38,643 nt of DNA from an uncultured Lachnospiraceae bacterium (GTDB taxonomy: Bacteria > Bacillota > Clostridia > Lachnospirales > Lachnospiraceae). The stretch lies in contig CACYEN010000176.1 of NCBI GenBank assembly GCA_902773435.1, forward strand, positions 1-38,643, given 5' to 3'. Below the pieces are notes generated by a model that was not told the DNA's origin, ran no database searches, and was given only the letters and a program-made list of their open reading frames with translations. Positions 1 through 38,643 of the stretch are shown in pieces (position 1 is the stretch's first letter; the number at the start of each line of letters is the position of its first letter). Made by a program: the position numbers and the translations under genes.

Positions 1-498
1 ACGCAGTCCAATTCGGTCTGCTACGCCGCGGATGGCCAGGCGATCGGCATCGGCGCCGGCCAGCAGTCGAGGGTTCACTGCGTCAGGCTCGCCGGAAACA
101 AGGCGGACAACTGGCTTCTCCGCCAGAGTCCCCGGGTGCTGGAGCTTCCCTTCGCCGACGGCATCGCCAGGGCGGACAGGGACAACGCGATCGACGTGTA
201 CATAGGTCCGGAGTGCGGCGACATACTCCGCGACGGGGCCTGGCAGCGCGTGTTCAGGGTGAAGCCGGACGTGTTCACGGAGGAGGAGAAGAGGGCATGG
301 CTCGACCGGCAGGAGGGCGTGTCGCTCGGTTCCGACGCGTTCTTCCCGTTCTCCGACAACATCGAGAGAGCGAAGAAGTCGGGCGTCCGGTATGTCGCCG
401 AGCCGGGTGGCTCGATCCGCGACCGGGATGTCATCGACTGCTGCAACCGCTATGGAATGGTGATGGCTTTCACGGGCATCCGCCTCTTCCATCACTGA
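1..498 (+). CDS. purH: AICAR formyltransferase, C-terminal part (5' end outside the window)
   Basis: Catalyses the penultimate step of IMP synthesis, transferring a formyl group from 10-formyl-THF to AICAR. The frame is open from base 1 and ends at the TGA at 496-498, giving 165 residues of the C-terminus. Diagnostic stretches are GIGAGQQSRVHC near the start, SDAFFPFSDNIERA, the glycine-rich AEPGGSIRD and the very end, FTGIRLFHH, all typical of the PurH transformylase domain. The stretch between the GAGQQSR and SDAFFPF motifs (with NWLLRQSPRVLELPF) is longer than in bifunctional PurH and fits the standalone clostridial transformylase of about 390 residues; I infer that form, but the N-terminus is not visible. 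The following aldolase-like gene starts 30 bases downstream, so the two may be cotranscribed. Confidence 0.93.
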   Translation, partial: TQSNSVCYAADGQAIGIGAGQQSRVHCVRLAGNKADNWLLRQSPRVLELPFADGIARADRDNAIDVYIGPECGDILRDGAWQRVFRVKPDVFTEEEKRAWLDRQEGVSLGSDAFFPFSDNIERAKKSGVRYVAEPGGSIRDRDVIDCCNRYGMVMAFTGIRLFHH

Positions 499-528
499 TC
501 ATTCTTGACGACAAGGGGGGAATGAATC

Positions 529-1368
529 ATGCTGGCGAATCTGAGTGACGTCCTCATCCCTGCGATGAGGGGAAAATACTGTGTCGGACATTTTAACGTG
601 ATCAACCTGGAGATGGCCCGGGGCGTGATCAGCGCGGCCGAGGAGGCCGGCGCGCCGGTGGTTCTCGGCATCGAGGAGAGCCAGCTGGAGATCTGCCCGC
701 TCGACGAGTTTGCCGCGTTTGTCGTGCCCATGGCAAGGAAGGCATCGGTCCCCGTCGTGGTCCATTTTGACCGCGGCCAGACCTTCGTGCGCTGTATCGA
801 CGCGCTGAAGCAGGGCTTCACCTCGGTCAACTTCGACTGCTCGAGGGACATCCTGGAGGTGAACAAGGCGAGGGTCGCGGAGATGTCGAGGACCGCGCAC
901 GCGTTCGGCGCGACGGTTGAGGCGGAGCTCGGCGTGACCCCCGAGGCGAAGGAGCTTGAGTTCGCGGACGCCGCCGGCCTGAGCCTGACGGATCCCGAGC
1001 AGGTGGCCGAGTACGTGCAGTCGACCGACGTGGACGCGCTCGCGATCTCCGTCGGCACCGCGCACGGGGAGTACCTCAAGACCCCCGAGATCGACTACGA
1101 CAGGATCCGGAAGATCTCGGAGACCGCCAGGATCCCGCTCGTGCTTCACGGCGGATCCGGCCTCTCGGACAGCATGGTGAGGGAGGCGGTCGGAAGCGGC
1201 ATTTCCAAGATCGACATCTTTACAGACGTCAATATCGCCTGCTGCCAGGGGGCGATCCAGGCCTGCAACGACGGAATTCACCTGGTCACCGAGATGATCC
1301 CCTACGAGGTGCACGCGGTTCACGCGGTCGTATCGGAGAAGATCAGGCTGTTCCTCATGAAGGACTGA
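529..1368 (+). CDS. Class II (ketose-bisphosphate) aldolase-family protein with altered metal site
   Basis: This 279-residue protein has the length and layout of the GatY/KbaY/Fba class II aldolases, zinc TIM barrels that cleave ketose 1,6-bisphosphates. The second and third zinc histidines are visible in VGTAHGEY (His179) and LVLHGGSG (His208), and the catalytic Asp81 in VVHFDRG. The family motif is H-x-D-H-G, but here residue 82 is Arg (codon cgc) where the first zinc-ligand His is expected. The substrate-contacting Asn in the usual KIN-x-x-T motif is Asp229 (KIDIFTD). Activity as a standard aldolase is therefore doubtful, and a diverged specificity or a non-catalytic role is possible. The start ATG is preceded by a strong aaggggggaa ribosome site. 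It lies behind purH and ends at a bidirectional terminator facing ilvE. Confidence 0.85.
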   Translation: MLANLSDVLIPAMRGKYCVGHFNVINLEMARGVISAAEEAGAPVVLGIEESQLEICPLDEFAAFVVPMARKASVPVVVHFDRGQTFVRCIDALKQGFTSVNFDCSRDILEVNKARVAEMSRTAHAFGATVEAELGVTPEAKELEFADAAGLSLTDPEQVAEYVQSTDVDALAISVGTAHGEYLKTPEIDYDRIRKISETARIPLVLHGGSGLSDSMVREAVGSGISKIDIFTDVNIACCQGAIQACNDGIHLVTEMIPYEVHAVHAVVSEKIRLFLMKD

Positions 1369-1389
1369 AGCGAACAGGATATAAAGATG

Positions 1390-1437
1390 AAGGCGGCTGC
1401 CCTCCCGGAAGTGAGAGGACAGCCGCCTTTGGCTTTT
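1390..1437. terminator. Bidirectional rho-independent terminator between convergent genes
   Basis: The arms aaggcggctgccctc and gaggacagccgcctt (1390-1404 / 1415-1429) pair over about 14 bp with one C-A mismatch, followed on the plus strand by ggctttt. It lies between the stop of the aldolase-like gene and the stop of ilvE, which converge, so it probably serves both; the U-tract is better on the plus strand. Confidence 0.8.
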
Positions 1438-1451
1438 ATATTTCTCTTTTA

Positions 1452-2471
1452 TCAGATCTCGAAGATCCATCCTTCCGGAGCTTCGATCCTTCCCATCTGG
1501 ATGCCTGTCAGCGTGTCGTAGAGCTTCTTCGTCGTCGGTCCCATCTCGTCCATGCCGCTCGGGAAGCAGATCTCCCTGCCGTGATCCACGATCTTTCCGA
1601 CCGGGGAGATGACCGCCGCCGTTCCGCAGAGGCCGCACTCCTCGAATTCCGGGAGTTCGGTCAGCGGGATCTCGCGCTCCTCGACTTCCATCCCGAGGTA
1701 GTGCTCGGCGACGTATTCCAGCGAGCGCCTGGTGATCGACGGGAGGATGGACGGGGAACTCACGGTGACGAACTTGTTGCCCTTGATGAAAATGACGTTC
1801 GCGCCGCCGGTCTCCTCGACTTTCGTCCTGGTGGCGGAATCCGGATACAGGTTCTCGGCGAACCCCTCGTTATGAGCCTGGACGATCGCGTGAAGGCTCA
1901 TCGCGTAGTTGAGCCCCGCCTTGATGTGGCCGGTTCCTCTCGGCGCCGCGCGGTCGAAATCGGCGATCTTGATCGTGAGAGGCTTCGCGCCGCCCTTGAA
2001 GTACGGGCCGACCGGGGTCGTCAGGATGCGGAACTGGTACTCCTCGGCGGGCTTAACGCCGATCACGGAGCTGGACCCGAAGATATAGGGCCTGATATAG
2101 AGGGTCGCGCCGGAGCCGTAGGGCGGGACGTAGCTCTCGTTGGCCTTCACGACCTCGCGGACTGCCTCGATGAACCGGTCCTTCGGGAAGGGCGGGATTT
2201 CGAGGCGGCAGGCGGAATTGTAGAGGCGCTCGGCGTTCAGGTCGGGCCTGAACGCGACGGTTCTCCCGTCCTCGGTCGTGTAGGCTTTAAGGCCCTCGAA
2301 GACGGTCTGGGCGTACTGCAGGACGCCTGCGCACTCGGAGATCGTGACGGTGTGGTCCGATGTCAGTCTGCCCTCATCCCACTCGCCGTTTCTGAAATCT
2401 GACACATAGCTCTTCGAGGTCTCGATGTAACCGAAACCGAGATTGCCCCAGTCGATGTTCTGCTTTTCCAT
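1452..2471 (-). CDS. ilvE: Branched-chain amino acid aminotransferase
   Basis: A fold-type IV, PLP-dependent transaminase interconverting leucine, isoleucine and valine with their 2-oxo acids using 2-oxoglutarate/glutamate. The 339-residue length fits the eukaryote-like/BCAT subgroup. The PLP lysine is in GHIKAGLNYA, the conserved EETGGANVIF holds the cofactor-binding Glu, and CGTAAVISPVG holds the phosphate-binding GTA loop. The start is ATG with ggagg nine bases upstream. A consensus sigma-A promoter sits directly upstream, so it can be transcribed alone although a small membrane protein gene lies just before it on the same strand. A CGLC motif immediately precedes the GTAAV loop (complement of 1626-1637). 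Function is confident; no attenuator or T-box was seen in the short leader. Confidence 0.95.
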   Translation of the reverse strand: MEKQNIDWGNLGFGYIETSKSYVSDFRNGEWDEGRLTSDHTVTISECAGVLQYAQTVFEGLKAYTTEDGRTVAFRPDLNAERLYNSACRLEIPPFPKDRFIEAVREVVKANESYVPPYGSGATLYIRPYIFGSSSVIGVKPAEEYQFRILTTPVGPYFKGGAKPLTIKIADFDRAAPRGTGHIKAGLNYAMSLHAIVQAHNEGFAENLYPDSATRTKVEETGGANVIFIKGNKFVTVSSPSILPSITRRSLEYVAEHYLGMEVEEREIPLTELPEFEECGLCGTAAVISPVGKIVDHGREICFPSGMDEMGPTTKKLYDTLTGIQMGRIEAPEGWIFEI

Positions 2472-2526
2472 ATCATTGCCTCCGGATACTACAAGAATTT
2501 AATGCGGTAAAATACTATAATCACTT

Positions 2527-2554
2527 ATTATAGACGCGAAACGCCGATTGTCAA
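2527..2554 (-). promoter_or_regulatory. Consensus sigma-A promoter for ilvE
   Basis: Read on the minus strand, the -35 is TTGACA (2554-2549) and the -10 is TATAAT (2532-2527), separated by 16 bp. Both hexamers match consensus in all six positions. The predicted transcript starts around 2519 and gives a leader of about 50 bases before the ilvE ATG. The -35 lies only eight bases after the stop codon of the upstream gene. Confidence 0.85.
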
Positions 2555-2561
2555 ACCCCCG

Positions 2562-2867
2562 TTATTTTTTCGCGTATTTTCTCATGTACATGGCATAGAC
2601 GCCGAGGGAAATGATGGCGACGCCGACGGTCACGAGTCCGAGGACCGGGTACTTCGCGCCGAGAAAGAACGTCAGAAGCTCGGAGGCGAGAAGGACGAGG
2701 CAGAAGACGAGGGACGCGCGGTGCACCTTCTGTATGTCGTAGTTGTCCTCAAGGTTTTTTCCGCCGCCGAACAGGCGGGTGAGGGTATCCCCGTTGCCCG
2801 TCGCGAGCATGATGATACAGATGATGAGAACCGCGATGATAAAGATATCGAGAAAATTGGTATTCAT
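2562..2867 (-). CDS. Small integral membrane protein, possibly DUF3784-like
   Basis: This 101-residue protein has three hydrophobic segments, at about residues 7-24 (FIIAVLIICIIMLATG), 50-68 and 74-93, and ends in a basic tail (MRKYAKK). A short polar loop, KNLEDNYDIQKVHR, follows the first helix. The spacing of a first helix, a charged loop and two further helices resembles the DUF3784 family of small Firmicutes membrane proteins, but the similarity is weak and the function unknown. The start is supported by aaaggag upstream of the ATG. Its own promoter lies at 2911-2939, and the gene is divergent from the nitroreductase gene. No export signal or catalytic motif is visible. Confidence 0.75.
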   Translation of the reverse strand: MNTNFLDIFIIAVLIICIIMLATGNGDTLTRLFGGGKNLEDNYDIQKVHRASLVFCLVLLASELLTFFLGAKYPVLGLVTVGVAIISLGVYAMYMRKYAKK

Positions 2868-2910
2868 GACAGATGGCTCCTTTTTGTTTTCTTCGGGGAA
2901 AGCTTAACTC

Positions 2911-2939
2911 ATTTTAGCTGAAAACGGGAAATGTAGCAA
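2911..2939 (-). promoter_or_regulatory. Probable promoter of the small membrane protein gene
   Basis: On the minus strand, TTGCTA (2939-2934) and TAAAAT (2916-2911) are separated by 17 bp. Both are near-consensus for sigma-A, and they lie about 45-70 bases upstream of the ATG at 2867. Confidence 0.6.
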
Positions 2940-3012
2940 TAAGATGATGTCCCGGACTCCCGATGCCCCCGGGGCGGCGGGCTTAAGCGGGCGGCCTTCC
3001 GGAACGCGGAAT

Positions 3013-3041
3013 TTGACAATCGGGCGGCTGAAAGATAATAT
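3013..3041 (+). promoter_or_regulatory. Probable promoter of the nitroreductase-family gene
   Basis: A perfect TTGACA at 3013-3018 is followed by two overlapping -10 candidates, TAATAT at 3036-3041 (17 bp spacing) and GATAAT at 3034-3039 (15 bp). The start codon is at 3069. It fires away from the small membrane protein promoter about 70 bp upstream. Confidence 0.65.
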
Positions 3042-3068
3042 GTTGGCAGCACCTGCATGGAGTTTTAT

Positions 3069-3971
3069 ATGAATCAGTACGAAGCAATCTTTTTGAGAAA
3101 ATCTGTCAAACAGTTCAGGATGGAGCCGGTCGATCCCGGCGTGCTGGCTAAAATTGCCGCTTTCTACGAGGAAATCAACCCGCTCTTTCCCGGCATCAAA
3201 ACGGAGATCGGCATCACCCCGAATACGCAGGGACAGAAGGCCCTGAAGGGGTTATTCGGACTCCAGGCGCCCTATTACCTCTCCATATATTCGGAGAAGA
3301 GGGACCGGAGCGACATGAACGCGGGATATATCGCGGAGCAGCTCTGCCTCTACATGATGACGATCGGGCTCGGAAGCTGCTTCCTCGGCTCCGATGAACT
3401 CCGGGACGCGCCGAAGAGCAGGGGCGAGAAGAAATTCGTGATCCTGATCGCGTTCGGAAAACCGAAGGGGTCGCTGATCCGCCGCTCCTCGGAGGCCAGG
3501 AGGCTGCCGCTCAAGGAGCTCTGCGTGTTCAAGGACCAGCCGAAGAAGTGGATGACGAACGTCATCGAGGCCGCGAGGCTCGCGCCGTCTTCGCTGAACC
3601 GCCAGCCCTGGCGGTTCGTGGTCGTCGGAAACCGCATCCATATCTTCTGCAGAAGCGGCAATATGGACAGGCCGAAGAAGTGGAACGAATTCGACTTCGG
3701 CGTCATGTTCGCCCACATCGCCGTGGCTTCCGATGAGCTGTGGCTTGACGTCGACCTGATCCGCCTTGAGAATATCAGCCAGAAGAGCTTCCGCGTCAAC
3801 CAGTACGTTCTGAGCGCGATCGTGAAGGCGCCCGACTGGCAGGAGGAAGAAGGCCGGAACGGCGGCGGGGACCGGAGAGGCCCGGGCGGTGGCGCGGATG
3901 CGGAGCCGAAGACCTCCGCCACTGATGATGAAGAAATGAAGGCTTCCGCCGCCGCAAATGCTGAAGAATGA
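3069..3971 (+). CDS. Nitroreductase-family protein (TM1586-like)
   Basis: The protein resembles the double-length nitroreductase group in which two FMN-binding half-domains are fused. The first half begins MNQYEAIFLRKSVKQFRM, the typical R-x-S-V-x-x-F start of flavin nitroreductases; the second half contains IEAARLAPSSLNRQPWRF, the classic APS-x-NxQPW FMN/substrate motif. I infer an FMN-dependent NAD(P)H oxidoreductase; the substrate is unknown. Two in-frame ATGs are possible, 3057 and 3069. I prefer 3069 because tggag lies six bases before it and overlaps the earlier codon. About 45 C-terminal residues (QEEEGRNGGGDRRG onward) are low-complexity Gly/Ala/Glu/Asp-rich, look disordered and are not part of the fold. 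No clear terminator follows. Confidence 0.82.
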   Translation: MNQYEAIFLRKSVKQFRMEPVDPGVLAKIAAFYEEINPLFPGIKTEIGITPNTQGQKALKGLFGLQAPYYLSIYSEKRDRSDMNAGYIAEQLCLYMMTIGLGSCFLGSDELRDAPKSRGEKKFVILIAFGKPKGSLIRRSSEARRLPLKELCVFKDQPKKWMTNVIEAARLAPSSLNRQPWRFVVVGNRIHIFCRSGNMDRPKKWNEFDFGVMFAHIAVASDELWLDVDLIRLENISQKSFRVNQYVLSAIVKAPDWQEEEGRNGGGDRRGPGGGADAEPKTSATDDEEMKASAAANAEE

Positions 3972-4227
3972 CGATGGCCTCCGGGAGATTCCGCGGAGCG
4001 GGTTTGGCAAAATGCTGAGAGATGACGGGAAATGCATCGGCCGGGTTATGGTTTTGTTAAAATCGAAAGAGAATTTTATAAAAACATTGACTTCAAATAT
4101 CGGAACATATATACTTTCTAATCGAGGGAGGGTTCCGGATTGCCTGTTTTATGGGTGGTTCGGAGCTTTCTTTTTTATCAGGGGGCCGGTTTTATGCGGC
4201 CGCCCTGCAAATATCGGAAAAAAGCTG
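3972..4227 (+). other. Gene-poor stretch before the tRNA, with an orphan promoter
   Basis: No convincing gene is visible. A longer open frame across here and through the tRNA lacks a ribosome site and is rejected. The stretch is AT-richer than its surroundings from about 4050 on, holds a short inverted repeat (taaaat at 4058-4063 / atttta at 4073-4078) and a strong promoter at 4087-4115. A possible 37-codon reading frame with a TTG start (4140-4253) follows gggagg, but it matches nothing I know and its stop lies in the -10 box of the tRNA promoter. Confidence 0.5.
4087..4115 (+). promoter_or_regulatory. Strong sigma-A promoter with no recognised gene
   Basis: TTGACT (4087-4092) and TATACT (4110-4115) are exactly 17 bp apart, each five of six to consensus. 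The predicted start near 4122 gives a transcript that would run through about 157 bases without a recognised gene and then into tRNA-Gly. It may be a second tRNA promoter or drive a small RNA or peptide. Confidence 0.6.
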
Positions 4228-4256
4228 TTGACAAAACAGGTTTTCTCGGATAAGAT
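4228..4256 (+). promoter_or_regulatory. Promoter of tRNA-Gly
   Basis: A perfect TTGACA (4228-4233) and TAAGAT (4251-4256) are separated by 17 bp. Predicted initiation near 4263 would give a short 5' leader before the mature tRNA end at 4279. Confidence 0.7.
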
Positions 4257-4278
4257 AGGTTTTGTCCTTGATGGACAT

Positions 4279-4350
4279 GCGCGAGTGGCTCAGCGGTGGA
4301 GCACCACCTTGCCAAGGTGGGGGTCGCGGGTTCGATCCCCGTCTCGCGCT
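4279..4350 (+). tRNA. tRNA-Gly (anticodon GCC)
   Basis: The sequence folds into a 72-base cloverleaf. Acceptor arms are GCGCGAG (4279-4285) and CTCGCGC (4343-4349). The anticodon stem CCACC/GGTGG encloses the loop TTGCCAA with anticodon GCC at 4311-4313. The T-arm GCGGG-TTCGATC-CCCGT has one G-U pair at its base. The discriminator base is T, as usual for bacterial tRNA-Gly. CCA is not encoded (cgt follows), so it must be added enzymatically. It has its own promoter and a terminator five bases downstream. Confidence 0.97.
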
Positions 4351-4354
4351 CGTG

Positions 4355-4382
4355 AAGCCGGATCCTTTGGATCCGGCTTTTT
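4355..4382 (+). terminator. Rho-independent terminator of tRNA-Gly
   Basis: A perfect stem aagccggatcc / ggatccggctt with a TTT loop, running into a T5 tract, directly after the tRNA. Confidence 0.92.
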
Positions 4383-4492
4383 CGCTGTCAAAACCCGGAA
4401 GCTTAGGAGGCTTTCGCGGAATCATGGCGGCGGCTGAGGTGGGAATGCAGTAAAAAAGCTGAATAATTATGGTATTTTGTACCGAAGCTTAG

Positions 4493-4498
4493 TATAAT
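4493..4498 (+). promoter_or_regulatory. -10 box upstream of the DUF937 gene
   Basis: A perfect TATAAT lies 87 bases before the start codon. No good -35 hexamer is visible at 16-18 bp spacing (nearest tggtat), so the promoter is weak or uses an activator. Confidence 0.45.
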
Positions 4499-4585
4499 GT
4501 GGATAGCTTCGGGCGAGTCGGATGTCCCCGTCCGCCGTCCCGGAACAAATACATAAAACCGTTTTTATTATAAAGGGAGGCCATT

Positions 4586-5275
4586 ATGAGTCTTTTGAGT
4601 TTACTGACACAGTCGATGGGTTCACAGTCATCCGTTAATTCTCTCGCCAAGAAGACCGGCGTCAGCAGTACCGCTGTCCAGATGCTGATTGCGGCCGCGG
4701 TTCCGATGCTGATCAAATCCCTGACGAAGAACGCGTCTTCGAAGGACGGAATCGCCTCTCTTCTCGGGGCTCTCACGCAGCACACGAGCACAAAGGCCCT
4801 CGCGGACCAGATCGATGAGGCCGACGAAGAGGACGGCAACAGAATTATCGGCCACATCTTCGGGAATAACCAGAACGACATCGTGAGCCAGCTGGCCGGT
4901 CAGACGGGACTTAACAACTCCCAGGTCACTTCCCTTCTCGGCAATATGGCGCCGGCGCTTCTTTCCAGCCTCTCAGCGGCTAAACAGGAGAGCGCGCAGG
5001 CTGCGGCTGCCCAGGCCCAGGCTCAGGCTTCTTCCGGCGGACTCGGCGGACTCGGAAGCCTTCTCGGCGGACTCTTCGGGGGAAGCAAACCCGCGCAGCC
5101 CGCGGCTTCGGCCGGACTCGGAATGCTGAACTCGATCTTCGGAGGCGCCGGGCAGAGCGCGGGAGCTCCGGAAGGAGGCCTGCTCGATATTCTCGCGGCG
5201 AAAAATGATGACGACGATGACGACGACGCCAACGGAAGCAATCTTCTGAGCTCGCTCCTCAACTTCAAATTCTGA
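4586..5275 (+). CDS. DUF937-family protein
   Basis: This 229-residue protein begins MSLLSLLTQSMGSQSSVNSL and contains two repeated helical units typical of DUF937: the first up to about residue 90 (LAKKTGVSSTAVQML, then IASLLGALTQH), the second around LAGQTGLNNSQVTSLLGNMAPALLSSL. After residue 130 the sequence is Ala/Gln-rich and then Gly/Leu-rich (GGLGGLGSLLGGLFGG), followed by a run of eight Asp and the end LLSSLLNFKF. The family is widespread and uncharacterised; I assign no function. There is no signal peptide, so it is probably cytosolic. The ATG is preceded by aaagggagg. It stands alone between the tRNA terminator and its own terminator. Confidence 0.88.
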   Translation: MSLLSLLTQSMGSQSSVNSLAKKTGVSSTAVQMLIAAAVPMLIKSLTKNASSKDGIASLLGALTQHTSTKALADQIDEADEEDGNRIIGHIFGNNQNDIVSQLAGQTGLNNSQVTSLLGNMAPALLSSLSAAKQESAQAAAAQAQAQASSGGLGGLGSLLGGLFGGSKPAQPAASAGLGMLNSIFGGAGQSAGAPEGGLLDILAAKNDDDDDDDANGSNLLSSLLNFKF

Positions 5276-5332
5276 GGCGGAAAGAGCGGACGAACGGCGC
5301 AGGCGGCGGATATACCTGTTTTATAAGCCGGA

Positions 5333-5366
5333 AAGGGGATTCCCTCGAGAGGGAGTCCTCTTTTTT
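5333..5366 (+). terminator. Rho-independent terminator after the DUF937 gene
   Basis: A 13-bp stem (5333-5345 / 5350-5362, two G-U pairs) with a CGAG loop and a T6 tract. Confidence 0.88.
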
Positions 5367-5381
5367 ATGTGAAAAGTTTTT

Positions 5382-5427
5382 TAAGAAATCAATTTCTTAT
5401 TTTAATAAACTTCGGATGTGTTATAAT
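5382..5427 (+). promoter_or_regulatory. Extended -10 promoter with upstream inverted repeat, phosphoglycerol transferase gene
   Basis: TGT-TATAAT (-10 at 5422-5427) is an extended -10 element. The -35 position is AT-rich and non-consensus. A perfect inverted repeat taagaaa-tcaa-tttctta (5382-5399) ends where the -35 would lie and could be an operator. The predicted leader to the ATG at 5567 is about 135 bases and very GC-rich. Confidence 0.5.
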
Positions 5428-5566
5428 GCAAGACTGACAGCTTATACACATCGCTGCTCACCGACAGGGGTACGGCGGCTCCCGCTCAGGGCGCCGGCCG
5501 TCCGGGGTGCTGCGGGTTCCCCGGGCTCCGGACTTACGCGAAGAGGGGCGATGCATCGAGGTTTTT

Positions 5567-7510
5567 ATGATAAATACTGAGATTGATTTGAAGGAGAAGG
5601 GGGACGCCGAGGGGTCCGTGAAAGATCCTCAGGGGACGGCGAATCCCGTAAAAAAGAAGATTGTAATTGCGGTGTGCCTTGCGGCTGCCGTATTTCTTGC
5701 CGTACTTGCCGTCTGCGCGTGTATCTGGACGCTCAGGCAGTGGGGCGGACTCAGTATGGATGAGATCGTCTACGAGCTGAACGCCCCGCTCGAGGGCACC
5801 GGGAACGGGATGATCGAGAGCTTCCTGCTCCAGTGCCTCCTCCCCGCCCTGATCGCGCTTGTCACCGCCGTTATTCTCATCATACGCTTTTTCAGGCGCG
5901 GCGGTTTTATGAAGACGGCGGGCATCACCGCCGCCTGTTTCGCGGCTGTCCTCGTTCTGACGTTCGCCTATTTCGGCTACAGGGTCGGATTCGTTTCCTA
6001 TATCATTGACCGGAACACGATCTCGGACTTTATCGAAAAGAATTACGCGGACCCGAAGAAGACAGAGCTGGAGTTTCCCGGGAAGAAGAGGAATCTCATC
6101 TATATCTATCTGGAATCCATGGAAACGTCCTTCACCGACAGGGAGAACGGCGGCGCTTACGACGAGAACTTCATCCCGGAGCTGACGAAACTTGCTCAGG
6201 AAAATGAAGATTTTTCGGGGACGGACGACAGGCTGAACGGAGGGTATTCCCTCCCCGGGACAACCTGGACGATCGGGGCCATGTTCGGCATGACGGCCGG
6301 CCTCCCGCTCAATATCGAGATCGAGCGGAACTCGATGTCCTCCCAGACGGAGTTCTTCCCGCAGATCACGACGCTTGGCGACATTCTTGAAAATGAGGGC
6401 TACAGGCAGATGCTCCTGCTCGGCTCGGATGCCACGTTCGGGGGCAGGAGGCTTTACTTTACCCAGCACGGGAACTACGAGATGCGGGACTACCTCTACG
6501 CGAAGGAAACCGGGCTGATTCCCGAGGATTACAAGGTCTGGTGGGGAATGGAGGACGAGAAGCTCTTCGACCTCGCGAAGACGTCGCTTGAGGAGCTCGC
6601 CGCCGGCGACCAGCCGTTCAACCTGACGATGCTGACGGTGGATACGCACTTCACGGACGGCTACGTCTGCAGGCTCTGCGGGCATGAGTTCGGATCAAAC
6701 CGGTACGCCAACGTCATGGCGTGCTCGAGCCGGCAGGTCGCCGCGTTCGTGGAGTGGATCAGCAGGCAGGACTGGTTCGAGGACACCACGATCGTTATCA
6801 CCGGCGACCATCCGACGATGGACGGCGATTTCTGCGCCGGGATCGAGGAGGATTATCCCCGCCGCACCTACACCTGCTACATCAATTCCGCGGCGAAGCC
6901 AGCCCGCGGGAAGGACAGAAGGACATTTTCCACATTTGACAACTTCCCGTCGACGCTCGCCGCGATGGGCGTGAAGATAAGCGGCGACCGCCTCGGCCTC
7001 GGAACAAACCTGTTCTCGTCGGAGGACACGCTTACGGAGAAATTCGGCGAAGAGTTTGTGGCGAGGGAGGTGTCGAGGAGGACGGATTTCCTGGAGGAGC
7101 TCGAGTCGCTCGACCAGGAGACGCTGGACAAGGTCGAGAAATACGCGAGTACGGTCGTCCGCTCCGAGGAGTGGGACCTCGTCCACGAACTGATCTCCGT
7201 GACAATCGGGCCTGTCGACCTTCCGGAGGACAACCCGGTCAAGTACGTGCGCCTGAAGATCTGGGTGGACGCCGGGGACCAGACGATCCACCGGTGGATC
7301 AAGACCAGGCAGACCGAAGAGGGCGGCTATTACACCTGCTTCAGTCCGCTCAAATACCTCGACGGATATCCGGAGATCAAGTACCAGTTCGTACTGAAAT
7401 TTGACAATGGCGAGACCTATAACCTGGCCCCCGAGGGGACGCTCGTCAACCTTCCGGGCCACACATGGCGGGACGGCGAGTCCGAAGCGCCGGCGGGTGA
7501 CGCCGCCTGA
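5567..7510 (+). CDS. MdoB/LtaS-like phosphoglycerol transferase (sulfatase superfamily membrane enzyme)
   Basis: Probably transfers phosphoglycerol or a similar headgroup onto a cell-surface glycan or teichoic acid, acting outside the membrane. The 647 residues start with a cytosolic tail and three membrane segments (about residues 32-54, 86-110 and 118-140). The extracellular alkaline-phosphatase-fold domain follows with ESMET (about 184), the nucleophile-type GTTWT (about 231), VDTHFTDGY (about 359) and GDHPTMD (about 413), which carry the metal ligands and the catalytic Thr of this superfamily. The last 150 residues or so form a beta-rich extension outside the catalytic core (KYVRLKIWVDAGDQ). 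Three rather than five membrane helices separate it from canonical LtaS. An upstream GTG at 5507 is in frame, but the ATG at 5567 with tcgagg before it is the better start. The substrate is not determined by sequence. Confidence 0.87.
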   Translation: MINTEIDLKEKGDAEGSVKDPQGTANPVKKKIVIAVCLAAAVFLAVLAVCACIWTLRQWGGLSMDEIVYELNAPLEGTGNGMIESFLLQCLLPALIALVTAVILIIRFFRRGGFMKTAGITAACFAAVLVLTFAYFGYRVGFVSYIIDRNTISDFIEKNYADPKKTELEFPGKKRNLIYIYLESMETSFTDRENGGAYDENFIPELTKLAQENEDFSGTDDRLNGGYSLPGTTWTIGAMFGMTAGLPLNIEIERNSMSSQTEFFPQITTLGDILENEGYRQMLLLGSDATFGGRRLYFTQHGNYEMRDYLYAKETGLIPEDYKVWWGMEDEKLFDLAKTSLEELAAGDQPFNLTMLTVDTHFTDGYVCRLCGHEFGSNRYANVMACSSRQVAAFVEWISRQDWFEDTTIVITGDHPTMDGDFCAGIEEDYPRRTYTCYINSAAKPARGKDRRTFSTFDNFPSTLAAMGVKISGDRLGLGTNLFSSEDTLTEKFGEEFVAREVSRRTDFLEELESLDQETLDKVEKYASTVVRSEEWDLVHELISVTIGPVDLPEDNPVKYVRLKIWVDAGDQTIHRWIKTRQTEEGGYYTCFSPLKYLDGYPEIKYQFVLKFDNGETYNLAPEGTLVNLPGHTWRDGESEAPAGDAA

Positions 7511-7578
7511 CAGGGACGGCTGTCGGGCGGAGGACGGCCGGATGGGTCCCGCGCCGCGAATAAAGGAGCAGTGACAGT

Positions 7579-8634
7579 ATGAGGAAACCCCCGTTTATAG
7601 CCCCGGGAAGTACGATCGGACTCGTTGCCCCGTCTTTCGGGGCGGCGATCGAGCCCTATATCACGAGATATGAGGCGGCAGTCAGGAAGATGGAGGAGCG
7701 GGGATACCGCGTGAAAGCCGCGGACAGCTGCCGGAAGAGCGACGGACTCGGCATCAGCACGAATCCGGAGAGCGCCGCGCGGGACGTGATGGAGTTCTAT
7801 CTCGATGACGAGGTGGACGCCCTGATCTCCGTCGGAGGCGGCGAGCTCATGAACGAGACAATCTCCCGTCTCGACTTTGAGGTGCTCGGCGCGGCGAAGC
7901 CCAAGTGGTTCATGGGCTATTCGGACAACACGAATTTCATCTATCCGATGGCCACGCTCTTCGACGTGCCCGGTATCTACGGCCCCTGCGCGACGGGGTT
8001 CGGAAAGCCGTGGGAGGAGACGGAGAAGCAGGCATTCGGGCTATTGGAGGGGACGATCGGCACGGTTCACGGTTACGACCTCTTCGAGCTTCCGGAGGAC
8101 GGAAGCACGGTCCGGAGGGAGGATCCGCTCGCCCGTTACCAGCTGACGGAGAAGAAGATCTTAAGGACGATGGTGCCGGACGGAGGCGGGCTCGTGCCGG
8201 CGGGGGAGGATGACACGGTCTCCTTTGACGGAACACTTCTGGGAGGCTGCCTCGATGTTCTCGCCAATCTCTCCGGGACTTCCTATGACGGCATCGGAAG
8301 GTTCAGGGAGCGCCACCGGCATATCATCTGGATCCTGGAGGCGTGTGACCTCCAGGTGATGTCGATCCGGAGGACGCTCTGGAGCCTCAGGAACAGGGGC
8401 TGGTTTGACGGCGCCGCGGGCTTTCTCATCGGGAGGCCCCTCGCGGCTTTCCGCGAGGAGATGATGGGGGTCGACGCGTACAACGCGGTGACGGATATGC
8501 TCGGTGACTTCGGCGTCCCCGTGATCATGGACGCGGATATCGGGCACGTCTCCCCGATGATGCCGGTGGTGATCGGCGCGGATGCGCGGGTGACTGTCCG
8601 CGGCAATGATCTCAGCGTCCGCATGGACCTTTGA
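7579..8634 (+). CDS. S66-family peptidase (LD-carboxypeptidase / MccF-like)
   Basis: A serine peptidase family that either cleaves the terminal D-Ala from muropeptide tetrapeptides (LdcA) or hydrolyses aminoacyl-nucleotide antibiotics such as microcin C (MccF). The 351-residue protein has the family start APGSTIGLVAPS and the whole catalytic triad: Ser115 in FMGYSDNT, Glu254 in WILEACD and His323 in DIGHVSPMMPV. Its length and the conserved LGGCLDVLANLSGT segment look closer to the MccF-like branch than to LdcA. It may equally recycle peptidoglycan, in keeping with the wall-modifying genes around it. Its ATG follows taaaggag, 68 bases after the phosphoglycerol transferase gene, so the two are probably cotranscribed. 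Confidence 0.9.
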   Translation: MRKPPFIAPGSTIGLVAPSFGAAIEPYITRYEAAVRKMEERGYRVKAADSCRKSDGLGISTNPESAARDVMEFYLDDEVDALISVGGGELMNETISRLDFEVLGAAKPKWFMGYSDNTNFIYPMATLFDVPGIYGPCATGFGKPWEETEKQAFGLLEGTIGTVHGYDLFELPEDGSTVRREDPLARYQLTEKKILRTMVPDGGGLVPAGEDDTVSFDGTLLGGCLDVLANLSGTSYDGIGRFRERHRHIIWILEACDLQVMSIRRTLWSLRNRGWFDGAAGFLIGRPLAAFREEMMGVDAYNAVTDMLGDFGVPVIMDADIGHVSPMMPVVIGADARVTVRGNDLSVRMDL

Positions 8635-8641
8635 GCCGGTC

Positions 8642-8670
8642 TTGCGCGGAACTTCCGTATCCCGTATAAT
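8642..8670 (+). promoter_or_regulatory. Probable promoter of the DUF4428 gene
   Basis: TTGCGC (8642-8647) and a perfect TATAAT (8665-8670) are 17 bp apart, starting eight bases after the previous stop codon. The leader to the ATG at 8789 would be about 110 bases. Confidence 0.6.
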
Positions 8671-8788
8671 GTTGGCAGATGTTCCGGCGGGCGGACTGTT
8701 TTTGTTCCCAGGCGCGGAGCGCCGGGGGTTTACTGAGACGCCGCCCGGGTGAATGAGCCGTAGACATGCATTTCCGGAGGAGGGGCAT

Positions 8789-9529
8789 ATGGGTCTGTTC
8801 GGGAAGTTTTTTGACAAGAAGGTGTGCAGCATCTGCGGGGAAGAGATCGGTCTTCTCGGCAACAGGAAGCTCGAGGACGGCAACTGCTGCAAGAACTGCG
8901 CGTCGAAGCTTTCGCCGTTCTTCAGCGAGAGGAGACACAGCACGGTTGACGAGATCAGACAGCAGCTCGAGTACAGGGAGGCCAACAGGAAGGACGTCGA
9001 GGCTTTCAACGTGACAAGGACGATCGACGGAAGCTACAGCGATATCCTGGTCGACGAGGACGCCGGGAAATTCCTGATTGCCAAATCAAAGAAGTGGAGG
9101 GAAGAGAATCCGGACGTGATCGCTTTCTCCCAGGTTACCGGCTGTGAGACGAGTGTCAAGGAACTCAAGACCGAGGAGAAGAAGAAAACCGAGGACGGGA
9201 AATACGAGAGCTATGATCCGCCCGTCTATTCGTATGATTTTGATTTCTACGCGACGATCCACGTCAACTCGCCCTACTTCGACGAGATCACCCTCAAGAT
9301 GAACTCCGACAGTGTGACAAGCCGCGGGAGCCAGGCTTACAGGGACAACAACGCGAAGCTCGCCGAGGTGAAGGAGCTGTTCACCGGGGCCAGGGAGGCG
9401 GTCCGCGCGAATATCGAGTCGGAGAAGGCGCCGAAGACGGTCGTCAGGTGCCCGCACTGCGGAGGCAATACCACCCCTGACGCTGAGGGCAGGTGCGAGT
9501 GGTGCGGATCCCCGGTTTTCGGGAAATAA
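8789..9529 (+). CDS. Zinc-ribbon protein with N-terminal DUF4428 domain
   Basis: The 246-residue product starts MGLFGKFFDKKVCSICGEE and carries two cysteine clusters at the N-terminus (CSIC, then CCKNC about 20 residues on), the DUF4428 zinc finger. A central region (about residues 65-190) has beta-strand character and no motif I know. The C-terminus holds a second zinc ribbon (RCPHCGG, then CEWCGSP). Such proteins are common in Firmicutes and uncharacterised. The central part resembles short-chain carrier or PH-like domains only loosely, so no function is claimed. An in-frame ATG at 8753 exists, but ggaggagggg directly before 8789 and the family start MGLFGKF fix the later codon. A hairpin terminator follows the gene. 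Confidence 0.85.
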   Translation: MGLFGKFFDKKVCSICGEEIGLLGNRKLEDGNCCKNCASKLSPFFSERRHSTVDEIRQQLEYREANRKDVEAFNVTRTIDGSYSDILVDEDAGKFLIAKSKKWREENPDVIAFSQVTGCETSVKELKTEEKKKTEDGKYESYDPPVYSYDFDFYATIHVNSPYFDEITLKMNSDSVTSRGSQAYRDNNAKLAEVKELFTGAREAVRANIESEKAPKTVVRCPHCGGNTTPDAEGRCEWCGSPVFGK

Positions 9530-9556
9530 TGGGTGAAGACAACCTGTGGTCATGAG

Positions 9557-9598
9557 GCGGCGCGGACTGGAGTGCGGTGGCACGTCTGCGCCGCTTTT
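9557..9598 (+). terminator. Rho-independent terminator after the DUF4428 gene
   Basis: Arms gcggcgcggac (9557-9567) and gtctgcgccgc (9584-9594) pair with one G-U; an inner gtgc/gcac pairing lies in the loop, and TTTT follows. Confidence 0.75.
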
Positions 9599-9642
9599 GA
9601 CGGCGGGAGCGCATACGATCTGAAGGGGAAGCGGAGACAGGG

Positions 9643-11082
9643 ATGACGGCAGCGAAAAAAGGTGTAAACATCATACTGAAGATATTGACCGGCATACTGG
9701 CGGCCCTCTTTGCGGTGATTGCGCTCGCGCTGATCGTCTATGTCCTCTGGTCCGTCTTCGACAGGCCCGTCGTCGTCTTCGACGAGACGGAGGTCACGGT
9801 GGAGCTCGGATCGAAGTTTGACCCTTCGTCAGTCATCTCCGAGGTGACGAACCTTCCCGCGGGACACATTTCCATGGACGCGTCGGAGATGGACCTCACC
9901 TCCGTCGGGGATTACGAGATCAGGTTCGCGATCGACGCGTTCCCCGTCAGCAAGGAGACGCTTAAGAAAGCTCACATGGATTTCCTCTCCCCCGCGGAAC
10001 AGGTCCAGATTCTCACCGTACACGTAGCGGACGTGCATCCCCCGGTACTTGAGGTGAAGAAGGGACCGGTCAGGGTCAAGAGGGGGACGAAGCTCGACGT
10101 GTCGGACCTCGTTATTTCGGTAGAGGACGAGACGAGTACGGCCGTAACCTTCGCCGACGGGTCCGACGAGTACCTGTGTGACGAGGAGGAGACGAAGACG
10201 GTCACGATTGTTGCGGAGGATGAGTCCGGCAACAGGACCGAACAGGATGTCGTACTCCTGGTAGAGGGCGAGGACGAGACGCCTCCGGTGATCGAGGGCG
10301 CCGATGATATCGTTCTTCAGGTCGGCGAGACGTTTGATCCCATGGAGGGCGTGAGCGCCCGCGACAACAGGGACGGCGACGTCAGGGTCGCCCTGGTCGA
10401 GGGGGAAGCCCCGGATATGACCCGCGCCGGCCACGCGTCGCTCACCTACAGGGCGGTGGACAAGGCCGGCAATGAGACGATCGTGACGAGAAACGCGGCC
10501 GTCTACGACAAGACCGCCGGGGAGGGGAGCGAAAGGTTCGGCCTCCTCTGGGATGTCACGGGGAGGAAAGACCAGCCCTATCTGCTCGCAGTGAACCGCC
10601 TGAGAAATGTCGTGACGGTCTACGCGAAAGGCAAAGAGGGCAACTACACGCTTCCGGTGAAGGCATTCGTGTGCAGCGTCGGGGACGCGACGCCGGCCGG
10701 GATCTTTACCACCCTGGAGAGGTACCGCTGGCACAGTCTCCAGGAGGAGTCGTTCGGGCAGTACGCGACGAGGATTACCGGACACATCCTGTTCCACTCG
10801 GTGCCCTACTATGTGAACGAGGACCCGTCTTCCCTGGAGTACGAGGAGTTCAATAAGCTGGGGACCTCTGCTTCGCTCGGGTGCGTGAGGATGTGTGTCG
10901 AGGACTGCAAGTGGGTTTTCGACAACTGCCCGGAGGGGTTCCCGTGCGTGATATTTGACGACGACCTGAGCAACGGCCCGCTCGGAAAACCGGTTCCGGT
11001 TCATATCGACGAATCGGACGAGGAGAGACGGGGATGGGATCCCACGGATCCGGATCCGGCGAGTCCGTGGAACAGATCCTGA
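9643..11082 (+). CDS. Membrane-anchored L,D-transpeptidase with bacterial Ig-like (DUF5011-type) domains
   Basis: Likely makes 3-3 peptidoglycan crosslinks or anchors wall polymers outside the cell. The 479 residues comprise a short basic N-terminus and one membrane helix (about 11-38, non-cleaved type), then repeated beta domains of the DUF5011/HYR type. Each has the 'V-x-x-G-x-x-F-D-P' start and 'Y-x-V-x-D-x-x-G-N' end, for example residues about 46-128, 134-202 and 212-288. The C-terminal YkuD domain (about 298-455) has His381/His385 in GHILFHSVPY and the catalytic Cys414 in SLGCVRM. The canonical S-H-G-C reads S-L-G-C here, so the usual second His is Leu. A Pro/Asp-rich tail of about 30 residues closes the protein. 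The ATG follows ggagacaggg. A second, different L,D-transpeptidase gene comes 90 bases later. Confidence 0.88.
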   Translation: MTAAKKGVNIILKILTGILAALFAVIALALIVYVLWSVFDRPVVVFDETEVTVELGSKFDPSSVISEVTNLPAGHISMDASEMDLTSVGDYEIRFAIDAFPVSKETLKKAHMDFLSPAEQVQILTVHVADVHPPVLEVKKGPVRVKRGTKLDVSDLVISVEDETSTAVTFADGSDEYLCDEEETKTVTIVAEDESGNRTEQDVVLLVEGEDETPPVIEGADDIVLQVGETFDPMEGVSARDNRDGDVRVALVEGEAPDMTRAGHASLTYRAVDKAGNETIVTRNAAVYDKTAGEGSERFGLLWDVTGRKDQPYLLAVNRLRNVVTVYAKGKEGNYTLPVKAFVCSVGDATPAGIFTTLERYRWHSLQEESFGQYATRITGHILFHSVPYYVNEDPSSLEYEEFNKLGTSASLGCVRMCVEDCKWVFDNCPEGFPCVIFDDDLSNGPLGKPVPVHIDESDEERRGWDPTDPDPASPWNRS

Positions 11083-11172
11083 AGTTTATCCGGTTCCGCC
11101 CCGGCACAGGCAGGGGCCTGCGGCACGGGGAGAAAGGGGAGCGGGACGCTGAGGTCCCGACTGGAGTAAAGT

Positions 11173-12840
11173 ATGGCATCAAAAAGGGGAAAAAAGAAGA
11201 AGGGATCCGCCATGAAACTGGCGCTGCGCATACTGCTGATCACGGCGATCGCCGCACTCGTATGCGCCTATATCGCGGGCTATAACCTCATGAAGGGAAA
11301 GTTCCTCCCGCACACATTCGTCAACGGGGTCGAATACAGCGGGATGACGTCAGAGGAGGCGGAGGCCCTGTTCAGGTCCGCCTACGCCGGGAGGATCCTT
11401 GAGATCACCGAGAGGGGCGGAGCCGTCGAGAAGGTGAGCTACGACGATATCGGCTACAGGATCAGGACGGGACAGACATTCCAGGAGCTGATCGACGCCC
11501 AGAACTACTACGCATGGCCGCTCAGCTATGTGGAGAAGACCCGGCTCGTCACGAAGGAGGCCTTCGAGTACAGCGAGACAAAGCTGAAGGACGCTCTGAG
11601 GAACCTCGACGCGGTCAAGGGGGACCAGGTAAAGCTCCCGACTGACGCCTATATCGTCAAGACCGGGAACGGCTACGAGATCAAGCCGGAGACGGAGGGG
11701 AGCAGGGTCATTTTCAAGAAGCTTGTCCCGGTCGTCGAGGAGGCGGTCAACAACTCGGAGACGAAGCTCAATATCGAAGAAGCCGGGTGCTATATGAGGC
11801 CCTCGGTTTACGCCGACGATGAGACGCTGAACTCGCAGCTTGCTTCGATACTGAAGGTCCAGGAGACGGAGATCACGATCGCGATGGAGGGAAATGTCTT
11901 CGTAAAGCTGGACAAGAGCACCTTCCTCCCGTGGCTGGATTTTGAGAACGGGACACTCTCCGTGAGCGATGACAAGGTCTTCTCCTATACGACGGGGCTC
12001 GCCGAGCAGTACGACACGTACATGCACAAGCGGAAATTCGTCACCTACGAGGGCGACACCGTCGAAGTCGGCGGCGGGAACTACGACAATTACGGGTATC
12101 AGATGAACCGGGAGAAGAGCGCGCAGCTCATCAGGGACGCGCTCATGTCGGGCACGACGCAGACCATCGCGATCGAGTGGGACAAATACGCGAGGACGCG
12201 CGATGAGAGCGGCAGTGATTTCGGCAGCACCTACATCGAGATCAGCCTGGACCAGCAGCACATGTGGTACCACAAGGACGGGGAAGTTGTCGTGAGCACC
12301 CCGGTCGTCACGGGAACCGCTACGATGACGAGGGCGACGCCGCCCGGCTGCTTCCAGATCCTCCAGATGCTGAAGGACCACGTGATGCAGGGAAGCTACG
12401 GCGAGTCGTTCGCGAATTACGTGCTCGCGATCTGCACGAACGGAATCGCCATCCACGACAGCTCGTGGAGAAGCGACTACGGATACGACATCTGGCTGTA
12501 TTCAGGGAGCCACGGCTGCATCAACACCCCCTACAGCGCGGTCGAGAAGATCTACAACGACGACGCGATGGGCTACGGGATTCCCGTCATTATCTATGAC
12601 AGGAACAACACGGTGCCGGAGATCCACAACGAGCTCTATACCGGCGGCGAGCACGAGACGGAGGAAGAGTACTACGACGAGGAGTACTACGACGGCTACG
12701 ACTACGATTACGACGACTACGATTACGAGAGCTACTACGACGAGGACGAGTATTACGAGGACGAACACGTCTACGAGGAAACCGAAGTCTACGACGACGG
12801 CGGGTACGACGATGGCGGATATGACGACGGGGAATACTGA
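11173..12840 (+). CDS. L,D-transpeptidase with PG-binding domain and Asp/Glu/Tyr-rich tail
   Basis: The 555-residue protein is a classical Firmicutes L,D-transpeptidase: a basic N-terminus, a membrane anchor (about 14-36), PG_binding_4-like domains (about 45-330, starting FVNGVEYSGMTSEEA), then a YkuD catalytic domain (about 355-480) with His428 in AIHDSS and SGSHGCINTP containing His447 and the nucleophile Cys449. It should act on peptidoglycan stem peptides outside the membrane. The final 59 residues (497-555) are unusual: 48 are Asp, Glu or Tyr (30 acidic, 18 Tyr), ending in repeated YDDGG units. The tail is beyond the enzyme fold and probably disordered. The start ATG has tggag seven bases upstream; a later in-frame ATG at 11212 lacks a good ribosome site. 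It is followed by the AAA+ ATPase gene after 77 bases. Confidence 0.92.
   Translation: MASKRGKKKKGSAMKLALRILLITAIAALVCAYIAGYNLMKGKFLPHTFVNGVEYSGMTSEEAEALFRSAYAGRILEITERGGAVEKVSYDDIGYRIRTGQTFQELIDAQNYYAWPLSYVEKTRLVTKEAFEYSETKLKDALRNLDAVKGDQVKLPTDAYIVKTGNGYEIKPETEGSRVIFKKLVPVVEEAVNNSETKLNIEEAGCYMRPSVYADDETLNSQLASILKVQETEITIAMEGNVFVKLDKSTFLPWLDFENGTLSVSDDKVFSYTTGLAEQYDTYMHKRKFVTYEGDTVEVGGGNYDNYGYQMNREKSAQLIRDALMSGTTQTIAIEWDKYARTRDESGSDFGSTYIEISLDQQHMWYHKDGEVVVSTPVVTGTATMTRATPPGCFQILQMLKDHVMQGSYGESFANYVLAICTNGIAIHDSSWRSDYGYDIWLYSGSHGCINTPYSAVEKIYNDDAMGYGIPVIIYDRNNTVPEIHNELYTGGEHETEEEYYDEEYYDGYDYDYDDYDYESYYDEDEYYEDEHVYEETEVYDDGGYDDGGYDDGEY
12661..12837 (+). repeat. Low-complexity tac/gac/gag repeat coding the acidic tyrosine tail
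   Basis: Imperfect tandem triplets (tac, gac, gag, gat, tat) encode residues 497-555 of the second L,D-transpeptidase, ending with near-identical 12-base units coding YDDG. The region could vary in length by slippage. Confidence 0.75.
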
Positions 12841-12917
12841 GACCGGGGGACGGGCTTTGGCCGGCCGCGCTGTACGCGGCGCGTTCCCTGCAGCTTAAGA
12901 CAGGCGGGGCTTACACT

Positions 12918-14327
12918 ATGAGCGGAGATTTTCTCGGAGGAATCTACAAGGATCTGTTTGGAAACAGCATGCCCGGGGAGGGAGCCGGCGGAAGCCAGGG
13001 AAGCGCCGGGGGAGCGGGAAATGTGCCCCCCGAGGGACCGCCCGCGGGCGGCCAGGCCGTGCCCGGGGACGAACTTCCCGGCGTGCCGGAAAGCCCGGCG
13101 GCGCCTCCTGCCGGGAACCCGTTTTTTGATGCCCAGAACGACGCCCTTGCCCAGGCGAGAGAGGCCCTCGAGGAGGCGAAGAAGCTCTTCGGGGGGATCG
13201 AGAAGGCGTCGCAGGGAACCGGGAGCGTGATCGACGAGACACTGGGCTCCTTTGACAGGATCAAGGAGGAGGTCATGAAGGACTTCCTCGGCGAGGGAGC
13301 CCCTGTCCCGGGCGCAGGCTCCGGCGAGGCGGAAAACGCCGGCGGCCAGACCGAGGAGGAGGCCCAGGCGGAGGAGACTCCCGAGGAACCCGAGGAGGAT
13401 CCGATGGAGCAGCTCGACGGCCTCATCGGTCTCACGACGATCAAGCGGGACGTCAAAGAGCTGACGGATTTTGTCAGCGTGCAGAAGATGCGGAAGGAGG
13501 AGGGACTCAAGTCGGTTCCGGTCTCCCTGCATCTCGTGTTCACCGGCAATCCCGGAACGGGAAAGACGACTGTCGCCAGGATCATCGGGAAGCTGTATAA
13601 AAAGATCGGCGTTCTCCCGAAAGGCCAGCTCGTCGAGGTCGACCGGTCCGGCCTTGTCGCGGGATACGTAGGTCAGACAGCGCTGAAGACCCAGGATAAG
13701 ATCGCCGAGGCGATGGGCGGCGTCCTGTTCATCGACGAGGCTTACTCCCTCGCCCAGAAGGACGACGCTTTCGGGCAGGAGGCGATCGACACGATCCTGA
13801 AGGCGATGGAGGATTACCGCGACGAACTCGTGGTGATCGTCGCCGGCTACACGAAGCCGATGGAGCAGTTCATCAACAGCAATCCCGGCCTCAAGTCGAG
13901 GTTTAACAAGTATATCGAGTTCCCGGACTACACGGTCGACGAGCTCGAGCAGATCTTCTACATGAACTGCAGGAAATACGACTACCATGTGGAGGAGGAC
14001 GCCGGAAGGCATATCCGGGAGATGATCACCCTTGCGAAGCTGACGAAGCAGGAGAACTTCGCCAACGCCAGGGAGGTGAGGAATCTCTTTGAGAAGATCA
14101 TCACGAACCAGGCGCAGCGTGTCAGGCTGATTGAGTCCCCGAGCCACGACGACATGATGACGATCACGATGGAAGACCTTCCGTCCGCGATCGACGATGA
14201 CGGGGACGGTGTTCCGGACGCGCCGGCGGGCATCTCCGCCGGAATCCGGCAGGAAACCGGCGGCGGGTCAGGGCCGGAGGCGCCTGTCTCCAAAGAGGCG
14301 GAGGAACCGGGATCCGATGATGAATGA
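12918..14327 (+). CDS. CbxX/CfxQ (SpoVK-type) AAA+ ATPase
   Basis: A 469-residue AAA+ protein. The N-terminal 170 residues are disordered (Gly/Pro/Ala then Glu-rich, for example EEAQAEETPEEPEED). Residues about 175-410 form the ATPase domain: LDGLIGLTTIKRDVKEL, Walker A GNPGTGKT (210-217), the pore-loop-like LVAGYVGQT, Walker B GVLFIDEAY, sensor AGYTKPM and the arginine-containing FINSNPGLKSRF typical of CbxX/SpoVK. The C-terminus is again acidic. Known relatives include rubisco activase CbbX and SpoVK; in Lachnospiraceae many copies are unrelated to sporulation. The substrate is unknown. Placement between L,D-transpeptidases and a secreted protease suggests, as inference only, an envelope-related remodeller. 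The ATG has only a weak ribosome site (caggcgggg). The stop overlaps the next start by 11 bases. Confidence 0.9.
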   Translation: MSGDFLGGIYKDLFGNSMPGEGAGGSQGSAGGAGNVPPEGPPAGGQAVPGDELPGVPESPAAPPAGNPFFDAQNDALAQAREALEEAKKLFGGIEKASQGTGSVIDETLGSFDRIKEEVMKDFLGEGAPVPGAGSGEAENAGGQTEEEAQAEETPEEPEEDPMEQLDGLIGLTTIKRDVKELTDFVSVQKMRKEEGLKSVPVSLHLVFTGNPGTGKTTVARIIGKLYKKIGVLPKGQLVEVDRSGLVAGYVGQTALKTQDKIAEAMGGVLFIDEAYSLAQKDDAFGQEAIDTILKAMEDYRDELVVIVAGYTKPMEQFINSNPGLKSRFNKYIEFPDYTVDELEQIFYMNCRKYDYHVEEDAGRHIREMITLAKLTKQENFANAREVRNLFEKIITNQAQRVRLIESPSHDDMMTITMEDLPSAIDDDGDGVPDAPAGISAGIRQETGGGSGPEAPVSKEAEEPGSDDE

Positions 14328-14856
14328 GAACATCACCCTGATCGGGATGCCTGCCTCCGGGAAGAGCACGGTCGGCGTCATCCTGGCCAAGATCATCGGC
14401 TACGACTTCGTCGATACGGACATCCTCATCCAGCGCAGAACGGGCAGGAGGCTCAGGGATCTCATCTCCAGCGAGGGAATCGACGGATTTCTAAGTATCG
14501 AGAACCGGGTCTGCCGCAGTCTCGCCGCGAAACACGCGGTGATCGCGACCGGCGGCAGCGCGGTCTACGGCGAAGAGGGCATGGAGCGCCTGAAGTCGAT
14601 CGGGATCGTCGTCTATCTCGAGACCGCCTATGATGTCCTTGAGCGGAGGCTCCACAACATCAGGAGGAGAGGCGTCATCATAAGGGAGGGACAGACCCTC
14701 AGGGATCTCTATGAGGAGAGAGCCCCGCTCTACCGGAAGTACGCGGATATCACGATCTCTGAGGAGCACGGGAATTCCGAGCAGGTCGTCGCCGGGATCG
14801 TCAGCGAGCTGAGGCGGCGCGGGACGTTCGGGAAAGAGTGGCGGTCACTCACGTGA
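14317..14856 (+). CDS. Shikimate-kinase-like protein lacking the shikimate-binding Arg
   Basis: A 179-residue P-loop kinase of the AroK fold: Walker A GMPASGKST (10-18), the substrate-side DTD (33-35), IATGGS (77-81) and the lid/LYEERAPLY segment (131-139) that carries the second shikimate-contacting Arg. AroK would phosphorylate shikimate in chorismate synthesis. Two expected features are altered: the usual GE-x-x-FR is GIDGFL, so the shikimate-binding Arg is Leu59, and GGG is GGS (79-81). It may therefore be a paralogue with another small substrate. The open frame extends upstream to 14197, but the ATG at 14317, with gagga upstream and an overlap with the end of the ATPase gene, is the natural start. 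Translational coupling to that gene is likely. Confidence 0.8.
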   Translation: MMNENITLIGMPASGKSTVGVILAKIIGYDFVDTDILIQRRTGRRLRDLISSEGIDGFLSIENRVCRSLAAKHAVIATGGSAVYGEEGMERLKSIGIVVYLETAYDVLERRLHNIRRRGVIIREGQTLRDLYEERAPLYRKYADITISEEHGNSEQVVAGIVSELRRRGTFGKEWRSLT

Positions 14857-14903
14857 AAGAATCAAACAGGTGCGGCGCGGAAGGCGCTGTGCGGAGGCTT
14901 TTT

Positions 14904-17900
14904 ATGAACAGAACCGGCAGTAAACTATTCACTCTTTTTCTTGCCGGCATGATCGCGGTCGGCTGTGTGCCGTCCGCGGTTTTTTCGTCGGGGGAGGAAT
15001 ATTTCGGGGAGGCGGATCTGACGGACGGTCCGGTGCTGTCCGGGGATGAAGGGCTCCCCGGCTCCGGTGACGTCTTCTTTGAGGACGCGGGGGATATTGA
15101 GAGCCCGCTCCTCGCGGAGGAGATGTACGGGGAGCCGGACGAGGGGAGCGAGGACTGGTTCGGAACCTTCACTGAGGAAGACGAGGGACTTCTCCCTGAG
15201 GAGGAGTGGTTTTCTGTCGGGGAGACGGACTTCCCTGAAGACGCGGGTGAAGCCGTGGATGGGTCCCCGGGCTTTGACGCGGAGGATGGGGAAGAAAATT
15301 CCCCCGCGGCGGGGGAGACCGGCGGGGAAGGGGAATCCGGAGGACCGGAGGACCCCGGAGTCCCGGAGGAGCCGGGCACTGGTGAAGACCCGGCTGCCCC
15401 GGAAGAACTGACCGGCGGGACGGATATCCCGGAAGACGGGGCGGAGACGGTTGCGCCGCCGGAGAGCGCCGAATCTGCCGCGGAAGATCTCTCATCCCCA
15501 TCAGTGGAAGATTCGGGACTTGCCGCCGTCATTCCCGATCTCCCGCCGAGGATGGATCTTTCCGGCTATCATCTGTTCTCGATCCGGGCGGGCGACGACG
15601 GGGACGGGGTGCCGACATTTACCGGAGATGAGATGCTGCTGACGACAGAGGAGGAGAAGGACGCGCTCGAGGAGGCAGCGTGGTCGGAGGCGTTTGCACT
15701 CGCCGCTGCCGGGGCTGAGACCTCCGGCGCGGAGTCCCCGGAGGCGGATGGGGAATCCGCGGAGACGGAATTCTTTTACGGGAAATCTTCGCGAAAGGCG
15801 GCTCCCGCCGGCGATTCGGAGACGGACGGCGGACTCCCGGGAGATGCCGCTTCGGACAGTGCCGCGGGGATAGCGGAGGATCCGATCCTGAGAACCGACT
15901 ATATCCTGGAGACCCTGGTCGGGGAGGCGCCGTCGTCCCTGCCGGAAAGTTACAGGAACACCGATGTGACCGAGGTGCAGAACCAGGGGAGCCTCAACGC
16001 CTGCTGGGCCTACGCGGGCCTGGACGCGGGACAGATCGGCCTTCTCGCGGAGGGATACGGGGACGGATCGTTCCTGTTCTCCCCGGGGCACCTGATGTAC
16101 TGCGCGTTCAATGGGGAGGAAGACACCTGGTCGACGACGGGGACCGCCTGGAACGCCATCGGCGGCACGCCCTCCATGGCGGCGGGAACGCTTCTTCGAT
16201 GGTACGGGGCCGCGGATATGGCGGACTATCCGACGCCGGGCCGGTTCAGGGACAGCGGTTATACGATGAGCGGCGAGGAGAGGACGGTGTCCCGGAGTCA
16301 CCTCGAGGAGGTGCTCCGCCTCCCGGAGCCGAACGGAACCTCCGCATCCGCGCAGCCCGTGGAGACGAGGCTGGAGGCATGCGAAAGGATCAGGCGGGCG
16401 GTGCTCGACTACGGCGCCGTCTCGATCGACCTCCACATGGGCGGTTACGATCCGGAGACGAACAGCGTCTACAGCACGAGCGAGACGATCAACCACGAGG
16501 TCGTCATCGTCGGATGGGACGACGGGAGGGAGACCGCCGCCGTCACCACCGACGCGGAAGGGAACACGGTCTCGCTCCCGGGCGCGTTTCTCGCCAAGAA
16601 TTCCTACGGGCGGTCCTACGGGGAGGACGGGTACATCTGGCTGTCCTACTACGACTGCTCGATGAAGAGGCCCAGGGTTTTCCGCTTCGAGAATACGATA
16701 TCGGGAGACCACAGGTATGAGGATCTCTACTCGTACGACGGGACCGGGTACAGGCTCACCGCGACCCTCGGGTCCGGGACGATGTCCAGCGCCAACGTCT
16801 TCACGGCGGAGAGAGACGGGGTGATCAGCGCGGCCGGCTTCTATCTTCCGGCGGGCGGGTCTTTCACCGCGGAACTTCTGACCGGCATCACGGACGGGAA
16901 CCCGGGTTCGGGGACGACCGCAGCCTCCGTATCGGGCACCAGGGAGTACGCGGGCTTCTATACTGTCCCGTTCGGGGAGGATGTCCGCGTGGAGGCGGGG
17001 GAGAGCTTCGCCGTCGCCGTGACGGCCTCTGCCGACGGCGTGTACTACTGCTTCTACGAGGGACCCGGTGAGACCTACACGTATACGAACGGACTTGTGC
17101 AGGTGACGGGACATGGTGAGGGGGAGTCGTGGAGAAGAAGCGGATCCGGAGACTTCACCGACATCACCGGGGATTACGGCAACGCCTGCATCAAGGCGTA
17201 CGGAAACCCCGTATTCGGCGTGACCTTCACCGACGAGGACGGGACGACGGTTCTCAGAGAGGAGACGAAGTACGTCAGGGGAACGCCCGCGGAGGCGGTC
17301 GAAACCCCTCCCGCGCCGACGAAGGATCCCGACGGGTTCTCTACCTATGAGTTCGCGGGCTGGACCCCGGCGATCGCCGACGTCACGGCGGACGTCGTCT
17401 ACACGGCGGTCTATGAGGGCACGGAGATCGTCCCCGGGAAATACGCGGTGACGGAGGGCGCCGGCAGTGCCTTCCTGTCCGGCGGGGGCGGCGGTCTTGC
17501 GTTTATGTCCGACGTGCCGCATGAGCTCTTCTTCAGGCTCCGGGTGGACGGCCTCGACGTCGGGGACTCGGACGCGGAGATCGGCGCTGGAGACGGAATG
17601 ACGGAGGTGACGCTGGATAACGCCTTTCTTGAGACACTTTCCCCCGGGAGGCACACGGTTGTGATCGGAGCGATCGACGGAGCCGCGGGGGCGGAATTCC
17701 TGGTGAGGCAGCCTGCTGTTCTCACATTCGCCTCGGAGGAGATCGAGAAAACCTACGCGCCCGAAGCGGTCTTCATCAATGAGCCGGATGCCGTGACGGA
17801 CGGAAAGCTCACGTGGAAATCCTCGGACACCTCGGTCGTAAAGGTCGTGAATTCCGCCGGGAAGATCCGGATCATGGGAGCCGGGGCCGCGGTGGTCACG

Positions 17901-18512
17901 GCCAGGTCGGCGGAGACCGACAGGTACGCGAAGGCATCCGCGTCATTTGCCGTGACCGTCCGGAAAGCGGAGAACGTGCTCACCGCCTCTTCGATCACAA
18001 GGGAGGGGACGGGGCAGATCGAGGCATTCTCAATGCCGGCGGAAGAGACCGGCGACGCCGCGCTCACCTATGAGTGCGGGAAGAGCGGGGTCTACGTGAG
18101 GGATACGGGAAAGATCACGATTACCGCGAGATTCGCGGGAAGGGCTTCCATCGCGATCAGCGCGCCGGAGACGGCGAATTATCTTCCCGCGCGGATTACC
18201 CGCACGCTGACGGTCACGCCGCAGCCGACCGCTGTCACCGGCCTCGGCAACACGGCTCCCGGGGAACTGACCGTCAGGTGGGCGAAGCGGGTCAGCGCCT
18301 CCGGCTATGTGCTCCAGTACACCAGGAACAGCTCCTTTGCGTCGAACGTCATGAAGGTGGAGGCCGACGGCCAGGATTCCCTCTCCGCCGTCCTCGGAAG
18401 GATGAGGGTGGGCGAGAGGTATTACGTGAGGGTGAGGGCGGTCCGGGAGGACGAGGGCAGGAAGTATTATTCCTCCTGGAGCCCGGTGAAGAGCATCGTT
18501 GTCAGGAAGTGA
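14904..18512 (+). CDS. Large secreted papain-like (C1A) protease with lectin-like, Ig-like and FN3 domains
   Basis: The 1202-residue product begins with a signal peptide (MNRTGSKLFTLFLAGMIAVGC, cleavage near residues 25-30). Residues about 30-330 are acidic and disordered (Glu/Gly/Pro/Asp-rich), a likely propeptide or spacer. The C1A domain spans about 345-600: Cys367 in NQGSLNACWAYA, His531 in INHEVVIVGWDD and Asn566 in LAKNSYGRSYGEDGYIW, a complete Cys-His-Asn triad. A lectin-like domain follows (about 612-760), then a Flg_new/MucBP-type beta repeat (about 770-845, FAGWTPAIADVTADVVY), Ig-like BIG2-type repeats (about 940-1105, WKSSDTSVVKV) and a C-terminal FN3 domain (about 1108-1202). No sortase motif or terminal anchor is visible. 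The ATG at 14904 follows cggagg; an upstream in-frame extension has no signal sequence. It probably processes host or diet proteins or the bacterium's own surface, but the target is unknown. Confidence 0.9.
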   Translation: MNRTGSKLFTLFLAGMIAVGCVPSAVFSSGEEYFGEADLTDGPVLSGDEGLPGSGDVFFEDAGDIESPLLAEEMYGEPDEGSEDWFGTFTEEDEGLLPEEEWFSVGETDFPEDAGEAVDGSPGFDAEDGEENSPAAGETGGEGESGGPEDPGVPEEPGTGEDPAAPEELTGGTDIPEDGAETVAPPESAESAAEDLSSPSVEDSGLAAVIPDLPPRMDLSGYHLFSIRAGDDGDGVPTFTGDEMLLTTEEEKDALEEAAWSEAFALAAAGAETSGAESPEADGESAETEFFYGKSSRKAAPAGDSETDGGLPGDAASDSAAGIAEDPILRTDYILETLVGEAPSSLPESYRNTDVTEVQNQGSLNACWAYAGLDAGQIGLLAEGYGDGSFLFSPGHLMYCAFNGEEDTWSTTGTAWNAIGGTPSMAAGTLLRWYGAADMADYPTPGRFRDSGYTMSGEERTVSRSHLEEVLRLPEPNGTSASAQPVETRLEACERIRRAVLDYGAVSIDLHMGGYDPETNSVYSTSETINHEVVIVGWDDGRETAAVTTDAEGNTVSLPGAFLAKNSYGRSYGEDGYIWLSYYDCSMKRPRVFRFENTISGDHRYEDLYSYDGTGYRLTATLGSGTMSSANVFTAERDGVISAAGFYLPAGGSFTAELLTGITDGNPGSGTTAASVSGTREYAGFYTVPFGEDVRVEAGESFAVAVTASADGVYYCFYEGPGETYTYTNGLVQVTGHGEGESWRRSGSGDFTDITGDYGNACIKAYGNPVFGVTFTDEDGTTVLREETKYVRGTPAEAVETPPAPTKDPDGFSTYEFAGWTPAIADVTADVVYTAVYEGTEIVPGKYAVTEGAGSAFLSGGGGGLAFMSDVPHELFFRLRVDGLDVGDSDAEIGAGDGMTEVTLDNAFLETLSPGRHTVVIGAIDGAAGAEFLVRQPAVLTFASEEIEKTYAPEAVFINEPDAVTDGKLTWKSSDTSVVKVVNSAGKIRIMGAGAAVVTARSAETDRYAKASASFAVTVRKAENVLTASSITREGTGQIEAFSMPAEETGDAALTYECGKSGVYVRDTGKITITARFAGRASIAISAPETANYLPARITRTLTVTPQPTAVTGLGNTAPGELTVRWAKRVSASGYVLQYTRNSSFASNVMKVEADGQDSLSAVLGRMRVGERYYVRVRAVREDEGRKYYSSWSPVKSIVVRK

Positions 18513-18518
18513 CGGCGG

Positions 18519-18555
18519 CCGGAAAGAACTGCCGCGGCCCGGCAGTTCTTTCCGG
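18519..18555 (+). terminator. Strong hairpin after the protease gene (no U-tract)
   Basis: A 16-bp perfect inverted repeat (18519-18534 / 18540-18555) with a 5-base loop starts seven bases after the stop codon. There is no T-run on either side, so it may be a transcript-stabilising 3' hairpin or a weak terminator. Confidence 0.5.
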
Positions 18556-18589
18556 CAGGGACCGGAGATGAACGGATATATGGAAACGC

Positions 18590-18622
18590 GAAAGAAAAGA
18601 GCGCCTGGTATCAGGCGCTCTT
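18590..18622 (-). terminator. Rho-independent terminator of the pot operon
   Basis: On the minus strand, an 11-bp perfect stem (aagagcgcctg / caggcgctctt, loop atac) is followed by ttctttc. The stem includes the potD stop codon. Confidence 0.85.
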
Positions 18623-19729
18623 GATTTCTTTCCAGAGATTGTAGTAGAGCCGTTCGACGTCCTCCCCGAGGTAACGGTAGGCCTCGAGGTTTTTGTGTTT
18701 CGAGAGGTCGGGGAAGAGCACCTCATTTTCAAGCTCCTCCTCGTCCATATACTGCTGCGCGGCCGTGTTCGGCGTCGAGTAGTAGATGTACTCGAAATTC
18801 TTGTAGGCGATGTCTCCGCGGCTCATGAAGTCGATCCACGCGGCGGCGGCCTTCTTGTGCCGCGAGTCCTTCGTGACGACCCAGGCGTCGACCCAGACAT
18901 TGGTGCCCTCCTCGGGAATACAGTAGGCCATGTCCGGGTTCTCCTCCCGCGTAAATTCCGCTTCGCCGGAGTAGATGACCCCGAGCTTCGACTCGCTGGC
19001 GACCATCTTGTCGCGGACCTCGTCGACGACGTAGGCCTGGACGAGCGGCTTCTGTTCGATCAGTAGGTTCTTCGCCTCCTCGAGCTCCTCCAGATTGACG
19101 GTGTTCATGGAGTATCCGAGCTTCTTCAGCGCGACCATGAAGAGATCCCTGACGCTGTCCTGCATGAGGATTTCGTCGTTGTACCCGGGGTCCCAGAGGA
19201 CGTCCCAGCTTGTGATCTCCTCGTCGATGAGAGACGTGTTGTAGAGGATTCCGACGGTTCCCCATGTATAGGGGACGGAATACTTGTTCTCCGGGTCGAA
19301 ATCCCTGGACATCTCCCAGAATTCTTCGCCTATGTTCGCCTTCACGTTCGGCATGAGGTCGAAGTCGAGCTCGCCGAGAAGGCCGCTCTCCGCCATCTTC
19401 GCGATCATGTAGTCGGAGGGGCAGATCACGTCGTACTGCGACGGGTCGGCGGCGATCTTCGGATACATGATCTCGTTGGTCTCGAAGACGTCGTAGATGA
19501 CGTTGTACCCGGTCTCCTCCTCAAATTCATCGATGACGTCCGGGTCGATGTACTCTCCCCAGTTGTAGACATAGAGCCGATTGCTGTCGTCGTCGGGATG
19601 ACTGCTGTGGCCGTCCCCGACGCAGCCGCCGAGAAGCGAGCACACGACAGCGGCCGCCGTGAGAAGGGCGGCGTATCTCCTGAAACGGGAACCGCGCGCC
19701 TTATCCGTGAGTGAAAATGTCTTCTCCAT
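18611..19729 (-). CDS. potD: Spermidine/putrescine-binding lipoprotein
   Basis: The extracytoplasmic solute-binding component of a polyamine ABC importer. The 372 residues start with a basic N-region and a hydrophobic stretch ending in the lipobox LLGGC (about residues 31-35), so it should be lipid-anchored. The mature part begins NRLYVYNWGEYIDPDVIDEFEEETG, the hallmark of PotD/PotF, and continues with DVICPSDYMIAKM, YTWGTVGILYN and DAWVVTKDSRHKKAAAAWIDFM. Whether spermidine or putrescine is preferred cannot be read from the sequence. Its ATG is four bases beyond the potC stop, with aaggaggac before it. It is the last gene of the operon. Confidence 0.96.
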   Translation of the reverse strand: MEKTFSLTDKARGSRFRRYAALLTAAAVVCSLLGGCVGDGHSSHPDDDSNRLYVYNWGEYIDPDVIDEFEEETGYNVIYDVFETNEIMYPKIAADPSQYDVICPSDYMIAKMAESGLLGELDFDLMPNVKANIGEEFWEMSRDFDPENKYSVPYTWGTVGILYNTSLIDEEITSWDVLWDPGYNDEILMQDSVRDLFMVALKKLGYSMNTVNLEELEEAKNLLIEQKPLVQAYVVDEVRDKMVASESKLGVIYSGEAEFTREENPDMAYCIPEEGTNVWVDAWVVTKDSRHKKAAAAWIDFMSRGDIAYKNFEYIYYSTPNTAAQQYMDEEELENEVLFPDLSKHKNLEAYRYLGEDVERLYYNLWKEIKSA

Positions 19730-19733
19730 CGCT

Positions 19734-20534
19734 TCAGTCCTCCTTTCCGCCGACGCCGAGCATGTTGCTTCCGCGCTGCACGAGAGTAAGAAGGACGAGC
19801 ACCGAGAGGAAGATCATGGCCGAGAGGGCGTACATCTCGGGCTTGATGCCGAGCTTGACCTCGGAGTAGATCTTGGTCGAGAGCGTGTGGACACCGGCCC
19901 CCGCGGTGAAGTGCGTGATGATGAAATCGTCGATCGACATCGTGAACGCCATGAGCCCGCCCGAGAGGATCGACGGCATGATCTCCGGGAGAACGGTCTT
20001 GAAAAACGCGTAGACCGGGCTCGCCCCGAGATCGAGCGCCGCCTCGTAGATGTGCGGGTTGAGCTCCCTGTACCGCGGCATGACGCTCAGGATCACGTAG
20101 GGAATGTTGAACGTGATGTGCGCGAGCAGGATCGTCCCGAAGCCGAACTGGATGCGGAGCGTGAGAAACAGAAGCATGAAGGACACGCCGGTCACGATGT
20201 CCGCGTTCAGCATCGGGATGTTGGTGATGCCGGTCATGACGGTCCGCGGGGTCTTCCTCATGCGGGACATGCAGATGCAGGCCATCGTACCGAGGACGAC
20301 CGCGATGACGGAGGACAGCAGCGCGAGCAGGATCGTGTTGACGAACGCCTGGCCGATGTCCGCGTTGGTGAAGAGGGAGCGGTACCAGCTGAGCGTGAAG
20401 CCGCCCCAGTGGCCGCGGCTCTTGCTTTTGTTGAAAGACTGCACGATGAGCATCGCGATCGGCGCGTACATGAAGATAAAGATCAGCGCGATATACAGTT
20501 TTTTGATTCCCTTGAACCTCACGTGATTTCTCAT
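19734..20534 (-). CDS. potC: Spermidine/putrescine ABC permease PotC
   Basis: A 266-residue permease with six membrane helices. The first follows the basic MRNHVRFKGIKKLY, and the ABC-interaction loop (EAA motif) reads YEAALDLGASPVYAFFKTVLPEIMPSI. The central PMLNADIVTGVSFMLLF is typical of PotC. It pairs with PotB to form the membrane channel driven by PotA. Its ATG overlaps the potB stop in an ATGA, so translation is probably coupled. Confidence 0.95.
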   Translation of the reverse strand: MRNHVRFKGIKKLYIALIFIFMYAPIAMLIVQSFNKSKSRGHWGGFTLSWYRSLFTNADIGQAFVNTILLALLSSVIAVVLGTMACICMSRMRKTPRTVMTGITNIPMLNADIVTGVSFMLLFLTLRIQFGFGTILLAHITFNIPYVILSVMPRYRELNPHIYEAALDLGASPVYAFFKTVLPEIMPSILSGGLMAFTMSIDDFIITHFTAGAGVHTLSTKIYSEVKLGIKPEMYALSAMIFLSVLVLLTLVQRGSNMLGVGGKED

Positions 20535-21349
20535 GCTTCCTCCCCCCTGTCAGTAAAGGCGGAGACCACCACACTGATGATGATAAAGACGAGGAGAACG
20601 AGCGAGAGCCCGGACCCGAGGTTCCAGTCGTAGGCGACCATGAACTCCTGCTCGATGACGTTGCCGATCAGGAGGATCTTGCCGCCGCCGAGAAGCGAGG
20701 ACACGACGAAGGTCGTGAGCGCCGGGATGAAGACCATCGTGATGCCCGAGATGACGCCGGGAAGCGACAGCGGGAAGATGACCTTGAGAAGGGTCTGCCC
20801 GGGGGCCGCGCCGAGGTCGCGGGCGGCGTTGACGACATTTTCATCGATCTTCGCCAGCGAGTTGTAGACCGGGAGGATCATGAACGGCAGGAAGTTGTAG
20901 ACCATGCCGAGTATGATCGCCCCGGGCGTGTTGATCATCCGAAGGGGCGCAAGCCCCAGGGAGCTTAAGAACGTGTTGATGACCCCGGTCTTCTCGAGCA
21001 GGGACTGCCACGCGTACGTGCGGAGCAGGAAGTTCATCCACATCGGGATGATGAGGAGCATCGTGAGAGATGAACTGGAATCCTTCTGGGTCTGCACGAG
21101 GAACAGGGAGAGCGGATACGCGAGGACGAGGCACACCAGCGTCGCGATGAGCGAGAGCAGGAGAGCCATGAGGAACGCCTTGCTGTGCGCGGGGTTCGCG
21201 ATCGCGGCGACGTTGGCGAATGTAAAATGTCCGTCAGCGTCCGTCAGTCCGTACCAGAACACCATGATAAGGGGGACGATGATGAAGAACGCCGCCCAGA
21301 TCATGTACGGTATGCCGAGAGAACCGGCGATTTTCTTCGTCTTATTCAT
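20531..21349 (-). CDS. potB: Spermidine/putrescine ABC permease PotB
   Basis: A 272-residue permease starting MNKTKKIAGSLGIPY, with six predicted helices and the EAA loop NAARDLGAAPGQTLLKVIFPLSLPG that docks onto PotA. The LLRTYAWQSLLEKTGVINTFL segment is characteristic of PotB. An in-frame ATG seven codons upstream lies inside potA. The start at 21349 has gaggcgg about nine bases before it and overlaps the potA stop by eight bases, so it is preferred. Confidence 0.94.
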   Translation of the reverse strand: MNKTKKIAGSLGIPYMIWAAFFIIVPLIMVFWYGLTDADGHFTFANVAAIANPAHSKAFLMALLLSLIATLVCLVLAYPLSLFLVQTQKDSSSSLTMLLIIPMWMNFLLRTYAWQSLLEKTGVINTFLSSLGLAPLRMINTPGAIILGMVYNFLPFMILPVYNSLAKIDENVVNAARDLGAAPGQTLLKVIFPLSLPGVISGITMVFIPALTTFVVSSLLGGGKILLIGNVIEQEFMVAYDWNLGSGLSLVLLVFIIISVVVSAFTDRGEEA

Positions 21350-22415
21350 TGGTCGGCACCGCCTCCTCATCTTCCGATGCGGGTTTGTTCATGACCTGGA
21401 TGTTGAACGGATCAACCCTGATGCCGACCTTATCGCCGACGGGACAGGGGCGCGTGGAGTGAGCAACCCACTCGCGGCCCGCGACGTCGACGCACATCTC
21501 ATAGTAGACGCCCTTGAAAATGAGATCCGTCACCTCTCCCGTCACAGTGCCCTCCCCGGCCTCGACGAGCTCGACGTCCTCGGGCCGGATGACGATGTCG
21601 ACGGCCCTTCCTTCGCCGAAACCTTTGTCGACGCAGGGGAATTCCGCCCCGTCGACCGAGATCAGCCCGTCCCGGAGGAAGACCGCCGGGAACAGGTTGC
21701 TGTCACCGATGAAGTCCGCGACGAAGGCGTTCTCCGGTTCGTTGTAGATCTCCTCGGGAGTGCCCATCTGCTGGATATAGCCCTGGTTCATGACCACGAT
21801 CTTGTCCGACATGGTCAGGGCTTCCTGCTGGTCATGCGTCACGTAGATGAACGTGATGGAGAGCTCGTTCTTCATGCGGATGAGCTCGTACTGCATGTCC
21901 TGGCGGAGCTTCAGGTCGAGCGCGCCGAGCGGCTCGTCGAGAAGCAGCACGCGGGGCTCGTTCACGATCGCGCGGGCGATCGCGACCCTCTGCTGCTGGC
22001 CGCCGGACAGCCTGGAGACAGAGCGCTTCTCATAGCCCTCGAGGCCGACGAGCTTCAGGGCGTAGGCGATCTTGTCCTCGATGTAGGATTTGCTCTGCTT
22101 CCTGATCCGGAGGCCGAACGCGATATTATCGGCCACGTTCATGTGCGTGAACAGGGCATAATTCTGGAAGACCGTATTCAGCTGTCTTTTGTTGGGCGGA
22201 AGCTGGGTGATGTCCTTTCCGTCGAAGATGACGGAACCCCTGTCGGGAGTCTCGAAACCGGCAATGATGCGCAGCGTGGTGGTTTTGCCGCAGCCGGACG
22301 GACCGAGAAGCGTGACAAATTCATTTTCATGGATGACGAGATCGAGGTCATCGAGGATGACCTTGTCGTCGAAAGACTTGGAGATGTGAGAAAGATGGAT
22401 CAGTTCATTGTTCAA
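21342..22415 (-). CDS. potA: Spermidine/putrescine ABC transporter ATPase PotA (TTG start)
   Basis: The 357-residue ATP-binding subunit energises polyamine import. Walker A is GPSGCGKTT, the Q-loop lies in TVFQNYALFTHM, the signature is LSGGQQQRVAIARA, Walker B is VLLLDEPLGALD and the switch His lies in YVTHDQQEA. The C-terminal TOBE-type regulatory domain (about 235-345) includes VDIVIRPEDVEL. The frame is open to 22565, but the upstream 50 residues have no family similarity. Alignment and ggagg nine bases before TTG at 22415 favour TTG, giving NNELIHLSHISKSF. An ATG-AGT-TGA minigene overlaps this start. Rare TTG initiation would keep expression low. Confidence 0.9.
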   Translation of the reverse strand: MNNELIHLSHISKSFDDKVILDDLDLVIHENEFVTLLGPSGCGKTTTLRIIAGFETPDRGSVIFDGKDITQLPPNKRQLNTVFQNYALFTHMNVADNIAFGLRIRKQSKSYIEDKIAYALKLVGLEGYEKRSVSRLSGGQQQRVAIARAIVNEPRVLLLDEPLGALDLKLRQDMQYELIRMKNELSITFIYVTHDQQEALTMSDKIVVMNQGYIQQMGTPEEIYNEPENAFVADFIGDSNLFPAVFLRDGLISVDGAEFPCVDKGFGEGRAVDIVIRPEDVELVEAGEGTVTGEVTDLIFKGVYYEMCVDVAGREWVAHSTRPCPVGDKVGIRVDPFNIQVMNKPASEDEEAVPTNE

Positions 22416-22490
22416 CTCATAAATCCTCCCTGCCGATCCGCTGCCCCGGCGCCCGGATGCCGGACTTATATCTCCCGGAACATGGCGGAA

Positions 22491-22512
22491 ATTATAAAGC
22501 CAGACCATTATA
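22491..22512 (-). promoter_or_regulatory. Candidate -10 boxes for the pot operon
   Basis: On the minus strand there are two perfect TATAAT hexamers, at 22512-22507 and 22496-22491, 75-100 bases upstream of potA. No convincing -35 sequence is seen for either, so which one is used is open. Confidence 0.4.
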
Positions 22513-22551
22513 TCATCACGGAGAGAAAAATAAACATCAAAATATAATATC

Positions 22552-22579
22552 TTGACATTCACCACCAGAGTGATATGAT
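22552..22579 (+). promoter_or_regulatory. Sigma-A promoter of lon
   Basis: A perfect TTGACA (22552-22557) and TATGAT (22574-22579) are separated by 16 bp. The predicted start near 22586 lies just before the CIRCE operator. Confidence 0.8.
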
Positions 22580-22590
22580 ATGTGTGAGTA

Positions 22591-22617
22591 TTAGCACTCG
22601 ATCAAGTGTAGTGCTAA
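22591..22617 (+). promoter_or_regulatory. CIRCE operator (HrcA binding site) upstream of lon
   Basis: TTAGCACTC, nine bases, TAGTGCTAA. The CIRCE consensus is TTAGCACTC-N9-GAGTGCTAA, so 17 of 18 arm positions match. It lies directly downstream of the predicted transcription start of lon, the usual place for HrcA repression. hrcA itself is not in the window. Confidence 0.9.
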
Positions 22618-22628
22618 CAACCAGATGA

Positions 22629-22663
22629 GCCGCCGCGCGGGGAAGCGCCGGCGGCGGAGTTTT
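22629..22663 (+). other. Terminator-like hairpin in the lon leader
   Basis: A 10-bp GC-only stem with one bulged C (22629-22638 / 22645-22655, loop GGGGAA) is followed by ggagTTTTactttc. It lies between CIRCE and the lon ribosome site. It could act as an attenuator or as an mRNA-stability or thermosensitive element; the T-run begins four bases after the stem, so termination may be inefficient. Confidence 0.45.
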
Positions 22664-22689
22664 ACTTTCATTGTATCAGGAGGTACAGG

Positions 22690-25095
22690 ATGAGCATGAA
22701 GATGGTGATACCATTCTACAACACAGTGCTCCTCCCGGATGTTGAATATCGTCTCAGTTTAGATGGAATCACAGAGGAGGAGAAGAGCAGGATCAAGATC
22801 GACGGCGGGGCCGCCGTGCTTCTCCCGCTGAAGGAACAGAAGGAGAGGCTGAGCATCGCCGCCGAGGATTTCTTCCCGCTCGGCGTCGCGGCCGAGGTCC
22901 TGGAGATCGGGGAGGGACCGATGGGGACGTTTCTCCACGCGAGGACGCGCGAGAAGGTCCGCGTCACGGACATCACGATCGGCGACCCGATCATCGAGGT
23001 GGCGACCGAGCCCGTGGACGAGGTGATGGACATCACGTTCGCGGCGGAGAAGAAGCTTCTCGACCAGTTCAAGAAGACGTCGACCGAGCTCGCGAGCATG
23101 ATCCGGGGCGGCGACTACGCGATCGAGTATATACGGCAGATCAAGACGGTCAATGAGTTCGCGGCTGTGTTCTGCCAGTTCTTCGACATGACCGTCGAGG
23201 AGAAGTACGCGCTGCTGGATACCGATTCGTTCAGGGAGAGGGGAAAGCGCATCCACGAGGCGCTGATGCGCTTCAAGGGCGCCGTCGAGCTGCAGGCGGA
23301 CCTGCAGAACGCCGACGACCCGGACGCGAACGCCTACAAGAAGGCGGCGATCCATAAGCAGATCGGCCTGCTCGAGAAGGAGCTCCGCGCGATGGAGCCG
23401 GACAGCGAGGAGGACGAGGATTCCTTCGAGAAGAGGATCGAGGCGGCGGGCATGCCGGACGAGGTCCGGAAGGAGGTCGAGCGCGTTCTCAGGAGGTTCA
23501 ACCAGGAACCCTCGAACGGGGCAGAGTACAACTCCCTCTACGACTATCTCGACTTCGTCACCACGCTGAAATGGCAGGTCGGCGACCAGCAGCCGGTCGA
23601 CCTCGTCAGGGCGAGGAAGATCATGGACCGCGACCACTACGGGCTGAAGAAGGTCAAGGAGAGAATTCTCCAGCACCTCGCCGTGATGTCTCTCGTCGAG
23701 GAGCGGGACGGCAGCAAGCAGAAGGGGTCCATTCTCCTTCTGGTCGGCGCGCCCGGAACCGGAAAGACGAGCATGGGCAAATCGATCGCGGAGGCGCTCG
23801 GGCGCGAGTACGTCAGGATATCACTCGGCGGAATCCGCGACGAGGCGGAGATCAGGGGACACAGGAGAACCTACATCGGGGCGATGGCCGGCCGCATCAT
23901 GCAGGGCATACGGCGCTCGGGAGCGATGGATCCGGTGGTCGTCCTCGACGAGGTCGACAAGATCATGGCGAGCTTCAACGGGGATCCCTCCGCGGCGCTC
24001 CTGGAGGTGCTGGACCCGGAGCAGAACACGACGTTCGAGGACCACTACGTCAATGTGCCCTATGACCTCTCACACGCGTTCTTCGTCTGCACGGCGAATA
24101 CCTGGGACACGATTCCCCAGCCGCTTCTGGACAGGATGGAGGTCATCGAGCTGCCGGGCTACACGCCGACGGAACATTTCCATATCGCGAAGAAGCATCT
24201 GGTCGCCCAGGCGATGAAAGACACCGGGCTCACGGCGAAGGACATACGCTTCACGGACGGGGCGATCAGGAAGATCATCTCCGACTACACGATGGAGGCG
24301 GGGGTCCGCGGACTCAAGAAGCAGATCCTGACCGTCTGCCGGAAAGCAGCGGTCGAGATCGTGGAGGCCAGAGGCGGGGACTCCGCAGCGCAGAAGAAGG
24401 CATTTCCGGTCGTCATCCGCGAGAACAACGTGACAGAGTACCTGGGCAGGAAGAAGATCAGCCACGGCCGGGTGCTGAAGGACAATCCGGCAGGCGTCGT
24501 GACCGGGCTCGCCTGGACGCAGGCCGGCGGGGAGATCCTCTTCATCGAGTCGGTCGCCATGGACGGGAACGGACGGATCCACCTGACGGGGCAGATCGGC
24601 GACGTCATGAAGGAATCCGCCGAGACGGCGGTGAGCCTCGTGAAGAGCACGTTCATCGACAGCAGCCTCAATTTCGAGGACAGGGACATCCACATCCACA
24701 TCCCGGAGGGCGCGGTCCCGAAGGACGGGCCGAGCGCCGGCATCACGATGTTCACGGCGGTCACCTCGCTCGTGACGGGGATCCCGGTGAGCCCGTACAT
24801 CGCGATGACGGGGGAGATCTCGCTCCGCGGCGCCGTGCTTCCGATCGGGGGGCTCCCCGAGAAGCTGATGGCCGCCGAGCGCGCCGGGATCAGGACGGTC
24901 CTCATCCCCAGGGACAACGAGAGGGACCTCGAGGACGTGCCGTCGGAAATCAGGGACAGGCTCGAGATTATCCCGGTGTCCGCGGTCACCGACGTGATCA
25001 GGCACACGCTGCACATCAGGCTGCCGGAGCGGAACGAGAAGCCGTTCCACAGGAAGCAGGCCGACGGCGCCGCCGCGTCGCCGCCGCTGTCATAA
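22690..25095 (+). CDS. lon: ATP-dependent protease Lon
   Basis: A cytosolic AAA+ serine protease that degrades misfolded and regulatory proteins. The 801 residues hold an N-terminal substrate-binding domain (about 1-200), a helical linker (200-300), the AAA+ module with Walker A GAPGTGKT (353-360) and VVVLDEVDK, and a C-terminal protease domain. The catalytic dyad is Ser682 (KDGPSAG) and Lys725 (GGLPEKL), 43 residues apart as in E. coli Lon. The last 20 or so residues are a basic/Ala-rich tail. The start ATG follows aggagg. It has its own sigma-A promoter and a CIRCE site, so HrcA-type heat-shock control is likely. It diverges from the pot operon. Confidence 0.97.
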   Translation: MSMKMVIPFYNTVLLPDVEYRLSLDGITEEEKSRIKIDGGAAVLLPLKEQKERLSIAAEDFFPLGVAAEVLEIGEGPMGTFLHARTREKVRVTDITIGDPIIEVATEPVDEVMDITFAAEKKLLDQFKKTSTELASMIRGGDYAIEYIRQIKTVNEFAAVFCQFFDMTVEEKYALLDTDSFRERGKRIHEALMRFKGAVELQADLQNADDPDANAYKKAAIHKQIGLLEKELRAMEPDSEEDEDSFEKRIEAAGMPDEVRKEVERVLRRFNQEPSNGAEYNSLYDYLDFVTTLKWQVGDQQPVDLVRARKIMDRDHYGLKKVKERILQHLAVMSLVEERDGSKQKGSILLLVGAPGTGKTSMGKSIAEALGREYVRISLGGIRDEAEIRGHRRTYIGAMAGRIMQGIRRSGAMDPVVVLDEVDKIMASFNGDPSAALLEVLDPEQNTTFEDHYVNVPYDLSHAFFVCTANTWDTIPQPLLDRMEVIELPGYTPTEHFHIAKKHLVAQAMKDTGLTAKDIRFTDGAIRKIISDYTMEAGVRGLKKQILTVCRKAAVEIVEARGGDSAAQKKAFPVVIRENNVTEYLGRKKISHGRVLKDNPAGVVTGLAWTQAGGEILFIESVAMDGNGRIHLTGQIGDVMKESAETAVSLVKSTFIDSSLNFEDRDIHIHIPEGAVPKDGPSAGITMFTAVTSLVTGIPVSPYIAMTGEISLRGAVLPIGGLPEKLMAAERAGIRTVLIPRDNERDLEDVPSEIRDRLEIIPVSAVTDVIRHTLHIRLPERNEKPFHRKQADGAAASPPLS

Positions 25096-25161
25096 CTTAA
25101 GTTTTATAAGAGACGGCCATGCCCGCCGGCGCGGGCTAAAAAAGAGATGTTCGTCAGGCAG

Positions 25162-25223
25162 ACGGCCCCTTGCGCGGGACGCCCCGAAAGACCCGGGAAG
25201 TTCCGCGGAGGGGCCGCCCTTTT
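25162..25223 (+). terminator. Probable terminator after lon
   Basis: cggcccc (25163-25169) pairs with ggggccg (25210-25216), with further GC-rich inner pairing, followed by ccctttt. It lies 67 bases after lon and 44 bases before the malQ -10 box. Confidence 0.55.
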
Positions 25224-25263
25224 ATGTCCTCCCAATCAGGGTGTGGCATATATATAGAATGAG

Positions 25264-25272
25264 TGCTATAAT
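25264..25272 (+). promoter_or_regulatory. Extended -10 promoter of the malQ operon
   Basis: TGC-TATAAT (-10 at 25267-25272) is an extended -10 element. The -35 region (tggcat) is poor. Initiation near 25279 would leave a leader of about 43 bases before malQ. Confidence 0.6.
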
Positions 25273-25321
25273 GGATTGGCATATCTTGTGCTTATACCAA
25301 GAGGGAAGAGGAACATCAGTT

Positions 25322-26905
25322 ATGAGAGCAAGCGGAATACTTTATCCGATATCATCGCTGCCGTCGCGCTTCGGCATCGGCAGCTTTTCACGGGAAGCGT
25401 ACGAGTTCGTCGACTTCCTCCGCGAGGCGGGCCAGAGCTACTGGCAGGTCCTGCCGTTCGGCCCGACCGGGTACGGCGATTCGCCCTACCAGTCGTTCTC
25501 CACATTCGCCGGCAACCCGTATTTTATCAGCCTTGAGGACCTGGTCGAGGAGGGGCTGCTGAAAGAGGAGGAGTGCGAGGGTGCCTTCTGGGGATCGGAT
25601 CCCGAGTACGTCGACTACGGCGCGCTCTACGAGAACCGGTTCAGGGTCCTCTGGACCGCCTACAGCCGCTTCCGCGGGTCGGAACTCGAGAACGGGGATT
25701 ACCGGGAGTTCGTCAGCAGGGAGGCCTACTGGCTCGAGGACTACTGCCTCTTCATGGCGCTCAAGCAGGAAAATGGCGGAAAGCCCTGGAGTGAATGGAC
25801 CGACATCTACCGCAACCGCGACAAGAAGGCCATGACGATGATCGGGGAGGTCCTCGGCGAGACGGTCGGGTTCTTCCGGTTCCAGCAGTATGAATTCATG
25901 CGCCAGTGGAAGAAGCTCCACACCTACGCCAATAAGAACGGGGTGAAGATCATCGGGGACATCCCGATCTACGTGGCCTTCGACAGCGCGGACACCTGGG
26001 CGCACCCCGGGCAGTACCGGTTTGACGACAAGAACATCCCGACCGAGGTCGCCGGCTGCCCGCCGGACGCGTTCTCCGCCACCGGCCAGCTCTGGGGCAA
26101 CCCGATCTACGACTGGGAGGCGATGAAGAAGAACGGCTACAGTTGGTGGATCAGCCGCATCCGCAGGTCGCTCGAGTTCTACGACGTGATCCGCGTGGAC
26201 CATTTCCGCGGATTCGACGAGTACTACGCGATTCCATTCGGCGACGAGACCGCCGAGAACGGGAAGTGGGAGAAGGGACCGGGAATGGACCTCTTCGAGG
26301 CGGTCCGGGCCGAGCTCGGGGACGTCGCGATCATCGCGGAGGACCTCGGGTACATCACGCCGAGCGTCAGGGAACTGCTGAAGACGTCCGGCTATCCGGG
26401 CATGAAGGTTCTGCAGTTTGCCTTTGACGAGTCAGAGCAGAGCGTCTACCTGTCATACAGGCACGAGCCGAACTCCGTCGTTTACACCGGAACCCACGAC
26501 AACATGACGACACGGGGCTGGATCGAGTCGATCAGCGACCACGACCGGGACTACGCGAGGCGCTATATCAATTCGATCTACACGGATTACGGCCAGTTTA
26601 CCTGGGATTTCATCCGGGAGGCGTTCCGGTCCGTGTCGGACCTCTGCATCGTCCCGATCCAGGATTTCCTCGTGAAGGGAAATGAGGCCAGGATGAACGC
26701 CCCCTCCTCCGCGATGGGCAACTGGCAGTGGCGGGTGACCCCGCACTTCCTGACGGAGGAGCTGGCGAAGAGTATCTATGAGATGACGAAGCTCTACGGC
26801 AGGCTGCCGGTGAAACTGCCGGAGCCCGCGGATGAGGCCGCTTCGGAGGACCCGGCGGAGGCCGGTCCGGAGGCACCCGGAGAGGCGGCAGGGACGGAGA
26901 GGTGA
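25322..26905 (+). CDS. malQ: 4-alpha-glucanotransferase (amylomaltase)
   Basis: A GH77 enzyme that transfers alpha-1,4-glucan segments between maltodextrins, in glycogen/maltodextrin use. The 527-residue protein starts RASGILYPISSLPSRFGIGSF, the family start. The catalytic residues are all visible: the nucleophile Asp293 in VIRVDHFRG, the acid/base Glu340 in IIAEDLG and Asp393 in YTGTHDNMTT. The last 30 residues or so (PEPADEAASEDPAEAG) are a Pro/Glu/Ala tail not found in the core family. The reading frame opens at 25241, but family alignment and gaggaa upstream support ATG at 25322. Its stop is one base from the thyA start, so it heads a closely packed run of housekeeping genes. Confidence 0.95.
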   Translation: MRASGILYPISSLPSRFGIGSFSREAYEFVDFLREAGQSYWQVLPFGPTGYGDSPYQSFSTFAGNPYFISLEDLVEEGLLKEEECEGAFWGSDPEYVDYGALYENRFRVLWTAYSRFRGSELENGDYREFVSREAYWLEDYCLFMALKQENGGKPWSEWTDIYRNRDKKAMTMIGEVLGETVGFFRFQQYEFMRQWKKLHTYANKNGVKIIGDIPIYVAFDSADTWAHPGQYRFDDKNIPTEVAGCPPDAFSATGQLWGNPIYDWEAMKKNGYSWWISRIRRSLEFYDVIRVDHFRGFDEYYAIPFGDETAENGKWEKGPGMDLFEAVRAELGDVAIIAEDLGYITPSVRELLKTSGYPGMKVLQFAFDESEQSVYLSYRHEPNSVVYTGTHDNMTTRGWIESISDHDRDYARRYINSIYTDYGQFTWDFIREAFRSVSDLCIVPIQDFLVKGNEARMNAPSSAMGNWQWRVTPHFLTEELAKSIYEMTKLYGRLPVKLPEPADEAASEDPAEAGPEAPGEAAGTER

Positions 26906-26906
26906 G

Positions 26907-27815
26907 ATGAGCCGCGCGGATCAGTTATTTATCGAAACATGCAGGGAGATCCTGGAACACGGGACGTCCGACGAGGGGATGGAAGTCCGCCCCCGCTGGG
27001 AGGACGGGACGCCGGCCCACACGCTCGCCGTGTTCGGCGTCACGCACCGCTACGATCTCGGGAAGGAATTCCCCATGATGACGCTCCGGAATACCTACTG
27101 GAAGTCGGCTTGGGACGAGATCTCCTGGATCTGGCAGAAGAAGTCCAACAACATCAGGGACCTGAAGAGCCACGTCTGGGACGCCTGGGCGGACGAAGAG
27201 GGGACGATCGGAAAGGCCTACGGCTACCAGATGGGCCTGCCCGCGAGATATAAGGACGTCACGGAAGAGGGAATCAGGAAGGCATTCGGAGGAACCCCCG
27301 AGGAAGCGAAGATCAGGCGGGACGAGAGCGGGGTCTATCTCCTCGACCAGACCGACCGCGTGATCTACCAGCTCGTCAACGACCCGGCCTCCCGGCGGAT
27401 CCTGACAAATATCTACAACATTCAGGACCTCTCGGAGATGGGCCTGTCCCCGTGCGCCTACAGCATGACGTTCGTCGTGACCGGAAACCGCCTGAACGCG
27501 ATCCTGAACCAGAGGTCCCAGGATATGATGACGGCCTGCGCCTGGAACGAGATCCAGTACGCCCTCATCACGCTGGCCCTCGCCTCCGCCTACGGCTACG
27601 AGCCCGGCGAGTTCCTCCACGTGATCGCGAACTGCCACATCTACGACCGGCACGTAAGCCTCATCCGGCACATGATCGAACAGCCTCAGCACGAGGCGCC
27701 CGAGGTCCGGATCAATCCGGAGAAGAAGGATTTCTACGACATCACGGCGAGCGACATCCTCGTCGGCAACTATGAGTACAACCCGGAAAAATACAGGATT
27801 CCGGTTGCGGTCTGA
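26907..27815 (+). CDS. thyA: Thymidylate synthase
   Basis: Methylates dUMP to dTMP using methylene-THF, producing dihydrofolate that the next gene product reduces. The 302-residue protein has the phosphate-binding DPASRR (about 159-164), the catalytic Cys183 in LSPCAYSM, QRSQDMMTACAWN (dUMP-binding R-S-x-D and the Asn) and HIYDRH. Two deviations from textbook ThyA are visible: the residue after the catalytic Cys is Ala rather than His, and HIY-x-NH reads HIYDRH. I believe similar sequences occur in clostridia, so this is probably a divergent active branch. The start ATG lies one base after the malQ stop and follows ggagagg. It is coupled with folA. Confidence 0.93.
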   Translation: MSRADQLFIETCREILEHGTSDEGMEVRPRWEDGTPAHTLAVFGVTHRYDLGKEFPMMTLRNTYWKSAWDEISWIWQKKSNNIRDLKSHVWDAWADEEGTIGKAYGYQMGLPARYKDVTEEGIRKAFGGTPEEAKIRRDESGVYLLDQTDRVIYQLVNDPASRRILTNIYNIQDLSEMGLSPCAYSMTFVVTGNRLNAILNQRSQDMMTACAWNEIQYALITLALASAYGYEPGEFLHVIANCHIYDRHVSLIRHMIEQPQHEAPEVRINPEKKDFYDITASDILVGNYEYNPEKYRIPVAV

Positions 27816-27836
27816 GCATTCTGGAGGGATAGGCGC

Positions 27837-28337
27837 ATGAAGGCAATTGCGGCAGTCGACTCGGGGTGGTCCATCGGCAGGGGCGGGAAGCTCCTGGTCT
27901 CGATCCCCGCGGACAAGGAGCACTTCAAAGCGAAGACGATGGGGAAGGCCGTCATCATGGGGAGGAAGACGTTCGAGTCCCTCCCGGGAAAGAAACCCCT
28001 GCGCGGGAGGTACAATATCGTCCTCACGAGGGACCCGGACTACCGCGCGGACGGCGCGGTCATCGCGCACTCCCCGGCCGAGGCTGCCGAAGCGGCTGCT
28101 TCCGCGGGCTACGCGGATGAGGACACCGTGGTGATCGGCGGCGGCGAGATCTACAGGCTGATGCTCCCGTACACCGACACCGCCTACATCACGAAGATCG
28201 AGTATGTCTACGACGCCGACACCACATTTCCCGATCTGGATAAGGATCCGGAGTGGGAGCTCGCCGCGGCGGGCGAGGAGCAGACCTATTTTGACCTGGT
28301 GTACGAGTTTGACGTCTACAGACGGGTGAAGAGATAA
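27837..28337 (+). CDS. folA: Dihydrofolate reductase
   Basis: Reduces dihydrofolate to tetrahydrofolate with NADPH, closing the cycle driven by thymidylate synthase. The 166 residues begin MKAIAAVDSGWSIG; the catalytic acidic residue is Asp26 in SIPADKEHF, the NADPH loop is VIMGRKTFESLPG, and the second glycine motif is VVIGGGEIYRLMLPY. The family usually has a Trp shortly before the acid (L-P-W); here the stretch is KLLVSIPAD. The ATG follows ggaggg, 21 bases after thyA. Confidence 0.94.
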   Translation: MKAIAAVDSGWSIGRGGKLLVSIPADKEHFKAKTMGKAVIMGRKTFESLPGKKPLRGRYNIVLTRDPDYRADGAVIAHSPAEAAEAAASAGYADEDTVVIGGGEIYRLMLPYTDTAYITKIEYVYDADTTFPDLDKDPEWELAAAGEEQTYFDLVYEFDVYRRVKR

Positions 28338-28388
28338 AGCATCCGGTCCGGCGCTCCGCGCCCCGGGAGAGAGAGTACGGTAACCGAT

Positions 28389-29486
28389 ATGGCAGCAGAT
28401 ATTCATGAGATCCCGCACAGGGAGCGCACGAAGGAGATCACGATCGGGTCGAGAACGATCGGGGGAGGAAACCCGATCGCGATCCAGTCGATGACGAACA
28501 CGAAGACCGAGGATACGGAGGCGACGGTGCGCCAGATACTTGAACTGGAGCGCGCCGGGTGTGACATTATCCGCTGCACGGTTCCGACCATGGAGGCCGC
28601 CGTGTCGCTCGGAGCGATCCGGAGGCGGGTGCACATCCCGGTCGTCGCCGATGTCCATTTCGATTACAGGCTCGCGATCGAAGCCATCGAGCGGGGCGCC
28701 GACAAGATCCGGATCAATCCCGGCAACATCGGGGGCCCGGAGCGCATCCGGGAGGTCGTCGCGGCGGCGAAGATGAGAAATATCCCGATCAGGGTCGGGG
28801 TCAACTCCGGCTCCCTCGAGAAGGAGATCATCGAAAAGTACGGCAGGGTGACCGCCGAGGGACTCGTGGAGAGCGCGCTGGACAAGGTGCGCATGATCGA
28901 GGACTTCAACTATGACAATATCGTGATCAGCATCAAGTCCTCGGACGTCATGATGTGTGTGAAGGCGCACCGGCTGATCGCGGACGAGACGACGTACCCG
29001 CTCCACGTCGGCATCACGGAGTCGGGGACGGTCTTCTCCGGGGCGATCCGCTCGTCGGTCGGCCTTGCCCTGATTCTCTCGGAGGGCATCGGCGACACCG
29101 TCCGCGTCTCCCTGACCGGCGATCCGGTCCACGAGGTGAGGGCGGCGAAGATGATCCTGCGGACGCTTGAGCTTCGGAGGGGCGGCATCGAGGTCGTCTC
29201 ATGTCCGACCTGCGGGCGGACGGAGATCGATCTCATCGGTCTCGCGAGGCAGGTGGAGGAGATGGTGCAGGATATTCCGCTCGACATCAAGGTCGCGGTG
29301 ATGGGCTGTGTCGTCAACGGCCCGGGAGAGGCGAGGGAAGCCGATATCGGCATCGCCGGGGGAAAGCACTCGGGGCTCCTGATCAGGCACGGCGAGGTCA
29401 TCCGGAAGCTGCCGGAGGATCAGCTTCTCCCCGCGCTCATGGAGGAGCTGATGAACTTTGGCCGGGACAGGGGCGCGGCGGAATAG
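28389..29486 (+). CDS. ispG: (E)-4-hydroxy-3-methylbut-2-enyl-diphosphate synthase
   Basis: A [4Fe-4S] enzyme of the MEP isoprenoid pathway converting MEcPP to HMBPP. The 365 residues comprise a TIM-barrel part (PIAIQSMTNTKTED, IPVVADVHFDYRLA, IRINPGNIG) and a C-terminal cluster domain with Cys272 and Cys275 (SCPTCGRTEID), Cys307 (GCVVNGPGEA) and Glu314. All cluster ligands are present. The ribosome site (gggagagagag) is rather far from the ATG, but no better start exists. It sits between folA and polC with short gaps. Confidence 0.96.
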   Translation: MAADIHEIPHRERTKEITIGSRTIGGGNPIAIQSMTNTKTEDTEATVRQILELERAGCDIIRCTVPTMEAAVSLGAIRRRVHIPVVADVHFDYRLAIEAIERGADKIRINPGNIGGPERIREVVAAAKMRNIPIRVGVNSGSLEKEIIEKYGRVTAEGLVESALDKVRMIEDFNYDNIVISIKSSDVMMCVKAHRLIADETTYPLHVGITESGTVFSGAIRSSVGLALILSEGIGDTVRVSLTGDPVHEVRAAKMILRTLELRRGGIEVVSCPTCGRTEIDLIGLARQVEEMVQDIPLDIKVAVMGCVVNGPGEAREADIGIAGGKHSGLLIRHGEVIRKLPEDQLLPALMEELMNFGRDRGAAE

Positions 29487-29501
29487 AGACGGAGGGGTTT
29501 C

Positions 29502-32500
29502 ATGGGGAGCGGTTTGAGATCGTTTTCGGAGACATTTCCCGGACTGGATCTTGACAGGAAGATCGCGGATTTACTGGATTATGTAACGGTGGAGCGGGTG
29601 ACCGTCAATTCGGCGAGAACCCGGCTCCGCGTTTATGTCTTATCGGATAACTGGCTGAAGAAGACTCACGTCCGGAAGATCGAGGCGGCGATCGCGGCGA
29701 AGATGTTCGGGGACGGCAGGGGAGACGTGCGCCTGATCGAGAGGTTCAGGCTGTCGTCGTCCTACACGCCCGAGAATTTCTACCGGGTGTACCGCCCGAG
29801 CATGAGCTTCGAGCTGAAGGAGGTCAGCCCGATCCTCAACCAGGCGTTCCTCCACTCGGAGGTCGTCTTCCCGTCCCCGTCGGAGATCCTGGTCCGCATC
29901 CCGGACAACCCGGTCTGCGCGCGCGAGGAGGAGCGCCTCCTCGGCTACTTCGAGAAGGTGTTCTGCGAGAGGGCGGGATTCCCGGCCCTCACGATCAGGA
30001 CCGAACTTCGGCGCGAGGACGCGAAGAAGCTCTTCGAGGACGACGACAGGAGGATCGAGGAGAAGGTCCGTCTCGTCACGGAGGCGAGTTCTGGCCGGCA
30101 GGCTGCGAGGAGCGCCGAGAAGAAACTTCCGAAGAAAGAGGAGAAGGTCTACCGCAGGCAGACAGGCCGCCAGAGCGACCCTGACGTGATCTACGGGCGG
30201 GGATTCGACGACGAGCCGGTCCCGATCGATTCGCTCGGGGAGGACCCGCGCGAAGTGACGGTGCGCGGGGAAGTCTTCGGAAGCGAGATGAGGGATACGA
30301 GAAACGGCAGGATCATCATGACGGTCTCTGTCACGGACTACACGGACAGCCTCCGCTTCAAGCTCTGGGTCGACAAGGGTGAGGAAGGGGAGTTTCTTGC
30401 CGTGTTCAAAAACGGCGGGACTTTTCTCATCAAGGGCTTCATGGATCTCGATCCCTACGACAGGGAGCTGATGATCAAGAGCGTGTACGGCATCAGGAAG
30501 ATCCCGCCGTTCCGCGGGGCCAGGGAGGACACCGCCCCCGAGAAGAGGGTGGAGCTCCACTGCCACACGCAGATGTCCGACATGGACGCCGTGTCCTCCG
30601 CGAAGGATATCGTGAAGCAGGCGTACCGCTTCGGCATGAAGGCGATCGCGATCACCGACCACGGGGTCGTCCAGGCTTTCCCCGAAGCGTGGAAGACGAT
30701 CGGCGGAAAGGGAGGAATTCCGAAGGACGCCGACATGAAGATCATCTACGGGATGGAGGCCTATCTCGTCGACGACACAAAGAACCTCGTGGGAGGGGAT
30801 ATGAGCGGCAGCATCCACGGACCTGCCGTGGTGTTCCAGACCGTGACGACCGGGCAGAGCCCGCTCGTCCACGAGATCATCGAAATCGCCGCGGTGAAGA
30901 TCGAGGACGGCAGGATCACGGAGGATTTCTCCACGCTGGTCAGGCCGGAGAGGCCGATCCCCTTCTCGATCCAGACCGAGACCGGGATCACCGACGACAT
31001 GGTGGCGTCCTCTCCGGGGCTGAAGGATGCGCTGGAGGGCCTGCTTGAATTCGCCGGGGACCTCACCCTGATCTCCTACGACGCGGGCATGGAGCTGAAT
31101 TTCCTCTACACGTCCTGCGGGAAGCTCGGGCTCCCCGCGCCGGCGGGAACCACGGTCGATATCGCCGCGGTCGCCAGATATATGGTGCCGGATCTCGGCA
31201 AGATCCGCTTCCGCACCCTCGTGCGCCACATGAAAGTGAACTGCGCCGATGAGATGCGGGCATTTCCGCGCGCCCAGAGCATGGGGTTCGTCTGGCTCCG
31301 CCTGCTCGACCTCATGGAGGACGCGGGGATCACGACCTACCGGGAACTCAACGAGAGGGGGACCGTCTCCGTCGACAGGATCCGGAACCTGCGCTACTAC
31401 CACGCGATCCTTCTCGCGAAAAATGAGACCGGCCGGAGGAACCTCTACACCCTCGTATCCGAGTCTCATCTCAAATATTTCAAGCTCCGGCCGAGAATTC
31501 CGAAGAGCGTACTCAACCGTTACAGGGAGGGCCTCGTGCTCGGCAGCGCCTGTTCCGCGGGCGAACTCTACCGCGCGATTGTCGAGGGGGCGTCGGATTC
31601 CGAGATCGCCGGGATCGTCAGGTACTACGACTACCTTGAGATCCAGCCGACCGAAAACAACGACTACCTGATGAGCGATCCGAAGAGCGGCATCAGGACC
31701 AGAGAGGACCTCGAGAACATCAATCGCAGGATCGTGCGGCTCGGCGATGAGTTCGGGAAGCCTGTGTGCGCGACCTGCGACGTCCATTTCCTTAATCCGG
31801 AGGACTGGATCTACCGCGCGATCATCCAGGCCGGCCACGGCTACAAGGACGAGGACGGCCAGCCGCCGCTCTACCTCCGGACGACGGACGAGATGCTCGA
31901 CGAATTCGCCTACCTCGGCCCGGAGAAGTGCAGGGAGGTCGTGATCACCAACACGATAAGGGTCGCGGACATGATCGAAAAGATCTCCCCGATCTATCCG
32001 GACAAATGTCCCCCCTCGATCCCGCACTCCGAGGAGGACCTCCAGAACATGTGCTATGAGACCGCGAAGGAGTGGTACGGGGATCCTCTTCCCGACGTCG
32101 TCGCGGCCAGGCTGGACCGGGAGCTCGGCTCCATCATCAGGAACGGCTACGCGGTCATGTACATCATCGCGCAGAAGCTCGTCGACAAGTCCAACGAGGA
32201 CGGCTACCTCGTCGGCTCCAGGGGGTCGGTCGGAAGTTCCTTCGCCGCGACGATGTCGCGGATCACGGAGGTCAATCCGCTGCCTCCCCATTACCGCTGC
32301 GGGAAGTGCAGGTACAGCGAGTTCGATTCCGAGGAGACGAGGGCCGCGCACGCCGAGGGGCGCTGCGGCTGCGATATGCCCGACAAGATCTGCCCGGTCT
32401 GCGGGGAGCCGCTGATCAAGGACGGCTTCGACATCCCGTTTGAGACATTTCTCGGATTCAAGGGAGACAAGGAGCCGGACATCGACCTCAACTTCTCCGG

Positions 32501-33905
32501 GGACGAGCAGGGCGTCGCGCAGGCCTACACGGAGGTGATCTTCGGGAAAGGCCAGACCTTCAAGGCCGGAACGATCGGGACGGTCGCGGACAAGACCGCA
32601 TTCGGCTACGCGCTCCACTACTTCGAGGAGAAGGGCGTCACGAAGAAACGCTGCGAGCTCGAGAGGCTGGCGGCGGGCTGCGTCGGGGTGAGGCGCACGA
32701 CAGGGCAGCACCCGGGCGGCGTCATCGTGCTGCCGAAGGGCATGGACATCAACTGGTTCACGCCGGTTCAGCACCCCGCGAACGACGTGAACTCGCCGTT
32801 CATCACGACGCACTTCGATTATCACTCCATCGACACGAACCTGCTGAAGCTCGATATTCTCGGGCACGATGACCCGACGATCATCCGCATGCTGCAGGAC
32901 CTGACGGGGACGGATCCGCATCTCGTCCCGCTCGACGACAAGGGCGTGCTCTCGCTGTTCACGGGGACTGATGCCCTGGGCGTGAAGCCGGAGGACATAG
33001 ACGGATGCAGCCTCGGGACGCTCGGTGTGCCCGAGTTCGGGACGAACTTCGTCATGGGGATGCTGAGGGACACGAAGCCGAAGACATTTTCGGAACTCAT
33101 CAGGATCTCCGGCCTCTCCCACGGGACGAACGTCTGGCTGGACAACGCCCAGTTCTTCATCAGGAACGGGGACTGCACGCTGGGCACCGCGATCTGCACG
33201 CGCGACGACATCATGCTGAACCTGATCCAGTGGGGCGTGGAGCCCGAGCACTCCTTCAAGATCATGGAGTCGGTCAGGAAGGGCAAGGGGCTCACCCCCG
33301 CCCAGGAGGAGGAGATGGCGGAGCACGGCGTGCCCGCCTGGTACATCGAATCCTGCAAGCGGATCAAGTATATGTTCCCGAAGGCCCACGCCGCCGCCTA
33401 CGTCATGAACGCCTTCCGGATCGCCTACTACAAGATCAACTACCCGTTGGCCTACTACGCCGCGTTTTTCTCGATCCGCGCGAAGACGTTCGACTACGGC
33501 CGCATGTGTCTCGGGAGCGAGAAGCTCGAGTACTACGCGGACGAGATCAGGAGGAACCCGAACCCGACCGCGAAGGAGCAGGATGAGTTCGACGACATGA
33601 AGCTCGTGCGGGAAATGTACGCGAGGGGCTTTGAGTTCTGCAGGATAGACCTCTATGAGGCCCGGGCGACCCGGTGCAGGATCGTCGACGGGAAGATCAT
33701 GCCCCCGCTATCCTCGATCAGCGGGATGGGCGACACGCAGGCCTACGCGGTCGAGGAGGAGGCGAAGAAGGGGCCGTTCCTCTCGAAGGACGACTTCCGG
33801 GAGCGGACGCGGGTCTCGAAGACGATCATCGACCTGCTGGAGGAGTACGGCATTCTCGGGGACATCCCCGAGAGCAACCAGATCTCGCTCTTTGATCTGG
33901 CTTAA
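29502..33905 (+). CDS. polC: DNA polymerase III PolC with degenerate proofreading domain
   Basis: The replicative polymerase of low-GC Gram-positives, 1467 residues, normal for the family. The N-terminal domain (to about 225) is followed by an OB domain (235-340), then a PHP domain split by an inserted exonuclease domain. PHP residues are present (ELHCHTQMSD, AITDHG, YGMEAY, then CDVHF). The exonuclease insert spans about 440-605, but motif I reads VVFQTVTTG (Gln446, Val448) instead of D-x-E, motif II has Glu531 instead of Asp, and the final H-x-A-x-x-D reads MRAFP. The zinc site (Cys933 onward: CGKC, CGC, CPVCG) and catalytic Asp993/Asp995 (PDIDLNF) are intact, as is the SRGSVGSS loop. Polymerase activity is expected; DEDDh proofreading is not. 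The ATG follows ggagggg. Confidence 0.95.
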   Translation: MGSGLRSFSETFPGLDLDRKIADLLDYVTVERVTVNSARTRLRVYVLSDNWLKKTHVRKIEAAIAAKMFGDGRGDVRLIERFRLSSSYTPENFYRVYRPSMSFELKEVSPILNQAFLHSEVVFPSPSEILVRIPDNPVCAREEERLLGYFEKVFCERAGFPALTIRTELRREDAKKLFEDDDRRIEEKVRLVTEASSGRQAARSAEKKLPKKEEKVYRRQTGRQSDPDVIYGRGFDDEPVPIDSLGEDPREVTVRGEVFGSEMRDTRNGRIIMTVSVTDYTDSLRFKLWVDKGEEGEFLAVFKNGGTFLIKGFMDLDPYDRELMIKSVYGIRKIPPFRGAREDTAPEKRVELHCHTQMSDMDAVSSAKDIVKQAYRFGMKAIAITDHGVVQAFPEAWKTIGGKGGIPKDADMKIIYGMEAYLVDDTKNLVGGDMSGSIHGPAVVFQTVTTGQSPLVHEIIEIAAVKIEDGRITEDFSTLVRPERPIPFSIQTETGITDDMVASSPGLKDALEGLLEFAGDLTLISYDAGMELNFLYTSCGKLGLPAPAGTTVDIAAVARYMVPDLGKIRFRTLVRHMKVNCADEMRAFPRAQSMGFVWLRLLDLMEDAGITTYRELNERGTVSVDRIRNLRYYHAILLAKNETGRRNLYTLVSESHLKYFKLRPRIPKSVLNRYREGLVLGSACSAGELYRAIVEGASDSEIAGIVRYYDYLEIQPTENNDYLMSDPKSGIRTREDLENINRRIVRLGDEFGKPVCATCDVHFLNPEDWIYRAIIQAGHGYKDEDGQPPLYLRTTDEMLDEFAYLGPEKCREVVITNTIRVADMIEKISPIYPDKCPPSIPHSEEDLQNMCYETAKEWYGDPLPDVVAARLDRELGSIIRNGYAVMYIIAQKLVDKSNEDGYLVGSRGSVGSSFAATMSRITEVNPLPPHYRCGKCRYSEFDSEETRAAHAEGRCGCDMPDKICPVCGEPLIKDGFDIPFETFLGFKGDKEPDIDLNFSGDEQGVAQAYTEVIFGKGQTFKAGTIGTVADKTAFGYALHYFEEKGVTKKRCELERLAAGCVGVRRTTGQHPGGVIVLPKGMDINWFTPVQHPANDVNSPFITTHFDYHSIDTNLLKLDILGHDDPTIIRMLQDLTGTDPHLVPLDDKGVLSLFTGTDALGVKPEDIDGCSLGTLGVPEFGTNFVMGMLRDTKPKTFSELIRISGLSHGTNVWLDNAQFFIRNGDCTLGTAICTRDDIMLNLIQWGVEPEHSFKIMESVRKGKGLTPAQEEEMAEHGVPAWYIESCKRIKYMFPKAHAAAYVMNAFRIAYYKINYPLAYYAAFFSIRAKTFDYGRMCLGSEKLEYYADEIRRNPNPTAKEQDEFDDMKLVREMYARGFEFCRIDLYEARATRCRIVDGKIMPPLSSISGMGDTQAYAVEEEAKKGPFLSKDDFRERTRVSKTIIDLLEEYGILGDIPESNQISLFDLA

Positions 33906-33926
33906 AGTAAGAGCGGAGCACGTTAT

Positions 33927-36900
33927 ATGCTGACAATCAGGGAAAAACAGTTTGACTTGAAGATCGAGCCGGGGGAGAGCGCCCGCGGCGTCCTCCACGT
34001 CGAGGCTTCGGGGGGAAAGAAGGTCAGGGGCGAACTCTACACGGACCACGTCAGGATCGTGACGGAGTTCGACCGGTTCTCCGGAAACCGCGTGAAGCTC
34101 CGCTTCGGTGTCGACGCGCACGGCCTTGCCGAGGGGGACATCATCCGGGGGGCGCTGCTTCTCGCGACGGACATGGGGGAATTCAGGATCCCGGTCACGG
34201 CCTGCGTCACGAGGGGAGGCCCTCCGGTCCCCGACGTGAGGGTGAAGACCCTGTCGGGATTCGCGGCCCTCGCGAGGGAGGACGCGGAGACGGCCCTCCG
34301 GGTGTACAGGGAGCCGTCGTTCCGCAGTGTGATTCCCGCCGGGGACACCGGCCTCCGTGCCCTCTTAAGGGGCTTTTCGGAACCCCCCGTGCTGAAGCGG
34401 AATGTCGAGGAATTCCTGGTCGCCTCCGGACATAAGGCGGCGGTCAGGATCCACGCGGACTTCCTGAAGGCGAGGTTCGATTCCCTGACCGGTTCCGTCG
34501 AGGAGGAGATCACGCTCCGCAGGAACACCTGGGGGACCTTTTCGCTCACCGCCTCGTGCCCGGAGGATTTCATCGAGCTTCCGAAGAAGAGGGTCACGGA
34601 TGAGGATTTCGTCGGGATGATCTGCAGGTTCCCCTACCGGATTATCCGGGAGAAACTCGGGAACGGCAGGAGGAGCGCCCGGATCACGCTCGCGGGCGGA
34701 CTTTTGAGGATCGACTTCGTCGTGACCGCCTCGGCGCTCCGGAAGGAAGAGGTTCCCGCCTCCCAGAGGAGGTCGGAGCTCATCATCGGCCTCTCCGACC
34801 TCTGCCTCGACTATGTGATGAGGCTGACGGACGGGAGGCGCTTCGCCGACCAGGCTGATCCGATCATCAATGAGCTGTCCCAGCTCCCGGGAGGGGACGA
34901 CACGGCGCTTAAGCTGCTCCGCGCGCGGACGCTCATGCTCCGGGGCCGGCAGGAAGAGGCGGACGCGCTTCTCGGCGAGATTGGAAAGGCCGGATTCACC
35001 GGCCGGCAGGACGACCTGAAACTTGCATGGAAATACCTGACATCCCTTAAGGCCGGGGACGGGCACTCCTCCGATCTCGGGGGAAGGATGAGGACGCTGC
35101 TCGGCAGGGAGCCGGGGAATTTCCTGGCGGTGAGGCTGACGTTTCTCACAAATCCGGACATCGCCTCCTCCCCGAGGAGAAAGCTCCGGGTGCTCGAGAG
35201 CGCCTACGCGGCCGGCTGCAGGAGTCCCTTCCTCTTCGCGGAGATCATCCCGGAGATCCGGAAGGAGGACTCGTACGTGGCGAGTCTCACGCCCTTCCTG
35301 GTCCACACGCTGCTGTTCGCGGCGAACGGGGGCCATCTGACCGAGGGGCTGGCGCTCCGTGCCGCCTATCTCTCAGCGAACGAGAAGACCTACAGCGAGA
35401 GCCTCTTCCGGATTCTCACGAAGGCCTACGAGACGTGGCCGTCGGACGGCATCCTGGAGGCGATCACCCGCCTGCTGATCAAGGGGCGGGCGGCCGACAG
35501 CCAGAGCTTCTACTGGTACGAGAAGGCGCTGGAGCGGGACATCCGGATCATCCGCCTCTACGAGTACTATATCGAGACGCTGCCGGACAGCCGGCGCGGC
35601 GTCCTGCCCCTCGCGGTCAGGAAGTACTTCGCTATCAGCGACACGCTGTCGGAGAACATGAAGGCGCGCGTCTACGCGAACGTCGTCCGCAACAGGCAGG
35701 AGGACCCTGAAACCTACGGGGAGTACAGGGAGAAAATGGAGGCATTTGCCTTAAGGTCGATGTCGGAGGGCCGGCTGAACGAGGACTTCGCGGTTCTCTA
35801 CCAGAAATTCACGGGGAGGATCCGCAGCCCCGGGATGGCGCGCCGCCTGCTGGACATGATCTTCACGGTGCGCGTCTACACCGACGAGCCCCTCTTCCGG
35901 AAAGTGATCGTGATCCACGACGAGCTCCGGGACGAGGAGACGGCCGTGCTCGTCAGGGGGGCGGCGTATGTCCGCGTCTACTCGGATAACGCGCGGCTCC
36001 TCTTCGAGGACGCCTCGGGGAGAAGATGCGCGGGGACGGCCTACAGGGCGGAGCGGCTGATCGAGACCGAGCCGTTCCTGACCATGTGCAGGAACGCGGG
36101 AGCCGACAGCACCGGCCTCCTCCTGCGCAGGTGCGGGGAGGCGGAAGCTTCCGGGACGGAGAGCGGGGAGACGCTCGGGCTCTGGAGGGAGGTCGCGGGG
36201 AATGATCATTTCACCGACGAATACCGGGCCTCCGCGAGAAAGAAGATCCTGGATTACCTGCTTGCCCACCCCGAGGCGGTTCCGGACGGGATCCCCGCCG
36301 AAGACGTGCTGAGGGACTATATCGAGGCGGGGAAAACCGAGCTGATCAGGATCCTGATCACCGCCGGCAAGTACCGGACCGCCTACGACCTCGCCGTCAG
36401 GTACGGCTTCGAGGGCATCGATCCCGGCATCATGGTGAGGCTCGCGAGCCGCATGATCGACGACAATGAGGGCAGGTACGACGAGGAGCTCGCGCTGTTC
36501 GCGGAGCACGTCTTCAGGCTCGGGAAGTATGACGAGCGGATCCTTTCATATATGACGAAGCATTTCCGGGGCAGTATGGAGGAAATGCTGCTCGTGAGAA
36601 GGAAGGCCGCCGAGTTCTTCATCGACACGTTCCCGATCGACGAGAGGATTCTCTCGAGAGCGGTGTTCACGGGAACCCGCGTCAAAGAGGGACCGGAGAT
36701 CCTGAAGGCCTACAGCGACCGGAAGGGGAGAGGGCGCGTCGTCAGGGGGTACCTCACCCTCGTCTGCGACAGCATCTTCGGGACAGAGGAGACCATCAGC
36801 CCGTTCGAGGCCGCGTGCATTGCCGAGATGATGGAATCGGGCGAGATGACCGACTTCACGATGAAGCTGGCTTACCTGAAATTCTGCGCGGAGAAGGGGA

Positions 36901-37424
36901 ACCTCTCCGTCCGCGAGGAGACGCTCGCCGACCGGATCGTGGAGGAGTGCGTGAAGCGGAATATCCGGTTCAGGTTCTTCCAGAAGCTGCCGGCGTCCCT
37001 CATCGCGGGCTGCAGGCTGACGGACAAGGTGTTCGTGGAACAGAAGGCGGAGCCCGGGGATACCGTGACGCTCAACTACGCGCTCACCGACGGGGAGGAC
37101 ACCGAGAACGCGGTCTTCCGGAGCGAGCCGATGACGCGCGTCATGCGGGGCGTGTTCCAGAGGGTGTTTACGCTGTTCTACGGGGAGGTCCTCACCTACA
37201 CCGTGACCGTCGAGCACGACGGGGAGGAGACGACGGGGCCGGAGCGCTCCGTGTCGTCGCCGTTCGTCGACATGACGGGGAGTTCGGCGTATCAGCGGAT
37301 CAACGGCATCATCAGGGCCGTCATTGAGGGCGACGAGGATGACGCCAGGTCCAGGATTGTGGACTTGAGGCGCGCCCGCCACGTGGCGGAGAGCGTGTTC
37401 ACACTGGAGGAGGAAACGACTTGA
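33927..37424 (+). CDS. DUF5717-family large helical-repeat protein
   Basis: A 1165-residue cytosolic protein with no signal peptide or membrane segments. The first 110 residues or so look like a beta-sandwich (GVLHVEASGGKKVRGELYTDHVRI). A second beta-rich part (about 180-270) follows, and from about 280 to 1030 the sequence is helical with TPR-like units (LKLLRARTLMLRGRQEEADALLGEIGKAG). The end (about 1050-1130) is beta-rich again. I recognise the arrangement as DUF5717, which I know from Lachnospiraceae; no function is established to my knowledge. The stop codon overlaps the TTG start of the next gene (TTGA), so the two products are probably made in fixed ratio and may interact. The ATG follows ggag nine bases upstream, 21 bases after polC. 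Confidence 0.8.
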   Translation: MLTIREKQFDLKIEPGESARGVLHVEASGGKKVRGELYTDHVRIVTEFDRFSGNRVKLRFGVDAHGLAEGDIIRGALLLATDMGEFRIPVTACVTRGGPPVPDVRVKTLSGFAALAREDAETALRVYREPSFRSVIPAGDTGLRALLRGFSEPPVLKRNVEEFLVASGHKAAVRIHADFLKARFDSLTGSVEEEITLRRNTWGTFSLTASCPEDFIELPKKRVTDEDFVGMICRFPYRIIREKLGNGRRSARITLAGGLLRIDFVVTASALRKEEVPASQRRSELIIGLSDLCLDYVMRLTDGRRFADQADPIINELSQLPGGDDTALKLLRARTLMLRGRQEEADALLGEIGKAGFTGRQDDLKLAWKYLTSLKAGDGHSSDLGGRMRTLLGREPGNFLAVRLTFLTNPDIASSPRRKLRVLESAYAAGCRSPFLFAEIIPEIRKEDSYVASLTPFLVHTLLFAANGGHLTEGLALRAAYLSANEKTYSESLFRILTKAYETWPSDGILEAITRLLIKGRAADSQSFYWYEKALERDIRIIRLYEYYIETLPDSRRGVLPLAVRKYFAISDTLSENMKARVYANVVRNRQEDPETYGEYREKMEAFALRSMSEGRLNEDFAVLYQKFTGRIRSPGMARRLLDMIFTVRVYTDEPLFRKVIVIHDELRDEETAVLVRGAAYVRVYSDNARLLFEDASGRRCAGTAYRAERLIETEPFLTMCRNAGADSTGLLLRRCGEAEASGTESGETLGLWREVAGNDHFTDEYRASARKKILDYLLAHPEAVPDGIPAEDVLRDYIEAGKTELIRILITAGKYRTAYDLAVRYGFEGIDPGIMVRLASRMIDDNEGRYDEELALFAEHVFRLGKYDERILSYMTKHFRGSMEEMLLVRRKAAEFFIDTFPIDERILSRAVFTGTRVKEGPEILKAYSDRKGRGRVVRGYLTLVCDSIFGTEETISPFEAACIAEMMESGEMTDFTMKLAYLKFCAEKGNLSVREETLADRIVEECVKRNIRFRFFQKLPASLIAGCRLTDKVFVEQKAEPGDTVTLNYALTDGEDTENAVFRSEPMTRVMRGVFQRVFTLFYGEVLTYTVTVEHDGEETTGPERSVSSPFVDMTGSSAYQRINGIIRAVIEGDEDDARSRIVDLRRARHVAESVFTLEEETT

Positions 37425-38643
37425 CTGAAGTGAGAAACCTGCTTGTCGGGCTGGAGATCGGCGGGGACATTTCCCGGCTGGCCTGCTACGACCGGGCAGC
37501 CGGCGAACCGGTCCCGGTCGCGGTGAAGACCGGGACGAATCTCTACGCGTACCCGACCGTGCTCGTCTTCACCGGCGGCAGGGATGAATGGCACATCGGA
37601 TATGAGGCGGAATACTTCGCGGGACAGGACTCCGTCCTGCGCCTGCCCCCGATCCTCGACGCCGCCGACAGCGGGACGGTGATCCGGGCCGGTGGCAGGG
37701 AGATGCAGCCCTATGAGGTCATCGCGGTCTTTATCGCGGAGTCGCTGAAGATGCTCGGGATCCCCGACCTCCTGAGGGGAATCCGGGGAATCTGTGTCAC
37801 GACGGAGAACCTCACGGAGAGAAGGGCCGTCGCGGTCCGGAGAGCGCTGCTCAGCCTCGGCTTCCCGGCGGACAGCTGTTTTGTCCAGGAATTCAGGGAG
37901 AGCTTCTTCTACTTCGGCTACAGCAGGAGGCCCGAGATCACCGTCCGGAACATGGGGCTTCTCCGGTTCCGGGAGGACAGCGTGGAATTCTTCTCCATGA
38001 CGGATATGAGGAACGGCGGGCTCTCCCGCGTCACGGTCGACGAGAGGGGGACGAAGGCGCTCCCGGCCGATCCCGCGGCGAGGGACGAGGCCCTCGGCGC
38101 GGCGGTGGATGAATGGATGGAGGCCGGGACTTACTCGGGCCTCTTCATAACCGGCGGAGGCTTCAGCGGGGACTGGGCTAAGGAATCCGTCCGGGCGATG
38201 AGCCGCACCGGCGCCCGCGTCTTCGTCGAGGACTGCCTGTTCGTGCTGGGGGCCTGCTGCGCGGCGGCCGAGAGGATCGAGAAGAAGGCCTTAAGGAACA
38301 GGCTCTACATGGGGCCGGACATGGTCAGGACGTCGGTCGGAATCGACGTGAGCGACTGCGGGAAGCCCTCCGTGTATCCCCTGATCCGCGCCGGAAGGAA
38401 CTGGTACGAGGAGGAGGCCGAGTGCCAGGTCATCCTGGACGACCGGCGGGAGGTCGCGGTCACGGCGGTCCCCATGGAGGGGACGGGGCGGAGAACCGTG
38501 CGGATCGAGCTCTCCGGCCTTCCGGAGAGACCGGATCTCGCGACCCGGCTTCGGATCCGCGCGTTCTGCACGGGGAGAAATGAATGCCTTGTCACGGCGG
38601 AGGACATGGGATTCGGCGAGATGTTCGCCTCGTCGGGCATGAC
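37421..38643 (+). CDS. DUF5716-family, Hsp70/actin-like protein (3' end outside the window)
   Basis: The frame is open from TTG at 37421 to the end of the window, giving 407 complete codons. It starts after aggagg at seven-base spacing and overlaps the DUF5717 stop. The sequence resembles an Hsp70/actin ATPase domain: phosphate-1-like VGLEIGGDISRLACYD near the N-terminus, YPTVLVF, an inserted VIAVFIAESLKMLGI segment as in DnaK, ICVTTENLTERRAVAVRRAL, and adenosine-motif-like LFITGGGFSGDWAKE about residues 240-255. A beta-rich substrate-type domain then begins (VRTSVGIDVSDCGKPSVYPLI). I identify it as DUF5716, usually found beside DUF5717. The classical DLGTT is not conserved, so ATP binding is uncertain. 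GTG at 37430 is an alternative start. Confidence 0.78.
   Translation, partial: MTEVRNLLVGLEIGGDISRLACYDRAAGEPVPVAVKTGTNLYAYPTVLVFTGGRDEWHIGYEAEYFAGQDSVLRLPPILDAADSGTVIRAGGREMQPYEVIAVFIAESLKMLGIPDLLRGIRGICVTTENLTERRAVAVRRALLSLGFPADSCFVQEFRESFFYFGYSRRPEITVRNMGLLRFREDSVEFFSMTDMRNGGLSRVTVDERGTKALPADPAARDEALGAAVDEWMEAGTYSGLFITGGGFSGDWAKESVRAMSRTGARVFVEDCLFVLGACCAAAERIEKKALRNRLYMGPDMVRTSVGIDVSDCGKPSVYPLIRAGRNWYEEEAECQVILDDRREVAVTAVPMEGTGRRTVRIELSGLPERPDLATRLRIRAFCTGRNECLVTAEDMGFGEMFASSGM

Follow-up and report, generated by a model that had tools for sequence, protein, structure and literature searches.

A full-length exonuclease insert lacking its DEDDh residues in the PolC of a Lachnospiraceae genus

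The PolC encoded in the window (the whole 38,643-nucleotide contig of an uncultured Lachnospiraceae bacterium analysed here) has kept a DnaQ-like 3′-5′ exonuclease insert of full length in which all five DEDDh catalytic residues are changed. Comparison with related genomes indicates that the loss of the site is fixed in a Lachnospiraceae genus and dates from the stem of that genus. Exo-less clostridial PolCs are already known; a dead insert that is retained and fixed in a lineage of replicases is real, and no description of an exo-dead PolC was found in our literature searches, which covered CC-licensed PMC papers. As far as these searches show, no natural PolC lineage that retains a dead insert had been described before this genus.

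The polC locus and the exonuclease site

The window is one contig of a 2.74-Mb genome (88.9% complete) and holds a single polC, whose product scored above the NCBIfam cut-offs for NF001688 (1582 bits, cut-off 873) and TIGR01405 (1439 bits, cut-off 1043). Pfam placed PHP at residues 351–706 with RNase_T (449–537) nested inside it; the OB domain was not among the Pfam matches, and its position comes from alignment only. The three Asp residues of the polymerase core that are taken to be catalytic (DDD) are present in 38 of 38 readable pieces from the genus. The upstream neighbor is presumably ispG, a name given from a sequence motif. The same motif precedes polC in 26 of the 30 genus loci inspected, as well as in two genomes of other genera from which the insert is deleted (G094 and G085) and one in which it is degenerate (G080), and we are therefore dealing with the same polC locus. 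A very long antisense frame lies opposite polC (29640–33389, minus strand) and is likely an ordinary effect of the 61% GC content. Feature positions are listed in Table 1.

Table 1. Features of the polC locus in the window.
Feature	Position	Strand	Remarks
ispG	28389–29486	+	adjoins polC on the upstream side
polC	29502–33905	+	1467 aa, frame free of internal stops; NF001688 and TIGR01405 above cut-off
PHP domain, part 1	30540–30797	+	residues about 347–432; ligands HxH, MD, TDH, GxE all present
DnaQ-like 3′-5′ exonuclease insert	30828–31361	+	residues 443–620; full length, catalytic residues gone
Motif I, VVFQTVTTG	30828–30854	+	D446Q, E448V
Motif II, SYDAGMELNF	31074–31103	+	catalytic D replaced by Glu531
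Motif III, DEMRAFPRA	31248–31274	+	H replaced by Met585, D by Arg590
PHP domain, part 2	31398–31946	+	residues about 633–815; ligands YYH, SAC, CDVH all present
Polymerase core	31959–33341	+	residues about 820–1280; three catalytic Asp (DDD) retained

The window PolC was aligned with 29 exo-intact PolCs of the family and with PDB 9qpc and 2p1j. The DEDDh set D, E, D, H, D reads Q, V, E, M, R in the window, at codons starting at 30837, 30843, 31092, 31254 and 31269, respectively, and D531E is the single conservative change. This agrees with the initial annotation, made from the window alone, that the insert is full length with all five residues altered, four of them non-conservatively; the same annotation had matched the last Asp to Pro589, whereas the alignment places it one residue on, at Arg590. 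Most of the 29 intact PolCs read VVFD(I/L)ETTG at motif I and AHNAxFDxxF at motif II, and all 29 read xHHRAVDDA at motif III. Intact catalytic residues elsewhere in the insert had been considered as well, but neither D-x-E nor H-x(4)-D is present in residues 436–632, and there is thus no displaced active site of that spacing.

The insert is nevertheless predicted to have the DEDD exonuclease fold: it matches PF00929 with 48 bits (cut-off 24), spans 148 residues from motif I to motif III, and appears to retain the PolC exonuclease fold in a predicted structure model, a check that had been proposed at the outset. On the basis of these sequences, the catalytic site is almost certainly dead, and the insert would be unable to cleave DNA.

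Distribution of the loss in the genus, the family and the class

All 42 available genomes of the genus were searched, and missing pieces were fetched. The five exonuclease positions were readable in 39 of them, 37 in one piece and two (G009 and G003) from two pieces; G008, G037 and G040, which gave fragments without the exonuclease part, stand outside the 39. A duplicate of the window (L001) and a divergent PolC-like piece of G020 (L044) were left out of the count. The Glu and the last Asp are absent from all 39 PolCs. None of the five residues is kept in 32, and one is kept in the other seven (the first Asp in two, the second Asp in one, the His in four). The first catalytic position varies (Q, S, A, T, D), which matches relaxed constraint. 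At other positions, the Gly of TTG, the Glu of EI and the Arg of RA are invariant in 36 genus copies, and two genus-specific changes are nearly fixed (Arg at 590 in 32 of 35 copies, Glu at 493 in 32 of 34). In a PolC tree built without the insert, 35 genus copies are monophyletic (support 1.0), and the early suggestion that the loss might be fixed in a lineage has held up. The relatives that bear names in one scan of GTDB genomes are Candidatus Equihabitans merdae and uncultured Lachnospiraceae, the latter mostly under MAG or RUG designations (RUG presumably standing for rumen). At residue 685 (31554–31556), beside the PHP cysteine ligand, all 35 genus copies have Ser, as does G116, the exo-intact sister, the residue being Glu in 36 of 40 exo-intact relatives; this change may be older than the exonuclease loss.

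Gene decay and assembly error are ruled out by the open frame together with the genus-wide state; sequencing error is excluded because all 39 readable PolCs show a loss of this kind. Replacement by a second, intact PolC was also rejected, since there is a single PolC both in the window's own genome, where the matches were this PolC and one other protein, DnaE1, and in the one-contig genome G001. Elsewhere in the genus, G003 has a short piece with 37% identity, and G020 has an extra divergent PolC-like frame of 800 aa on another contig (L044/L080), with motif I intact.

For the family, 120 genomes were sampled, one per genus, and 118 gave a PolC match. Among the 117 other genera, the DEDDh site is intact in 111, the insert is degenerate in three (G093, G080 and G138) and absent in two (G094 and G085), and G086 gave a fragment without the insert part. 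G138 is the weakest degenerate case, since its sequence next to the insert contains an ambiguous base and a break in the frame. When a profile was made from intact inserts, it matched those of the window, G093 and G138 over nearly the whole length and that of G080 partly. In the tree without the insert, the genus copies adjoin the exo-intact G116 at the midpoint root, and G116 is also their sister in a tree of the PHP part alone (0.953). Similarly, G138 groups with the exo-intact G149 (1.0), G094 with the exo-intact L051 (0.99), and G085 and G080 form one clade with the exo-intact G109 (0.997), several other nodes being weak. This pairing of exo-lost lineages with exo-intact relatives points to several, largely separate losses. 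Two other lineages even combine exo-intact and exo-dead species in one genus: two of the four g40 genomes have a degenerate and two an intact insert, and the same holds for g53, g98 being a single genome. The degenerate inserts of g40 are shortened to 115–116 residues between motifs I and III, against 147. In G121, a second PolC copy without insert (L192/L286) occurs beside a complete exo-intact PolC of the same genome.

The class sample comprised 99 genomes, of which 94 gave a match and 90 were read (the unread ones being G000 itself, G218, G227 and G231). Of these, 73 have an insert that is intact where it can be read (71 complete, two part masked or cut) and 15 have none, and in the remaining two, PolCs of other families, the stretch is not recognizable as an exonuclease. 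One of these (L367, from G255) has 89 residues in the exonuclease place with a weak profile match (E 0.005), and the other (L377, from G245) has 221 residues with no profile match; both could be far decayed inserts. The PHP domain is complete in 15 of 15 exo-less class PolCs and in L367, and in L377 where readable. Median GC is 0.495 in the exo-less or remnant loci (n = 17; L360–L370 and L372–L377) against 0.422 in the exo-intact ones (n = 73), uncorrected for kinship. GC content was discarded as the cause of exonuclease loss, the exo-intact sister G116 being GC-rich as well (0.549).

Constraint on the insert and on the PHP domain

Purifying selection on the dead insert persists. Its dN/dS lies between 0.063 and 0.177 in the five closest genus pairs, well below 1, which, with a frame open throughout, bears out the first impression that this is not decay. 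The constraint is nonetheless reduced. For dN, the EXO/POL ratio has a median of 3.48 in the genus versus 1.87 in exo-intact relatives, the corresponding PHP/POL values being 1.38 and 1.36 (the pairs are non-independent in all four cases). Likewise, at a POL identity of 0.75–0.80, exonuclease identity is 0.45 in the genus versus 0.605 in exo-intact relatives, and PHP identity 0.713 versus 0.696.

Tree lengths estimated by maximum likelihood on a fixed topology gave EXO/POL ratios of 3.02 inside the genus, 3.57 on its stem and 1.33 on exo-intact branches, with PHP/POL ratios of 1.11, 0.48 and 1.23, respectively. By this measure, the PHP domain of the genus is no more conserved than that of exo-intact relatives. 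Where the PHP site is broken, in the four lineages G119, G045, G157 and G158, PHP/POL rises to 1.51–2.83 with EXO/POL at 0.93–1.25. The PHP domain thus accelerates where its own site is lost and not in the genus, which is the best evidence that it still works there. Exo-dead branches outside the genus gave EXO/POL of 2.06 (G093) and 7.76 (G080) and PHP/POL of 0.56 and 1.48, G080 lying above the 1.23 of exo-intact branches and fitting less neatly.

Candidate proofreaders and known polymerases

The window PolC has the complete PHP metal site HHDHEH[C/H]DH, and all nine ligands are present in 39 of 39 genus PolCs, which extends to the genus what had been noted for the window. Counting alone does not make the association of a lost exonuclease with an intact PHP significant: of 184 exo-intact PolCs, 5 have a broken PHP, and of 22 exo-lost entries (which are non-independent), none has; with this background 0 of 22 is expected by chance. 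A mirror image of the window PolC, with PHP ligands broken and DEDDh intact, is found in L160, L174, L176 and L178 of the family and L358 of the class, with accelerated PHP evolution in the four from the family.

Our preferred reading, which we regard as probable, is that the genus PolC lost its DEDDh site on the stem, that the PHP domain proofreads and that the dead insert is a structural wall or guide. PHP, a zinc-type nuclease as in the Mycobacterium DnaE1, would receive the mispaired primer end at its site, and the insert, which occupies the loop of PHP that in DnaE1 forms a lining of the primer channel, would be retained for its structure. As far as residues and rates can suggest, PHP is most likely the only proofreader intrinsic to this PolC, with the insert serving as a scaffold. 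The Asp of the DxH motif in the window PolC is taken, from the motif, to correspond to D226 of DnaE1.

PMC5636811 reports that the replicative exonuclease of M. tuberculosis DnaE1 is its PHP site, which holds three zinc ions, that D226N abolishes the activity, and that the loop lining the groove to PHP lies at the position of the DnaQ insert in PolC. Both enzymes have the nine PHP ligands and both would be replicative polymerases relying on PHP; DnaE1 has no exonuclease insert and its PHP activity is proven, whereas in the window PolC that activity is deduced. Counting against a PHP takeover, a proofreading-deficient polC allele of B. subtilis is reported in PMC11890065 to be a mutator, about 6000-fold with a MutL defect, so that PHP gives no rescue there. 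In the solved PolCs of E. faecium and G. kaustophilus, however, Asn replaces the Asp of PHP DxH, a ligand that the window PolC keeps, and this, if B. subtilis shares the change, may explain the importance of the PolC exonuclease in that species.

Correction in trans by a separate nuclease is in our judgment unlikely, whether that nuclease were the KapD-like protein, a different standalone DEDDh protein or DnaE1 acting through its intact PHP. Such correction has a reported precedent, B. subtilis PolC repairing the errors of DnaE (PMC11890065 and PMC12926913), and the PHP ligands of DnaE1 are complete by eye in the five genus members read. As for the separate DnaQ raised by the initial annotation, no epsilon or dnaQ-type protein common to the genus was found with PF00929 and TIGR00573 in the 42 genomes. 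In the window's own genome, RNase_T matches PolC and one further frame of 319 aa, which among NCBIfam models scored best with KapD (62 of 169 bits, below cut-off). Proteins of this KapD-like length class and profile range occur in 34 of 42 genus genomes, with the sequence checked in only a few, and in six of the eight that are at least 97% complete. At E 1e-10, however, a relative was listed for 80 of the 120 genomes of the family (some matches short and weak). The five other exo-lost genera are divided: G093 and G094 are on the list, and G080, G085 and G138 are missing from it. The presence of the KapD-like protein thus does not follow exonuclease loss, which weakens it as a specific compensation. 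In the window's own genome, TIGR00573 matched nothing but PolC. Across the genus it found the PolC-like frame of G020 and, above its cut-off, standalone proteins in just five of 42 genomes (G007, G011, G027, G034 and G038). In some genomes, for example G014, G021 and G022, the insert of PolC itself escaped PF00929, so that weak relatives could go unnoticed too. The Pol I type exonuclease (PF01612) was found in six of the 42 genomes and not in the window's own. By eye, L076, L077 and L078 (G007, G011 and G001) look like Cas2-DEDDh exonuclease fusions (compare structure 8fy9).

Slightly less likely still is a genus PolC without any proofreading, its fidelity resting on base selection and mismatch repair. 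MutS (PF01624) is present in 42 of 42 genus genomes, and anaerobes are reported in PMC12926913 to be enriched in Pol I whose proofreading domain is inactive; the PHP ligands would then be free to drift, yet they are complete throughout, and the PHP rate is unrelaxed in the genus and raised in the four broken-PHP lineages. We give very little weight to selection of the degenerate insert for a new role, such as binding of single strands or an interaction with the clamp or with some other partner. Its full length, low dN/dS, three invariant residues and near-fixed Arg590 and Glu493 would suit such a role, but the first catalytic position drifts as under relaxed constraint, and in other exo-lost lineages the insert is shrunken or absent.

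The PolCs of E. faecium (PDB 9qpc, 9qrn and 9qrl) and G. kaustophilus (3f2b) have the domain order and fold of the window PolC, with the exonuclease inserted in PHP in 9qpc as in the window; native PolCs of this kind have the DEDDh site that the window PolC lacks, and in the E. faecium cryo-EM work it was inactivated on purpose (PMC12592400). Exo-less PolCs, 6% of PolCs and found in Clostridia and Negativicutes (NAR 2013, gkt900, PMC3919608), are likewise without DnaQ activity and paired with DnaE1; they lack the insert, whereas in the window PolC it is full length and dead. The latter state is likely an intermediate toward the former, dead inserts in other lineages shrinking and then being deleted to yield the known exo-less clostridial enzymes. 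It is conceivable, and we propose it tentatively, that PolCs repeatedly handed proofreading from the DnaQ-like insert to PHP, the genus representing the stage at which the dead exonuclease serves as scaffold of the PHP channel, with relatives whose insert shrinks and is then lost.

According to a 2026 survey (PMC12926913), the domain that is inactivated in Pol III alpha subunits is PHP rather than DnaQ, and the genus is a counterexample to this statement as given there; its nameable records are uncultured, which may be why the survey missed it. The same source describes Pol I with an inactive 3′-5′ exonuclease domain, a retained inactivated DnaQ-like domain as in the window PolC; Pol I is not a replicase, whereas PolC is a replicative polymerase. 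PMC11963600 identifies PolC by the RNaseT insert, and the word exonuclease is absent from its main text. Finally, the congeneric exo-intact and exo-dead species amount to a natural experiment in which the replicase is the same, DnaQ catalysis is present or absent, and the PHP ligands are complete in both. With such pairs, both proofreading by PHP in PolC and the way in which exo-less PolC arises become open to direct test.
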